From Acidobacteriota bacterium (GTDB taxonomy: Bacteria; Acidobacteriota; Terriglobia; Bryobacterales; Bryobacteraceae): a stretch of 51,084 nt of DNA. The first letter of the stretch is position 1, and the number at the start of each line of letters is the position of its first letter. Below, one piece after another: positions 1 through 51,084 of the stretch. The notes under the pieces are model-generated. The model was not told the origin of the DNA. It did not search any database and was given only the letters and a program-made list of their open reading frames with translations. The stretch is from the NCBI GenBank assembly GCA_003223115.1, contig QHXW01000202.1, forward strand, positions 1 to 51,084, read 5' to 3'. The position numbers and the translations under genes were made by a program.

Positions 1-484
1 CTCATCGCTTCAGGTCCTGGCAACTTGTTCAGGAAATTCCTGCGCGACCGGTTCGATCTAACCAGAGCTGAGGGGCTCCGTCTGGCCTCTTGACCAAGAA
101 CGAGGTAGTCTTGAGTGTCTAAAATAAAATGAAGTTTAATTCCGGGGACTTTGTTCGAGCTGCGCCGACGAAGTTCCCGTTTGCGCATTTCAGGTTGTAG
201 CGGCGGCTCTAGCGACGCTTGTCCCTTCGGAGCTTCGCCATTCGCTGACAGACGAATGATGGAAGCAGCGGCCATGTTTCGAACCGCTGTGCGGGAATCC
301 TTCAGCAACGAGGCCAGTTTGTCGATGGAGCTCTGGTTGCCCCGTTCACCCAACTCTTTGGCAGCCGCGGCGCGCACCATGGCACGGTTGTCCTGAAGGG
401 CCACTCGAGCAGCGTCAGCGCGTACGGGTCGGGATCTTTTGCCAGGTACGAAGTCGCCAATGCCCTGCCCGCGCCCTTGTCCTT

Positions 485-533
485 AAATGCATTCTCCTCG
501 AAATAAATGCATTCTCCTCGAAATGCATTCTCC
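485..533. repeat. Short tandem duplication in HEAT pseudogene
   Basis: The 16-mer aaatgcattctcctcg occurs at 485-500 and 505-520, and its first 13 bases again at 521-533. On the minus strand this inserts extra residues into the HEAT-repeat reading without changing the frame. Confidence 0.85.
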
Positions 534-618
534 GCGGTGGTCACCCCGTACGACGCCGGTCCGAGAAACGCTCCTGATGCCTCGTTGATTCCGATCATGG
601 CCAGCTCGACCGGATTCC

Positions 619-670
619 GCATCTTATGCTTAGCATCGCGCGCTTAGCATCTTATGCTTAGCATCGCGCG
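619..670. repeat. 24-bp direct repeat, period 28
   Basis: A 24-base sequence beginning gcatcttatgcttagc is present at 619-642 and exactly again at 647-670, separated by ctta. It lies inside the HEAT-repeat pseudogene and the 28-bp period is not a multiple of three, so it shifts the frame. It looks like a slippage duplication. Confidence 0.9.
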
Positions 671-1294
671 TCGCGTTCGTGAACGCTCCGGCCGCATCTT
701 TTCTTTCACCTGTGAGGACTTCCTGAAAACCGCTGACCGGATATGTCGCCCATGCTCGAAAGCGCCTTGGCGGCGGTGAAAGCGATCTCGTCATCGGTTT
801 CGTTCAGAACCGCGGCCGCGCTCTGCCGCACCTGAGGACTCTTGTCATGAAGGGCATCTTCTAAAACCTTCATGGCGTCGGGTTGCGCGCCAATGGCGGC
901 AATGGCCCTGATCGCTTCCCTGCGCTTGTGGGATTTCCGTCACTCACGCCCTTCTTGAGTAGGTCCCAAGCGCTCTATTCACCAGAGTATGGTTTGATTG
1001 CTCCTGTGGCACGTTTGGCGTGGCGGCGCGCAAATCAGAACCCGCCAACAGCCATGCGAGGCCGCGGCAAATTCCGCTCGCGAGAGTTTTCAGGGATCTC
1101 TTTTCCGGCTCCATCCGTCCCCGGAACTGGCATGTGAGAGTCCATTCCTTTCGTTTCACAGCCGGGGGCAGCAAATACCTCTCGAATTACCGGCAAATCA
1201 TGCAATTATTTCCACGCTTGGTATCCCCGGCGTGTGAGGCCTGACACAGTTGCGACTTAAGACCGCGCCGCGTGAATACGCGTCGAAGGGAATC

Positions 1295-1300
1295 TATAAT
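1295..1300 (+). promoter_or_regulatory. Candidate -10 box upstream of pfp
   Basis: TATAAT at 1295-1300 lies 38 bases before the phosphofructokinase start. No good -35 hexamer is seen at 16-18 bases further upstream. The rest of 1115-1338 holds no gene that I can recognise. Confidence 0.4.
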
Positions 1301-1338
1301 AGGAACTTATCCAGGTCATCCCACCTAAAGGAGTGCCG

Positions 1339-2523
1339 ATGTCCGCGAGACGTATCGGGATACTCACCGGCGGAGGTGATGTTCCCGGCCTGAATTCAGT
1401 GATCAAGAGCGTCGTCTATCGAGCTAGTGAAATCAATTGTGACGTCATCGGAATCCGGCGCGGTTGGGAAGGTCTGACGCACGTCAACCTCGACGAATCA
1501 GCAAGCCGCCTACGTTATATTCTGCCGCTGAATCGCGATAACACTCGGACCATTGACCGGACCGGCGGCACGTTTCTGCACACCACGCGTACCAATCCAT
1601 CCAAGATAAAGAAACTGCCGGACTTCCTGAATCCGGCGGATTTTCCATCCTCACAAACCACCAAGAACGGTCAACCTGTCGTTCTTTACGACGTCACGTC
1701 ACAAGTGCTGAAAAACCTGGAAAAATTGCAGCTCGAGTACCTGGTTGCGATCGGTGGCGACGATACGCTGAGTTACGCCGCGAAGCTGGACAAAACGGGA
1801 ATGAAAGTCATCGCGATCCCAAAAACCATGGACAACGACGTCCGCAACACCGAGTACTGCATTGGTTTCTCGACCGCCATCACGCGAGCGACCGAAGCCA
1901 TCAACCGGCAGCGCACCACGGTAGGCTCGCACGAGCGCATCGGCATTTTCCGGATTTTTGGCCGCGACGCCGGGTACACGGCGCTCTATACGGCATATGT
2001 CACCTCGACTCGTTGCTGCATTCCGGAGCAGAAATTCGATCTCGAGAAGCTGATCCAGCTCTTGCTGACCGAAAAACGAAGCAACCCCAGCAATTACTCG
2101 CTGGTCATCCTCTCAGAAGGCGCGGAGTGGGAAGGTTACCACATTCGTGAAACCGGCGAGGCCGACGCTTACGGCCACCGTAAGAAGGCCAACGTAGGCG
2201 AGGACCTGAGCGATGAAATCAAGAAGCGCACCGAAGAAGAAACCATCGTCAGCGATCTGACTTATGACCTGCGCAGCGGCAATCCTGATTTTCTTGACAA
2301 GATGGTCGCGTCTACGTTTGCCGGAATGGCAATGGATTGCATCGAGCGCGGACAGCATGGCGTGATGATGGCCATCTGCGGCGGTTGCTATGCGGCGGTT
2401 CCGATTCCAGACCCGAAGCTCGGCCCACGACGCGTCGATGTGGACACAATGTACAACACGGAACGGTACCGGCCGGTCTATGCCAACAAGATGGGGCTGC
2501 CCATCTTTCTGACACGCGCGTAA
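1339..2523 (+). CDS. pfp: PPi-type 6-phosphofructokinase
   Basis: This enzyme phosphorylates fructose 6-phosphate to fructose 1,6-bisphosphate in glycolysis. It is 394 residues long, usual for the long single-domain PFK clade. The N-terminal glycine-rich loop is GGGDVPGLN. Two positions separate phosphate donors in this family: here they read GGDD (in AIGGDDTLSY) and PKTMDND, which is the pyrophosphate pattern, whereas ATP enzymes usually have GGDG and PGTIDND. A reversible PPi-dependent reaction is therefore inferred. ATG 1339 is preferred over GTG 1333 because AAAGGAG (1327-1333) overlaps the GTG but is well spaced for the ATG. The gene stands alone with its own upstream -10-like box. The donor assignment comes from motifs and has not been tested. 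Confidence 0.9.
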   Translation: MSARRIGILTGGGDVPGLNSVIKSVVYRASEINCDVIGIRRGWEGLTHVNLDESASRLRYILPLNRDNTRTIDRTGGTFLHTTRTNPSKIKKLPDFLNPADFPSSQTTKNGQPVVLYDVTSQVLKNLEKLQLEYLVAIGGDDTLSYAAKLDKTGMKVIAIPKTMDNDVRNTEYCIGFSTAITRATEAINRQRTTVGSHERIGIFRIFGRDAGYTALYTAYVTSTRCCIPEQKFDLEKLIQLLLTEKRSNPSNYSLVILSEGAEWEGYHIRETGEADAYGHRKKANVGEDLSDEIKKRTEEETIVSDLTYDLRSGNPDFLDKMVASTFAGMAMDCIERGQHGVMMAICGGCYAAVPIPDPKLGPRRVDVDTMYNTERYRPVYANKMGLPIFLTRA

Positions 2524-2599
2524 GGGGACGTTCTGTCCCCCAGAGGACAAACCTGAAGCCGCACGGCTCCACGTCGGCCCACGGGCCCGCCGCGCTAGA

Positions 2600-3865
2600 A
2601 TGAAAGCTTCTATGCAATTCCAGGAGGTCGTCGAAGCCCAGGGGCACCTGATCGATTCCCATATCATGGAGCAGATTTTCGATCAGGTGGTGGAGTTCAA
2701 CGGCCGGTTCGAAGTGGAAGAGTTCCGCGTGGGCCGCACCAATAGTGAGCCTTCATACTTACGGCTCAAGGTGGAAGCCGCGGACCGTGGAACCATGGAG
2801 CGGCTGCTGCAGCAGTTGCTTGGTCTGGGCTGTTCGCTCGTGGACACCGGCGATGCGCAGTTGCGAACCGTCGAACGGGACCGCTGCGCACCCGAAGATT
2901 TCTACTCGACTACAAATCACAAGACTTCCGTGCGTCACCGGAATCAATGGGTTGAAGTGGAGAGCCAACGGATGGACGCGTTGGTTGTGGTTGCCGACGG
3001 CCGCGCGGTGTGCCGCCGGTTGCGCGATATCCGGGCCGGCGACCAGGTGGTGGTTGGAATGCGCGGTATCCGTGTAATACCGGAATCGAAGGAACGCGAT
3101 CGCATGGCTTTTGCGTTCATGGCCAATGGAATTTCCTCCGAGCGCCAGGTGGAAACCGCGGTGCGGCAGACGGCCACGCTGATCGAGCACACCATCGCAC
3201 AGGGTCTGAAAGTGGTCGCGGTGGCAGGACCCGTAGTCGTGCATACAGGCGGCGTAAACGGTTTGGCGGAACTCATCCGGCGTGGCTTCATTCACGTGCT
3301 GCTGAGCGGCAACGCCTTGGGCGTTCATGATGTGGAAGCGGCGCTATTTGGAACTTCGCTGGGCGTGCGGCTTTCTGACGGCCGTCAGGAGGAGCACGGG
3401 CACCGCAATCATATGCGCGCTATCAACGCCATTTATCTCTGCGGAAACATTCGCCACGCGGTGGAGAGCGGCCGCCTGCGCGCCGGCATTCTCTATGAAT
3501 GCGTCAAGAACAACGTGCCTTTTGTGCTTGCCGGCAGCTTGCGGGATGACGGGCCTCTACCGGATGTCATTACTGACATGAACGCCGCGCAGGACGGTTA
3601 CGCCGAGCACTTGAAGGGAGCCGGTTTGGTACTGTGCCTGGGATCGATGCTGCACTCGATCGCCACCGGAAACATGCTGCCCAGTTGGGTCAAAATAGTG
3701 TGCGTGGACATCAACCCGGCGGTCGCCACAAAAGTCAGCGACCGTGGCACAGGGCAAGCCGTAGGCGTCGTTACCGACGTCGGTCTGTTTCTCGATCTGC
3801 TCTCTCGCGCGCTTGCAGGCAAAGCCAGTGCGGCGGTTCGGTCCGGCGAATCCAGAGAGAAATGA
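2600..3865 (+). CDS. TIGR00300-family ornithine cyclodeaminase-like protein (LOR/SDH region)
   Basis: A 421-residue protein with the N-terminal LOR/SDH bifunctional-protein region (EAQGHLIDSHIMEQIFDQVV, then FYSTTNHKTSVR) and a C-terminal nucleotide-binding half containing VAGPVVVHTGGVNGLAEL and LLSGNALGVHDVE. This architecture matches the TIGR00300 family, whose archaeal members act as ornithine cyclodeaminases and whose cyanobacterial relatives pair the N-terminal region with arginine dihydrolase activity. An ornithine- or arginine-catabolic role is inferred from the family; the exact reaction is not certain here. The stop overlaps the queF start as ATGA (3862-3865), so the two are probably co-transcribed. 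A second ATG at 2612 is an alternative start, and neither has a clear ribosome-binding site. Confidence 0.8.
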   Translation: MKASMQFQEVVEAQGHLIDSHIMEQIFDQVVEFNGRFEVEEFRVGRTNSEPSYLRLKVEAADRGTMERLLQQLLGLGCSLVDTGDAQLRTVERDRCAPEDFYSTTNHKTSVRHRNQWVEVESQRMDALVVVADGRAVCRRLRDIRAGDQVVVGMRGIRVIPESKERDRMAFAFMANGISSERQVETAVRQTATLIEHTIAQGLKVVAVAGPVVVHTGGVNGLAELIRRGFIHVLLSGNALGVHDVEAALFGTSLGVRLSDGRQEEHGHRNHMRAINAIYLCGNIRHAVESGRLRAGILYECVKNNVPFVLAGSLRDDGPLPDVITDMNAAQDGYAEHLKGAGLVLCLGSMLHSIATGNMLPSWVKIVCVDINPAVATKVSDRGTGQAVGVVTDVGLFLDLLSRALAGKASAAVRSGESREK

Positions 3866-4266
3866 AGCGCGGCTACACCGATGAACACGCCCGGGCAGGC
3901 ATTGACGCCAGGCTCCCGGAGATCGAGACCTGGCCCAATCAGTTTCCCGGCTATGAAATTGAAGTCGTGATTTCGGAATTCACGTCGGTGTGTCCCAAAA
4001 CAGGGCTGCCGGATTTTGGCACCCTCACGTTGCGCTACACTCCGGACAGACTTTGTCTGGAGCTGAAATCGCTGAAGATGTATGCCCTGGCCTACCGCAA
4101 TCTGGGCATCTTCTACGAGAATGTGGTGAATCGTTTCCTAGGTGATGTAGTGAACGCCACCCACCCCATTTCAGCGACCGTGATCGGCGAGTTCACGCCG
4201 CGCGGCGGGCTGTACTCCAAAGTAGCTGCTCACTGGAGCAAAAAACGTGGTTCCCGCAAGCGATAA
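3862..4266 (+). CDS. queF: NADPH-dependent 7-cyano-7-deazaguanine reductase
   Basis: QueF reduces preQ0 to preQ1 in cytosolic queuosine biosynthesis. The protein is 134 residues, the size of the short unimodular subfamily. The nucleophilic cysteine lies in FTSVCPKTGLPDFG, and the QueF signature is ELKSLKMYALAYR. Both motifs are intact. The start ATG overlaps the stop of the preceding gene (ATGA), and the 3' end overlaps the next gene by 20 bases, giving a three-gene unit. No other queuosine gene is in the window, so the neighbours do not explain its placement. Confidence 0.95.
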   Translation: MKRGYTDEHARAGIDARLPEIETWPNQFPGYEIEVVISEFTSVCPKTGLPDFGTLTLRYTPDRLCLELKSLKMYALAYRNLGIFYENVVNRFLGDVVNATHPISATVIGEFTPRGGLYSKVAAHWSKKRGSRKR

Positions 4267-5662
4267 CGATTCGCGCAAAGCCGAGGAGATTACCGAACTG
4301 GTTCGCGAGATTCGGGAGCGCGTCCGGGCACGCTATCCGGACTCATCGGCCTCCAACGGGTGGATCGCTGTCCCGGACCTGATGCCGCTGGTGCACGCGC
4401 GCGATGCCGCCGAAGCCAAAGTGGCCTCCATCGGCAGCGTAAATCCTCGCCCGGGGGGTCCTCTCAATGCAGTCATCCAGTGGGTCAAGCGCAACATCGC
4501 GCGAGGTCTGGACTGGTTCGTTCGCGATCAGGTGGTTTTCAACCGCCAGGCTATGGCGTGCGTGGAAGCTACCATCGAAGCGCTGAATGAAGTGAACCGC
4601 ACTCTCATTAAGCTTTCGCTGCCGATCGGCGAATTGCGCGGTGAAGCCGCGGAGCTCAAGGATGTCCGCTCACATTGGACTGCCTGGCGCGCCGAATGGG
4701 AGCAAAAGCTTTTCCTCAATGAAACGCAATTCCTGCGCAGCCTCGCCGATCTTCAAATCGCCTTCCAGCATCGGGCGACGCTGATGGAGACGAACTTCCG
4801 GGACATCGTGAAGTCGCAGCACTCCGACTATCTGGGGGCGCTCGACAGATCCACCCTGGACATTCAAAAAAGGCTTTGGGCGGATCTGCAGAAAATCCGG
4901 CTGGAATACGACCGGCTCATCCATAGCGAACTGCGTGTTGTACGCCAGCATGTAGCGGCTCTCTCGCACGAGCCGGCCGCCGAGGCTATCCCGGCTCGGC
5001 CCGCTCCTTCACAGGAACCGCGGCCTGGGATGGATTACCTGCGCTTCTCCGAACGTTTTCGCGGATCCGAAGAATACGTCCGCAATAGTTTCAAATTCTA
5101 TGTGCCGCTGTTTTCAGGACGTAAAGACGTGCTGGACATCGGCTGCGGGCGCGGCGAGTTTCTGGCACTCATGCACGAGGCCGGCGTACCCGCGCGTGGC
5201 GTCGATCTGAGCCGCGAATGGGTGGCGTTATGCGTCCAAAAAGGCCTGCGAGCCGAAGTGGCAGACCTGTTCCGTTATCTCGGCGACTTGCCCGATTTCG
5301 CGCTGGACGGTATTTTCTGTGCGCAGGTTGTGGAGCACCTACCGCCGGATCGTATTCCTGAATTCATCCGGCTGGCAGCGCAGAAGCTGGTGCGGGACGG
5401 TCTCATCGTGATTGAGACGCCCAACCCCGAGTGTCTGGCGATCTTCGCCACCCATTTTTATCTCGACCCGACACACACACGTCCCGTGCCGCACTCACTG
5501 CTCGCCTTCTACATGGAGGAGCACGGTCTTGGGGGCATCGAACTGCACCGCCGATCGCCGGCTGTCGATTCGATTCCCGAATTGGCCGAGGTGCCGCAGG
5601 GCGTCAGAGACGCCCTTTTCGGCGGCCTGGATTATGCCATCATCGGGCGCAAGCTAACCTAA
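4247..5662 (+). CDS. SAM-dependent methyltransferase with long helical N-terminus
   Basis: A 471-residue protein starting at GTG 4247 inside the end of queF. Roughly the first 260 residues are charged and helical, probably coiled coil. The C-terminal part is a class I Rossmann methyltransferase: motif I reads VLDIGCGRGEFL, followed by the acidic strand end ARGVDLS, and later IFCAQVVEHLPPD and IVIETPNPECL. The helix-plus-methyltransferase layout and the stretch RFRGSEEYVRNSFKFYV resemble enzymes that act in surface polysaccharide clusters, such as chain-terminating methyltransferases. The substrate cannot be read from the sequence, and there are no glycosyltransferases nearby. It ends just before a convergent gene. 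Confidence 0.8.
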   Translation: MVPASDNDSRKAEEITELVREIRERVRARYPDSSASNGWIAVPDLMPLVHARDAAEAKVASIGSVNPRPGGPLNAVIQWVKRNIARGLDWFVRDQVVFNRQAMACVEATIEALNEVNRTLIKLSLPIGELRGEAAELKDVRSHWTAWRAEWEQKLFLNETQFLRSLADLQIAFQHRATLMETNFRDIVKSQHSDYLGALDRSTLDIQKRLWADLQKIRLEYDRLIHSELRVVRQHVAALSHEPAAEAIPARPAPSQEPRPGMDYLRFSERFRGSEEYVRNSFKFYVPLFSGRKDVLDIGCGRGEFLALMHEAGVPARGVDLSREWVALCVQKGLRAEVADLFRYLGDLPDFALDGIFCAQVVEHLPPDRIPEFIRLAAQKLVRDGLIVIETPNPECLAIFATHFYLDPTHTRPVPHSLLAFYMEEHGLGGIELHRRSPAVDSIPELAEVPQGVRDALFGGLDYAIIGRKLT

Positions 5663-5693
5663 CCCGTCGTCAGCGAACACCGTTCCAACGGCG

Positions 5694-6008
5694 CTAATTT
5701 CTGCCGCGGCCTTGGCTGCGGTGCTGGGTATGGTTCTTCGCCTGGGTCTTATTATGCTTTTTAAAACCGAGCCGCTCTTTGAAGCTCTTCTGGTGCTTCT
5801 GCTTGAGCCCCTTCTTTTTCCCCCGGCCCACGTCCTGGGCGCGTTGTTTACCATGGTCGCGGTCGCGTGACGCTGCCGGAGTTCCGGCTGGAGCGTTGCT
5901 GTGCGCAGCTCCGGGACTGCCCGCCGCCTGACTGCGGCTGTGGCCTTGCGCCACAGCGCCTGTCACCATCAAGGCTGCAATCGCCGACATTGTGATGAGC
6001 TTTCTCAT
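5694..6008 (-). CDS. Small basic secreted protein of unknown function
   Basis: A 104-residue protein beginning MRKLITMSAIAALMVTGAVA, a typical Sec signal peptide with cleavage expected after AVA. The mature part is rich in Lys, Arg, His, Gln and Ser (for example GRGKKKGLKQKHQKSFKERL) and has no cysteine, so it is probably disordered and may bind anionic polymers. The start at 6008 is fixed by a strong ribosome-binding site, GGAGGAAACGAAAATG on the minus strand. I do not recognise a named family. It is convergent with the methyltransferase and lies downstream of the damaged TIGR03437 gene. Confidence 0.7.
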   Translation of the reverse strand: MRKLITMSAIAALMVTGAVAQGHSRSQAAGSPGAAHSNAPAGTPAASRDRDHGKQRAQDVGRGKKKGLKQKHQKSFKERLGFKKHNKTQAKNHTQHRSQGRGRN

Positions 6009-6051
6009 TTTCGTTTCCTCCGTTTTTCGATAATCTGACTCGACTTGCCGA

Positions 6052-6720
6052 TCAGTTGATCTGAAACTTATTGGCTGTTGTCGCCGCGAAACTCGCATCA
6101 CCGTTCGGGGTCTCGACGCGCGGGCAGCACGGTGAGTCGCCATAGAACTTCACATCCACGCTCACACCCCCAATAGTTAAGTTACGGTGGGTGCGCTCGA
6201 AAAATCGAGGCCCGTCGTATAGATCGCTAGGTAAGTAGGCGTGCCTTGGGTCGTCACCGTGTACGGACCGAGTGCGAAGGTCACGGCATTCTGAATGGCT
6301 CCGTCGCGAGTTCCGGTGCCGAAAACTGAGAAAACTCCCGGAGTCGAGGTCGCTGGCAACACAATATTCTGAGTGAACGTTCCCGTTGGTGAATTGACCG
6401 TCAGCACGGCCGCGCCTAGCGGAATCGATGGGCCAATCCGCGCGTTGATCTGTGTCTTGCTGACATAGAACCGTGGCAGCGTGGTGCTTCCGATCGTCAC
6501 AGTCACGCCACCCAGCGTGTGCGGCACGTTCGTCAGATCGATGGCAAGCGCCGTTGTATTCGCGAGGTTTGGTCCCAGGATTGAGCTGATGGCTCCTGGT
6601 GTCAGACTGGTGTCCTCGGGAAACGATGCCGCATTGACCACCCGGATGTTGGGGGGGGTTGGGGGTATCGGCGTGTAAAAGTTGCCACGCGAGCACAACT
6701 GTAACTGCGAGTTTTTTCAC
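6052..6720 (-). pseudogene. TIGR03437-domain secreted protein with two offsetting frameshifts
   Basis: The start is GTG 6718-6720 behind AGGAGGGG, giving a signal peptide MKKLAVTVVLAWQLLHA. After DTPNPP the correct reading moves to another frame: NAASFPEDTSLTPGAISSIL, GGVTVTIGSTTLPRFYVSK, QNIVLPATSTPGVFSVFG and LAIYTTGLDFSSAPTVT, the TIGR03437 domain common in Solibacter-type acidobacteria. Near 6178 the family reading returns to the first frame (LTIGGVSVDVKFYGDSPCCP). The first shift lies in a run of eight C on the minus strand (G8 at 6651-6658); seven or ten would restore the frame. The first frame stays open from 6720 to 6052, so a full-length protein with a scrambled middle would be made. 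The family role is unknown, probably at the cell surface. Confidence 0.65.
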
Positions 6721-6821
6721 ACTCCCCTCCTGCCGACTGCATCTAAAGACCCAAATTTAGTCTGCCGCGAGGATTGCAATTGGACTTCCAGGTTCCTGGC
6801 TAATCCACCGGTAACATCAAT

Positions 6822-6850
6822 TTGTTCCTTTCAGTTAGCGGCGTTATGAT
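6822..6850 (+). promoter_or_regulatory. Candidate sigma-70-like promoter for the aminotransferase-RidA operon
   Basis: TTGTTC at 6822-6827 and TATGAT at 6845-6850 are separated by 17 bases, 31 bases before the aminotransferase ATG. They lie in the divergent gap between the TIGR03437 gene and the aminotransferase. Confidence 0.45.
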
Positions 6851-6881
6851 GATGCTTCCTGATAGAAGCTCGGAGGTGAGC

Positions 6882-7994
6882 ATGCTGACACGACGTGGGT
6901 TTGGCGGTATAGGATTGGCGACGCTCGCGGGGCGCATGTTGCCCGAGGTGGCGTATGCCCAGCGAGCCGCGGTGCACGGCACGTTGCCAAACGATATGGT
7001 TTGGCTCAACGCAAATGAGAACCCGGACGGGCCTCCAGCGTCTTCAATCGCAGCGATGACGAACGTGCTGCCGGAGAGTTGGCGTTACCATTACCAGGAA
7101 TTCGGCGCGTTCTACGCGGCACTGGCGCACGGTGAGGACCTGGCGCCCGAACAGATCCTGGTGGGCTCGGGTTCGAGCGAGATTCTGCACGCCGCCGTGG
7201 AAGCTTTCTCTTCTGCCACGCGGCCATTGATCACGGTTGCTCCAACCTACGAAGGTCCCGTCGATGTCGCAGCCGCTTCCGGCCACACGGTGGTGCGCAT
7301 TCCGCTCGAGCCTCCGTACGTACCCGATCTGCGAAAGCTTGTAGCGGAAGCTGAGAAGGCAGGCGGCGGACTCATCTATCTCTGCAATCCGAACAATCCC
7401 ACGTCCACCGTGGTTCCGAAAAAAGACCTCGCCTGGATGATCTCGAACCTGCCGCCCAACACGGTAGTTCTCATCGACGAGGCTTACATACATTTCGGCG
7501 ATACGCCCGAACTCGCGAGCGCGCTGGGCTACGTGCGTCAGGGAAAGAATGTTGTCGTGACGCGGACGTTCTCCAAAATTTATGGGATGGCGGGTTTGCG
7601 GGCCGGATTTGGATGCGCTCCGCCCCAGCTCATCGCCAAGATGGCCCCGTTTCGGAATAACGTCATCTCCATCGTGACGGTACGGGCCGTTCTGGCCGCG
7701 ATCGCCGAAGGTAACCCACTGGTTCAGCAACGGCGCACACGCCTCATTCGTACCCGCCGGGAGCTGTTGAACTGGCTGCGCGAACGCGAAATTACGTTCA
7801 TCGAGCCACAGGCCAATTTCCTGATGATCGATGTGCGGCGCGATGCACGGGAGTTTATTTTCAACATGCCTCCCAAAGGTGTAGCCGTGGGGCGGCCGTT
7901 CCCGCCCATGGACAACTTCCTGCGCGTCACAATCGGAACTGATCGCGATATGGCCAGATTCCGCGAAGTATTCTGGAGCCTCTACAGAGCATGA
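6882..7994 (+). CDS. Tat-exported fold-type I aminotransferase (histidinol-phosphate aminotransferase-like)
   Basis: A 370-residue PLP enzyme. The start ATG 6882 follows GGAGGTGAGC. The N-terminus MLTRRGFGGIGLATLAG, followed by AYA, looks like a twin-arginine signal (TRRGF), so export with bound PLP is inferred. Family motifs are the early NENPDGPP, IYLCNPNNPTSTVV, the PLP-contacting aspartate in LIDEAYIHFG, and the PLP lysine in TFSKIYGMAGLRAGFG. These place it with HisC-like class I/II aminotransferases, but a biosynthetic HisC would be cytosolic, so a periplasmic amino acid or amine substrate is more likely. The stop overlaps the start of the RidA gene (ATGA, 7991-7994). This coupling fits removal of reactive imine or enamine products of PLP chemistry. 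Confidence 0.85.
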   Translation: MLTRRGFGGIGLATLAGRMLPEVAYAQRAAVHGTLPNDMVWLNANENPDGPPASSIAAMTNVLPESWRYHYQEFGAFYAALAHGEDLAPEQILVGSGSSEILHAAVEAFSSATRPLITVAPTYEGPVDVAAASGHTVVRIPLEPPYVPDLRKLVAEAEKAGGGLIYLCNPNNPTSTVVPKKDLAWMISNLPPNTVVLIDEAYIHFGDTPELASALGYVRQGKNVVVTRTFSKIYGMAGLRAGFGCAPPQLIAKMAPFRNNVISIVTVRAVLAAIAEGNPLVQQRRTRLIRTRRELLNWLREREITFIEPQANFLMIDVRRDAREFIFNMPPKGVAVGRPFPPMDNFLRVTIGTDRDMARFREVFWSLYRA

Positions 7995-9205
7995 GACCGA
8001 GTTGGGTGTTGCTTCTCTTGCTGGCTGCCAATCTTATCGCCGAGCGTCGCGTGATTTTCCCGCCCGGCGTAAAACCCGTCGGTCCATACAGTCCCGGTAT
8101 TCTGGCCGGGGATTTTCTATACGTGTCCGGCCAGGGCGCTCGAACTCCGGATGGCCGCATGCCAGCCACCTTTGAAGACCAGGCGCGCCAATGCCTGGAA
8201 AACATCAAGAGCATCGTGGAATTGGCGGGCCTGACCATGGACCATGTGGTGTACACGCAGGTATACCTGGACAATGGTTCGAGCTTCGACGAGATGAACC
8301 GGATCTTTGCCGGCTACTTTCCAGCGCATCCGCCTGCGCGTTCGACGGTTGGCGTCCATCATCTGCCTACCGACACTCCCATCGAGATCAACGCCGTGGC
8401 CGTGCGCGACTTGGCGCAAAAGAAGATTATCGTGCCGGCGGGCGAAGACCAGCCCCAATTCCTCAGCCCGGGTGTGCTGGCAGGCGATCGACTGTACATC
8501 TCCGGTTCGACGCGAGTAGGTCGCTCAGCAGCGCTCCCGGAAGACCCCGCTGAGCAGGTTGAAGCCGCGCTCAAACGTTTTCACCAGATCCTTCAAGCTG
8601 CCGGCATGGATTTCGCCAATGTGGTTTTTGTGAATCCATACCTTACTCACGCGATGCCCACGGAAGTGATGAATCGCGTTTACGCGAAGCATTTTGAATT
8701 CGGCAACACACCCGCGCGGGCCACCATCGAAATGTCATGGCTGCCGTACGGCGCCAATGTTTCCTTTACCGGAGTAGCGATCCGGGACCTTCCCAAACGC
8801 CGCGCCGTGCGCCCCAAGAACATGCCGCCCAGCCCTACCGCCAGTCCTTGCGTTTTCGCGGGCGATACTTTCTATTGCTCGGCGAAATCTGGGTTCATCC
8901 CCGGGGCGAATGGTGGAATTTGGGCGGAGAGTGTGGAGAACCAGGTGCGCCAGACCATGCGCAATCTCCTCGACGGTCTGGAAGAAGCCGGCCTGGATTT
9001 CTCCCACGTGGTAGCCAGCAATGTCTACCTCGTTAACCTCGGGGAATTCGGAAACATGAACGGGGTGTACGCCAAGTATTTTGGTCCTGCTCCGCCCGCG
9101 CGAACTACGATTTCCCCGCTCGCGCCAATCGAGAGAAAGCCGGATGCCTTAGGTCACTCACCCATGCTCGAGCAGATTTCGATTATCGCTGTAACAGAGA
9201 AATAG
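7991..9205 (+). CDS. Secreted protein with three tandem RidA (YjgF) domains
   Basis: A 404-residue protein: signal peptide (residues 1 to about 18, MRPSWVLLLLLAANLIA), then three RidA-like units at roughly 20-140, 140-270 and 275-404. RidA proteins hydrolyse reactive enamines and imines such as 2-aminoacrylate and are normally single-domain cytosolic trimers of about 130 residues. Unit 1 keeps the substrate arginine (PARSTVGV) and the glutamate of the usual active site (IEINAVAV). Units 2 and 3 keep the arginine (PARATIEM, PARTTISP), but the glutamate position reads VSFTGVAI and LEQISIIAV. Only unit 1 therefore looks fully catalytic. The three units could fold as a pseudo-trimer in one chain. 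It is translationally coupled to the upstream exported aminotransferase. Confidence 0.85.
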   Translation: MRPSWVLLLLLAANLIAERRVIFPPGVKPVGPYSPGILAGDFLYVSGQGARTPDGRMPATFEDQARQCLENIKSIVELAGLTMDHVVYTQVYLDNGSSFDEMNRIFAGYFPAHPPARSTVGVHHLPTDTPIEINAVAVRDLAQKKIIVPAGEDQPQFLSPGVLAGDRLYISGSTRVGRSAALPEDPAEQVEAALKRFHQILQAAGMDFANVVFVNPYLTHAMPTEVMNRVYAKHFEFGNTPARATIEMSWLPYGANVSFTGVAIRDLPKRRAVRPKNMPPSPTASPCVFAGDTFYCSAKSGFIPGANGGIWAESVENQVRQTMRNLLDGLEEAGLDFSHVVASNVYLVNLGEFGNMNGVYAKYFGPAPPARTTISPLAPIERKPDALGHSPMLEQISIIAVTEK

Positions 9206-9214
9206 ACCGGCGTC

Positions 9215-9814
9215 TCAGGATTTAGAAACCTTTGCGAGGGCGGCGCGGATGTCATCAATCCCTTGAACCACGGGCGCAGCCGTTATCGAAGGACGGTCCG
9301 ATCCCGGCGGAAAGAGCGCGATAAAATCCCAGATCACCTTCCCCATTTCAAACTCGATCTTGTTCATGCTGTCGGCGGGCGCAAAGTGTTCCGGTCCGCC
9401 GAGAGCTCGAAACCTGTTCGAGAGAGACTCCGAGAGCAAATGCCGCCGGTCCCAGAACTGCGCAGCTCGCAGATCATGCACGCGCGCCAGGGTCGAGGTA
9501 GATGGCGGACCCCAGTCCGTGGGAAGCACCGGTTCCCAAACCACGAACACCCGGACCGGCGCGTCGCGCATTCCGTCGAGAACATTTTGAGTTGCGGAGG
9601 CCCCCCGCAAGCAGACCGATCAAGTGGGCGACAACATCACCAGAACGCGCGTGCTGGCGGAGGCAGCTTTGAATTGTTGATCGAAGCTCTGGGTATCGAG
9701 TGCAGCCAGGGGCGGCTGGCCGGCCGGAGCGCGCCCGGGGACCAATGCATAATATGCGGCGGCGCCCGCCAGGATCAGGACCGCAACCACGATGGTAACG
9801 AGCTTCCTTCTCAT
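9215..9814 (-). CDS. Thioredoxin-like selenoprotein candidate (UGA at codon 65, motif U-S-V-C)
   Basis: Two open stretches on the minus strand lie in the same frame and are separated by a single TGA at 9620-9622. Read through, they give 199 residues: a signal anchor (MRRKLVTIVVAVLILAGAAA), strand RVLVMLSPT, then U65-S-V-C68, followed by LRGASATQNVLDGM and VRVFVVWEPVLPTDWGPPS. The UGA replaces the first cysteine of a CxxC redox motif, the usual place for selenocysteine in thioredoxin-fold proteins. Nine bases after the UGA a hairpin forms (9592-9610). The start overlaps the stop of the upstream MerT-like gene (ATGA, 9811-9814). An extracytoplasmic thiol or metal-linked redox role is inferred. 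The alternative is a pseudogene with one nonsense mutation, but the exact position and the hairpin argue against that. Confidence 0.8.
9592..9610 (-). promoter_or_regulatory. Candidate bacterial SECIS hairpin (thioredoxin-like gene)
   Basis: On the minus strand TTGCGG pairs with CCGCAA around the loop GGGGCCT; a G-U and a G-C pair can extend the stem to eight. The spacer from the UGA is 9 nt, so the loop starts 16 nt downstream and opens with G. This meets the published bacterial SECIS pattern of a short stem, a small loop 16-37 nt after UGA and a G in its first two positions. Confidence 0.7.
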
Positions 9815-10161
9815 CTGACAAAGCCTTTCGGCAGTTTATCAGCAATCAATCCGGCAATGATCTGCGGAAATAACAGCGTCGCTGCAACCACCGCTGCGAC
9901 CGCCCAAAGCAGAATCCGGCTGAAGCGGTCACGCCTCAACGAACAATCCTTGTGCTGGTTGGCCCGGACGAAACCAACCGCCAGAAACAGCACGGACAAG
10001 ACCAAAAGCCAGGGCCGCAACGGAGCCAGGATGCGCGCCGCTCCCGCAGTGCCCGCAGCCGCTAAGAAAGCTCCCAACGGCAGGCAGCAACTCAATGCGG
10101 CTACCAGGCTGCCGAGCGCGGCTATGGCCGAAAACGCCAGCCAACGCTCACGTGTGACCAT
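9811..10161 (-). CDS. MerT-like small membrane protein
   Basis: A 116-residue protein with three predicted membrane segments: about residues 8-35 (including ALGSLVAALSCCLPLGAFL), 45-63 (PWLLVLSVLFLAVGFV) and 82-105 (ILLWAVAAVVAATLLFPQII). The vicinal Cys-Cys in the first helix and a further cysteine after helix 2 (NQHKDCSLRR) match the plan of MerT-type mercuric or soft-metal transporters. Metal specificity is not certain. Its stop overlaps the start of the thioredoxin-like selenoprotein gene, so the pair is co-translated, which suggests a shared thiol- or selenol-based metal-handling task. The start ATG at 10159-10161 lies 63 bases from the divergent MoxR gene. Confidence 0.65.
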   Translation of the reverse strand: MVTRERWLAFSAIAALGSLVAALSCCLPLGAFLAAAGTAGAARILAPLRPWLLVLSVLFLAVGFVRANQHKDCSLRRDRFSRILLWAVAAVVAATLLFPQIIAGLIADKLPKGFVR

Positions 10162-10224
10162 AGGCTGATTCTACACGCCTGCGGGGTCCGGAAGGATCAT
10201 AGATGGCCGGCCGAATGCTCTACA

Positions 10225-11229
10225 ATGGTTGTCGTGCCACCGGACGGGCGACTCGACCAGGCAGTTTCGCGGCTCAACGAAGTCCGCTATGAAATTTCGA
10301 AAATAATTGTCGGCCAGCAGGACGTGATCGAAGGCGTTCTCATCTGTTTGGTTGCTGCTGGTCACGTGCTGCTCGAAGGCGTTCCTGGGCTGGGAAAGAC
10401 GACGCTGCTGCGGACCATGGCCCGCGCTCTGCAGCTCAAGTACTCCAGAATCCAGTTCACACCGGACCTGATGCCGGCTGACATCGTCGGCAGCATGATC
10501 ATCGAGACCAACGAGCGCGGCTCCAAGTCCCTCCGCTTTCAGCCGGGTCCGATTTTCGCGCATCTGGTCCTGGCCGACGAGATTAATCGCGCCACGCCCA
10601 AGACTCAATCCGCACTGCTCGAGGCCATGCAGGAGCGCACGGTTACAAGCGGAACCACCACTCACGAGCTCGAAGCGCCATTTCTGGTGATGGCCACTCA
10701 AAATCCCATCGAGATGGAAGGCACGTATCCTCTGCCTGAAGCGCAGCTCGATCGATTTCTGATGAAAATTCTGGTGACGTATCCCTCGCACGATGAGCTG
10801 AACCGCATTGTGGAGCGCACCATCCAACGCGAGGACGCTCAAGTTGGTCCAGTACTGGGGCGCGACGAGGTGCTGGAAGTACGTTCCGTATGCCGCGACA
10901 TTCTGGTGGCGCCGCATGTGCAGGAATTCGCCATTCAGGTGGTAATGGCCACCCAACCCGAACATAGCGAGGCGCACGAGCTGGCGCGCAAATACATCCG
11001 GTATGGAAGTTCACCGCGTGGCGCTCAAGCGCTGGTCGAATGCGGGCGGGTGCGCGCGCTGATGCATGGCCGCTACCACCTGAGTATTGAGGACATCGAT
11101 GCCGTGGCCGCCTCAGTCTTACGCCACCGCATCATTTTGAACTTTGATGCTCATGCAGACGGGCAGACGCCCGACACGATTCTGAGCACTATCATTCGCG
11201 AAGCCGCGGCGCACGCTTCCGCGGCCTGA
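10225..11229 (+). CDS. MoxR-family AAA+ ATPase
   Basis: A 334-residue AAA+ ATPase. Walker A is GVPGLGKTT, Walker B is LVLADEIN, and the following MoxR-specific stretch RATPKTQSALLEAMQERTV and sensor-1 region MATQNPIEMEGTYPLPEAQL are intact. MoxR proteins act as chaperone-like partners of VWA-domain proteins in envelope stress or metal-enzyme maturation. This fits the order here: MoxR, DUF58, BatA-like and a large VWA protein, all on the plus strand with short gaps or overlaps. The start has no strong ribosome-binding site; the next plausible starts would cut into the conserved N-terminus. The substrate is unknown. Confidence 0.92.
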   Translation: MVVVPPDGRLDQAVSRLNEVRYEISKIIVGQQDVIEGVLICLVAAGHVLLEGVPGLGKTTLLRTMARALQLKYSRIQFTPDLMPADIVGSMIIETNERGSKSLRFQPGPIFAHLVLADEINRATPKTQSALLEAMQERTVTSGTTTHELEAPFLVMATQNPIEMEGTYPLPEAQLDRFLMKILVTYPSHDELNRIVERTIQREDAQVGPVLGRDEVLEVRSVCRDILVAPHVQEFAIQVVMATQPEHSEAHELARKYIRYGSSPRGAQALVECGRVRALMHGRYHLSIEDIDAVAASVLRHRIILNFDAHADGQTPDTILSTIIREAAAHASAA

Positions 11230-11240
11230 CAGGTCGTCTC

Positions 11241-12125
11241 ATGCCCTATACCGCTCTGCTCGACCGGCAGTTTCTCGAGAAGCTCGAGCGGCTCACGATC
11301 CACTGGCAGAAGTCTTTCAACGGCCTTGTGGGCGGCCGCAATCGCTCGCGCTTCGCCGGGGGCGGACAGGAATTTCTGGACCACCGCCATTTCCACCATG
11401 GAGACGATGTCCGCGCCGTAAACTGGCGCGCCTACCTGCGGCTAGAAAAACTGTTCTTAAAAATGTTCCAGGTGGAGCCGCGCGTCCCCGTGCGGATGCT
11501 GCTGGACACCAGCGAATCGATGACCTCGGGCAGCGGAGTGAAATTCGACTACGCGCGCAAGCTGGCTGCCGCCCTGTGTTACGTGGGCCTGGTGCGGCTG
11601 GATACGATCGTGGTACGTCCATTCGCCGACAAGCTCGGCGAGGGCATACGCTGCGGCGGCGGCCGGCACCAGTTCAGCCCCGTCATGGAGTATCTCTCCC
11701 AGCTCACCACACACGGCCGCACCGATACTCTTGCCGTGGCGCGGGAGTTTCTTTCCATCCATCCCGAACGCGGCCTTCTGGTGATCATTTCGGATTTTTT
11801 GGACGATACCGGCTGCGAGCGGCCGCTGCAATATCTGGCGGACTTCGGACACGAGCTGCTGCTGATCCAGCTCTGGGCGGAAGAAGACCGCATGCCGCCG
11901 TGGCTCGGTGATCTGGAGCTGGTGGACGCGGAGACGAATGCGCGCCTCGAACTCCAGTTCAACGAGGCCTCACGCGAAGAGTACACACGCGCCTTCGATC
12001 GTTACGCGGCAGAGCTGCAGCAGTTGGCCATTCGAAACGGCGGGCGCTATGTAGGCGTCAGCGCGGGAGCGCCCCTTGAAGAAGTGATCTTCGGCTCGCT
12101 GGTCCGAGCGCGGGTGATTGCCTAG
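11241..12125 (+). CDS. DUF58 / VWA-like protein
   Basis: A 294-residue cytosolic protein. The DUF58 signature is visible as RSRFAGGGQEFLDHRHFHHG followed by DDVRAVNWRAYLR. A von Willebrand-type metal site is present at LLDTSESM (DxSxS form). DUF58 proteins are regularly encoded just after MoxR, as here with an 11-base gap, and are thought to work with it and with membrane VWA proteins. The stop is immediately followed by the ATG of the BatA-like gene, so translation is probably coupled. Confidence 0.9.
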   Translation: MPYTALLDRQFLEKLERLTIHWQKSFNGLVGGRNRSRFAGGGQEFLDHRHFHHGDDVRAVNWRAYLRLEKLFLKMFQVEPRVPVRMLLDTSESMTSGSGVKFDYARKLAAALCYVGLVRLDTIVVRPFADKLGEGIRCGGGRHQFSPVMEYLSQLTTHGRTDTLAVAREFLSIHPERGLLVIISDFLDDTGCERPLQYLADFGHELLLIQLWAEEDRMPPWLGDLELVDAETNARLELQFNEASREEYTRAFDRYAAELQQLAIRNGGRYVGVSAGAPLEEVIFGSLVRARVIA

Positions 12126-14057
12126 ATGTACTTTCTCAACCTCTCTCTGGCTCAATTCCTGGCTCTATTCGGCACAGTCTCGGCGACGCTGGTTCTGTTG
12201 TATCTGCTCGACCGGTCGAGGCGTAGGCAGGTAGTAGCGACTCTGCGCTTCTGGGTGGCGGCCGACCAGTCTTCGGTGGTGCAGAAGCGCAAGCGAATCC
12301 GGCAACCTCTATCGCTCATATTGCAGTTGCTCAGCCTGCTGCTGCTCTTGCTGGCGATCGCGCAGCTTCGGTTCGGCACGCCGCTCGAAACCCCGCGCGA
12401 TCACGTGTTGATCCTGGATACCTCTGCCTGGATGGCCGCTTTTTCGAAAAATCCAGGTAGCTTGAGCCAGCAGCGGCGCACCCTGATGGATGAGGCATAT
12501 CAGAGAGCTTTGGCTTACGTGAAAGCGGCGCCGGCGGCCGACCGGATCATGCTGGTGCGCGCGGATGCACTGGCCACCCCTGTCACAGGTTTTGAATCAA
12601 ACCGCCGGAAACTCGCGGAGGCCATTTTCCTCTCGAAACCGGGTTCCACGGCACTCAACCTGGAACAGGCGCTGGCATTCGCACGCAAGTCCCAGGCTCT
12701 CGATTCGGGGCGTCTGGGTGAGATCGTCTACGCCGGCCCGGGCCGCATCTCGCAACAACAAACGCTTTTGGAGACTACGTCGCAGATCAAGAATCTGCGG
12801 GTGCTTCCAGTGGCCGATCCGGTGGAGAATTGCGGCTTTCGAAAAATTGCCGTTGACCGATCCACAAAAGACGCCGACATATGGGAGGTTTACGTCACCA
12901 CCAGGAACTATGGCGCCCATTCCAAACCCGTGGTAGTGACTCTGGCGTTTGGCGGTGCACTCGTCGGCGCGCGCAAGCTCACCATACCTCCGGGGGCCGA
13001 TCGGGAGACCACATTCGAGTACCGCACCCGCGCCGGCGGTCTGCTCGAGGCCAACCTGGCGCCCCACGACGCCCTGCCTGAGGACGATCATGCGGTCCTC
13101 GAACTCCCCGCCGAACCCGCGATCTCGGTATTGGTCTATTCCGCCCATCCGGAACTTCTGGCGCCCATCGTGACCTCGATTCCGCGGATGAAGGTCGTTT
13201 TTCGCAAGCCCGAACAATATACTGCCGCGACGCCTGCGGGCCTGGTGATCCTCGATGCGTTCCATCCACCGGCCCCTCCCCAGGCCGATGCTATCTGGAT
13301 TGAGCCACCCGCGGAGGGTTCTCCGGTACCCGTACGAGCGAAGTTGCAGAACGTTCAATTTGAGCGCTGGTGCTCCGACAGCCCTCTCTGCGCAGGGCTT
13401 CGCACCCGTGACCTGCGACTGGGTGCGGCTTCGGTGTATGAAAGTGCACCTGATGACATCCGCATTGGCCAGGCGAAAGAGGGGCCGGTGATCGTGGCGC
13501 GTGGCGGGAAATACAAAACCGTGGTCTTCGGCTTCCACCCGGCGAATTCAGATTTCCGGTACGAGTTGGCGACGCCTCTGCTGTTCGCGAATATCCTTCG
13601 CTGGATGGCGCCAGAACTCTTCCGTCATTCGACGGTAACAGCCGGCAGCGTCGGCATGGTCAGCGCGGATCTTGAGAGGGACGTGCGCCCCCAGGACGTT
13701 CGTGTGATCCAACAAGACGGTACGTCTCTGCCTTACACCATCCGCGCCCACACCCTTCGCTTCTTCAGCGGAACGCCCGGCACGGTGCGCATCATACTGG
13801 CGGATCGAGAGCTGCTTTACTCCCTGTCCCTGCCGGAGCTGTGGGAAACCAAGTGGGAGGCGCCGCCCGGGATAAGACGCGGGGTACCGAATTTGCGTGA
13901 AAGCGTCGCCGCCTCTCATGATCTGTGGCAGGAACTGGCTGCGCTGGGCGGATTGGGATTGCTTTTGGAATGGCTGCTCTACGGGCGCGCCTCGCGCTTA
14001 TTGCGGCGGACGGCCCACCTCGAAATGGTCAAGCGCCGCGTCAGGAAGGCGTCATGA
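12126..14057 (+). CDS. BatA-like membrane protein with VWA-type domain
   Basis: A 643-residue protein. The N-terminal BatA/aerotolerance region contains two membrane helices (LALFGTVSATLVLLYLL, about residues 13-30, and SLILQLLSLLLLLLAIAQL, about 60-78) flanking a basic loop DRSRRRQ. A VWA-like domain begins at VLILDTSAWM; its metal site is incomplete, since the DxSxS serines are not both kept. A C-terminal segment (LAALGGLGLLLEWLLYG) is a third membrane helix. It starts right at the end of the DUF58 gene and its stop overlaps the next gene (ATGA, 14054-14057). Family members form a periplasmic-facing complex with other VWA proteins; the function here is inferred from the operon. Confidence 0.85.
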   Translation: MYFLNLSLAQFLALFGTVSATLVLLYLLDRSRRRQVVATLRFWVAADQSSVVQKRKRIRQPLSLILQLLSLLLLLLAIAQLRFGTPLETPRDHVLILDTSAWMAAFSKNPGSLSQQRRTLMDEAYQRALAYVKAAPAADRIMLVRADALATPVTGFESNRRKLAEAIFLSKPGSTALNLEQALAFARKSQALDSGRLGEIVYAGPGRISQQQTLLETTSQIKNLRVLPVADPVENCGFRKIAVDRSTKDADIWEVYVTTRNYGAHSKPVVVTLAFGGALVGARKLTIPPGADRETTFEYRTRAGGLLEANLAPHDALPEDDHAVLELPAEPAISVLVYSAHPELLAPIVTSIPRMKVVFRKPEQYTAATPAGLVILDAFHPPAPPQADAIWIEPPAEGSPVPVRAKLQNVQFERWCSDSPLCAGLRTRDLRLGAASVYESAPDDIRIGQAKEGPVIVARGGKYKTVVFGFHPANSDFRYELATPLLFANILRWMAPELFRHSTVTAGSVGMVSADLERDVRPQDVRVIQQDGTSLPYTIRAHTLRFFSGTPGTVRIILADRELLYSLSLPELWETKWEAPPGIRRGVPNLRESVAASHDLWQELAALGGLGLLLEWLLYGRASRLLRRTAHLEMVKRRVRKAS

Positions 14058-16573
14058 CGTTCGATCGAACCTGGGTCTTGCTGCTGCTCATCTTACCCGC
14101 GGCCTGGGTCCTCTGGGAATGGCGCGGAGAGAGCCGGCGGACCGCACTGCTGCTGAAAGCTGCCGCCATCATGGCGATTCTGCTGGCGATTGCCGAGCCG
14201 AAGGTCACATTCTTCGATACCAAAGTCGCCGTCGCGATTCTCGCCGACACCTCTCGGAGCCTTTCAGCGCAAGATCTCGAGCGTGCTTCGACCCTGGCTG
14301 CACAGATCGAGTCGGCACGCGGACGAAATCTGACCAAAGTCATCCCGTTCTCACGTTCGACGCGAAATCCCCTGCCCCAGGAGCGTCAAAATGGCACCTG
14401 GAAGCTCCAGTACACGGGCGGAGACGCTGGCCGCGGCACCAATCTGGAAGCTGCAATTCGCGAAGGCATTGGCAGTCTGCCTTCCGGGATGGTGCGGCGC
14501 GTGGTTTTGATCTCTGACGGCAACGAGAACCTGGGCAGCGCCGCGCGTGCCGCCTGGCAGGCCCAGCAACTGGCTATTCCCATAGATACGCTCGCGCTCG
14601 CGGGCAGTCCGCGCCCGGAATTGCGCGTGGAATCTGTCAGTTTACCCTCGCTGGTATTCAGCGGAGAACATTTTCCGATCGATGTCACGGTCAGCTCGCC
14701 GCGGAAGTCCGGCGCGCACATCGAGATCACGGCGGAAGGTAAGACACTGGGGCTGAACGATGTGAATCTGGAGCCCGGCGTCAATCACCTCAGGGTACGC
14801 GCCAGCGTCACCACCACCGGAGCCGTTGATCTTGCCGGAAAGATCGGCGGTCCGGCACTAGGCCAGGCCAACTTCAACCAGGCTGTCACTATCCGGCAAC
14901 CGCGCGCTCTGCTGGTTTCAAAGGATCCGCCAGGTACGGAAGCGCACCTGCTGAAGACGCTGCAGTCCAGCCAATTCGACGTTCAGCTTTCTCCGCAGGG
15001 TCTGCCGGATAAGCTCGACGATGATCAGCTCATCGTTTTCAACAACTGGGACGAGCAAACCGTATTGGCTCCCGGCCAGGAGGCGCTCGAGAAATTCGTT
15101 CAACAAGGAGGAGGGCTTCTGTGGATTGCGGGGGAACACAACGTTTACGTCGAGAAAAAACGTCCCGAAGATCCGCTGGAGCGCACATTGCCTGCCAGGC
15201 TTGCTCCACCACGCTCTCCGGAGGGGACCTGCGTCATTCTGATCATCGACAAATCGTCTTCGATGGAAGGGAAGAAGATGGAGTTAGCCAGGCTGGCGGC
15301 GATCGGCGTGGTTGAAAATCTGCGACCCGTCGACCAGGTAGGCGTCCTGATCTTTGATAATTCCTTCCAATGGGCTGTGCCTGTGCGGCGGGCTGAGGAC
15401 CGATCGCTGATCAAACGTCTGATCGCCGGCATTACGCCTGATGGCGGCACGCAGATTGCGCCCGCCCTGACGGAAGCCTACCGCAAGAGTCTCTACCAGA
15501 ATGCTGTCTACAAGCACATCGTGCTGCTCACCGACGGCATATCCGAAGAGGGCGATAGCCTGTCTCTGTCGCGCGATGCTGCTGCAAATCACGTCACCAT
15601 TTCAACGGTCGGCTTAGGGCAGGATGTGAATCGCGCGTATCTCGAAAAGATTGCATCGTTGGCCAAAGGCAAAGCATATTTTCTGAACGAGCCCTCCGGA
15701 CTCGAGCAGATTCTATTGAAGGATGTGCAGGAGCACACCGGATCCACGGCTGTCGAGCGGCTGGTGCGCGCTTCGGTTTCCAAAGATGCCGAAGTGCTCG
15801 ACGGTGTCGGCATCGGCAACGCTCCCGCGTTGAAGGGTTATGTCCGTTACATTGCCAAACCGACGGCCGAGACCACTCTCAGCGTTGCTGACCACGATCC
15901 ACTGCTGGTGCGATGGCAATATGGATTGGGCCGCGCCGCGGTCTTCACGTCGGATGCTAAAAGCCGCTGGGCTGCGAACTGGGTCGGCTGGGCGGGATTC
16001 GATCGTTTGTGGGCTAACATCGCCCGTGACTTGCTGCCGCACGCGCCGGCGAGCGAGGCCACGGTGGAGTACGACAACTCGAGCGATGAGCTGGTCGTGG
16101 AGTACCATCTGGGCCGCAAGATGGATGAACCGGCCGTGGTTCCGGACATCTACGCCTTTGGACCCAATGGATTCAGGTGCCCTGTGAAAGTCACCCGAAT
16201 CGCGGCGGGAAACTATCATGCACGCATTGGCATCGGCCGCAACCAGGGACTGTTCCGCGTGCGCCCACTGGTCGAATCACGCGCCTTCCCCGAAGTCGGC
16301 TTCTATCGCGAAGAAGATGAGTTGAGCGATCACCGTTCCGACGATTTCCTGCTTCGGGAAATCTCCATGGCTACGGGAGGACACTTCAATCCCGAGATCA
16401 AGAAAATTTTTGATCCCGGTGGCCGTTCGGTTCCAGCCACCGTGGATCTGTGGCCCGGGTTCCTCGCTCTCGCGATTATTCTTGATCTCATCGAACTGGT
16501 GCGCCGCAAATGGAGTGGCATTATCGAAGCATTTCATCGCCCGGCAGAGGCCCGCCCCGCTCTTCCGGCCTAA
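14054..16573 (+). CDS. Large membrane protein with two VWA domains and a GATase-like segment
   Basis: An 839-residue protein. Two N-terminal helices (TWVLLLLILPAAWVLW and LLKAAAIMAILLAIAEP) are followed by a first VWA domain with metal site ILADTSRSLS, a Cys-less region with sugar-binding-like strands, a class I glutamine-amidotransferase-like segment (LIVFNNWDEQ, QQGGGLLWIAGEHN), and a second VWA domain with a full metal site IIDKSSSMEG and LLTDGISEEGD. One membrane helix closes the chain (LWPGFLALAIILDLIELV). The start at 14054 overlaps the BatA-like stop. It is the last gene of the MoxR operon and probably its extracytoplasmic effector; the bound ligand is unknown. Confidence 0.85.
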   Translation: MTFDRTWVLLLLILPAAWVLWEWRGESRRTALLLKAAAIMAILLAIAEPKVTFFDTKVAVAILADTSRSLSAQDLERASTLAAQIESARGRNLTKVIPFSRSTRNPLPQERQNGTWKLQYTGGDAGRGTNLEAAIREGIGSLPSGMVRRVVLISDGNENLGSAARAAWQAQQLAIPIDTLALAGSPRPELRVESVSLPSLVFSGEHFPIDVTVSSPRKSGAHIEITAEGKTLGLNDVNLEPGVNHLRVRASVTTTGAVDLAGKIGGPALGQANFNQAVTIRQPRALLVSKDPPGTEAHLLKTLQSSQFDVQLSPQGLPDKLDDDQLIVFNNWDEQTVLAPGQEALEKFVQQGGGLLWIAGEHNVYVEKKRPEDPLERTLPARLAPPRSPEGTCVILIIDKSSSMEGKKMELARLAAIGVVENLRPVDQVGVLIFDNSFQWAVPVRRAEDRSLIKRLIAGITPDGGTQIAPALTEAYRKSLYQNAVYKHIVLLTDGISEEGDSLSLSRDAAANHVTISTVGLGQDVNRAYLEKIASLAKGKAYFLNEPSGLEQILLKDVQEHTGSTAVERLVRASVSKDAEVLDGVGIGNAPALKGYVRYIAKPTAETTLSVADHDPLLVRWQYGLGRAAVFTSDAKSRWAANWVGWAGFDRLWANIARDLLPHAPASEATVEYDNSSDELVVEYHLGRKMDEPAVVPDIYAFGPNGFRCPVKVTRIAAGNYHARIGIGRNQGLFRVRPLVESRAFPEVGFYREEDELSDHRSDDFLLREISMATGGHFNPEIKKIFDPGGRSVPATVDLWPGFLALAIILDLIELVRRKWSGIIEAFHRPAEARPALPA

Positions 16574-16654
16574 GCAGTCCAACGTCAAAATTACACAGTC
16601 GCGGGTAAACGTGATCTTGTGTACCGGCTTTCGAAGCTTTATGGCATGCACCGC

Positions 16655-16682
16655 TTGTGACAAGGAAATAGCCCCTTATACA
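16655..16682 (+). promoter_or_regulatory. Candidate promoter for the Crp/Fnr gene
   Basis: TTGTGA (16655-16660) and TATACA (16677-16682) are separated by 16 bases and lie 74 bases before the regulator start, in the AT-richer gap 16574-16756 after the VWA operon. No other feature is visible in that gap. Confidence 0.4.
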
Positions 16683-16756
16683 CTTCGGATGAAGACCGAA
16701 AAAATGGTCATGAGAACTGCTTGCATAGCAGTGAAATTAGACTGGTAAAACTTACA

Positions 16757-17449
16757 ATGGTTTCAACAACCAATAAACTCACTTCGCCTAGAGAGTCCGG
16801 TCACCCCCTCATCTATTTACCTCGGAAATCAACCCGTGAGGTCCGTCGAGGCAATGTCATCTACGATCCTGAAAGGCCGTCGAATGGCATTCATCTGGTA
16901 ATTCGGGGAAGAGTGAAAGTGTGCCGGCGAGCCGGCGAGCGTTCTTCGATCGTCATGGAGATCTACTCAGCCAACGAGTTTTTCGGAGAGAGCAGTCTGG
17001 TGGAACCCAACTCTCCGACTGAGATAGCAGTGGCTCTGGAAAATACTTCGTTGATGTCCTGGACGGCAGAAGAAATCGAGAAGCAGGTGGAACGTCAACC
17101 GGAAATGGGACTCGCGTTCATTCAAATGTTGGCGCGACGACTACTGGATTACGAAGCACGGATTGAAAGCCTGAACCGCGAGAAGTGTCGCGAACGCATC
17201 ATCCGCGGCTTACTGCGGTTCGCCCACCGCCTGGGAGAGCCTAGTGATGCTGGGGCGGTTCGCATTCCGCCGCTCAGTCAACAGACAATTTCCGAATATG
17301 TAGGCACCTCTCGAGAAATTGTGACTCTGCACATGAACCAGCTTCGCCAGCAAGGGGCCATGCGTTATTCGAGAAAAGGCATTGAAGTCTATCCGGACGC
17401 CCTGAACCGGTGCTTGCAACAGCAGGCGGCGCGAGAGGCTGGTGGATGA
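16757..17449 (+). CDS. Crp/Fnr-family transcription regulator
   Basis: A 230-residue regulator. An N-terminal cyclic-nucleotide-binding-type beta barrel (GNVIYDPERPSNGIHLVIRG and FFGESSLVE) is followed by the dimer helix and a C-terminal Crp-type winged helix-turn-helix (SQQTISEYVGTSREIVTLHM, then QLRQQGAMRYSRKG). There is no N-terminal cysteine cluster, so it is not an oxygen-sensing Fnr with a 4Fe-4S cluster; the effector is unknown. ATG 16757 is chosen because the upstream extension has no family similarity. It is convergent with the AhpD-like gene, with only two bases between the stops. Two GTGA-N6 palindromes elsewhere in the window are possible targets. Confidence 0.9.
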   Translation: MVSTTNKLTSPRESGHPLIYLPRKSTREVRRGNVIYDPERPSNGIHLVIRGRVKVCRRAGERSSIVMEIYSANEFFGESSLVEPNSPTEIAVALENTSLMSWTAEEIEKQVERQPEMGLAFIQMLARRLLDYEARIESLNREKCRERIIRGLLRFAHRLGEPSDAGAVRIPPLSQQTISEYVGTSREIVTLHMNQLRQQGAMRYSRKGIEVYPDALNRCLQQQAAREAGG

Positions 17450-17451
17450 TC

Positions 17452-18024
17452 TCAAGCCTCCTGCCGCTCGGGCAGGACACAACACGCACCGCGTGAAAAA
17501 TCTTCGGACTCGATACCGAGCGCGTGATTGAAACCCGCACGATAATTCTCCCACGCGATAGCGGACGTCAGCTCCACAAGCTGGCGTTCATTGAAGTTCT
17601 GTTTCAGTGACTCAAACAGTGCGTCCGGGACCACCACCGGCGTTCTCGTCAGCGCCGTCGCGTACCGCAGCACCTGCTTTTCCAGGTCACTGAATACCGC
17701 GCTCGCTTCAAAATCCGTCAGAGCCATCAGCTTTTGATCCGTCACGCCCGCTTTTCTGCCCACGGCAGAACCAATGTCGATTCAAAAGGGGCACCCGATC
17801 ATCGTCGCTGCTTTGATCTCTGCGAGCGATTTCAGAGCAGGCTCCACCGAGCGCGCCGCTGCTTGGCCGGTTTCCATCTCGCCATATGCGCGCAAGAGCC
17901 TGGGATGGTGGGCCGTGATTTTCACCGGCATCACCACGCGCCCCAACTTTCGTTTCGTGAACCAGTAAACCAGCCGGACGAACCAGCCTGTCTCTCCTGC
18001 TTCCAGTGGACGAATTCGCGCCAT
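17452..18024 (-). CDS. AhpD/carboxymuconolactone-decarboxylase-like selenoprotein candidate (UGA at codon 81, motif C-P-F-U)
   Basis: The minus-strand frame from 18024 to 17452 is interrupted once, by TGA at 17782-17784. Read through, it gives 190 residues of the AhpD-like (COG2128) family: MARIRPLEAGETGWFVRLVY, LAEIKAATMIG, then C78-P-F-U81, IDIGSAVGRKAGVTDQKLMA and LTSAIAWENYRAGFNHALG. The family active site is CxxC, and here its second cysteine codon is UGA. Eleven bases later a perfect 7-bp hairpin follows (17754-17770). AhpD-like selenoproteins are an established family, so selenocysteine is the best reading. It probably reduces peroxides or disulfides in the cytosol. The start at 18024 is chosen by family length; the frame extends upstream to 18165 with no similarity. 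Confidence 0.85.
17754..17770 (-). promoter_or_regulatory. Candidate bacterial SECIS hairpin (AhpD-like gene)
   Basis: On the minus strand TTCTGCC pairs perfectly with GGCAGAA around the loop GTG. The spacer from the UGA (17782-17784) is 11 nt, so the loop is at 19-21 nt and starts with G. Stem length, loop size, distance and the loop G all fit the bacterial SECIS consensus. Confidence 0.8.
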
Positions 18025-18247
18025 ACTCTTCGGATGCCTGGTGACCGCTCGCCGATGCAAAGCTCGAGGCGGATATCCCGCCCGCGGCCGTATACCTTGA
18101 GCCATGGCAAATACAGTGGCAAAGTAGAACAGATGCGGAATCAGTCTACATGGGCGATTTGGCATGAATGTACCGCATTGTAGGCAACGCGAAAGTCGCT
18201 TCTGCGTGGTCTAATGAATCTCTAAGTGAAGCCGAATTGGCCGAAGT

Positions 18248-19636
18248 ATGCAAGCCTTCGATCTCATAGTCATCGGTTCGGGTCCCGCAGGCCAGCGCGC
18301 GGCCATCCAGGGCGCCAAGTTTGGCAAGCGGATCGCTCTCATCGAAAAGCGGGAGGTTCTTGGCGGCGCCTCCATCAACACCGGAACCATTCCGAGCAAG
18401 ACCATGCGCGAGGCGGTATTGCATCTGTCCGGCTTTTATTACCAGAACATTTACGGCATGAACTACCGCGTCAAGGAAAAAATCAGCATGTCCGATCTTT
18501 CCTTTCGTGTACAACACGTCATCAAGACTGAGATCGACGTGACCCAGGCGCAGCTCTCACGGAATGGTGTGGATGTTCTCACCGGCGCCGCGAGTTTCGT
18601 GGATCCGCAGCACATTCGAGTCATCAATGCGCTGAGCCAAATCGATCTCGAAGGCGGCGCGTTCGTGATCGCCACTGGAACCAAGCCCGCTACCTCTTCC
18701 AAGGTGCCAATCAACGGCCGCACGGTCGTCAATAGCGACCAGATCCTCCAGATGCCCGTGCTTCCGAAAACACTGATTGTTGTGGGCGGCGGGGTCATCG
18801 GCGTCGAATACACCTGTATGTTCGCCACGCTCGGAGTCCGTGTGATCTTGGTCGAGAAACGGCCCAGACTGCTCGAGTTCGCTGATGCCGAAATCGTCGA
18901 GGCCCTTTCTTATCATCTCCGCGATAGTCGCGTGACGATGCGCTTGAATGAGGAAGTGGAAAGTGTGGAGGAAATCCCGGGTGGTTGTGTCGTCGCTAAT
19001 CTGCAAAGCAAGAAGAAAATTTCCGGCGACGCACTGCTTTACGCGGTCGGCCGCCAGGGCAATATCGATGATTTAAAGCTGGAGGCCGCGGCCCTCACTG
19101 CCGATGATCGTGGACGCATCACGGTGGACTCTGACCTTCGCACTTCGCAACCGCATATTTTTGCCGCGGGCGACGTCATCGGCTTCCCCAGCCTGGCCTC
19201 GGTCTCGATGGAGCAAGGCCGTATTGCGGCGGCGCACGCCTTCGGCTTGAAGATCAATTCCAACCCCGCTGCCTATCCCTACGGAATCTACACCATCCCG
19301 GAAATCTCGTTCATCGGCAAGACCGAAGAGCAACTTACCAACGAAGACGTGCCCTATGAGGTGGGAGTCGCGTATTATCGCGAGATCGCGCGCGGCCAGA
19401 TCCGCGGCGACACTACAGGCCGCCTGAAGATCATTTTTCATCGCGAAACCAAGGAACTGCTGGGAGTGCACATCATCGGCGAAGGCGCCTCCGAGCTATT
19501 GCACATCGGACAGGCCGTGCTGATCCTGAAAGGCACCGTCGAGTACTTTGTGGACACGGTTTTTAACTATCCGACGCTGGCCGAATGTTACAAAGCGGCG
19601 GCATTCAACGGCCTGAACAAGTTGGCCAGGCTATAG
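18248..19636 (+). CDS. sthA: Soluble pyridine nucleotide transhydrogenase
   Basis: A 462-residue cytosolic flavoprotein that exchanges reducing equivalents between NADPH and NAD+. The FAD loop is VIGSGPAGQRAAIQGAKFG, the NAD loop is VVGGGVIGVEY, the second FAD motif is IFAAGDVIGFP, and the C-terminal dimer segment is HIIGEGASELLHIGQ. The redox cysteine pair of related disulfide reductases is replaced (GGASINTGTIPSKT), as expected for SthA, so it is not a lipoamide or glutathione reductase. It is divergent from the AhpD-like selenoprotein gene with 223 bases between starts, and it is followed by a ROK protein after 16 bases. Confidence 0.93.
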   Translation: MQAFDLIVIGSGPAGQRAAIQGAKFGKRIALIEKREVLGGASINTGTIPSKTMREAVLHLSGFYYQNIYGMNYRVKEKISMSDLSFRVQHVIKTEIDVTQAQLSRNGVDVLTGAASFVDPQHIRVINALSQIDLEGGAFVIATGTKPATSSKVPINGRTVVNSDQILQMPVLPKTLIVVGGGVIGVEYTCMFATLGVRVILVEKRPRLLEFADAEIVEALSYHLRDSRVTMRLNEEVESVEEIPGGCVVANLQSKKKISGDALLYAVGRQGNIDDLKLEAAALTADDRGRITVDSDLRTSQPHIFAAGDVIGFPSLASVSMEQGRIAAAHAFGLKINSNPAAYPYGIYTIPEISFIGKTEEQLTNEDVPYEVGVAYYREIARGQIRGDTTGRLKIIFHRETKELLGVHIIGEGASELLHIGQAVLILKGTVEYFVDTVFNYPTLAECYKAAAFNGLNKLARL

Positions 19637-19652
19637 AGCGAGGAGATCCGCC

Positions 19653-20531
19653 ATGGGGAAAATCATCGGCGTGGTGGCCGCGGATCGGATCGCCGCCGGT
19701 CTGGTAAAAGGGAACCGCGTCGTGGGCGCGATGCGAATTTACCCGGAGCCCGCCTCGGAAACTGAGGGTTTGCACGGTATCCCGGCGGACGAGATTGCGG
19801 CGCTGATTCGTCGGCAAATTGAACTTCTGGCCGGAGGTGAAACGGTGGACGCGGTGGGCATCGGTTTTGCGGGCGTGATTCGAGAGGGGCTCATCGAAGA
19901 GTCGCCCAACCTGCAGCAGGCCAAAGGATTCCGCTTGAAGGATGCGCTTTCGGAAGCGTCTCAAGCCGTCCTCATATTGAACGATGCGGACGCCATGGCC
20001 GCGGGCATTGCTGCGACCGAGGGCACGCTGGAAAGCGTGATCCGCGTGTGGACGCTCGGCGAGGGCATTGGATTCAGGCGCTATCCACAAACCGAAGGCA
20101 TCTGGGAAGGGGGGCACATCGTGGTGACGCTCGACCCCAAGGAAAAGTATTGCGGCTGCGGCGGAGTGGGGCACCTGGAAGGCATCATGGGGCATGCCGC
20201 CATGCGCCGGCGTTTTCTGGACTTGGAACCGGATGAAGTTTTCGAAGCCGCCCGCAAAGGTGATGCCCGTTGTAGCGCATTCGTCAAGATCTGGCATCGC
20301 GCCCTGGCAGCGGCCACCGCGACCAGCGTTCATCTCGACGGCCCCGGCAAGTTCTACATCACTGGAATGAACGCGCGCTTCGCGGATATCGGGAGGCTGA
20401 ACTTGGATCTGCAAGAAATGGTGCGCATGAGTTCGCTTCAAGGAACTGTGTTTGAGTTGATGCCCACCAACGAAGAAATCGCCGTGGTGGGCGCAGGGGT
20501 CAGTGCGGACCGCGCGCGTTTCGCGCTATAA
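19653..20531 (+). CDS. ROK-family protein (sugar kinase-like)
   Basis: A 292-residue protein of the ROK family. An ATP-binding-type N-terminus (IIGVVAADRIAAGLV) is followed by VGIGFAGVI, the catalytic-base region LILNDADAMAAGIA, a glycine-rich stretch and the zinc/ROK signature YCGCGGVGHLEG. In that signature one position usually held by cysteine is His. The N-terminal phosphate loop DxGGT is not obvious (VVAADRIA), so kinase activity is less certain than family membership. ATG 19653 follows GAGGAGATCCGCC. It is probably in an operon with sthA and is convergent with the protein kinase, with the ends overlapping by six bases. Confidence 0.75.
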   Translation: MGKIIGVVAADRIAAGLVKGNRVVGAMRIYPEPASETEGLHGIPADEIAALIRRQIELLAGGETVDAVGIGFAGVIREGLIEESPNLQQAKGFRLKDALSEASQAVLILNDADAMAAGIAATEGTLESVIRVWTLGEGIGFRRYPQTEGIWEGGHIVVTLDPKEKYCGCGGVGHLEGIMGHAAMRRRFLDLEPDEVFEAARKGDARCSAFVKIWHRALAAATATSVHLDGPGKFYITGMNARFADIGRLNLDLQEMVRMSSLQGTVFELMPTNEEIAVVGAGVSADRARFAL

Positions 20532-22307
20532 GCCCAGAAACTTTTCGAGCTTTTCGATCTGCGTCTCGGCCTGGTCTATGAACTTCTTGGCGGCCGCGGC
20601 ATCGTGCGCGCCCAGAGCCGAGTTGGCGCCGTCCATCGTGTAGTTCATGCGGCTCTCCGCCGTCACCATATCGCCTCGCAGCGACAGACCACTGGCAGCC
20701 TGAGAGCGCTTCAGACTCGCGACGCCGTTCCGCACCGCATCGGCTCGCGTTGCGAGCATCACTAAGTGCTCGCGTAATTCCTGCAGCGCGGCTGGATCCG
20801 CTCCAGGAGGCGATGAAGGTGGGGCGGTCTGGGGTGGCGCTACAGCAGGCGTTACTGGCGCTGGCACCGTCCGCTGGGTCTGCGGAGGAGCCACGGATAC
20901 ACTCTGGGTTACACTCTGCGATACGCCCTGATCTGGTGGCTGCTGTACCATTGTCTGCGCCGGACGCGCTGCCGGGCCGCCGGCCTGAGCGGTCTGCCGC
21001 ACAGGCGGCCTCGCAGGCGGAACCTGAACCGGCACTTGTGAAGGCTGCTGCGCAGAGGTGGTACTCGGCGCCGCGGACGTGGGTGCGGCCGCGGGCAAAG
21101 AGGGCGGCGTCTGCGGCGTGGCTGACGGAACCGATACCTGCGTTGTTGGTGCTCCCGTACTAGCGCTAGTTTTCTTCCACGGCCCAAACTGGATGGCCGC
21201 AATCAAAACTGCAACCGTGGCCACGGCTCCTGCACTCACCCAAAGCCAGCGGCGGCTCGGCGGTTTCGTTCCTCCGCCCGGTGTCGTAACAGGCCCACCC
21301 GGAGTCGCGACGGGCGTAGCCTGAGGCGCGACACTCGGAGCCTTAGACTTAGTAGCCGGCAGCACGGTGGTCGCGTCCGTGGCACTCGCCATCGGTCCGG
21401 TAGGTGCAAGAACGCGTGTGGCTCCCGAGTCAACGGGGATTGGCGCCACCGTCGCTACGCCAGGCATCGCAACCGGCGCTGGGATGCTTTTGGCCACGTT
21501 GGACAGCGCGCCCGCAAATGCTTGCGCACTTTGAAAACGCTTCTCCGGATCCTTAGTGATGGACATCAGGATCACGTCGTTCAATATCGATGGCAACGCG
21601 GCATCGTAGGTGATGGGAGGTACAGGAGTCTTCTCCAAGTGCGCGGCCATAATGGCAAACTGGCTGTCGCCGTCAAACGGTTTTTTCCCGGTGACGATCT
21701 CATAGAGCGACACGCCCACCGAATACAGATCGCTGCGGGCATCTAGGTTGGACATGCCTTTGATCTGTTCCGGCGACATGTAGTAGAGCGATCCCATGGT
21801 GGTGCCCGTCATGGTGAGCTTCCGGTCCGCGGCGGCTTTGGCGATACCGAAATCCATCAGCTTCACGGTGCCGTCTGCTGTCACCATCATGTTTGCAGGC
21901 TTGATGTCGCGGTGAATCACGCCGTGCTGGTGCGCGTAGCCCAATGCGGCCAGTACTTGAGAGATGTAGTTGACCGCGTTGGCGATCGGAATGGGACCGG
22001 CTTTCAACTGTTGCTCGAGCGTCACGCCGTCCACCAGCTCCATGACCATGAGTAGCTGGTTATCCAGGCGCAAGGCGGTATGCAAAGCGGCAATATTGGG
22101 ATGCTGCAGGCTGGCCTGGACCTTGATTTCGCGCATGAAGCGATCGGCTAGTTCCGGCTCGTGCTCCAGGTCCGGCAGCAGAATTTTCACGGCTTCCACG
22201 CGATCCGAAATCACGTTCCGGACCTTGTAGACTTTCCCCATCCCGCCGGCGCCCAGCACCGAAACGATCTCGTAATCGCCGATTCGGTTTCCGACGTCCA
22301 GGCTCAT
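20526..22307 (-). CDS. PknB-type serine/threonine protein kinase
   Basis: A 593-residue membrane kinase. The kinase domain covers about residues 11-270: glycine loop LGAGGMGKVYKV, catalytic loop VIHRDIKPANMM, DFG at LMDFGIAKA, and SPEQIKGMSN after the activation loop. A Pro/Ala/Thr-rich linker is followed by one membrane helix near residues 350-370 (WLWVSAGAVATVAVLIAAI), a long Pro/Gln/Ser-rich extracytoplasmic part, and a short helical C-terminus (about 515-593). No PASTA repeats are visible, so it is not a peptidoglycan-sensing PknB in the strict sense. It lies 44 bases downstream of the CsgG-like gene on the same strand. Confidence 0.92.
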   Translation of the reverse strand: MSLDVGNRIGDYEIVSVLGAGGMGKVYKVRNVISDRVEAVKILLPDLEHEPELADRFMREIKVQASLQHPNIAALHTALRLDNQLLMVMELVDGVTLEQQLKAGPIPIANAVNYISQVLAALGYAHQHGVIHRDIKPANMMVTADGTVKLMDFGIAKAAADRKLTMTGTTMGSLYYMSPEQIKGMSNLDARSDLYSVGVSLYEIVTGKKPFDGDSQFAIMAAHLEKTPVPPITYDAALPSILNDVILMSITKDPEKRFQSAQAFAGALSNVAKSIPAPVAMPGVATVAPIPVDSGATRVLAPTGPMASATDATTVLPATKSKAPSVAPQATPVATPGGPVTTPGGGTKPPSRRWLWVSAGAVATVAVLIAAIQFGPWKKTSASTGAPTTQVSVPSATPQTPPSLPAAAPTSAAPSTTSAQQPSQVPVQVPPARPPVRQTAQAGGPAARPAQTMVQQPPDQGVSQSVTQSVSVAPPQTQRTVPAPVTPAVAPPQTAPPSSPPGADPAALQELREHLVMLATRADAVRNGVASLKRSQAASGLSLRGDMVTAESRMNYTMDGANSALGAHDAAAAKKFIDQAETQIEKLEKFLGL

Positions 22308-22351
22308 ATCAGCACCATCTCACCCTCGCCCAAAAAAGTGTCTCCTCGTTA

Positions 22352-23323
22352 TCACTGCGGCGTGCGCACTGTATCGCCGACCTTGGCCGGACTGGCGCCG
22401 GTATAATTTCCGGTTGCCGAGTCATCATCCACGTCGGTGACTAGGATCTCACCCATCTTGTCCTCGACGCGCTTGATCACTTTTCCGCTGGAGGGATCGC
22501 GGATCTCGCGAATTTTTCTGCGGATCTCGAGTTTGTCACCGACCTTCACGCCGGCTTTCTTTCCCACGTTCACGATGACCGAACCGCCCGAAGCATCGGC
22601 TACCAGGCCATCTATTGTGATTGTCCGGGTCGGCATAACCGTGGATTTTTCTGCGAGTCCCTTGGCCATCTCCGCCACTGCGGCGTTCACCGCTTCACCC
22701 AGGATGGTTGCCCCAAAGTTGCTGCTCCGCATGTCCACTCCGGCGCCTCCGCCAGAGCCACCGCCTGCGCCCGCACCGACCAGCGACGTGCCAGAACGCG
22801 TCGACTCGCCTTTGCCTTGAGACACGGCCAAAATCTCGGCCGTCTCCGTGCTGATCAGGCGTGCCGAGAGCACCACTGCTGCCTTTGCCTCGCGTTTCTC
22901 GAAGCCGCCGATGCCTACCTTACGGCCAAATCCGCCGAAGGCGCCCGCCCCGACGCCCGTCTTTTTGTCGTCGCGGCCGAACTGCGTGATACTGCCGATA
23001 ATGATGGCGTCTACGCCCGCCAGCTTGGCCAGCTTGGCCGCGGTCGCCGGATCGGCGCGGTCGCTATTCGAAAAATTCTGCTCGGCCATGATCTTGTCGA
23101 GGGCTTTTCGCTCATAAACGGAGAACCTGCCGTCTTCTACCAGTTTGTCGACCAGAAGATCGGCGATGCCTTTGCCGATATCGTTGTCGGCGCCCCAAAT
23201 GGAGAGCACACTGCTGTGGACTGTGGCGTAGTCAAAGTTCATCACCGCGACGCGTTTCTTCTGGGCGCTCGCGACGGAAACAATGGCAAACAAAATGAAA
23301 GACAGGCATGCAAAGCGACGCAT
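22352..23323 (-). CDS. CsgG-like secreted/outer-membrane-associated protein
   Basis: A 323-residue protein with a signal peptide (MRRFACLSFILFAIVSVASA). The following domain, KKRVAVMNFDYATV, then IADLLVDKLVEDGRFSVYER and LAGVDAIIIGSITQFG, matches the CsgG/curli-assembly-like superfamily used by secreted proteins that assemble at the outer membrane. A Gly-rich stretch (GAGAGGGSGGGAGVD) and a C-terminal SH3-like or FlgT-like beta region (IVNVGKKAGVKVGDKLEIRR) follow. There is no lipobox cysteine, so it is not a canonical CsgG lipoprotein, and no curli subunit genes are nearby. It is probably co-transcribed with the downstream protein kinase gene. Confidence 0.75.
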   Translation of the reverse strand: MRRFACLSFILFAIVSVASAQKKRVAVMNFDYATVHSSVLSIWGADNDIGKGIADLLVDKLVEDGRFSVYERKALDKIMAEQNFSNSDRADPATAAKLAKLAGVDAIIIGSITQFGRDDKKTGVGAGAFGGFGRKVGIGGFEKREAKAAVVLSARLISTETAEILAVSQGKGESTRSGTSLVGAGAGGGSGGGAGVDMRSSNFGATILGEAVNAAVAEMAKGLAEKSTVMPTRTITIDGLVADASGGSVIVNVGKKAGVKVGDKLEIRRKIREIRDPSSGKVIKRVEDKMGEILVTDVDDDSATGNYTGASPAKVGDTVRTPQ

Positions 23324-23402
23324 AGATTGGCCTCCCCGGAAAAATCTACCAGGTCTAGTTTAGCACCTGACCGAGCGAGAGCCACCCGCAAAAATTACGT
23401 TG

Positions 23403-24008
23403 CTATTCGGCTTTGAATTCGAAGCTGTCGGTGTTCGTAGTAACAACCAAGTGGCCGCTACTCAGCGGTTTAGTGCCCTCGTTGGGGAAAAAAACGGCGC
23501 CGTCGGTGGACTGGCCGGGCACCAGCCTAGTCTGCACCAGAGCGATGGCCGATGCGGCGGCCGCGGCCTTGATTTTCGTCGACTGGACTTCGGCTAGAGC
23601 CGCCTGCCGGCGCTGTTCGTAGCTGTTCGTAGAGAGCATGCGCTGTATGCCGTACAGACCTGATTCATAGGCGGCAACCAGCTTGATCACATCACCCCGT
23701 GAACCTTTTTCGAGCAGAAGATTCACCACTTGGCGGGCGCCAATTGCGCGAATCACCGAGCCGTCGCCGCGTGTGTAGCGGAAATCCTCCGGACGAATCA
23801 CGTAGGGCGCGTGGGATCCGTTCGAGACCGCGACTTGCAAAATCGAAAAGTCGCGCATGTGAGTGGGCATGCGGGCGAACATAATGGTCACGTCGCTCCG
23901 CGTAAGTGTCTGATACTTCAACCCACCAGACTCGAACTCGATGACCTGTGCCCAAGCGCCGAGATAGATAAATACCGAGAGCGCGCAAAGGCGCACCCGT
24001 CCCGCCAT
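23403..24008 (-). CDS. Secreted protein of unknown function
   Basis: A 201-residue protein starting MAGRVRLCALSVFIYLGAWA, a likely signal peptide. The mature part contains ARMPTHMRDFSILQVAVSNG and YVIRPEDFRYTRGDGSVIRA, which look like an immunoglobulin-like beta domain, followed by an Ala/Gln-rich helical segment and a C-terminal strand pair. I do not recognise the family. It lies upstream of the CsgG-like gene on the same strand, and its start is only 24 bases from the divergent pckA start, so the two promoters must overlap or lie within the genes. Confidence 0.65.
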   Translation of the reverse strand: MAGRVRLCALSVFIYLGAWAQVIEFESGGLKYQTLTRSDVTIMFARMPTHMRDFSILQVAVSNGSHAPYVIRPEDFRYTRGDGSVIRAIGARQVVNLLLEKGSRGDVIKLVAAYESGLYGIQRMLSTNSYEQRRQAALAEVQSTKIKAAAAASAIALVQTRLVPGQSTDGAVFFPNEGTKPLSSGHLVVTTNTDSFEFKAE

Positions 24009-24032
24009 GCTTCCATATTACGATAGGTAAAG

Positions 24033-25637
24033 ATGGCATCCGAGGCCAATTCAGGCCCGACTGAAAACGTTCTCTTCGATCAGCACGAAATCCATAATGT
24101 GAGTGGCACGTTTCGGGACCTCCGCGCCGCGCAGTTGATCGAGCATGTCATCCAGCGCCGGGAGGGGCTTCTCGCGGATGGCGGCGCATTGGTAGTCCGG
24201 ACGGGTCAGTTCACCGGCCGCTCTCCAAGAGACAAGTTCATCGTTCGGGATGACCTGACCGAGTCCTCGGTGGACTGGGGTCCGGTCAACCAGCCCATGT
24301 CCCGAGAGCACTTCGAAAATATCTACTCGCGCGCCGTGGCGTTTCTCGAAGGCAGGGAGGTCTTCGTCCAGGATTGTTTGGCTGGCGCGGACCCGGCGTA
24401 TTCTCTGTCGGTCCGGGTAGTAACGCAATTGGCCTGGCATGCTCTGTTTGCTCAGCAGTTGTTGATTCACCCTGACCGAGACCGCGCCAAGAGCAAGTCG
24501 TCCGATTTCACGCTGCTCTTTGTCCCAGGTTTTCAGGCCGACCCCGCCTTGGACGGAACCAACTCTGAAACGTGCATCATTCTCGATTTCAAGCGGCACG
24601 TGATTCTGATTGCGGGAACCAGCTACGCCGGGGAGCTGAAGAAGGTCATCTTTACGGTGTTGAATTATCTGCTGCCCGCGCGAGAAGCATTGCCCATGCA
24701 CTGCTCCGCGAATATGGGGCGCAATGGCGAAGTGGCATTGTTCTTCGGTTTATCCGGCACTGGCAAGACCACCCTGTCGGCTGATCCCGAGCGCCTCCTC
24801 ATTGGCGATGACGAGCACGGCTGGAGCGACACTGGCGTGTTCAATTTCGAAGGCGGGTGCTATGCCAAATGTATTCGCCTTTCGCGCGCGCAGGAACCGC
24901 AGATCTGGAACGCCATCCGCTTCGGCACCGTGCTCGAAAATGTAGTGATCGATTCCGAAACACGCCGGCTCGATTTCAATTCCGAAAGAATCACCGAAAA
25001 TACGCGCGCCGCCTATCCCCTGCGGTTCATCGAGAATGCGGTGCTGCCAAGCGTAGGCGGCCACCCCAGCCACATCATTTTTCTGACGGCGGATGCTTTT
25101 GGAGTGCTGCCCCCGCTGGCGCGCCTCACCAATGAACAGGCCCTGTATCACTTTCTCAGCGGCTACACGGCCAAAGTGGCGGGCACGGAGCGCGGTTTGG
25201 GCAAAGAACCGCAGGCCACTTTCAGCGCCTGTTTCGGTGCTCCTTTTCTGCCGCGCCAGCCGGGCGTGTACGCCAACATGTTGGGCCAGAAGCTGCGACA
25301 CCACAACGTTTCCTGCTGGCTGGTCAACACGGGGTGGGTAGGCGGACCCTATGGAACCGGGGAGCGCATGAAGCTGGCCTACACGCGAGCCATGCTCAAG
25401 ACCGTGCTTTCGGGCAAGCTGGAACACGTCCCCACGGATCCCCATCCGGTATTTCGCGTGCTGGTGCCCCGAAATTGCCCCGGCGTTCCCACCGAAATTT
25501 TGGACGCTCGCGGAATGTGGGCCGACAAGGCTGCCTATGACCGCGCTGCCAAAGAACTCAGCGCCCGCTTCGTTCGCAATTTTGAAAACTTCACGATGGT
25601 GGGGCGTGAAGTACGCGAAGCTGCGCCGGTGTCGTGA
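24033..25637 (+). CDS. pckA: ATP-dependent phosphoenolpyruvate carboxykinase
   Basis: A 534-residue cytosolic enzyme that converts oxaloacetate and ATP to phosphoenolpyruvate, the first committed step of gluconeogenesis. Substrate arginine motif TGRSPRDKFIVRD, kinase-1a P-loop FGLSGTGKTTLSADPERLLI, metal site DDEHGW, and C-terminal GERMKLAYTRAM are all present, and the length is typical of the ATP-using class. With the PPi-type phosphofructokinase in the same window, both directions of central carbon flow are represented. The upstream spacing to the divergent neighbour is only 24 bases. Confidence 0.95.
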   Translation: MASEANSGPTENVLFDQHEIHNVSGTFRDLRAAQLIEHVIQRREGLLADGGALVVRTGQFTGRSPRDKFIVRDDLTESSVDWGPVNQPMSREHFENIYSRAVAFLEGREVFVQDCLAGADPAYSLSVRVVTQLAWHALFAQQLLIHPDRDRAKSKSSDFTLLFVPGFQADPALDGTNSETCIILDFKRHVILIAGTSYAGELKKVIFTVLNYLLPAREALPMHCSANMGRNGEVALFFGLSGTGKTTLSADPERLLIGDDEHGWSDTGVFNFEGGCYAKCIRLSRAQEPQIWNAIRFGTVLENVVIDSETRRLDFNSERITENTRAAYPLRFIENAVLPSVGGHPSHIIFLTADAFGVLPPLARLTNEQALYHFLSGYTAKVAGTERGLGKEPQATFSACFGAPFLPRQPGVYANMLGQKLRHHNVSCWLVNTGWVGGPYGTGERMKLAYTRAMLKTVLSGKLEHVPTDPHPVFRVLVPRNCPGVPTEILDARGMWADKAAYDRAAKELSARFVRNFENFTMVGREVREAAPVS

Positions 25638-25649
25638 GAAAGCGGTTCG

Positions 25650-25949
25650 ATGCTTCGGGATCTGCTCCGGCCCGTATGGAAAATTCCCAAAGGGAACGTG
25701 GCCACATACGGCTCCGTAGCCCGAGCCGCAGGTTTTCCCAGAAACGCTCGGCAAGTTGCCTGGGCGCTGCGCGCGGCACACGGTGCGATCCCATGGCATC
25801 GCGTGGTAGGCGCCGGAGGTGAAATCAAATTACCCGGTGCTCCCGGAATGGAGCAGAAGTTACGGCTGATGCAAGAAGGCGTCACCTTCCGAGGCCGCCG
25901 CATCCGGATGAGCGTCCATGAATTCCAGTTCGGCCGCGGCAAAAAGTAA
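25650..25949 (+). CDS. Alkyltransferase-like DNA-binding protein (ATL)
   Basis: A 99-residue protein matching the DNA-binding domain of O6-methylguanine methyltransferases: PKGNVATYGSVARAAGFPRN and ARQVAWALRAAHG. The active-site PCHRV reads PWHRVV, so the acceptor cysteine is replaced by Trp, as in ATL proteins. These bind O6-alkylguanine, flip the base and pass the lesion to nucleotide excision repair instead of repairing it. The TGG codon is clear. The start at 25650 (TTG- or ATG-type, close to the pckA end) is uncertain by a few codons. It follows pckA after about 12 bases. Confidence 0.85.
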   Translation: MLRDLLRPVWKIPKGNVATYGSVARAAGFPRNARQVAWALRAAHGAIPWHRVVGAGGEIKLPGAPGMEQKLRLMQEGVTFRGRRIRMSVHEFQFGRGKK

Positions 25950-26048
25950 AAGTAAACCAGCCGCCAAAAAGAGCTCATTCTGCTTGCCCTCCGGCGCTGC
26001 CTACTTGTCTTGACGCCTCCGTACCAACGACACTAGAAATACCAAGGC

Positions 26049-27353
26049 ATGGCGCGTTTCTTTGTCCAAAATTTCGGCTGCCGTGCGACGCAGGCTGATG
26101 GCGCCGCGCTCGAAGCGCATCTCTCGGCGCGTGGTCTCGAGTGCGTCGCTGAACGCCAGGCTGCCGACATCATCATTCTCAACACCTGCACGGTGACGGC
26201 CTCGGCCGATGAAGATGTGCGGCAAACTGTGCGCCGCGTGCATCGTGAAAACCCGCAGGGCCGCATCCTGGTTACCGGCTGCTACGCCCAGCGCGCTCCT
26301 GAAGAGCTGGCCGTCATGCCGGGAGTCGAGTGGGTGGTGGGCAATTCCCATAAGACCGAAATTGCAGACCTGCTCGCCGGCGCCCCCTATCACGGCAACA
26401 TTCTGGTAGGCGACATTTTTGCGCGGCAGGATTTTTTGACTGCGCCGGTGATGGATACGGCGGGCGAGCGCACGCGTCCCAACCTCAAGATTCAGGATGG
26501 CTGCAACAACCGCTGCTCGTTTTGCATTATTCCGTTCGTGCGCGGCCGCTCGCGGAGTTCGTCTGCCGAAACTGTGATCGAACAAGTGCGCAGTCTGGCG
26601 GACCGCTATCGCGAGGTGGTGCTGAGCGGCATCAATCTGGGCCGCTGGGGCCGGGAGCCCGGCAGCAAGATGCGCCTGGCGGATCTCATACGGCGGCTGC
26701 TCGCTGAGACCGGCATCGAGCGGCTACGGCTGAGTTCGGTAGAGCCGATGGACTTCTCGGACGACCTGCTGGGCCTCATGGCGGATTCACCGCGCATTGC
26801 CAAGCACGTCCACGCCCCGCTCCAAACCGGCTCAGACCGCATTCTGCGCCTGATGCGCCGCAAATATCGGCCCCGGCACTATGCCGGCCGAATTTCGACC
26901 GCACGCCGCTCCATGCCGAATGCCGCCATCGGCGCCGACGTGATGGTGGGCTTCCCAGGTGAAACCGACACTGACTTCGCGGAGAGCCTCGCGTTTATCG
27001 AATCGCTGCCCTTCACTTACCTGCACGTATTCACGTTTTCGGAACGGCCCGGGACGCCAGCCGCGGAGATGCCGCAACAGGTTCCCATGCCAATCCGCAA
27101 AGAGCGTAACCGGATCTTGCGTGAGCTGGCGGCTCGGAAGAACCTTGAATTCCGGCGCCGGTTGATCGGCTCGAAACTTTCGGTGGTCACGCTCGAAGAA
27201 CCGCGCACGGCCCTCAGCGATAACTACCTGAAAGTGGAATTGGCAGTGCTCCGGCCGCCGAATCAATTGATCGACGTGGAAATCGCGCAAGCGAGCGAGA
27301 CCGGGCTGCGGGAAACAGTGCCGCACAGCCCGTTAAACTGCTTCCCGGCTTAG
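26049..27353 (+). CDS. mtaB: tRNA (t6A37) methylthiotransferase MtaB-like
   Basis: A 434-residue radical-SAM methylthiotransferase that thiomethylates t6A at position 37 of tRNAs. The N-terminal UPF0004 domain holds three cysteines for the auxiliary cluster (FGCRATQADG, LNTCTVTA, TGCYAQR). The radical-SAM cluster motif is CNNRCSFC. The pattern FGCRxxQxDG rather than the MiaB/RimO versions favours MtaB. A TRAM-like C-terminus follows (VTLEEPRTALSDNYLKVELA). The start ATG 26049 has no clear ribosome-binding site, but the family N-terminus begins there. It is convergent with the decayed MerR-type gene. Confidence 0.9.
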   Translation: MARFFVQNFGCRATQADGAALEAHLSARGLECVAERQAADIIILNTCTVTASADEDVRQTVRRVHRENPQGRILVTGCYAQRAPEELAVMPGVEWVVGNSHKTEIADLLAGAPYHGNILVGDIFARQDFLTAPVMDTAGERTRPNLKIQDGCNNRCSFCIIPFVRGRSRSSSAETVIEQVRSLADRYREVVLSGINLGRWGREPGSKMRLADLIRRLLAETGIERLRLSSVEPMDFSDDLLGLMADSPRIAKHVHAPLQTGSDRILRLMRRKYRPRHYAGRISTARRSMPNAAIGADVMVGFPGETDTDFAESLAFIESLPFTYLHVFTFSERPGTPAAEMPQQVPMPIRKERNRILRELAARKNLEFRRRLIGSKLSVVTLEEPRTALSDNYLKVELAVLRPPNQLIDVEIAQASETGLRETVPHSPLNCFPA

Positions 27354-27360
27354 CACAAAC

Positions 27361-28141
27361 TCATCCTCGTTTTCGCGCCGCCATGGCTTTGCCGATGAAG
27401 GCCTCGACCTCGGGCCCGAAGGGGATCTTTGCCTCCATCTGAGTGGGCCAATTCTTGCGGTCGGCATACATGGCGTTCAGCCCCGCCTGAATCTGGCGAT
27501 CGCCTCCTGTGAAACCCTCCACCAGCTTCTGCCAGCGCTCGGCCAGAGCCTGCGCCTTGGCGCTCGCCGGATCTTCGCTGAGTGTGGCTTTGATATCGCG
27601 GACCAGTTCAGCCCATTGTTTGCTGATCTTTTCTTGCAGCTCGGGCGACCACAACTTCCTTCTGTCTTCGACTTTGGCGCCGCGTCGCCGTAGTAACACA
27701 TCATCCAATCCGAATCGTTTTGCATTTCGATCACCTTGATTACCTTTTTGAAAATTTCCCCATCAGGTTCACGGCCTGAGCTCAGCCATTGTTCGGCTTC
27801 ATCGATGGCCTGAATAGCCACCTCCAATTGGCGGCGCTTCTCCTCGAGCGCACGCCGTTGCAACCGCAATACGCGCGGCAACTCGAGCGCTTTCCGGTCC
27901 AGCAGTTCCTGAATCCGCTTCAGGGGAAGCCCTAGGAACTTCAGGACAATAATCTGCTCCAGACGCACCAGATCGTTCTCGTTGTAGAGCCGGTAGCCGG
28001 CGTCGGTGCGCCTGCTCGGCTTGAGGAGCCCGAGACGGTCGTAGTGATGCAGCGTCCGGATAGTCACACCGGCCAGCTCAGCAAATTAAATTCCTGTGCC
28101 TGATAGAGCGCCGGCCGGATGCGCTTTGCGGCCAATCCCAT
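27361..28141 (-). pseudogene. MerR/TipA-type regulator, frame broken twice
   Basis: The minus strand encodes a MerR-family DNA-binding head (ELAGVTIRTLHHYDRLGLLK, then RRTDAGYRLYNENDLVRLEQ), a coiled-coil linker, and a TipAS-like effector domain (KLWSPELQEKISKQWAELVR, PFGPEVEAFIGKAMAARK). Near 28084-28093 a tandem aattt duplication cuts YQAQEF from AELAGVTIR. Near 27685 one base is missing, so NDSDWMMCYYGDAA and KVEDRRKLW lie in different frames. The original start is unclear; ATG 28141 is the furthest candidate. TipA-type regulators sense multiple drugs. It was probably divergent from the CsaA-like gene, which is also damaged. Confidence 0.75.
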
Positions 28142-28169
28142 GCCGTTATGATCAAGCCTGACCAAGCCA

Positions 28170-28499
28170 ATCATCTCACTTGACGTTTTGAACGAGATCG
28201 ATATCCGGGTAGGAACCATCCAGGCCGTCACCGATGTCGCTGGTTCGGACAAACTCGTCGCGTTGCGCGTCAGCTTCGGCGATCACGAGCGGACTATTGT
28301 GGCGGGACTCAAATCAGGAGCGCGCCGATCCGAGGGAGATCGAAGGCAGACAGGCGCTGTTTGTGGTGAACCTGGAGCCGCGGAAGATGCGAGGTGGGCT
28401 CTCGGAAGGCATGTTGTTCGATATCGGCTATGCGGACGGCGTGCGGCCGGTGCTCTCGGTTCCGGAATCGCCGGTGCCTGACGGGTCTGCGCAGGCTGA
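28170..28499 (+). pseudogene. csaA: CsaA-like tRNA-binding-domain protein, frameshifted
   Basis: The first frame gives EIDIRVGTIQAVTDVAGSDK and HERTIVAGLK. After one extra base near 28311 the reading continues in the next frame as ERADPREIEGRQALFVVNLE, RKMRGGLSEGMLFDIGYADG and PVLSVPESPVPDGS. Together these form a complete CsaA-type tRNA-binding (OB-fold) domain of about 110 residues. A second missing base near 28487 would restore a normal C-terminus ending at TGA 28499. No ATG is found at the family start; TTG 28188 or a codon upstream may have served. CsaA is a chaperone-like protein. Two indels in 330 bases suggest decay. Confidence 0.75.
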
Positions 28500-28547
28500 C
28501 CCGGTCGCTCTGAACCATTTAGAGCACAGAGAAACTGGTACGATTTT

Positions 28548-28769
28548 ATGGACCGCATGGAAAAAACAAATCGTAACGGCGAATGCGACGAAATAGAGCG
28601 ATTCGCGATCTCGTTCGGTAGGAATCCGCATTGCACCTACAATTTTGAGACTCAAAGCCACACGCTTGAACTCAGCGGACAGTCGATCGCGATAACCAGA
28701 GAAGATTTCGATAATCGGAAGTGGCAAAAGAAAATCCGCATTGGTATACAGCCGCGCCGCGGGCGCTAG
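28548..28769 (+). CDS. Possible small protein, unrecognised
   Basis: A 73-residue open frame starting MDRMEKTNRNGECDEIERFA and ending in a basic tail. There is no ribosome-binding site and no recognised family. It lies between the CsaA-like pseudogene and recR, in a stretch that is AT-richer than its surroundings. It may be an unused frame; it is listed because nothing else occupies 28500-28799. Confidence 0.2.
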   Translation: MDRMEKTNRNGECDEIERFAISFGRNPHCTYNFETQSHTLELSGQSIAITREDFDNRKWQKKIRIGIQPRRGR

Positions 28770-28799
28770 AATTGCTGGGACGCTGGTTCAGGCCAGCAT

Positions 28800-29402
28800 T
28801 CATTTCATCTCCCGGCGGCCTTCCATGGCCTTCCACATCGTCACTTCGTCGGCGAATTCGATATCGCTGCCCACTGGAATTCCCATCGCGATGCGTGTCA
28901 CCTTAATTCCCAGCGGCTTGATAAGCTTCGAGAGATAGACCGCCGTAGCTTCGCCTTCGGCAGTAGGATTAGTCGCGAGAATCACTTCCTGGACTCCACC
29001 GGAGCGAATGCGTTCGATCAGATTTTTGATCTTGAGCTGTTCCGGTGAGATGCCGCGCAGCGGGGAGAGAGCCCCGTGCAGCACGTGATAAAGCCCGTTG
29101 AACTGACGCGTGGTCTCGATACCCAGAATATTGTGCGGCTCTTCCACTACGCACAGCAGTTTCTGGTCGCGCGTCGTATCGCGGCAGAACAGACAGAGGT
29201 CGCCTTCGCTGATGTTGTTACAGACCGGGCAAAGACTGAGCTTATCTTTGACGTTGAGAATGGCCTGCGCAAGACGCTCGGCGTCGTCGCGGCCGGCGCG
29301 CATCAGGTGAAACGCCAGGCGTTGTGCCGACTTCTGCCCGATTCCCGGCAGGTGCTTGAACTCGTTGATGAGCCGCGCGAGCGGTTCGGCGAAATCTGGC
29401 AT
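28800..29402 (-). CDS. recR: Recombination mediator RecR
   Basis: A 200-residue cytosolic protein that works with RecF and RecO to load RecA on gapped DNA. The helix-hairpin-helix is [17 protein letters not shown], the zinc site is [16 protein letters not shown], the Toprim start is [10 protein letters not shown], and the conserved C-terminal Walker-like motif is [17 protein letters not shown]. The length is normal. It is the last gene of the conserved series SRP RNA, dnaX, ybaB/ebfC, recR on the minus strand, 66 bases after ebfC. Confidence 0.97.
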
Positions 29403-29468
29403 GGATTAAGAATTCAACTCGCTGATACGGCGCAGAGGCCCGCAGGGGCCGCTAGAAGACATGCGTGG

Positions 29469-29777
29469 TTAAAACATGCCCGGCGGTAAGCACAGGCCGC
29501 CCAGCATGCCACCCATTTTTTGCTTGGCCTCTTCTTCTACTTTCTTCCCGGCTTCATTGCAGGCGGCCACGACCAGGTCCTGCAGCATCTCGACATCGCC
29601 CGCCACTTCGGGATCAATCTTCACGCTGAGCAGGTTTTTCTGGCCGTCCATTTTCACCGACACCATTCCGCCGCCCGCCGAAGCGTCTACCCGAATCTGT
29701 GCAAGCTCCTGTTGCAGGCGCTCCTGCATCTGTTGCGCCTGTTTCATCATGGTCTGCATGTTTCCCGGCAGCTTCAT
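29469..29777 (-). CDS. ebfC: YbaB/EbfC nucleoid-associated protein
   Basis: A 102-residue DNA-binding protein of the YbaB/EbfC family. It begins MKLPGNMQTMMKQAQQMQER, followed by the family core GGGMVSVKMDGQKNLLSVKI and a helical C-terminus with KKVEEEAKQKMGGMLGGL. It binds DNA as a dimer and is nearly always encoded between dnaX and recR, as here. The start ATG 29777 lies 34 bases after the dnaX stop. Confidence 0.95.
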   Translation of the reverse strand: MKLPGNMQTMMKQAQQMQERLQQELAQIRVDASAGGGMVSVKMDGQKNLLSVKIDPEVAGDVEMLQDLVVAACNEAGKKVEEEAKQKMGGMLGGLCLPPGMF

Positions 29778-29811
29778 GTCCGGCCTCCTGGTTCAGTTTC
29801 GAACGGCTCTA

Positions 29812-31581
29812 CTAATCTACCTTTTTCAGGTCGCGGACCGCGCGCACTTCGCCGCCAAAAACTTCGCGAAAGCGCTGCACCTCCGGATTCGACAATGCGC
29901 GCTGGGCCACTTCGTCCTGCTCGCCTGCAGGTTGACTCTTTGCCGGCGGCAACCGGCTTTCAGTCCGAGCGTCGTTGGTGAGCGTCACCTTAATCTTGAA
30001 CTGCCGCTGCGTAATTTTTTGAACGGCGCGTGAGATCTCTTCCGGCTTCATGGCCAGCGAGAACTCTTTAGCCACGGAAAATTCCAGCACAGCGCCGTTT
30101 TCGGTGATCTCGGCATGCTCCACGGCATCGGCGGTGAAAGTCAGCCCAAGTTCCGTTAGTGCTGCATGGAGTTTCTCACGCCAGTCCCCGATAGTTTCCG
30201 GAACGGCCGCAGGCGCTGGAGCCAATGCGGTCGCGCCCATCGATTGAGGTTCAGGCCGCCCGACTTTCTTAGCCCGGTCCCGTTCGAAAGGAGACGGTCC
30301 GGTCCGTGGAGGCGGCTGCGGTCGCTGCGCGCCGGAAGTTGGCGCCGAAGCCGGCGTCGATTTGGGATTCGAAGCCTGCTCTGCAGATATAGCTTGGCCG
30401 GCCGCATCGCCCCGCTGGCGTCTCTCCGTGTCCGATCCGGTTCCGCCACCGGCCTCTTCAGCGACGTTTGCCAGCGCTTCCTCCAGAGAAGTCAAACGAC
30501 CAGCCTGCAATAACTTAAGCAATCCAATCTCAAGATGAAATCGAGGCTGTAATGACGTCTGCAGGTCCGCAAACAAATCGAGCGAAAGCTGCAAGTATCG
30601 GGTGAGATCTTCCTCCGAAAATGCAGCTCCGATTTCCGCCAATTGTCCCCGTTCCCGAGGCGAAGCAGCAATCAGCCGTGTGTCGCTACCGGCCACTTTT
30701 GCCACTAGCAGGTTTCGAAAGTAACGCGACAATTCCCGGCTGAAGTGCTGCAAGTTCTGGCCGTCGCGTTCGAGCTTATCGACCACGCCCAGCATGCGGG
30801 CGCTATCGGTCACCTGCAGCGCCTGAGTAATTTGTTCGAGCGAGTCGAGCGAGAAAGCGCCCAGGAGCGCACGCACCTCGCCCGCATTCAGTTTTCTGCC
30901 ACAGCAGGCGATGGCCTGGTCGAGCGCCGAGAGAGAATCACGAATGCTGCCTTCGCCGGCTTGTGCCAGGATAGCCAGCACCTCTGGATCGGCTTCGATG
31001 CCCTCCTGACGGCAGATCCACTCCATGCGGGCCATCACTTCCTCGAAATCCACGGAACGAAAACTGAAATGCTGGCAGCGAGACGCGATGGTCGCCGGAA
31101 TCTTGTGGGCTTCGGTGGTACACAGAATGAAGACAGCCCAAGCGGGAGGTTCTTCAATGGTTTTGAGCAGGGCGTTAAAAGCTTCGCTTGTAATCTGGTG
31201 CGCTTCGTCGATGATAAATACTTTATAACGGTCCCGCGCCGGTTGATAGCGCACGTTCTCCCGCAATTCGCGCATTTCGTTGATCCCGCGGTTGGAGGCG
31301 GCGTCGATTTCGATCACGTCGACCGAACTTCCGGCGGCGATTTCGATGCAACTCGCACACACCCCACACGGCTTCGTGGTAGGGCCCTGGACGCAGTTCA
31401 AACAGCGTGCCAGGATGCGCGCCACCGTAGTCTTACCGGTGCCCCGCTGGCCCGAAAAGATGTACCCGTGGGCGATGCGCTGTTGGCCAATTGCATTTTC
31501 GAGCGTCGTCTTGACATGCTCTTGGTTCACGACGTCCGAAAACGTTTGCGGCCGGTACTTCCTGGCAATGACCTGGTACAT
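29812..31581 (-). CDS. dnaX: DNA polymerase III subunit gamma/tau
   Basis: A 589-residue clamp-loader ATPase, starting MYQVIARKYRPQTFSDVVNQ. Walker A is GQRGTGKTTVARI, the zinc module has four cysteines (CLNC...CGVCASC), the DEAH box is FIIDEAHQITSEA, and the sensor/arginine-finger region is ATIASRCQHFSFR. A long Pro/Ala-rich linker precedes a tau-type C-terminal domain (about 480-589). The frame stays open up to 31629, but that extension lies inside the SRP RNA gene, so ATG 31581 is chosen. No slippery A-rich programmed frameshift site was noticed. Confidence 0.93.
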   Translation of the reverse strand: MYQVIARKYRPQTFSDVVNQEHVKTTLENAIGQQRIAHGYIFSGQRGTGKTTVARILARCLNCVQGPTTKPCGVCASCIEIAAGSSVDVIEIDAASNRGINEMRELRENVRYQPARDRYKVFIIDEAHQITSEAFNALLKTIEEPPAWAVFILCTTEAHKIPATIASRCQHFSFRSVDFEEVMARMEWICRQEGIEADPEVLAILAQAGEGSIRDSLSALDQAIACCGRKLNAGEVRALLGAFSLDSLEQITQALQVTDSARMLGVVDKLERDGQNLQHFSRELSRYFRNLLVAKVAGSDTRLIAASPRERGQLAEIGAAFSEEDLTRYLQLSLDLFADLQTSLQPRFHLEIGLLKLLQAGRLTSLEEALANVAEEAGGGTGSDTERRQRGDAAGQAISAEQASNPKSTPASAPTSGAQRPQPPPRTGPSPFERDRAKKVGRPEPQSMGATALAPAPAAVPETIGDWREKLHAALTELGLTFTADAVEHAEITENGAVLEFSVAKEFSLAMKPEEISRAVQKITQRQFKIKVTLTNDARTESRLPPAKSQPAGEQDEVAQRALSNPEVQRFREVFGGEVRAVRDLKKVD

Positions 31582-31591
31582 TTGTGCGGCG

Positions 31592-31716
31592 GGATGCTCG
31601 CCAGGCCCCGGGTAATCCGCGGCACACAAGTTTAGCCGCTACCGTTGCTTCTTTCCAGATCTGGCGGGGTTTGCGGCCGCTTGTTGCACGGAGCCCGGAA
31701 CCTGACGCTCCCATCC
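31592..31716 (-). ncRNA. ffs: Signal recognition particle RNA (small bacterial type)
   Basis: On the minus strand the hallmark helix 8 is present: CAGATCTGGAAAGAAGCAAC, matching the bacterial consensus CAGGUCCGGAAGGAAGCAGC with the GGAA tetraloop kept and the closing pair changed from C-G to U-A. The ends pair over a long stem: GGATG at the 5' end with CATCC at the 3' end, then CGTCAGGTTCCGGG with the segment near 31600-31613 using G-U wobbles. The length is about 125 nt. It sits directly upstream of dnaX, a common location. The ends are estimated from the pairing. Confidence 0.88.
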
Positions 31717-31777
31717 TAGCATGCGGATTCTTCGTGAGTTAACCAAAGTGAGTATCCCAGCCCCATGTGGCCTGATT

Positions 31778-31793
31778 TGTGATGTACATTACA
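31778..31793 (+). promoter_or_regulatory. Crp-like palindrome upstream of the poly-HAMP kinase
   Basis: TGTGA-N6-TTACA at 31778-31793 differs by one base from the Crp consensus TGTGA-N6-TCACA. It lies just upstream of a promoter-like pair, centred about 52 bases before the estimated transcription start. Confidence 0.4.
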
Positions 31794-31801
31794 CATTTGA
31801 A

Positions 31802-31830
31802 TTGGGTGCTCTTACCTTTCAAAATATAAT
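31802..31830 (+). promoter_or_regulatory. Candidate promoter of the three-gene signalling operon
   Basis: TTGGGT (31802-31807) and a perfect TATAAT (31825-31830) are spaced by 17 bases in an AT-rich stretch, 113 bases before the kinase start. The gap 31717-31942 contains only this promoter and the palindrome just upstream of it. Confidence 0.6.
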
Positions 31831-31942
31831 CAAGCGTATAGTTTTTCACGCACGTCATCCGGAGTACGGAGAGCATGTTCCCTTGCTCGTCCGATCACTC
31901 TTCTTATGAACAGAAGAGACCACTTGGTGAAGGAGTTCCGGC

Positions 31943-34900
31943 ATGAAGGCCGCCTCAACCGTTCCTGCAACATTGGATTCACGAGAACTGTTGAAAGTTC
32001 TTTCAGGATTTCGAAAAGGCGATTTCTCGTTGCGCATGCCTACTGATCGAGTGGGCGTTGCCGGCAAAATTGCCGACACATTGAACGAGATTTTGGAACT
32101 GAACGACAGTCTGTCCAAGGAATTGGAACGGATCAGCCGCGTTGTAGGCAAAGAAGGTAAGCTCACCCAGCGGGCGACCCTTGGCTCGAGTTCGAACGGT
32201 TGGAAGGCCTGTATCGATTCCATCAACAGCCTGATCAGTGATCTAGTACAACCCTCGAACGAGATGTCGCGAGTTATCGGTGGAGTGGCAAAAGGCGATC
32301 TGTCGCAGAGCATGGCTCTCGAGGTCGACGGCCGTTTGCTCCGAGGCGAGTTCCTGCGCACCGCGAAGCTGGTGAACACCATGGTGGATCAGCTCAACTC
32401 CTTCGCTTCGGAAGTAACCCGGGTGGCGCGCGAAGTGGGAACTGAGGGCAAGCTGGGCGGCCAGGCAGTGGTCAAGGGCGTGGCGGGCACGTGGAAAGAC
32501 CTCACAGACAGAGATAACTCCATGGCCGGCAACCTGACCAATCAGGTGCGTAACATCGCGGCCGTCACCACGGCGGGGTGGATCAGCTCAACTCGTTCGC
32601 CTCGGAAGTGACGCGCGTGGCGCGCGAAGTGGGAACGGAAGGCAAACTCGGCGGCCAAGCGGACGTGAAGGGCGTCGCCGGAACCTGGAAGGATCTCACG
32701 GACAGCGTGAACTCCATGGCCGGCAGCTTAACCAACCAAGTCCGCAACATCGCCGAAGTGACGACAGCCGTGGCACGCGGCGACTTGTCGACCAAAATCA
32801 CGGTTGATGCGCGAGGCGAAATTCTGGAATTGAAGAACACCATCAACACCATGGTGGACCAGCTCAGCTCCTTCGCGTCGGAAGTGACGCGCGTGGCCCG
32901 CGAAGTGGGTACCGAAGGAAAGCTCGGCGGCCAGGCGGTAGTGAAGGGTGTAGCGGGAACCTGGAAAGATCTCACAGATAACGTAAACTCCATGGCCGGC
33001 AACCTGACCAATCAGGTGCGTAACATCGCGGCCGTCACCACGGCGGTAGCGAAAGGCGACCTGTCGACCAAGATCACTGTAGACGCCGAAGGCGAAGTTC
33101 TCGAGCTGAAGAACACCATCAACACCATGGTGGATCAGCTTAGCTCGTTCGCATCGGAAGTGACACGCGTAGCCCGCGAAGTAGGTACCGAAGGCAAGTT
33201 GGGCGGCCAGGCGGTAGTGAAAGGAGTCGCCGGAACTTGGAAAGACCTCACCGATAACGTGAACTCCATGGCCGGCAACGTCACCAATCAAGTGCGTAAC
33301 ATCGCGGCCGTCACCACGGCAGTGGCAAAAGGCGACCTGTCAACCAAGATCACAGTGGATGTGCGGGGTGAAGTTCTGGAGCTGAAGAACACTATCAATA
33401 CGATGGTGGACCAGCTCAGTTCCTTCGCATCGGAAGTGACCCGCGTGGCCCGTGAAGTAGGTACCGAAGGCAAGCTTGGCGGCCAGGCGGATAACATCGC
33501 GGAAGTGACGACAGCCGTCGCAAAAGGCGATCTTTCTCGCAAGATCACCGTGGATGTGCGCGGCGAAATTCTAGAGCTCAAGAACACCATCAATACGATG
33601 GTGGACCAGCTCAGCTCCTTCGCATCCGAAGTAACGCGCGTAGCTCGCGAAGTGGGTACCGAAGGAAAGCTCGGCGGCCAGGCGGACGTGAAGGGCGTGG
33701 CGGGCACATGGAAAGACCTCACGGACAGCGTGAACTCCATGGCCGGCAACCTTACGGCTCAAGTGCGCAACATCGCCGAGGTGACTACGGCCGTCGCCAA
33801 GGGCGATCTTTCTCGCAAGATCACCGTGGATGTGCGCGGCGAAATTCTGGAGCTCAAGAATACCATCAACACCATGGTGGACCAGCTCAGCTCGTTGGCA
33901 TCTGAAGTAACGCGCGTAGCGCGCGAAGTGGGAACGGAAGGAAAGCTCGGCGGCCAGGCGGATGTGAAAGGCGTGGCCGGTGTGTGGAAGGATCTCACCG
34001 ACAGTGTGAACTCCATGGCCGGCAACCTGACCGATCAGGTGCGCAACATCGGATCTTTCTCGCAAGATCACCGTGGATGTGCGCGGTGAAATACTGGAGC
34101 TCAAGGACACCATCAACACCATGGTGGACCAGCTCAGTTCCTTCGCATCTGAAGTCACGCGCGTGGCGCGCGAAGTCGGAACGGAAGGAAAGCTCGGCGG
34201 CCAGGCGGATGTGAAAGGCGTGGCCGGTGTTTGGAAAGATCTCACCGACAGCGTGAACTCCATGGCCGGCAACCTGACAGCTCAGGTGCGCAACATCGCG
34301 GAAGTAACCACGGCCGTGGCAAAAGGCGATCTTTCGCGCAAGATCACGGTAGATGTGCGCGGCGAAATTCTGGAGCTCAAGAACACCATCAACACCATGG
34401 TGGACCAGCTCAGCTCGTTGGCATCTGAAGTAACGCGCGTAGCGCGCGAAGTGGGAACGGAAGGAAAGCTCGGCGGCCAGGCGGATGTGAAAGGCGTGGC
34501 CGGTGTGTGGAAGGATCTCACCGACAGTGTGAACTCCATGGCCGGCAACCTGACCGAGCAGGTGCGCAACATCGCCGAAGTGACCACGGCGGTGGCAAAC
34601 GGCGATCTGTCTCGCAAGATCACGGTGCCGGTGCGCGGTGAAATTCTGGAATTGAAAAACACCATCAATACGATGGTGGATCAGCTCAACGCCTTCGCCG
34701 CCGAGGTCACCCGCGTCGCACGCGAAGTAGGATCGGATGGCAAACTGGGAGGCCAGGCGCAGGTACGCGGTGTCGCCGGAACCTGGAAAGACCTTACCGA
34801 CAGCGTCAACCTGATGGCCAGCAACCTGACGAATCAGGTTCGTAACATTGCTCAGGTGACCACCGCGGTTGCAAAAGGCGACCTTTCTACAAAGATTACG

Positions 34901-37900
34901 GTGGATGCCAAGGGCGAAATTCTGGAATTGAAGAACACCATCAATACGATGGTGGATCAGCTCAGTTCCTTCGCCGCTGAAGTGACGCGTGTTGCTCGCG
35001 AGGTCGGAACCGAGGGCCGGCTAGGCGGTCAGGCCGATGTGCGCGGAGTCGCCGGCGTGTGGAAGGAACTGACTGAGAGTTACAACTCGATGGCCAGCAA
35101 CCTGACTAACCAGGTGCGTAACATTGCGGCTGTGACCACGGCTGTGGCGAATGGCGATCTGTCACGCAAAATCACGGTCGATGCCCGGGGTGAAATCCTG
35201 GAGCTGAAGAACACCATCAACACCATGGTGGACCAGCTCAACGGCTTCGCGTCGGAAGTGACGCGCGTTGCCCGTGAAGTAGGAACCGAAGGAAAGCTGG
35301 GCGGTCAGGCTCAAGTGCGCGGCGTAGCGGGCACGTGGAAGGATCTCACCGAGAGCGTGAACTCCATGGCCAGCAACCTGACCAATCAAGTGCGCAACAT
35401 CGCCGCCGTCACTACCGCCGTAGCCAACGGAGATCTCTCGCGCAAAATTACCGTGGATGTGCGGGGCGAAATCCTGGAGCTGAAGAACACCATCAACACC
35501 ATGGTGGACCAGCTCAACTCATTCGCGTCAGAAGTCACGCGCGTGGCGCGCGAAGTGGGCACGGAAGGAAAGCTGGGCGGCCAGGCCGATGTAAAAGGCG
35601 TGGCCGGTGTCTGGAAGGACCTGACCGACAACGCGAACTCCATGGCGGCCAACCTGACTACGCAGGTTCGCGGCATTGCAAAAGTTGTTACGGCGGTGGC
35701 CAACGGAGATCTCAAGCGCAAACTGATCCTTGAAACCAAGGGTGAGATCGCGGAACTGGCGGACACGATCAACGGTGTGATCGATACCTTGGCGACCTTC
35801 GCCGACCAGGTGACCACGGTGGCGCGCGAAGTAGGTATCGAAGGTAAGCTGGGCGGTCAGGCGCGAGTGCCTGGTGCGGCGGGAATCTGGCGCGACCTCA
35901 CGACGAATGTGAACCAACTCGCCGACAACCTCACCACGCAAGTACGCGCCATTGCGGACGTCGCAACGGCCGTCGCAAAAGGCGACCTCACGCGAACCAT
36001 TGCAGTAGAGGCGCCAGGAGAAGTCGGAGCCCTCAAAGACAACATCAACGAGATGATCCGCAACTTGAGCGAGACCACCCGTAAGAATACGGACCAGGAT
36101 TGGCTCAAAACCAATCTGGCTAAATTCACCAGCATGGTGCAGGGACAGCGAGACCTGCTGGCGGTGGCGAAGCTGGTGCTTTCTGAACTGGTGCCCTTAG
36201 TGGACGCGCAGCAAGGCATCTTCTATATCAGCGAGACGGTGGAAGAGCAACCCACGCTGAAGCTGTATGCCAGCTATGCCTACAAGCAGCGACGAACTCT
36301 CGCGAACCAGTTCAAGCTGGGCGAGGGACTGGTGGGCCAGTGCGCGCTCGAGAGACAGCGCATATTGGTCACCGACGTACCAGAAAATTATATCAGGATC
36401 TCGTCCGGACTGGGCGAAGCTGGACCATTCAGCATCGTGGTGCTGCCGGTGTTGTTCGAAGATGAAGTGAAAGCTGTTATCGAGTTGGCTTCGTTCCATC
36501 AGTTCAATGACATTCACCTCGCGTTCCTGGACCAGCTCACTCAGAGCTTTGGCATCGTGCTGAATACCATTGCAGCGACCATGCGCACGGAAGAGCTGTT
36601 GAAACAGTCACAGGCCTTGGCGGAAGAACTGCAGTCGCAACAATCCGAGCTGACCAAGACCAACAAGCGGCTCGAGCAGCAGGCCACAACACTACAGGCA
36701 TCTGAAGAGCTGCTGAAGAGTCAGCAAGAGCAGTTACAGACGACCAACGAGAAACTGGAGGAGAAGGCGCGTCTGCTGGCCGAGCAAAAAGCCGAAGTTG
36801 AACGCAAGAACTACGAGGTAGAGCAAGCCAAGCAGGCGCTCGAGGAAAAGGCGGAACAACTGGCTCTTACCTCCAAGTACAAATCGCAGTTCCTGGCTAA
36901 CATGTCTCATGAACTGCGCACGCCGTTGAACAACCTTTTGATTCTGGCGAAGATGCTGTCGGAGAATTCCGAAGGCAATCTCGATGGAAAGCAGATCAAG
37001 TTCGCCGAGACCATCTATTCATCGGGCACAGATCTGCTGGCCCTGATTACGGATATCCTGGATCTTTCCAAGATCGAGTCCGGGACGATGACGGTCGAGC
37101 CCAGCGAGGTGCGACTGATCGACCTGCAAGACTACGTCAATCGGACATTCCGGCATGTAGCGGACGGCAAGGGTCTGGAATTCAATGTGGAGCTGGATGC
37201 GAACGCGCCAGGAGTCATCTATACCGATTCCAAACGCTTGCAGCAGATCTTCAAGAACCTGCTTTCGAACGCGCTGAAGTTTACCGAACGGGGCGCCGTC
37301 ACGTTGCGGGTCTTCCAGGCACTGAAAGGTTGGACTCCGGACCATCCGGTTCTCAGCGGCTCACGGTCCGTGGTCGGGTTCTCCGTAGCCGATACCGGCA
37401 TTGGAATCGCTTCCGAAAAACAGAAGATCGTTTTCGAGGCGTTCCAGCAGGCCGACGGAACCACCAGCCGCAAGTACGGTGGAACGGGTTTGGGATTGTC
37501 CATCAGCCGTGAAATTGCGAACCTGCTCGGCGGCGAGATCCGGCTCAAGAGCACACACGGCGAAGGCTGCGAGTTCACACTTTATCTGCCCGATACCTAC
37601 ACGGCGCCTGCGCTCGCCAAAGCGGACGGGAGAGCGCCGGCGAAGGCGCCCGAAATGGATGTTCTGTTGTCAAGCGTGCGCGGCAGAGGAGTGACGGCCG
37701 CAAGTAGCGTTCCCGACGACAGGGAGCAAATCCAGCCAGGCGATCGTGTCCTGCTGATTGTGGAGGACGATCTGACGTTCGCCCACATCATGCTGGATCT
37801 CGCGCACCAACGCGGTTTTAAAGGCGTCATCGCGACACGCGGCGATGTTGCCATCCAACTGGCGCAGAAACTGAACCCTGACGCCATCACCTTGGACATC

Positions 37901-38956
37901 GGCTTGCCAGATACAGCGGGCTGGTTCGTGCTGGATCAGTTGAAACACGATACGGCGACCCGCCATATCCCGGTGCATATCCTGTCTATCTACGAAGGGC
38001 GTCGAAAGGGACTCGCGCTGGGCGCGATGTCCTACTTGAGAAAATCGGAGGGGGAAGATTTTCTGAATGACGCGTTCGCCCGCATTCAAGAGTCGGTCGA
38101 CCGGCGGATCAAGAATCTGCTGGTGGTGGAGGGCGACGACGAGCAGTGCAAGAGTATCGTTGACCTGATCGGTAACGGTGACGTCCATACCACCACCGCG
38201 GCCAGCGCCAAGCAGGCCCTCTCCCTGGCTCAAAAGGAGCGGTTTGACTGCGTGGTGATGGACTCCTCACTGCCGGATATGTCGGTTCCGGAGTTGATCG
38301 AAACCCTGCAAAAGCGAGCGCTGCAACCTGAGATTCCGATCATCCTCTACGGCAGTAAAGAGCTTTCGAGAGAGGAGGAGATGGCGCTGCAGCGAATTTC
38401 CGACCGGATCGTTCTGCGCCGCGCGCAATCCTACGAGCAGCTCCTGGATGAGGCCAATCTGTTCCTCCATCGTGTGGAAGCTAATCTCCCGGAGAGCAAA
38501 CGGAAGTTGCTTGCCAAGGCCCGTGAGACAGATCCCGTGCTCGCCGGCAGAAAGGTGCTGGTTGTAGATGACGATGTGCGCAACATCTTCGCGCTCACCA
38601 GCGCGCTCGAGCGGCACAAAATTATCGTCGTTCATGCGGAAAGCGGCCAAGCCGGCATCGATCTTCTACACAGGACGCAGGACGTCGACATTGTTCTGAT
38701 GGATGTGATGATGCCCGACATGGACGGCTATCAGACCATGCGCGCAATTCGTTCGATCGACCATTTCCGGACGCTGCCGGTTATCGCGCTGACCGCCAAG
38801 GCTATGAAGGGCGACCGCGAAAAGTGCCTGGAGGCGGGTGCCTCGGATTACATTCCGAAACCTGTGGACTTAGACCATCTGCTCTCCATGCTTCGCGTTT
38901 GGATGCCCGGTGCGACGCAGTTGGCACAGCCCGGGGTGGCTGGAATGAACGTCTAG
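31943..38956 (+). CDS. Giant poly-HAMP hybrid sensor histidine kinase, frame broken twice in the repeats
   Basis: The start ATG follows GAAGGAG. The gene encodes an N-terminal region, about 14 HAMP repeats of 92 residues, a GAF domain (about 36150-36590), a coiled coil, HisKA with [12 protein letters not shown] (about 36900), HATPase ([20 protein letters not shown], 37447-37506), and three receiver domains (about 37748-38050, 38110-38470, 38557-38910). The last has a full phospho-site [10 protein letters not shown]; the second is degenerate. No membrane segment is seen, so it is probably cytosolic, like group III poly-HAMP kinases. Compared with neighbouring repeats, about 82 bases are missing near 32570, 81 (in frame) near 33490 and 29 near 34051. 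The first and third shift the frame and cancel, so 32578-34089 lies out of frame. This is either real damage or repeat misassembly. Confidence 0.8.
32375..36060 (+). repeat. 276-bp tandem repeat array coding for HAMP units
   Basis: About 14 head-to-tail units of 276 bases (92 codons), each with [59 protein letters not shown] and [10 protein letters not shown]. The middle units are nearly identical at DNA level, while the last (from about 35776) and the first are diverged, which suggests expansion by unequal recombination. Three internal deletions are visible. Confidence 0.9.
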
Positions 38957-38985
38957 AGAGCGTACCGGCCCCGGCCGGTACTTAC

Positions 38986-40236
38986 ATGGAGGCTGAAATC
39001 TTAAAAACCGACGAACCGTTAGTCATCACTCGGACCCCGCAGAGGGTCAAGATCCTGCTGGTGGATGATCAGCCGGAAAACCTCCTTTCAGCGGAGGCGG
39101 TGCTCGATTCACTGGGACAGGAGATCGTGCGCGCGAACTCCGGTCGAGAGGCTCTCCGGCATCTGCTGACGGATGATTTCGCGGTCATTCTCCTGGATGT
39201 GATGATGCCTGAGATGGACGGATTCGAGACCGCCGCGCTGATCCGGCAGCGGGAGCGCTCGCGCGCCACGCCCATCATCTTCCTGACGGCGCTGGGACGC
39301 AGCGAAGAGCACGTCTTCCGTGGATATGACGTGGGCGCGGTCGATTACCTGACCAAACCCATCGTGCCGGAAATTCTGCGCTCGAAAGTGGCTGTCTTCG
39401 TCGAGCTTGCCAGAAAGAGCGCTTTGATCGAGGCGCATGCTGATCTGCTGCAAAAGAAAAATGTCGAACTGGAGCAGGTGATCTCGCAACTCCGCCGGGC
39501 TGAAGATGAAATTACGCTGCTCAACCGGCACCTGCAAAGCCGTGTGGAAGAGTTGATCGCCGTGAACCGGGAACTGGATTCGTTCAGTTACACGGTGTCG
39601 CACGATTTACGGGCGCCGTTGATCCGTATTGAAGGTTTCAGCCGCGCTCTTCTGGAGAATTATGGCGATAAGGTCGACGAGCATGGCAAGATTTACCTGG
39701 AGCGCGTCCGTTCGGCATCACAGCGTATGTGCCAGCTTGTCGACGACCTGCTGAATTTTTCGCGCGTGGGCCGCATGGACATGCATCCCGAGCGAGTGGA
39801 TTTTTGTGAAATCGCCCGCAGCGTGGCTACAGAAATTCAGACTCGAGACCCCGAGCGGCAAGCCGCGTTTGTAATCCCCGACCACGTGATGGCTACCGGT
39901 GACGGGGCGCTTCTGAGAATTGTTCTGGTGAATCTTCTCGAGAACGCGTGGAAGTTCACCCGGCGGCGGGAGGATGCCGGCATCTTGTTCGGCATCACCC
40001 AACATGACGGCGAATTGACGTACTTCGTCAAGGACAATGGCGCGGGTTTTGATCCCGCCCTGGCGCACAAGCTGTTTCGGCCTTTCGAGCGCCTCCATTC
40101 GGCGAGCGAATTTGAAGGCACTGGTATCGGGCTTGCCACCGTGGAACGCATCATCAAACGTCACGGCGGCCGCATCTGGGCGGAGGGAAGTGTGAACAAT
40201 GGTGCTACGTTCTACTTCACACTAGGGGGCGGTTAA
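38986..40236 (+). CDS. Response-regulator/histidine-kinase hybrid (REC-HisKA-HATPase)
   Basis: A 416-residue cytosolic protein. An N-terminal receiver (KILLVDDQPENLL, phospho-site ILLDVMMPEMDG, LTALGRSEEHVFRG) is joined by a coiled coil to a phytochrome-type HisKA domain with SYTVSHDLRAPLIRIEGF (His about residue 205) and a HATPase (ENAWKFTRRRE, VKDNGAGFDPALAHKLFRPF, GTGIGLATVERII). ATG 38986 is used because the upstream extension lies in the poly-HAMP gene. It is 29 bases downstream of that gene and 3 bases before the next kinase, so it is the middle of a signalling operon. It probably receives phosphate from the hybrid kinase or passes it on. Confidence 0.9.
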   Translation: MEAEILKTDEPLVITRTPQRVKILLVDDQPENLLSAEAVLDSLGQEIVRANSGREALRHLLTDDFAVILLDVMMPEMDGFETAALIRQRERSRATPIIFLTALGRSEEHVFRGYDVGAVDYLTKPIVPEILRSKVAVFVELARKSALIEAHADLLQKKNVELEQVISQLRRAEDEITLLNRHLQSRVEELIAVNRELDSFSYTVSHDLRAPLIRIEGFSRALLENYGDKVDEHGKIYLERVRSASQRMCQLVDDLLNFSRVGRMDMHPERVDFCEIARSVATEIQTRDPERQAAFVIPDHVMATGDGALLRIVLVNLLENAWKFTRRREDAGILFGITQHDGELTYFVKDNGAGFDPALAHKLFRPFERLHSASEFEGTGIGLATVERIIKRHGGRIWAEGSVNNGATFYFTLGGG

Positions 40237-40239
40237 ACC

Positions 40240-41847
40240 ATGGACGGTACAGCGCTGAAACCGGTGCCCACGGGGGACCCATTGAACGTATTAATTATTG
40301 AAGATTCCGAAGACGATACGGACCTTCTGCTGCTCGAGCTGAAACGGGGTGGCTTCGAGCCGAGTTATCGGCGCGTCGAGACCGGGGCCGGCCTTGTCGA
40401 CGCCCTAGAATACCAGAAGTGGGATGTGGTGCTGTCGGACTATTCGATGCCGCGCTTCACGGTAGGTGAAGCTCTGACTATCCTCCATCAACGCAAGCTT
40501 GATATTCCGTTCCTGGTGGTGTCCGCCACGATTGTGGACGAACAGGCCGTTGCCGCTATGAAAGCCGGCGCACACGATTTCGTCATGAAAGACCGGCTGG
40601 CGCGGCTGGCTCCTGCGATCCGGCGCGAAATCAAAGAATGCGAGGTTCGGCGCGAACGCCGCAGTCTGGAGGAGCAGATCCGCCAATCTCAAAGGCTGGA
40701 AAGTCTCGGCTTGCTCGCCGGGGGCGTGGCGCACGATTTCAATAACCTCCTCACCGGCATCCTGGGTAATGCCAGCCTGGCGCTGGATGTGCTCGATCCG
40801 CCGGAACCCGCGCGTTCCATGCTGGAAAATATCATTCATGCCGGTGAAAGGGCCGCGGACCTGACCAGGCAGCTTCTGGCCTACGCTGGCAAGGGGCGTT
40901 TTTTCATTCGCCCGGTGAATGTCTCCTCATTGGTGCGCGATATCAGCGACTTGATGCGCACTTCGGTACCCAGGAAAGTGGATTTCGAACTCACGCTGGA
41001 AGATGACCTGCCGCCCGTGGAGGCCGATTCTACGCAAGTCCAGCAGCTTGTGATGAATCTGGTTCTGAACGCAGGTGAGGCGATCGGGGAGCAGTCTGGC
41101 ACCGTGGAAATCAATACGCGCCTCGAAGAGATCCAAACCAATGGAGGACGCAAACCGGACGTACCGGCGGAGATGAAGCCCGGGCGCTATGTGTGCATCG
41201 AGGTACGCGATAGCGGCTGTGGAATGGATGACGCGACGCGATCGCAAATCTTCGATCCGTTCTTCAGTACAAAGTTCACCGGCCGCGGTTTGGGCCTGGC
41301 CGCAGCCTTGGGCATCGTCAAAAGTCACAACGGGCACATCACGGTCGAGAGTGCCACCGGCAGAGGCAGCAAGTTCCGGGTTTACTTACCTGTTACTCAG
41401 AGTGGAGCTATCACCCATCAGGACCTGGACCATGGGACCTCACCAAGGAATTTGACGGGCACGGGCACCATTCTTATCATCGATGACGAGGAGGTGGTGC
41501 GCACTACCGCCCGGTCCGCACTCGAGCGTTATGGTTACAAAGTACACGAGACCAAAAATGGCGCGGACGGGGTGGAACTGTTCGGCAAGTTGCAAAACGA
41601 GATTTCACTGGTGCTCCTGGATCTCACCATGCCGGGGATGAGCGGCGAGGAAACCTATGAACACCTCAAGAAGATCCGAGCGGACGTCCCCGTGGTGGTC
41701 AGCAGCGGTTATGACGAGATGGAAGCCAGTCGACGCTTTGCCGGAAAAGGCGTCAGTGGATTCTTAAAAAAACCATACACGGCCGAACTTTTGGCCGAGC
41801 GCATTAGGGACTGTTTCGGAAAAGCCGAGCACCGTATGAGGGCGTAA
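40240..41847 (+). CDS. Hybrid histidine kinase (REC-HisKA-HATPase-REC)
   Basis: A 535-residue cytosolic protein. A receiver at about 17-130 (VLIIEDSEDDTDLL, VVLSDYSMPRFT) is followed by an NtrB-type HisKA with LLAGGVAHDFNNLLTGILGN (about residues 157-176), a HATPase ending GRGLGLAAALGIVKSHNGHI, and a C-terminal receiver (ILIIDDEEVVRTTARSAL, VLLDLTMPGMSG). It starts three bases after the stop of the preceding gene. With the two upstream kinases it gives six receiver and three kinase cores in one operon but no DNA-binding output domain, so the final target is elsewhere or is not transcription. Confidence 0.9.
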   Translation: MDGTALKPVPTGDPLNVLIIEDSEDDTDLLLLELKRGGFEPSYRRVETGAGLVDALEYQKWDVVLSDYSMPRFTVGEALTILHQRKLDIPFLVVSATIVDEQAVAAMKAGAHDFVMKDRLARLAPAIRREIKECEVRRERRSLEEQIRQSQRLESLGLLAGGVAHDFNNLLTGILGNASLALDVLDPPEPARSMLENIIHAGERAADLTRQLLAYAGKGRFFIRPVNVSSLVRDISDLMRTSVPRKVDFELTLEDDLPPVEADSTQVQQLVMNLVLNAGEAIGEQSGTVEINTRLEEIQTNGGRKPDVPAEMKPGRYVCIEVRDSGCGMDDATRSQIFDPFFSTKFTGRGLGLAAALGIVKSHNGHITVESATGRGSKFRVYLPVTQSGAITHQDLDHGTSPRNLTGTGTILIIDDEEVVRTTARSALERYGYKVHETKNGADGVELFGKLQNEISLVLLDLTMPGMSGEETYEHLKKIRADVPVVVSSGYDEMEASRRFAGKGVSGFLKKPYTAELLAERIRDCFGKAEHRMRA

Positions 41848-41914
41848 CGCAGCAGGAAACGTAATTCACTTCACAGGCTACGTGGACCCGCCGCCGTGTG
41901 CCACAATACGGCAC

Positions 41915-43234
41915 ATGCCCGACGCCGGACCCGTGCTCGATCATGCCGCGGGAGTCCGTCCCACGCACGTCCGTCACGTGGTGCTCGGATTGACCGTTGC
42001 AGCCTACATGATCACGTACATGGACCGCGTCAACATCGCCTCCGCGGTGCCGGTCATCCAGAAAGAATTCGGTTTTTCGCTAGTCACCATCGCATGGATC
42101 CTCAGCGCGTTCCGCTGGGGCTATGCGATTTTTCAAATTCCAGGCGGATGGCTGGGTGACCGCATTGGTCCGCGGCGAGCGCTGGCGCTGATTGTGACCT
42201 GGTGGTCCATATTCACTTCGGCCACTGCGCTGGCGTGGAGCGCGGCGTCCATGGTGACCTTCCGGTTCCTGTTCGGCTTGGGCGAGGCCGGCGCATTTCC
42301 AATCGCCACGCGATCGCTTTCCCGCTGGATGCTTCCCACCGAGCGCGGCTTCGCACAGGGCATCACGCACGCTGGTTCCCGGCTGGGAGCCGCCATCACA
42401 CCCACTTTGGTCGTTCTCATGATGCTGGCTTATGGATGGCGCGTGCCGTTTTTTGTGTTCGGATGCTTGGGGCTCGCATGGGCCGCGGTCTGGTACTGGT
42501 ATTATCGCGACACACCTGCTGAACACGCCGCCGTGAACAATGCCGAGTGCAGGTTGATTCTTTCATCTACCGGCGTAGCGCCGAGCGCCACGACTCGCTC
42601 CGTGCCGTGGGGTCGCATTTTGCGAAGCTCCACACTTTGGACGCTATCACTGATGTACTTCTGCTATGCCTACTCGATTTCGGTTTACCTGGATTGGTTC
42701 CCGAAGTACCTGAACACTTACCGCGAGCTCGATCTGAAACAGATGGGATTTTACGCCAGCCTGCCATTGCTGGCGGGCACGGCCGGCGACATGGTTGGCG
42801 GCTGGCTCTCGGACCGCTGGGCGCAGCGCTCGGGCGATATCAAAACAGCGCGGCGCAGCGTAGCTGTAGCAGGATTTCTGATCGCGGCCCTTTCGATTGT
42901 GCCGGCCACACTGGCGTCCAGCGCCGTGGGATGTGTGTGGTACACGTGTCTGGCTGTCTTCGGTTTAGAGAGCACGGTAGGCGTGTCCTGGGCGATTCCC
43001 CTAGACATCGGCGGTGACTATGCCGGCTCCGTCTCCGCGGTCATGAACACGTGCGGTAATATAGGAGGCGCGATCTCTCCGGCGCTGCTGGCTTACCTGG
43101 TGCAATGGTATGGATGGAACGTTCCTTTCCTGGTAAGCGCATCGCTGTGCGTCGCTGCCGCGGCGCTGTTTTTCAGGATCGATGCCACAAAGCGGATCTT
43201 TACGGAACACGGCGCCAATGAGTTGAAACCATGA
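41915..43234 (+). CDS. MFS transporter, anion:cation symporter-like
   Basis: A 439-residue membrane carrier with about 12 helices. It begins MPDAGPVLDH, and the first helix leads into YMITYMDRVNIASAVPVIQK, characteristic of the ACS family that carries organic anions such as sugar acids, tartrate or glucarate. The loop 2-3 signature appears as GGWLGDRIGPRRALAL. ATG 41915 is chosen over an in-frame upstream start at 41882. Its stop overlaps the next start as ATGA (43231-43234). Substrate is not determinable, but a carboxylate fits the enolase-superfamily enzyme nearby. Confidence 0.85.
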   Translation: MPDAGPVLDHAAGVRPTHVRHVVLGLTVAAYMITYMDRVNIASAVPVIQKEFGFSLVTIAWILSAFRWGYAIFQIPGGWLGDRIGPRRALALIVTWWSIFTSATALAWSAASMVTFRFLFGLGEAGAFPIATRSLSRWMLPTERGFAQGITHAGSRLGAAITPTLVVLMMLAYGWRVPFFVFGCLGLAWAAVWYWYYRDTPAEHAAVNNAECRLILSSTGVAPSATTRSVPWGRILRSSTLWTLSLMYFCYAYSISVYLDWFPKYLNTYRELDLKQMGFYASLPLLAGTAGDMVGGWLSDRWAQRSGDIKTARRSVAVAGFLIAALSIVPATLASSAVGCVWYTCLAVFGLESTVGVSWAIPLDIGGDYAGSVSAVMNTCGNIGGAISPALLAYLVQWYGWNVPFLVSASLCVAAAALFFRIDATKRIFTEHGANELKP

Positions 43235-44076
43235 AAATCAATGCTCATCAGTGCGTGGCTTGCGGTAACTGCACATACGTGTGCCCCATGGGTGCGATTT
43301 ACATCGACCCGGTGATCAAGCGCGCCACCATCGACAGCAACGAATGCGTGGAATGTTATGCCTGCTTCAACGGCATGAGCCAGGAGCATCTCAACCCCAC
43401 GCTGGTGCGCACGCTACGCAAGACCTTCCAGTTTTTTCGGCTGCGTTTCGACCCCGAACCGGATGTTTGCCCCACTGCGGCGTTCGAACCGGATGAACTG
43501 AGCTGGCCGCGCGTGGTCCGCCGCGCCTTCTCTGATCCGCGCGTGCCGCATGAATCCACCGGCGTGCAGGGACGCGGCACCGAAGAAGTGAAGACCAACG
43601 ATGTGAGCGGGCGCGTACAGTTGGGTGAGGTGGGGTTCACCATCGAGTTCGGCCGGCCCGGCGTCGGCGTCTGGTTTCATGAGATCCAGAAGATGACTGG
43701 GGCGCTGGCCAAAGCGGGAGTCGCCTTCGAGAAGAAGAATCCAATTACCTCGCTGATGAGTGATGTTCCGGCAGGCCAGTTGCGCGAGGACATTCTGCAG
43801 GAAAAGATTCTTTCCGCCATCGTCGAAATCAAAGTACCGGTCGCGCGCACCGAAGAGATCATTCGCCTGGTGCGCGAAGTGGAACAGCAGATCGATACCG
43901 TGGTAGCGCTCGGCGTGGGCACGCGCTGCGATGAAAATGGCGAGGAAGATGTGGTCGCGCCCATCCTCGAACGCCTGGGATACCGGTTGGAGCGGGCAAA
44001 GACCAATATTGGGCTGGGCAGAATTACCAATCCGGTGGAAGTAAAAAAAGGAGAGCCGGCAAGCGCCATCAAGTAG
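43231..44076 (+). CDS. 4Fe-4S ferredoxin-domain protein with unknown C-terminal domain
   Basis: A 281-residue protein. The N-terminus carries CVACGNCTYVCP, a classical 4Fe-4S motif, then CVECYAC, whose fourth ligand is probably the Cys of DVCPTAAFEPD after an insertion of about 45 residues. This resembles a split two-cluster ferredoxin. The remaining 190 residues (for example VGFTIEFGRPGVGVWFHEI and VPAGQLREDILQEKILSAIV) belong to no family that I recognise. It overlaps the MFS gene start-to-stop and is followed after two bases by the next unknown gene, so the three form an operon. An electron-transfer role for its neighbour is inferred. Confidence 0.75.
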   Translation: MKINAHQCVACGNCTYVCPMGAIYIDPVIKRATIDSNECVECYACFNGMSQEHLNPTLVRTLRKTFQFFRLRFDPEPDVCPTAAFEPDELSWPRVVRRAFSDPRVPHESTGVQGRGTEEVKTNDVSGRVQLGEVGFTIEFGRPGVGVWFHEIQKMTGALAKAGVAFEKKNPITSLMSDVPAGQLREDILQEKILSAIVEIKVPVARTEEIIRLVREVEQQIDTVVALGVGTRCDENGEEDVVAPILERLGYRLERAKTNIGLGRITNPVEVKKGEPASAIK

Positions 44077-44078
44077 CC

Positions 44079-44756
44079 ATGACCAATACGCTGCATCGTT
44101 TCGGCAACGCGGAAAGCTTTTACGATGATTACGTGGTTTTCGCCATTCCGAGCCGCGGTAAGAACGATAAAGGTTCCGTGCCGAAACTGAAAAAGTTTCT
44201 CCAGATGGCCCTGCCGTTCAATCCCGTGAACCTGGGCGACGCGATTCACGGTGGTGCACTGCGGCCCTGCCGAAACATGAATCCCACCGCACATTGGAAC
44301 CGCGATATCAAACCCGCTTTCCGCGAAGTGATCGAAGGTGTTGACGCGCCCACCACTGTTGCCGCCGTATTCGACAATCGCTTGGCCGCCGAGGATTTCG
44401 TCAAGACTGTGAAAGAAGCCGACCTGGGCCTGTGCGTGAACATTTCGACTTCGGTGGATGGCGCTGAACAGTGCTGTTTCGCGGCAGACATTCCGCGCCA
44501 TAGCGTGGGTTACTCATTGGGTTTCGAAGGTAAGACCGAGAAGCTGCCGAATTCGCAGGTGCTGATGCTCACCACCATGTGCGGCCACGGCATGATCAGT
44601 TCCAGCCTCGCCAAGAAAATGATCGACTGGGTGAAAGAGGGCCGGCGCACACCCGAGCAGGCCGTCACCTACATGGCCCGCTTCTGTTCCTGCGGCGTTT
44701 ACAATCCTTCTCGCGCCAAGCGTGTTCTGGAAGACGCCCGAACCAAGATGAAGTAG
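44079..44756 (+). CDS. Unknown protein, Cys-rich C-terminus; 3' end duplicated downstream
   Basis: A 225-residue protein without signal peptide or membrane segment. Visible features are FGNAESFYDDYVVFAIPSRG, GGALRPCRNMNPTAHWNRD, GLCVNISTSVDGAEQCC, MCGHGMISSSLAKKMIDWVK and the tail ARFCSCGVYNPSRAKRVLED. The Cys positions (CC, C, C-S-C) suggest a metal or Fe-S site. I do not recognise the family. It starts two bases after the Fe-S protein and is probably its functional partner. Its last 120 bases recur at 45921-46040. Confidence 0.75.
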   Translation: MTNTLHRFGNAESFYDDYVVFAIPSRGKNDKGSVPKLKKFLQMALPFNPVNLGDAIHGGALRPCRNMNPTAHWNRDIKPAFREVIEGVDAPTTVAAVFDNRLAAEDFVKTVKEADLGLCVNISTSVDGAEQCCFAADIPRHSVGYSLGFEGKTEKLPNSQVLMLTTMCGHGMISSSLAKKMIDWVKEGRRTPEQAVTYMARFCSCGVYNPSRAKRVLEDARTKMK

Positions 44757-45195
44757 CCGCAGAACGCCTTCGCGTCAACCAGCCCCGGTTTCATACCGCC
44801 TCTGATCGCGGAGCGGCGGCCGTAGCTCCTAAACGTTCCCGCGTATGGTCCGGAAACTGGATCTGGTTGAAATAGCGTTACCGCAATCCTCAAGTCTCGT
44901 AGTCTCGTCGGTCGGCTGTTCAGCTTTCAATCCGAGGATTTCCCGAAGTTTCCGCTCCGGCTTCAGATCCGCGATCACCTTCGGGTAAGACGGGTTGCCG
45001 TCGTAGGACCGTTAACCATCGACAACGAAAAGTCAATTACTGACGAGAACATGCGAAAACGCTTTGAGCCCTCTATTCTGATGGTGGGCCATTGAATTGG
45101 GGCAGCCAGTGGCTGTGGGGAAGATTCTGACATCGGAACTGTCTTCGACTCCCCTCGCTGTAATCCGGCCGGACTGAACAGAGAAGGTCCTTATC
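44757..45195. other. Gap without recognised gene before the lipoprotein
   Basis: These 439 bases hold no gene that I can support. A short gtctcgt reiteration occurs near 44896-44910. The right half becomes AT-richer and leads into the lipoprotein's ribosome-binding site (GAAGG near 45183). Confidence 0.5.
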
Positions 45196-45807
45196 ATGCG
45201 TGGAATTGCCGATTCTGAACTGAGAAGCATTGTCGCCGTCATTGTGATGGCGGCCAGTTGCATGACGCTTGGCTGTTCGTCAAACGCAGCACCCCCTGAC
45301 CTGACTGCAATCACGGCAAGCGTCGTCATTTCACAGAGATGGTCCCGTGCTGAGCTCAGTCACTTCGCTGTATCCTTCCACTCCGACGATCTCATCGAAT
45401 GCGGTGTGAAAGCTGATCTCTGGAAACTTGCCGAAGTCACCGAACGCGGCTATACATGGACGACGTACCAGCTGACGCCCAAAGGAAGCAAGATTTTATT
45501 CGCGATCGATCTGAAGGGATCTGGAAAAGGACATGAGATCACTTTCAGGGGGCCATATCGCCTTGAGATCACCAATATCGCGCCGGGAAGCGACCCTGAC
45601 ACCAGAAGGGTCGATTTTCGTTGGGAAATCGATTGGGACAAAGCGCCACCCGACCTGAAAACGTGCCTGCCAAAATTTGAATTGTCGGGATACGAGGTAG
45701 CAACCTTCAAACTTTCCGGTCTTGACTGGAAATTTGTCTCGTATTCAAAACCCGATGATGCGTCCGCGCCGCCGGGCGCCACCCCGGGAGCGGTCCAACT
45801 GCCCTGA
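45196..45807 (+). CDS. Putative lipoprotein of unknown function
   Basis: A 203-residue protein. A hydrophobic N-terminus (IVAVIVMAASCMTLGC) ends in a possible lipobox T-L-G-C, less canonical than L-A-G-C. The mature part is rich in beta strands (for example YTWTTYQLTPKGSKILFAID and RRVDFRWEIDW) and ends in a Pro/Ala-rich tail. No family is recognised. The start has GAAGG eight bases upstream. The gene is AT-richer than its surroundings (45481-45540 is 25/60 GC by count). It is flanked by the two copies of the preceding gene's 3' end, so it looks inserted. Confidence 0.65.
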   Translation: MRGIADSELRSIVAVIVMAASCMTLGCSSNAAPPDLTAITASVVISQRWSRAELSHFAVSFHSDDLIECGVKADLWKLAEVTERGYTWTTYQLTPKGSKILFAIDLKGSGKGHEITFRGPYRLEITNIAPGSDPDTRRVDFRWEIDWDKAPPDLKTCLPKFELSGYEVATFKLSGLDWKFVSYSKPDDASAPPGATPGAVQLP

Positions 45808-45920
45808 AGATCAGCTTCGGACTGGCGGCATTTCAGAGACTGTCGCGCACCGCTAGCGAGCCGGCCCCCCGGCCGCTTGCTCTCCCGTCAATCGCGGCTG
45901 ATTTGCGTGAGACTCGCCAG

Positions 45921-46040
45921 GAGGGCCGCCGCACACCCGAGCAGGCCGTCACTTACATGGCCCGCTTCTGTTCCTGCGGCGTCTACAATCCTTCGCGCGC
46001 CAAGCGTATCCTGGAAGACGCCCGCACCAAGATGAAGTAG
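45921..46040 (+). repeat. Displaced copy of the 3' end of the 44079 gene
   Basis: 120 bases match 44637-44756 with 7 differences, ending at the same TAG stop. The differences are nearly all third-position and change one residue (Val to Ile), so this tail comes from a functional relative, not from a recent copy. There is no start or upstream coding part. Confidence 0.95.
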
Positions 46041-46088
46041 TCGCGGGCGCTATCATCCCAGCGGCGATTCCCTTGCTCCTGACCGTTT

Positions 46089-47369
46089 CTAGGCTGGCCG
46101 CGGCGCGGCAGCTACCGCGTCCCGAACGTTCTCCCCTTCTGGATTGACCAAGTAGCACGCCACTGCGCCCGCAATGACCATCAGGCATCCGGAATACAAT
46201 CCCCACGACCAGCCCGCATGAGACGCAATCAGCGGCGTAAGAATGGGGGCAAAGAAACCACCCACGTTGCCGCCGGTGTTGAGTATGCCGCTAGCGGACC
46301 CGACATCGTCTCTTCCGATATCGATCGCCATCGACCAGAACGGTCCTTCGCAAACGGACGTGCATCCTATCGCCAGCGACAGCAGCGCCGCCGTCAGCGT
46401 GATGCCTGGCGTCACGGTTGCCAGAAATAACAGCACCGCGCCGGAAGAAAGTCCCACGATGGGCACGATGCGCCGTCCGAATCGCGCACCGTACGCCCTG
46501 GTCAGGCGATCCGAAATCCAGCCCCCCAGCGGCATCATCACCAGCATGGTCAGAAACACAGCCGTGGTGTACTTCGCGCTTGCCGCGTAGCCGACTTTTC
46601 GAACTTCCCCGAAATAATAATAGATCCAGTAAAAGAAAATGTATTCGAAATAGCCCATCGTGAAATAGGCCAGAGTGAGGAGCGCCAGGTTACGCTTGGC
46701 CAGCAATTGGAGCCATGCTTTCCAGGCTCGTGGAGTCACGCGGCCGCTGCGTTTTAGAACGGCCTCTCCCGCCCGGTCCTCCACCGTCATCCAGACCAGC
46801 GCCAGGGCAGCGGCCGCAATCGCCGCCAGGTAAAAAGATTTGCGCCATCGAAACTGCGCCATCATCCACGAAAACAAAATCGGGGATACGGCGCCGCCCA
46901 GACTGGACCCGGCGATAATGAATGCCTGCACGCGCGCATGATGAATCACGGGAATGCGGTACGCACACATACGCGCGCAAGCCGGGTAAAGCGGGGCGGT
47001 TGCCGCACCGAGCACGAAGCGGATCGCAAACAGCGCGGGCACAACCCCGATCCATCGTGTAATTCCGCGCGCTCCCCCCGCGACCGTCAGGGCCGTCAAC
47101 ACCGCCGAGGTCATACCCATCAGGAAAAGCGTCAGGCGCGGGCCGAGCCGGTCCGCCGCCCATCCCGCCGGCGTCATGAGAATCGCATAACTGAGAATGA
47201 ATGCCGAATAGACGCTGCCCATGCTGGTGGCCGAGATGTTGAATTCCTTCATAATCTCGGGACCGGCGATGGTCATGATGGTGCGGTCGAAATAACTCAT
47301 GACGCTGAACGCGAACATGAGGCCAATTACCGCTACCTGCGATGCGCCGCGGCTATTCGAACCAGTCAT
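46089..47369 (-). CDS. MFS transporter, ACS-like
   Basis: A 426-residue carrier with about 12 membrane helices. The first helices read VIGLMFAFSVMSYFDRTIMT, followed by AGWAADRLGPRLTLFLMG, the loop 2-3 signature of the family. FDRT and the helix pattern match the anion:cation symporter group, as in the carrier at 41915. It is divergent from the enolase-superfamily enzyme, with 56 bases between starts, so they share a promoter region and probably a pathway: uptake and dehydration of a sugar acid is the simplest reading. Confidence 0.85.
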   Translation of the reverse strand: MTGSNSRGASQVAVIGLMFAFSVMSYFDRTIMTIAGPEIMKEFNISATSMGSVYSAFILSYAILMTPAGWAADRLGPRLTLFLMGMTSAVLTALTVAGGARGITRWIGVVPALFAIRFVLGAATAPLYPACARMCAYRIPVIHHARVQAFIIAGSSLGGAVSPILFSWMMAQFRWRKSFYLAAIAAAALALVWMTVEDRAGEAVLKRSGRVTPRAWKAWLQLLAKRNLALLTLAYFTMGYFEYIFFYWIYYYFGEVRKVGYAASAKYTTAVFLTMLVMMPLGGWISDRLTRAYGARFGRRIVPIVGLSSGAVLLFLATVTPGITLTAALLSLAIGCTSVCEGPFWSMAIDIGRDDVGSASGILNTGGNVGGFFAPILTPLIASHAGWSWGLYSGCLMVIAGAVACYLVNPEGENVRDAVAAAPRPA

Positions 47370-47425
47370 GGGGCTTTGAGCCGATGGGGTATCATAGCGG
47401 ATTGCCCAAATCCGTTCTATCCAGC

Positions 47426-48610
47426 ATGAAGATCGCCAAACTCGAGTTCATCCCGGCCAGCATCCCGTACACGCACCGCGAAGCAAGCTCGCTGGTCAAC
47501 CGCGACGGCGTGACGGACGTGGTGGTCAAGGCTTCGACCGATGACGGATTGCTGGGCTGGGGCGAAAGCTCGAGCGGCGCAAATGTCGAATCCGTACTCG
47601 AAGCCCTCAAGGCCATGGCTCCGTTCGTGATCGGGCGAAGCCCCTGGGAAAGCGAAGCCATCCGTGAAGAACTTTGGCATCGCGGCATCTGGTCGTGGCG
47701 GCAGCCGACGGCCTGTTTTGCTTATCCCGGCATCGACATGGCGCTGTGGGACATCTGCGGCAAGGCCTCTGGCGAGCCTCTCTATAACCTGTTCGGCGGG
47801 CGCGTCCGCGACCACGCAAATTATTTTTACTATTTGGCGTGGGGATCGGAAGATGATCTTCGCGGGCAGTGCCACGACGGGCTCGCCAAAGGCTTCCATG
47901 TTTTTTACATGAAAGTCGGCGTGAATTTCGAAGCCGAGCTGGAGATGGTTCGCGTCATCCGCGAGACCGCGGGGCCGTACGCAAAAATTCGCCTCGATGC
48001 CAATGGCGCCTGGAACGTTAACGAAGCGTTGCGCAACCTGGCGCGCTTCGATGAGTATCACATCGACTTCATCGAGCAGCCCGTGCCGCAGGATCCGATC
48101 ACCAACATGCAGGAAGTGCGCGCGCGGTGTCCCATCGCCATTTCAGCAAACGAGGGTTTGTGGACCCAGGCGGAAGCCTACCGCCAGATCACCTCGCGCA
48201 CCGCGGATGTTTACTGCTTCAGCCCCTACTTCACCGGCTCTCTCGCGCAGTTCCAACGGCTGTGCTGGCTCGCGCATTTTGAGGGGTTCGAGATCTGCCG
48301 CCACACGCATGGAGAGTTTGGCATCATCGCCACAGCCGCCCACCACATCCTGTTGACGCTACCCAACGTGGTGGACGGCAATCAGCAGACTGCGCACATG
48401 ATGCAGGACGACATCTTGACGGAGCCGATTCCCATCGCGTACGGCCCAAACTGGGGAGTTCCGCGCGGGTCCGGTCTGGGCATCGAGATTAATGAGGACA
48501 AGCTTGGGAAATATCACGAGCTATATCGGGCGCGAGGCCAGTTCGTTCCCTACGATCCGGCGCAGATCGGAAAACCATTGTACGGTCCGGCGCGGCGCAC
48601 GTATGTATGA
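47426..48610 (+). CDS. Enolase-superfamily enzyme (mandelate racemase/muconate lactonizing-like)
   Basis: A 394-residue enzyme. The N-terminal capping domain begins MKIAKLEFIPASIPYTHRE. In the barrel, metal ligands are RLDANGAW (Asp), FIEQPVP (Glu) and SANEGL (Glu), and the later catalytic region is CRHTHGEFGI. The strand-2 lysine motif reads YMKVG, so the first lysine of KxK is replaced by Tyr. A dehydratase or epimerase on an acid sugar or carboxylate is likely; the substrate is not determinable. The start at 47426 is chosen by family N-terminus. Its last 62 codon-region bases (48538-48599) recur downstream at 50731-50792. Confidence 0.88.
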   Translation: MKIAKLEFIPASIPYTHREASSLVNRDGVTDVVVKASTDDGLLGWGESSSGANVESVLEALKAMAPFVIGRSPWESEAIREELWHRGIWSWRQPTACFAYPGIDMALWDICGKASGEPLYNLFGGRVRDHANYFYYLAWGSEDDLRGQCHDGLAKGFHVFYMKVGVNFEAELEMVRVIRETAGPYAKIRLDANGAWNVNEALRNLARFDEYHIDFIEQPVPQDPITNMQEVRARCPIAISANEGLWTQAEAYRQITSRTADVYCFSPYFTGSLAQFQRLCWLAHFEGFEICRHTHGEFGIIATAAHHILLTLPNVVDGNQQTAHMMQDDILTEPIPIAYGPNWGVPRGSGLGIEINEDKLGKYHELYRARGQFVPYDPAQIGKPLYGPARRTYV

Positions 48611-48758
48611 TGCAGACGCCTGTTGCGCTCGGCTAAGTGCAGCCAAGAGTGGTAAAAATGGGGGATTAGCGCCCGGGCTTTGGCCGCTGGGGTCAGCAAA
48701 CCAGCCACTCGTTAATCGCGGTTCAGCCCCACCACAAAGGGGGGGCCTAAAATCGCAA

Positions 48759-48772
48759 GTGACGTATATCAC
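48759..48772 (+). promoter_or_regulatory. Crp/Fnr-like palindrome
   Basis: GTGA-CGTATA-TCAC is a perfect 4+4 inverted repeat with a 6-base centre, as in Crp-type sites. It is centred about 55 bases before the estimated start of transcription of the sensor kinase. Confidence 0.4.
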
Positions 48773-48785
48773 CCGTCGTACTCGG

Positions 48786-48814
48786 TTGACTTCTGTTTGA
48801 CGTCGACGTATCTC
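48786..48814 (+). promoter_or_regulatory. Candidate promoter of the sensor kinase
   Basis: TTGACT (48786-48791) and TATCTC (48809-48814) have 17-base spacing. The -35 box is strong and the -10 box moderate. Confidence 0.5.
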
Positions 48815-48981
48815 GAAAGACAACATTGTGTTCACTGACTGCGCAAAAGTATTCTGAACCTGAGAGCCGATGTTAACCATGGCGGATGAGCTGTCCGTCT
48901 GTAATCCAGCAATACCCAGGCTCTGACGGACCTGCGAGCGGCCCACGACCGATTTCAGTCCGGAAGAGATCGAACCTTTCA

Positions 48982-50688
48982 ATGAAGTTCGCTCGCCCCA
49001 ACAGGAAGGTCAAGTGGATTCTCGCACTAACCTGTGGCATGGCTCTTGCCACCCCTCTAGTCTGGTTGGAACTGCGGCACCTGAATTCGGCTCAGCGAAT
49101 CTATCGCATTGGCTACGATAACCAACCGCCCCAACATTTTGCCGACAAAGACGGAAATCCCAAAGGCCTCATAGTCGAATTAATCAACGAAGCGGCTAGA
49201 CGCCGCAATATTCGTCTCAAGTGGTCGCTGGAACCGGAAAGCTCTGAAGCGGCCCTTAAAACGAAAATGGTCGACTTGTGGCCCATCATGACGATACGGC
49301 CCGAGCGAAAGAGGTTCTTGTACATCACAGATCCTTATCGCGAAGATTCGATCTGCCTTTATGTGCGCAGTGGAAGTGCGTTCACTCACTTGCAAGATCT
49401 TGGCAATTCCCGGATCGCATTCGACGGTGAACCACTCGACGTCAGGTTACTTCATCCGCATGTTCCAAACGCGAAACTCTTGATCATCCAGTCTCCCAGG
49501 GAAAGGTTGGAAGCCGTCTGCCAGCAGCGTGTGGAGGCAGCCTACTTCGATGAATACACGGCAATCGCAACTCTTCTTGATGGCGTGTCCTGTGCGCAAC
49601 AAGGGCTTCGGATTATCCGAGCCCCGGAGCTGAGCGGTTTGTTGGGGGTCGGCGCCACGTTCGAGGCCCGGCCCGCCGCCGATGCAATCAGGGCTGAAAT
49701 CGGGAGGATGGCCATGGATGGCACTCTTGACAGAATAGCTTCGCGCTGGAGTTCAATGTTAAGCCGAAATCTAGAAATCGCCAATGAGCTTGCTCGAGCC
49801 CAAACCAGAGAGCGCTGGCTGATTGTCGGAATTTCTGGTGTGGGCCTCCTACTCCTCTACACGTTGTGGCAGGCTGGGCGAATCCGGCGCGCACTCACCA
49901 GCGCCAGGGAAGCCACAATGCTGAAAAATCAGTTTCTCGCCAACATGAGCCATGAGATCCGAACACCCATGAATGCGATCCTTGGAATGACGGGGTTAGC
50001 AATGGACACGTCCGATCGCGAAGAACAAGCGGAGTATTTGAACGACGTGATGGGCGCGGGTGAATCACTGCTCGCTTTGTTGAATGACATCCTGGACCTC
50101 TCCAAACTCGAGGCAGGAAAATTAACGTTCGAACATGTGAAGTTTGATCCAGCAGATGTGATTCGTGAAGTCTGTGGTTTATTTACAGTGGAAGTCAGGA
50201 AAAAGGGACTAATCTTGACAGACGAGCTGCCCGCACGATTGTCCTGCCAAGTTTGGGGCGACCCCGGACGTTTGAGGCAGGATTTAGTCAACCTGGTTGG
50301 CAACGCTGTCAAATTTACGGAGATCGGCCACATAAATTTAAAGGCGGCGATAGATTCGGAATCCGATCACATCACCAGAATTTGCTTCGCCGTGAAGGAC
50401 ACTGGAATCGGCATATCCAAGGAAGCGCAACAGCGAATCTTTGAGTCGTTTGTGCAAGCTGACGGCTCAGTCACGCGCAAATATGGTGGTACGGGCTTGG
50501 GTTTATCAATCTCCAGGGAACTGATTTCACGGATGGGAGGCGAACTCCGCGTGGACAGCGCACCAGGACGAGGATCAACGTTTTGGTTTATTTTGCCGTT
50601 CGAGAGGGTTCACGAGATCGTCCTAGGGGAGCCGGGTCAATGTGTGCCACCAAGATATGAGCCGTTAGAGCAATCAACGGCCCAGTGA
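48982..50688 (+). CDS. Sensor histidine kinase with periplasmic substrate-binding domain
   Basis: A 568-residue membrane kinase. One helix (WILALTCGMALATPLVWLEL, about residues 11-30) is followed by a periplasmic amino-acid-binding-type domain (IYRIGYDNQPPQHFADKDGN, RFLYITDPYREDSICLYVRS), a second helix (WLIVGISGVGLLLLYTLW), HisKA with NMSHEIRTPMNAILGMTGL, and a HATPase ([20 protein letters not shown]). The layout matches BvgS/EvgS-like sensors without receiver or HPt domains. No cognate regulator is adjacent. It is clearly AT-richer than its neighbours (50161-50220 is 23/60 GC; 48301-48360 is 36/60), suggesting recent acquisition. ATG 48982 gives the short N-terminal tail expected before the first helix. 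Confidence 0.85.
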   Translation: MKFARPNRKVKWILALTCGMALATPLVWLELRHLNSAQRIYRIGYDNQPPQHFADKDGNPKGLIVELINEAARRRNIRLKWSLEPESSEAALKTKMVDLWPIMTIRPERKRFLYITDPYREDSICLYVRSGSAFTHLQDLGNSRIAFDGEPLDVRLLHPHVPNAKLLIIQSPRERLEAVCQQRVEAAYFDEYTAIATLLDGVSCAQQGLRIIRAPELSGLLGVGATFEARPAADAIRAEIGRMAMDGTLDRIASRWSSMLSRNLEIANELARAQTRERWLIVGISGVGLLLLYTLWQAGRIRRALTSAREATMLKNQFLANMSHEIRTPMNAILGMTGLAMDTSDREEQAEYLNDVMGAGESLLALLNDILDLSKLEAGKLTFEHVKFDPADVIREVCGLFTVEVRKKGLILTDELPARLSCQVWGDPGRLRQDLVNLVGNAVKFTEIGHINLKAAIDSESDHITRICFAVKDTGIGISKEAQQRIFESFVQADGSVTRKYGGTGLGLSISRELISRMGGELRVDSAPGRGSTFWFILPFERVHEIVLGEPGQCVPPRYEPLEQSTAQ

Positions 50689-50730
50689 GCAGCATTGGGT
50701 ACCGGCTGGCACACCCCCGTGCTCCAGGCT

Positions 50731-50792
50731 CCAGTTCGTTCCCTACGATCCGGCGCTGATCGGGACACCATTCTACGGACCGGCGCGGCGCA
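50731..50792 (+). repeat. Displaced copy of the 3' end of the enolase-superfamily gene
   Basis: 62 bases match 48538-48599 with 5 differences. The translated tail reads QFVPYDPALIGTPFYGPARR against QFVPYDPAQIGKPLYGPARR in the intact gene. There is no upstream coding part; the preceding sequence is the end of the sensor kinase and 42 bases of spacer. Confidence 0.9.
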
Positions 50793-50822
50793 GCACCGAT
50801 AATATTCGCGATAACACGCGGA

Positions 50823-51084
50823 TTATTTCACGTCCTCGACGTCCAGCCGGCCCTTCTCGCGCGCGATACCCACCACGAGAAACTCGAGATCGCGCGCGCC
50901 GGTGTTCTCGAACGAATGGACATCGTTGAGAAGCACTGGAATCGCGTCACCCTTTTGAATATCGGCTGCTTCTTCGCCAATGCGTGCAGAACCCGTCCCC
51001 TCGATCACGTAGAAAACCTCTTCCACACCGATGTGCCTGTGCCGGCCGATGGACGTTCCGGCCGGCAGCAACAGATGATCCACG
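50823..51084 (-). CDS. Cupin-domain protein, partial
   Basis: The C-terminal 86 or more residues of a cupin; the 5' end lies beyond the window. The metal-binding signature is RHRHIGVEEVFYVIEG (two His and a Glu), followed by the second cupin motif with GDAIPVLLNDVHSFENTG. Small cupins of this kind often act with sugar-acid or aromatic catabolic enzymes, which would fit the region. It follows the displaced enolase-superfamily tail on the opposite strand. Confidence 0.8.
   Translation of the reverse strand, partial: VDHLLLPAGTSIGRHRHIGVEEVFYVIEGTGSARIGEEAADIQKGDAIPVLLNDVHSFENTGARDLEFLVVGIAREKGRLDVEDVK

Follow-up and report, generated by a model that had tools for sequence, protein, structure and literature searches.

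We analysed a stretch of 51,084 nt of an Acidobacteriota genome (contig QHXW01000202.1 of assembly GCA_003223115.1), which is referred to here as the window. Its minus strand carries, at positions 9215–9814, a putative selenoprotein gene of 199 residues plus stop, in whose product a membrane anchor at the N-terminus is followed by a thioredoxin-fold domain carrying the motif LSPT-U-SV-C. The start codon ATG (9814–9812), an in-frame TGA (9622–9620) and the stop codon TGA (9217–9215) lie in one shared frame, and the frame is open from 9814 to 9218 apart from that single TGA. The first-pass annotation of this DNA had described just such an interruption, with both parts in the same frame and the TGA at the first position of a CxxC-type motif (U-S-V-C), and the coordinates and the motif bear this out. 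In the read-through product the motif spans residues 61–68, with the predicted selenocysteine at residue 65 (9620–9622, minus strand) and the second position of the UxxC site at Cys68 (9611–9613, minus strand). As had also been anticipated, ordinary gene calling splits the gene into two pieces. Two features were absent from that annotation. One is a hydrophobic stretch at residues 5–23, found by hydropathy and likely a membrane anchor; with the helix at residues 2–24 of the AlphaFold2 model, the predicted transmembrane anchor is placed at residues 2–24, after the basic start MRRK (9743–9811, minus strand). The other is a gene directly upstream (9811–10161, minus strand) for a MerT-like membrane protein of 116 aa, whose stop codon overlaps the start of the selenoprotein gene (ATGA).

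Homologues of the selenoprotein were collected by a protein search of 101 related genomes (20 matches in 19 genomes) and by running a profile against 396 genomes from the phylum, 47 of which gave matches. A single-protein scan of the genome_contigs collection confirmed no relative, tblastn of plasmids gave no match, and a profile search of PDB sequences reached a best E of 0.29. After two duplicates were dropped (L032 and L033, which repeat L009 and L025), 70 proteins were aligned, and the residues of the motif were counted by alignment column. The UGA column holds TGA in 57 of them, in searches that started from Sec forms, Cys in 11, Arg in one (L023) and Asp in one (L026), and Trp in none. 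Thus the alignment of homologues that had been suggested as a check gives TGA or Cys in 68 of 70 at this column, which is the Sec/Cys exchange expected of a selenoprotein, and a different residue in two. The second position of the motif is Cys in 66, TGA in two (L075 and L081), Ser in one and Ala in one. The Arg and Asp proteins are the same ones that carry Ser and Ala (R..S and D..A), with the remaining domain kept; since they also lack the second Cys they look like inactive paralogues, and probably are inactive forms with another role. The two proteins with TGA at both motif positions, from genomes G347 and G211, make up a UxxU double-Sec branch. In genome searches that read through stops, TGA was the only stop codon inside the matches save for one TAA in G054, which is the gene end; the reading frames of 50 members from the profile search had been cut at TAA or TAG on extraction, which is why the read-through searches, and not the alignment, are our source for the lack of these codons. 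When the two motif columns were left out of tree building, the resulting tree, in which 30 of 67 inner branches are weakly supported, required at least 8 changes between U and C. With U counted as C, the invariant or near-invariant positions are F48, R56, S62, P63, T64, U65, C68, L79, W93, D100, R116, W121, W162, D163 and W174.

Directly downstream of the TGA lies a SECIS-like hairpin, TTGCGGGG-GGC-CTCCGCAA (9592–9610, minus strand). Its stem TTGCGG/CCGCAA starts 9 nt past the UGA and its loop begins with G, both as first reported; G-U and G-C pairs extend the stem to 8 pairs around the 3-nt loop GGC, so that the small, G-containing loop and the position just behind the UGA match what is expected of a bacterial SECIS element. 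The proposal to fold the sequence after the UGA had a mixed outcome: the hairpin is present, but the energy of the 53-nt fold is no better than that of dinucleotide shuffles (z 0.33; 126 of 200 shuffles equally good). An Rfam scan of the selenoprotein locus returned no SECIS match and one chance match. Searching the genome with RF00031 yielded little or nothing, and because this model is that of the eukaryotic SECIS, the search is uninformative here. With an ordinary fold energy and a negative Rfam scan the hairpin alone is insufficient proof, and the case is carried by comparative evidence.

The first search had yielded 18 TGA genes. Across these, standard pairs fill 97.2% of the 144 cells that the 8-pair stem provides, and three stem pairs vary on both sides (10 cells), which indicates covariation; when one side of the stem was slid by 1–3 columns as a control, only 38–62% of cells were paired and no two-sided change was left. 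Extended to the whole alignment, the comparison at fixed stem columns gives 88% pairing for the 57 TGA genes (400 of 456 cells), whereas the 11 Cys genes reach only 41% (36 of 88). Exchanges among the 57 TGA genes include U-A, G-C and C-G at pair 15–29 and G-C, A-U and C-G at pair 17–27. Moreover, the hairpin beats synonymous-codon resampling (p ≤ 0.05) in 34 of the 57 TGA genes, the gene of the window among them (p 0.016), as against none of the 11 Cys genes and neither of the two others. The p-value lies above 0.05 in 23 of the 57 TGA genes, where some hairpins are weak or stand in another register. Judged by these comparisons, the hairpin is under selection in the TGA genes and not visibly so in the Cys genes. 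In L025 it is shifted about 3 nt downstream. A branch with the motif GAR[RW] (L039, L047, L048, L050 and L059) has its best hairpin 5–7 nt further downstream with resampling p of 0.12–0.19, and although this is not significant alone, different branches of the family may place the SECIS in different registers.

The hairpin is constant enough for a plain DNA pattern to retrieve the family. The pattern TGANNNNNNTGYNTKCRRGGGGCCYYYGMA, which combines the TGA with the hairpin and was built from family genes, was run over genome_contigs, by description a collection that represents each of 84,980 species by one genome. It retrieved 83 stretches, of which 80 were taken as loci, and all 80 encode a member of the family by profile (E 2e-10 to 3e-73). 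Because the pattern spans ten codons of the motif, the weight of this confirmation lies on the rest of the domain. The gene is identical to one of the 70 homologues in 22 loci and to none of them in the other 58. Sorted by us according to record titles, 69 loci belong to Acidobacteriota, five to Gemmatimonadota (including Kutchimonas), four to Myxococcota, one to Eisenbacteria and one to a record titled Acidimicrobiia bacterium (L126), so the family looks centred on Acidobacteriota. The L126 gene is the same as L021 of genome G033, which belongs to the window's own family, and the name of that record is probably wrong. Another locus, L114, is identical to L011 and lies in a 6.69-Mb scaffold titled Acidobacteriaceae bacterium KBS 96.

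The genome from which the window comes is a 9.14-Mb draft in 594 contigs, 97.5% complete. A search for selA, selB, selC and selD had been proposed as a check on the selenocysteine reading, and a lack of selB and tRNA-Sec as one of two findings that would refute it, the other being homologues with neither Cys nor Sec at the UGA column. All four genes were found: a tRNA-Sec with anticodon UCA (69.9 bits; the other match over the cut-off is a tRNA-Ser), SelB (370.9 bits), SelA (496.8 bits) and SelD (356.8 bits), all over their cut-offs. The SelD gene itself (L087, 1501–2424) has one in-frame TGA, at GUASK. This fits the motif UxxK listed for Sec-containing SelD in the review PMC13188914, so UGA is also used here by a selenoprotein family that is already known. 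In the draw of genomes from the phylum, where SelB was called at E ≤ 1e-75, SelB is found in 35 of the 37 genomes that carry a TGA form and in 219 of 359 others (Fisher p 1.6e-5, with relatedness ignored). The 101 relatives are uninformative on this association, since SelB is over the cut-off in 86 of the 101 overall, and in 15 of the 17 TGA genomes. The four TGA-form genomes without SelB over threshold are all drafts of 510–950 contigs: G005 (SelA present) and G041 (no SelA found) among the relatives, G339 (950 contigs, SelA present) and G363 (510 contigs) in the phylum draw. SelB is retained in nine of ten Cys-only genomes; the Cys-only genome G426, in two contigs, gave neither SelB nor SelA. 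The Asp-form genome G014 has SelA, and its only SelB match covers 105 positions at a contig end.

Two other readings of the TGA have to be weighed against decoding as selenocysteine. It could be a true stop, in a pseudogene, through a sequencing error, or between two separate short proteins, and the two pieces given by gene calling agree with this, as does the TTG at 9610, where a downstream ORF could begin. However, 57 of the 70 homologues have TGA in this very column, with the frame continuous on both sides and TGA the only stop codon inside the read-through matches (the terminal TAA aside), and the hairpin is under selection. Moreover, the KBS 96 scaffold is not a metagenome-assembled genome, which rules out metagenome assembly error as the cause, and we consider a true stop very improbable. 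Equally hard to credit is that the TGA is read through as Trp or as a near-cognate amino acid. Readthrough alone could preserve the frame, and we found nothing that supports it specifically, but 11 homologues have Cys in the column and none has Trp, the machinery for selenocysteine is complete, and a conserved hairpin stands downstream. In addition, the selenoprotein gene itself terminates with TGA, so TGA also works as a stop here. On the evidence of the column, the hairpin and the machinery, we therefore rejected a pseudogene, an error of sequencing, and readthrough with insertion of a different amino acid. The Sec/Cys exchange, the covarying hairpin, the machinery and the pairing with the upstream gene are established by sequence comparison, and on these grounds the earlier proposal of a UGA read as selenocysteine is well supported; that TGA 9620–9622 is decoded as selenocysteine and that the gene belongs to the family described here are, taken jointly, highly probable.

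The thioredoxin fold, which had been guessed from the sequence, is supported by a confident AlphaFold2 model (pLDDT 91.1, pTM 0.86), in which a strand (55–61) leads to the UxxC site (65–68) at the start of a helix (66–80), as in thioredoxin-like proteins. The structure matches listed by VIA (Z 10.4–12.0, alignments covering 121–150 residues) include DsbF, DsbE, ResA, CcmG and glutathione peroxidases, these at Z 10.4–11.3; Foldseek gave only three matches at E ≤ 0.001, with TM 0.39–0.56. At the level of sequence models the domain is hardly recognised. Pfam Thioredoxin (PF00085) does not match the window protein and matches four of the 70 relatives weakly (best E 5e-4). In an NCBIfam scan of the 70 members at E ≤ 0.01 the sole thioredoxin-type model was pdi_dom (three members, best E 0.0061), which is not a selenoprotein family and whose matches lie far below its 107-bit cut-off in the members examined. 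Weak matches of PF01620 (residues 6–54) and PRK12659 (residues 1–50) to the window protein lie mainly over the anchor and the linker, and we regard them as chance hits. From the anchor, the basic start and the positive-inside rule we infer that the thioredoxin-like domain lies on the outer face, and the UxxC site probably faces the periplasm.

The upstream protein shows three hydrophobic peaks, predicted to be membrane helices, with the CC pair of SCCLP in the first and one Cys in a loop. Its assignment as MerT-like rests on this hydropathy, on relatives that are adjacent or fused in other loci, and on a match to the NCBIfam model MerTP_fusion (E 1.2e-7, 31.6 bits) that is far below the cut-off of 180; a Pfam scan of the protein gave no match. 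A profile grown from this gene, the training loci of which partly overlap the 80 pattern loci (22 shared genes), finds a MerT-like gene in 57 of the 80, adjacent upstream in 47, fused in nine and elsewhere in one. None was found in 18 loci despite sequence at hand, and five are too near a contig end. The partner keeps SCCLP and usually one more Cys before helix 3. In the fusions the thioredoxin-like domain comes after the third MerT helix, which is the place occupied by MerP in MerTP fusions. A MerP/CopZ-type HMA domain is fused in three of the 70 members, before the thioredoxin-like domain in L049 and L054 and after it in L039. Neighbouring genes were scanned with up to two proteins per locus (135 of 136 proteins, one longer than 900 aa being omitted), and among the best 25 of 108 families MerR regulators are the top Pfam family, with nine proteins, and HMA occurs in four, counts that stand without a background rate. 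DUF2703 occurs in three and zf_CopZ in two of the 135 proteins, and these neighbours could be metal- or redox-linked. Four loci (L103, L123, L151 and L168) form a branch without a MerT-like gene, where the nearest called upstream neighbour is the type IV pilus protein PilM; PilM, SDR and similar neighbours were not accepted as functional links. As for MerA, the best match in the window's genome, the 97.5% complete draft, has 345 bits against a cut-off of 454, and among the 101 relatives only G005, G049 and G083 have a match over the cut-off, G005 alone being one of the 19 family genomes. Matches outside these three are probably other flavin disulfide reductases.

We propose the following course of events. 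SelB and tRNA-Sec would decode the TGA as selenocysteine at the hairpin directly downstream. The product would be a thioredoxin-fold protein anchored in the membrane, its UxxC active site probably facing the periplasm, and it is encoded in one operon with the three-helix MerT-like membrane protein, the two genes overlapping. The selenol–thiol pair may then capture a soft metal such as Hg(II), or reduce its thiolate, and the metal would be passed on to the CC pair of the MerT-like partner, with the thioredoxin-like domain in the place that MerP has in MerTP fusions. This capture (or thiolate reduction) and handover is our leading mechanism, held tentatively and with a chance somewhat short of even. 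Classical Hg(II) reduction as the role of the system is weakened by the lack of MerA over the cut-off in the window's genome. A broader claim, for which we see a fair way less than an even chance, is that throughout a whole unlisted family, mainly of Acidobacteriota and reaching Gemmatimonadota and Myxococcota, a Sec-thioredoxin domain replaces MerP beside or fused to a MerT-like transporter, as a selenium-based handling of soft metals without MerA and with a UxxU branch.

The same selenoprotein could instead be a periplasmic thiol-disulfide or peroxide reductase, which the MerT-like protein would serve in the membrane as an electron partner and not in metal transport; CcdA with ResA or TlpA is the comparison for such a partner. 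The structure matches are to redox proteins, MerA is scarce in the family genomes, the partner retains its SCCLP and usually the further Cys before helix 3, and 18 of 80 loci do without a MerT-like gene. The conserved W93, D100, R116, W121, W162 and D163 suggest chemistry beyond metal binding, and such Trp, Asp and Arg residues, together with the lack of MerA, keep this reading alive. The fusions to MerT-like proteins, the HMA domains in three of 70 members and the MerR neighbours, however, indicate soft metals, and we give the reductive role a chance a fair way below even, not far behind the leading mechanism.

Selenocysteine in MerT- and MerP-type proteins is already known (PMC2398784), and a 2026 review (PMC13188914) catalogues 119 selenoprotein families of prokaryotes in its Table 1. 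In that table we recognised no row with the motif or partner of the present family, though a row whose definition is just a Pfam or cd domain may still include it. The catalogued selenoprotein models of NCBIfam, each listed model being assumed present in the copy used, gave no match at E ≤ 0.01 to the thioredoxin-like domain of the 70 members; the selenoprotein models NF041115 and NF045683 match L039, L049 and L054 in their HMA domains. A search of the main texts of openly accessible journal papers found no description of the family in print. Because selenocysteine is known in MerT/MerP-type and in thioredoxin-like proteins and no listed family recognisably matches, this is apparently an unlisted family of thioredoxin-like selenoproteins, large, membrane-anchored and usually beside or fused to a MerT-like protein.

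The closest known systems each share part of this arrangement. With the thioredoxin-like UxxC selenoproteins in Table 1 of PMC13188914 (PF00085, PF13098, the HUIPC-motif family NF047660, SaoT NF040730 and GOS_C NF045500) it has in common the thioredoxin fold, selenocysteine at the first position of a CxxC-type motif and a SECIS-like hairpin right after the UGA. Its own features are LSPT-U-xx-C-[LV]-[RQ]-G-[AS]-S in close relatives, the conserved W and D positions and the MerT-like partner. Moreover, NF047660, NF040730 and NF045500, again assumed present in the copy, are not among the 19 NCBIfam families that match any of the 70 members at E ≤ 0.01, and PF13098 matches no member. The MerTP fusion and the MerT and MerP of mercury operons (NF033556) share the MerT-like part, the CC pair in helix 1 and a second domain that is C-terminal or in the next gene. 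Here, in contrast, the second domain is thioredoxin-like with selenocysteine and not of the HMA fold, HMA being an addition in only three of 70; the match to the MerT model is far below its cut-off, and MerA is mostly absent from the family genomes. A link between selenocysteine and MerT-type proteins is shared with the MerT/CopZ fusion-like heavy metal transport selenoprotein NF045683, which matches the MerT-like upstream gene weakly (E 7e-4), and with the 'putative mercuric transport protein' selenoprotein (PF02411, C/SxxU), but the selenocysteine of the present family lies in the thioredoxin-like domain and not in the MerT or CopZ part. The periplasmic reductases ResA, CcmG and DsbE share the fold and a CxxC-type site; identity to them is 6–14% in the VIA alignments, and the family differs in having Sec for Cys and a different partner gene.

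Public annotation probably lacks the family or shows its genes truncated, since ordinary gene calling ends them at the UGA. Because most of the set found carries selenocysteine (57 of 70), it is a candidate marker of selenium use in Acidobacteriota. If the link to the MerT-like protein is functional, the family would offer a testable case of selenocysteine in soft-metal handling. On the other side of the selenoprotein gene, a convergent neighbour (window 7991–9205, 404 aa) ends 9 nt away from the selenoprotein stop and, judged by eye, seems to combine three RidA/YjgF-type repeats in one protein.
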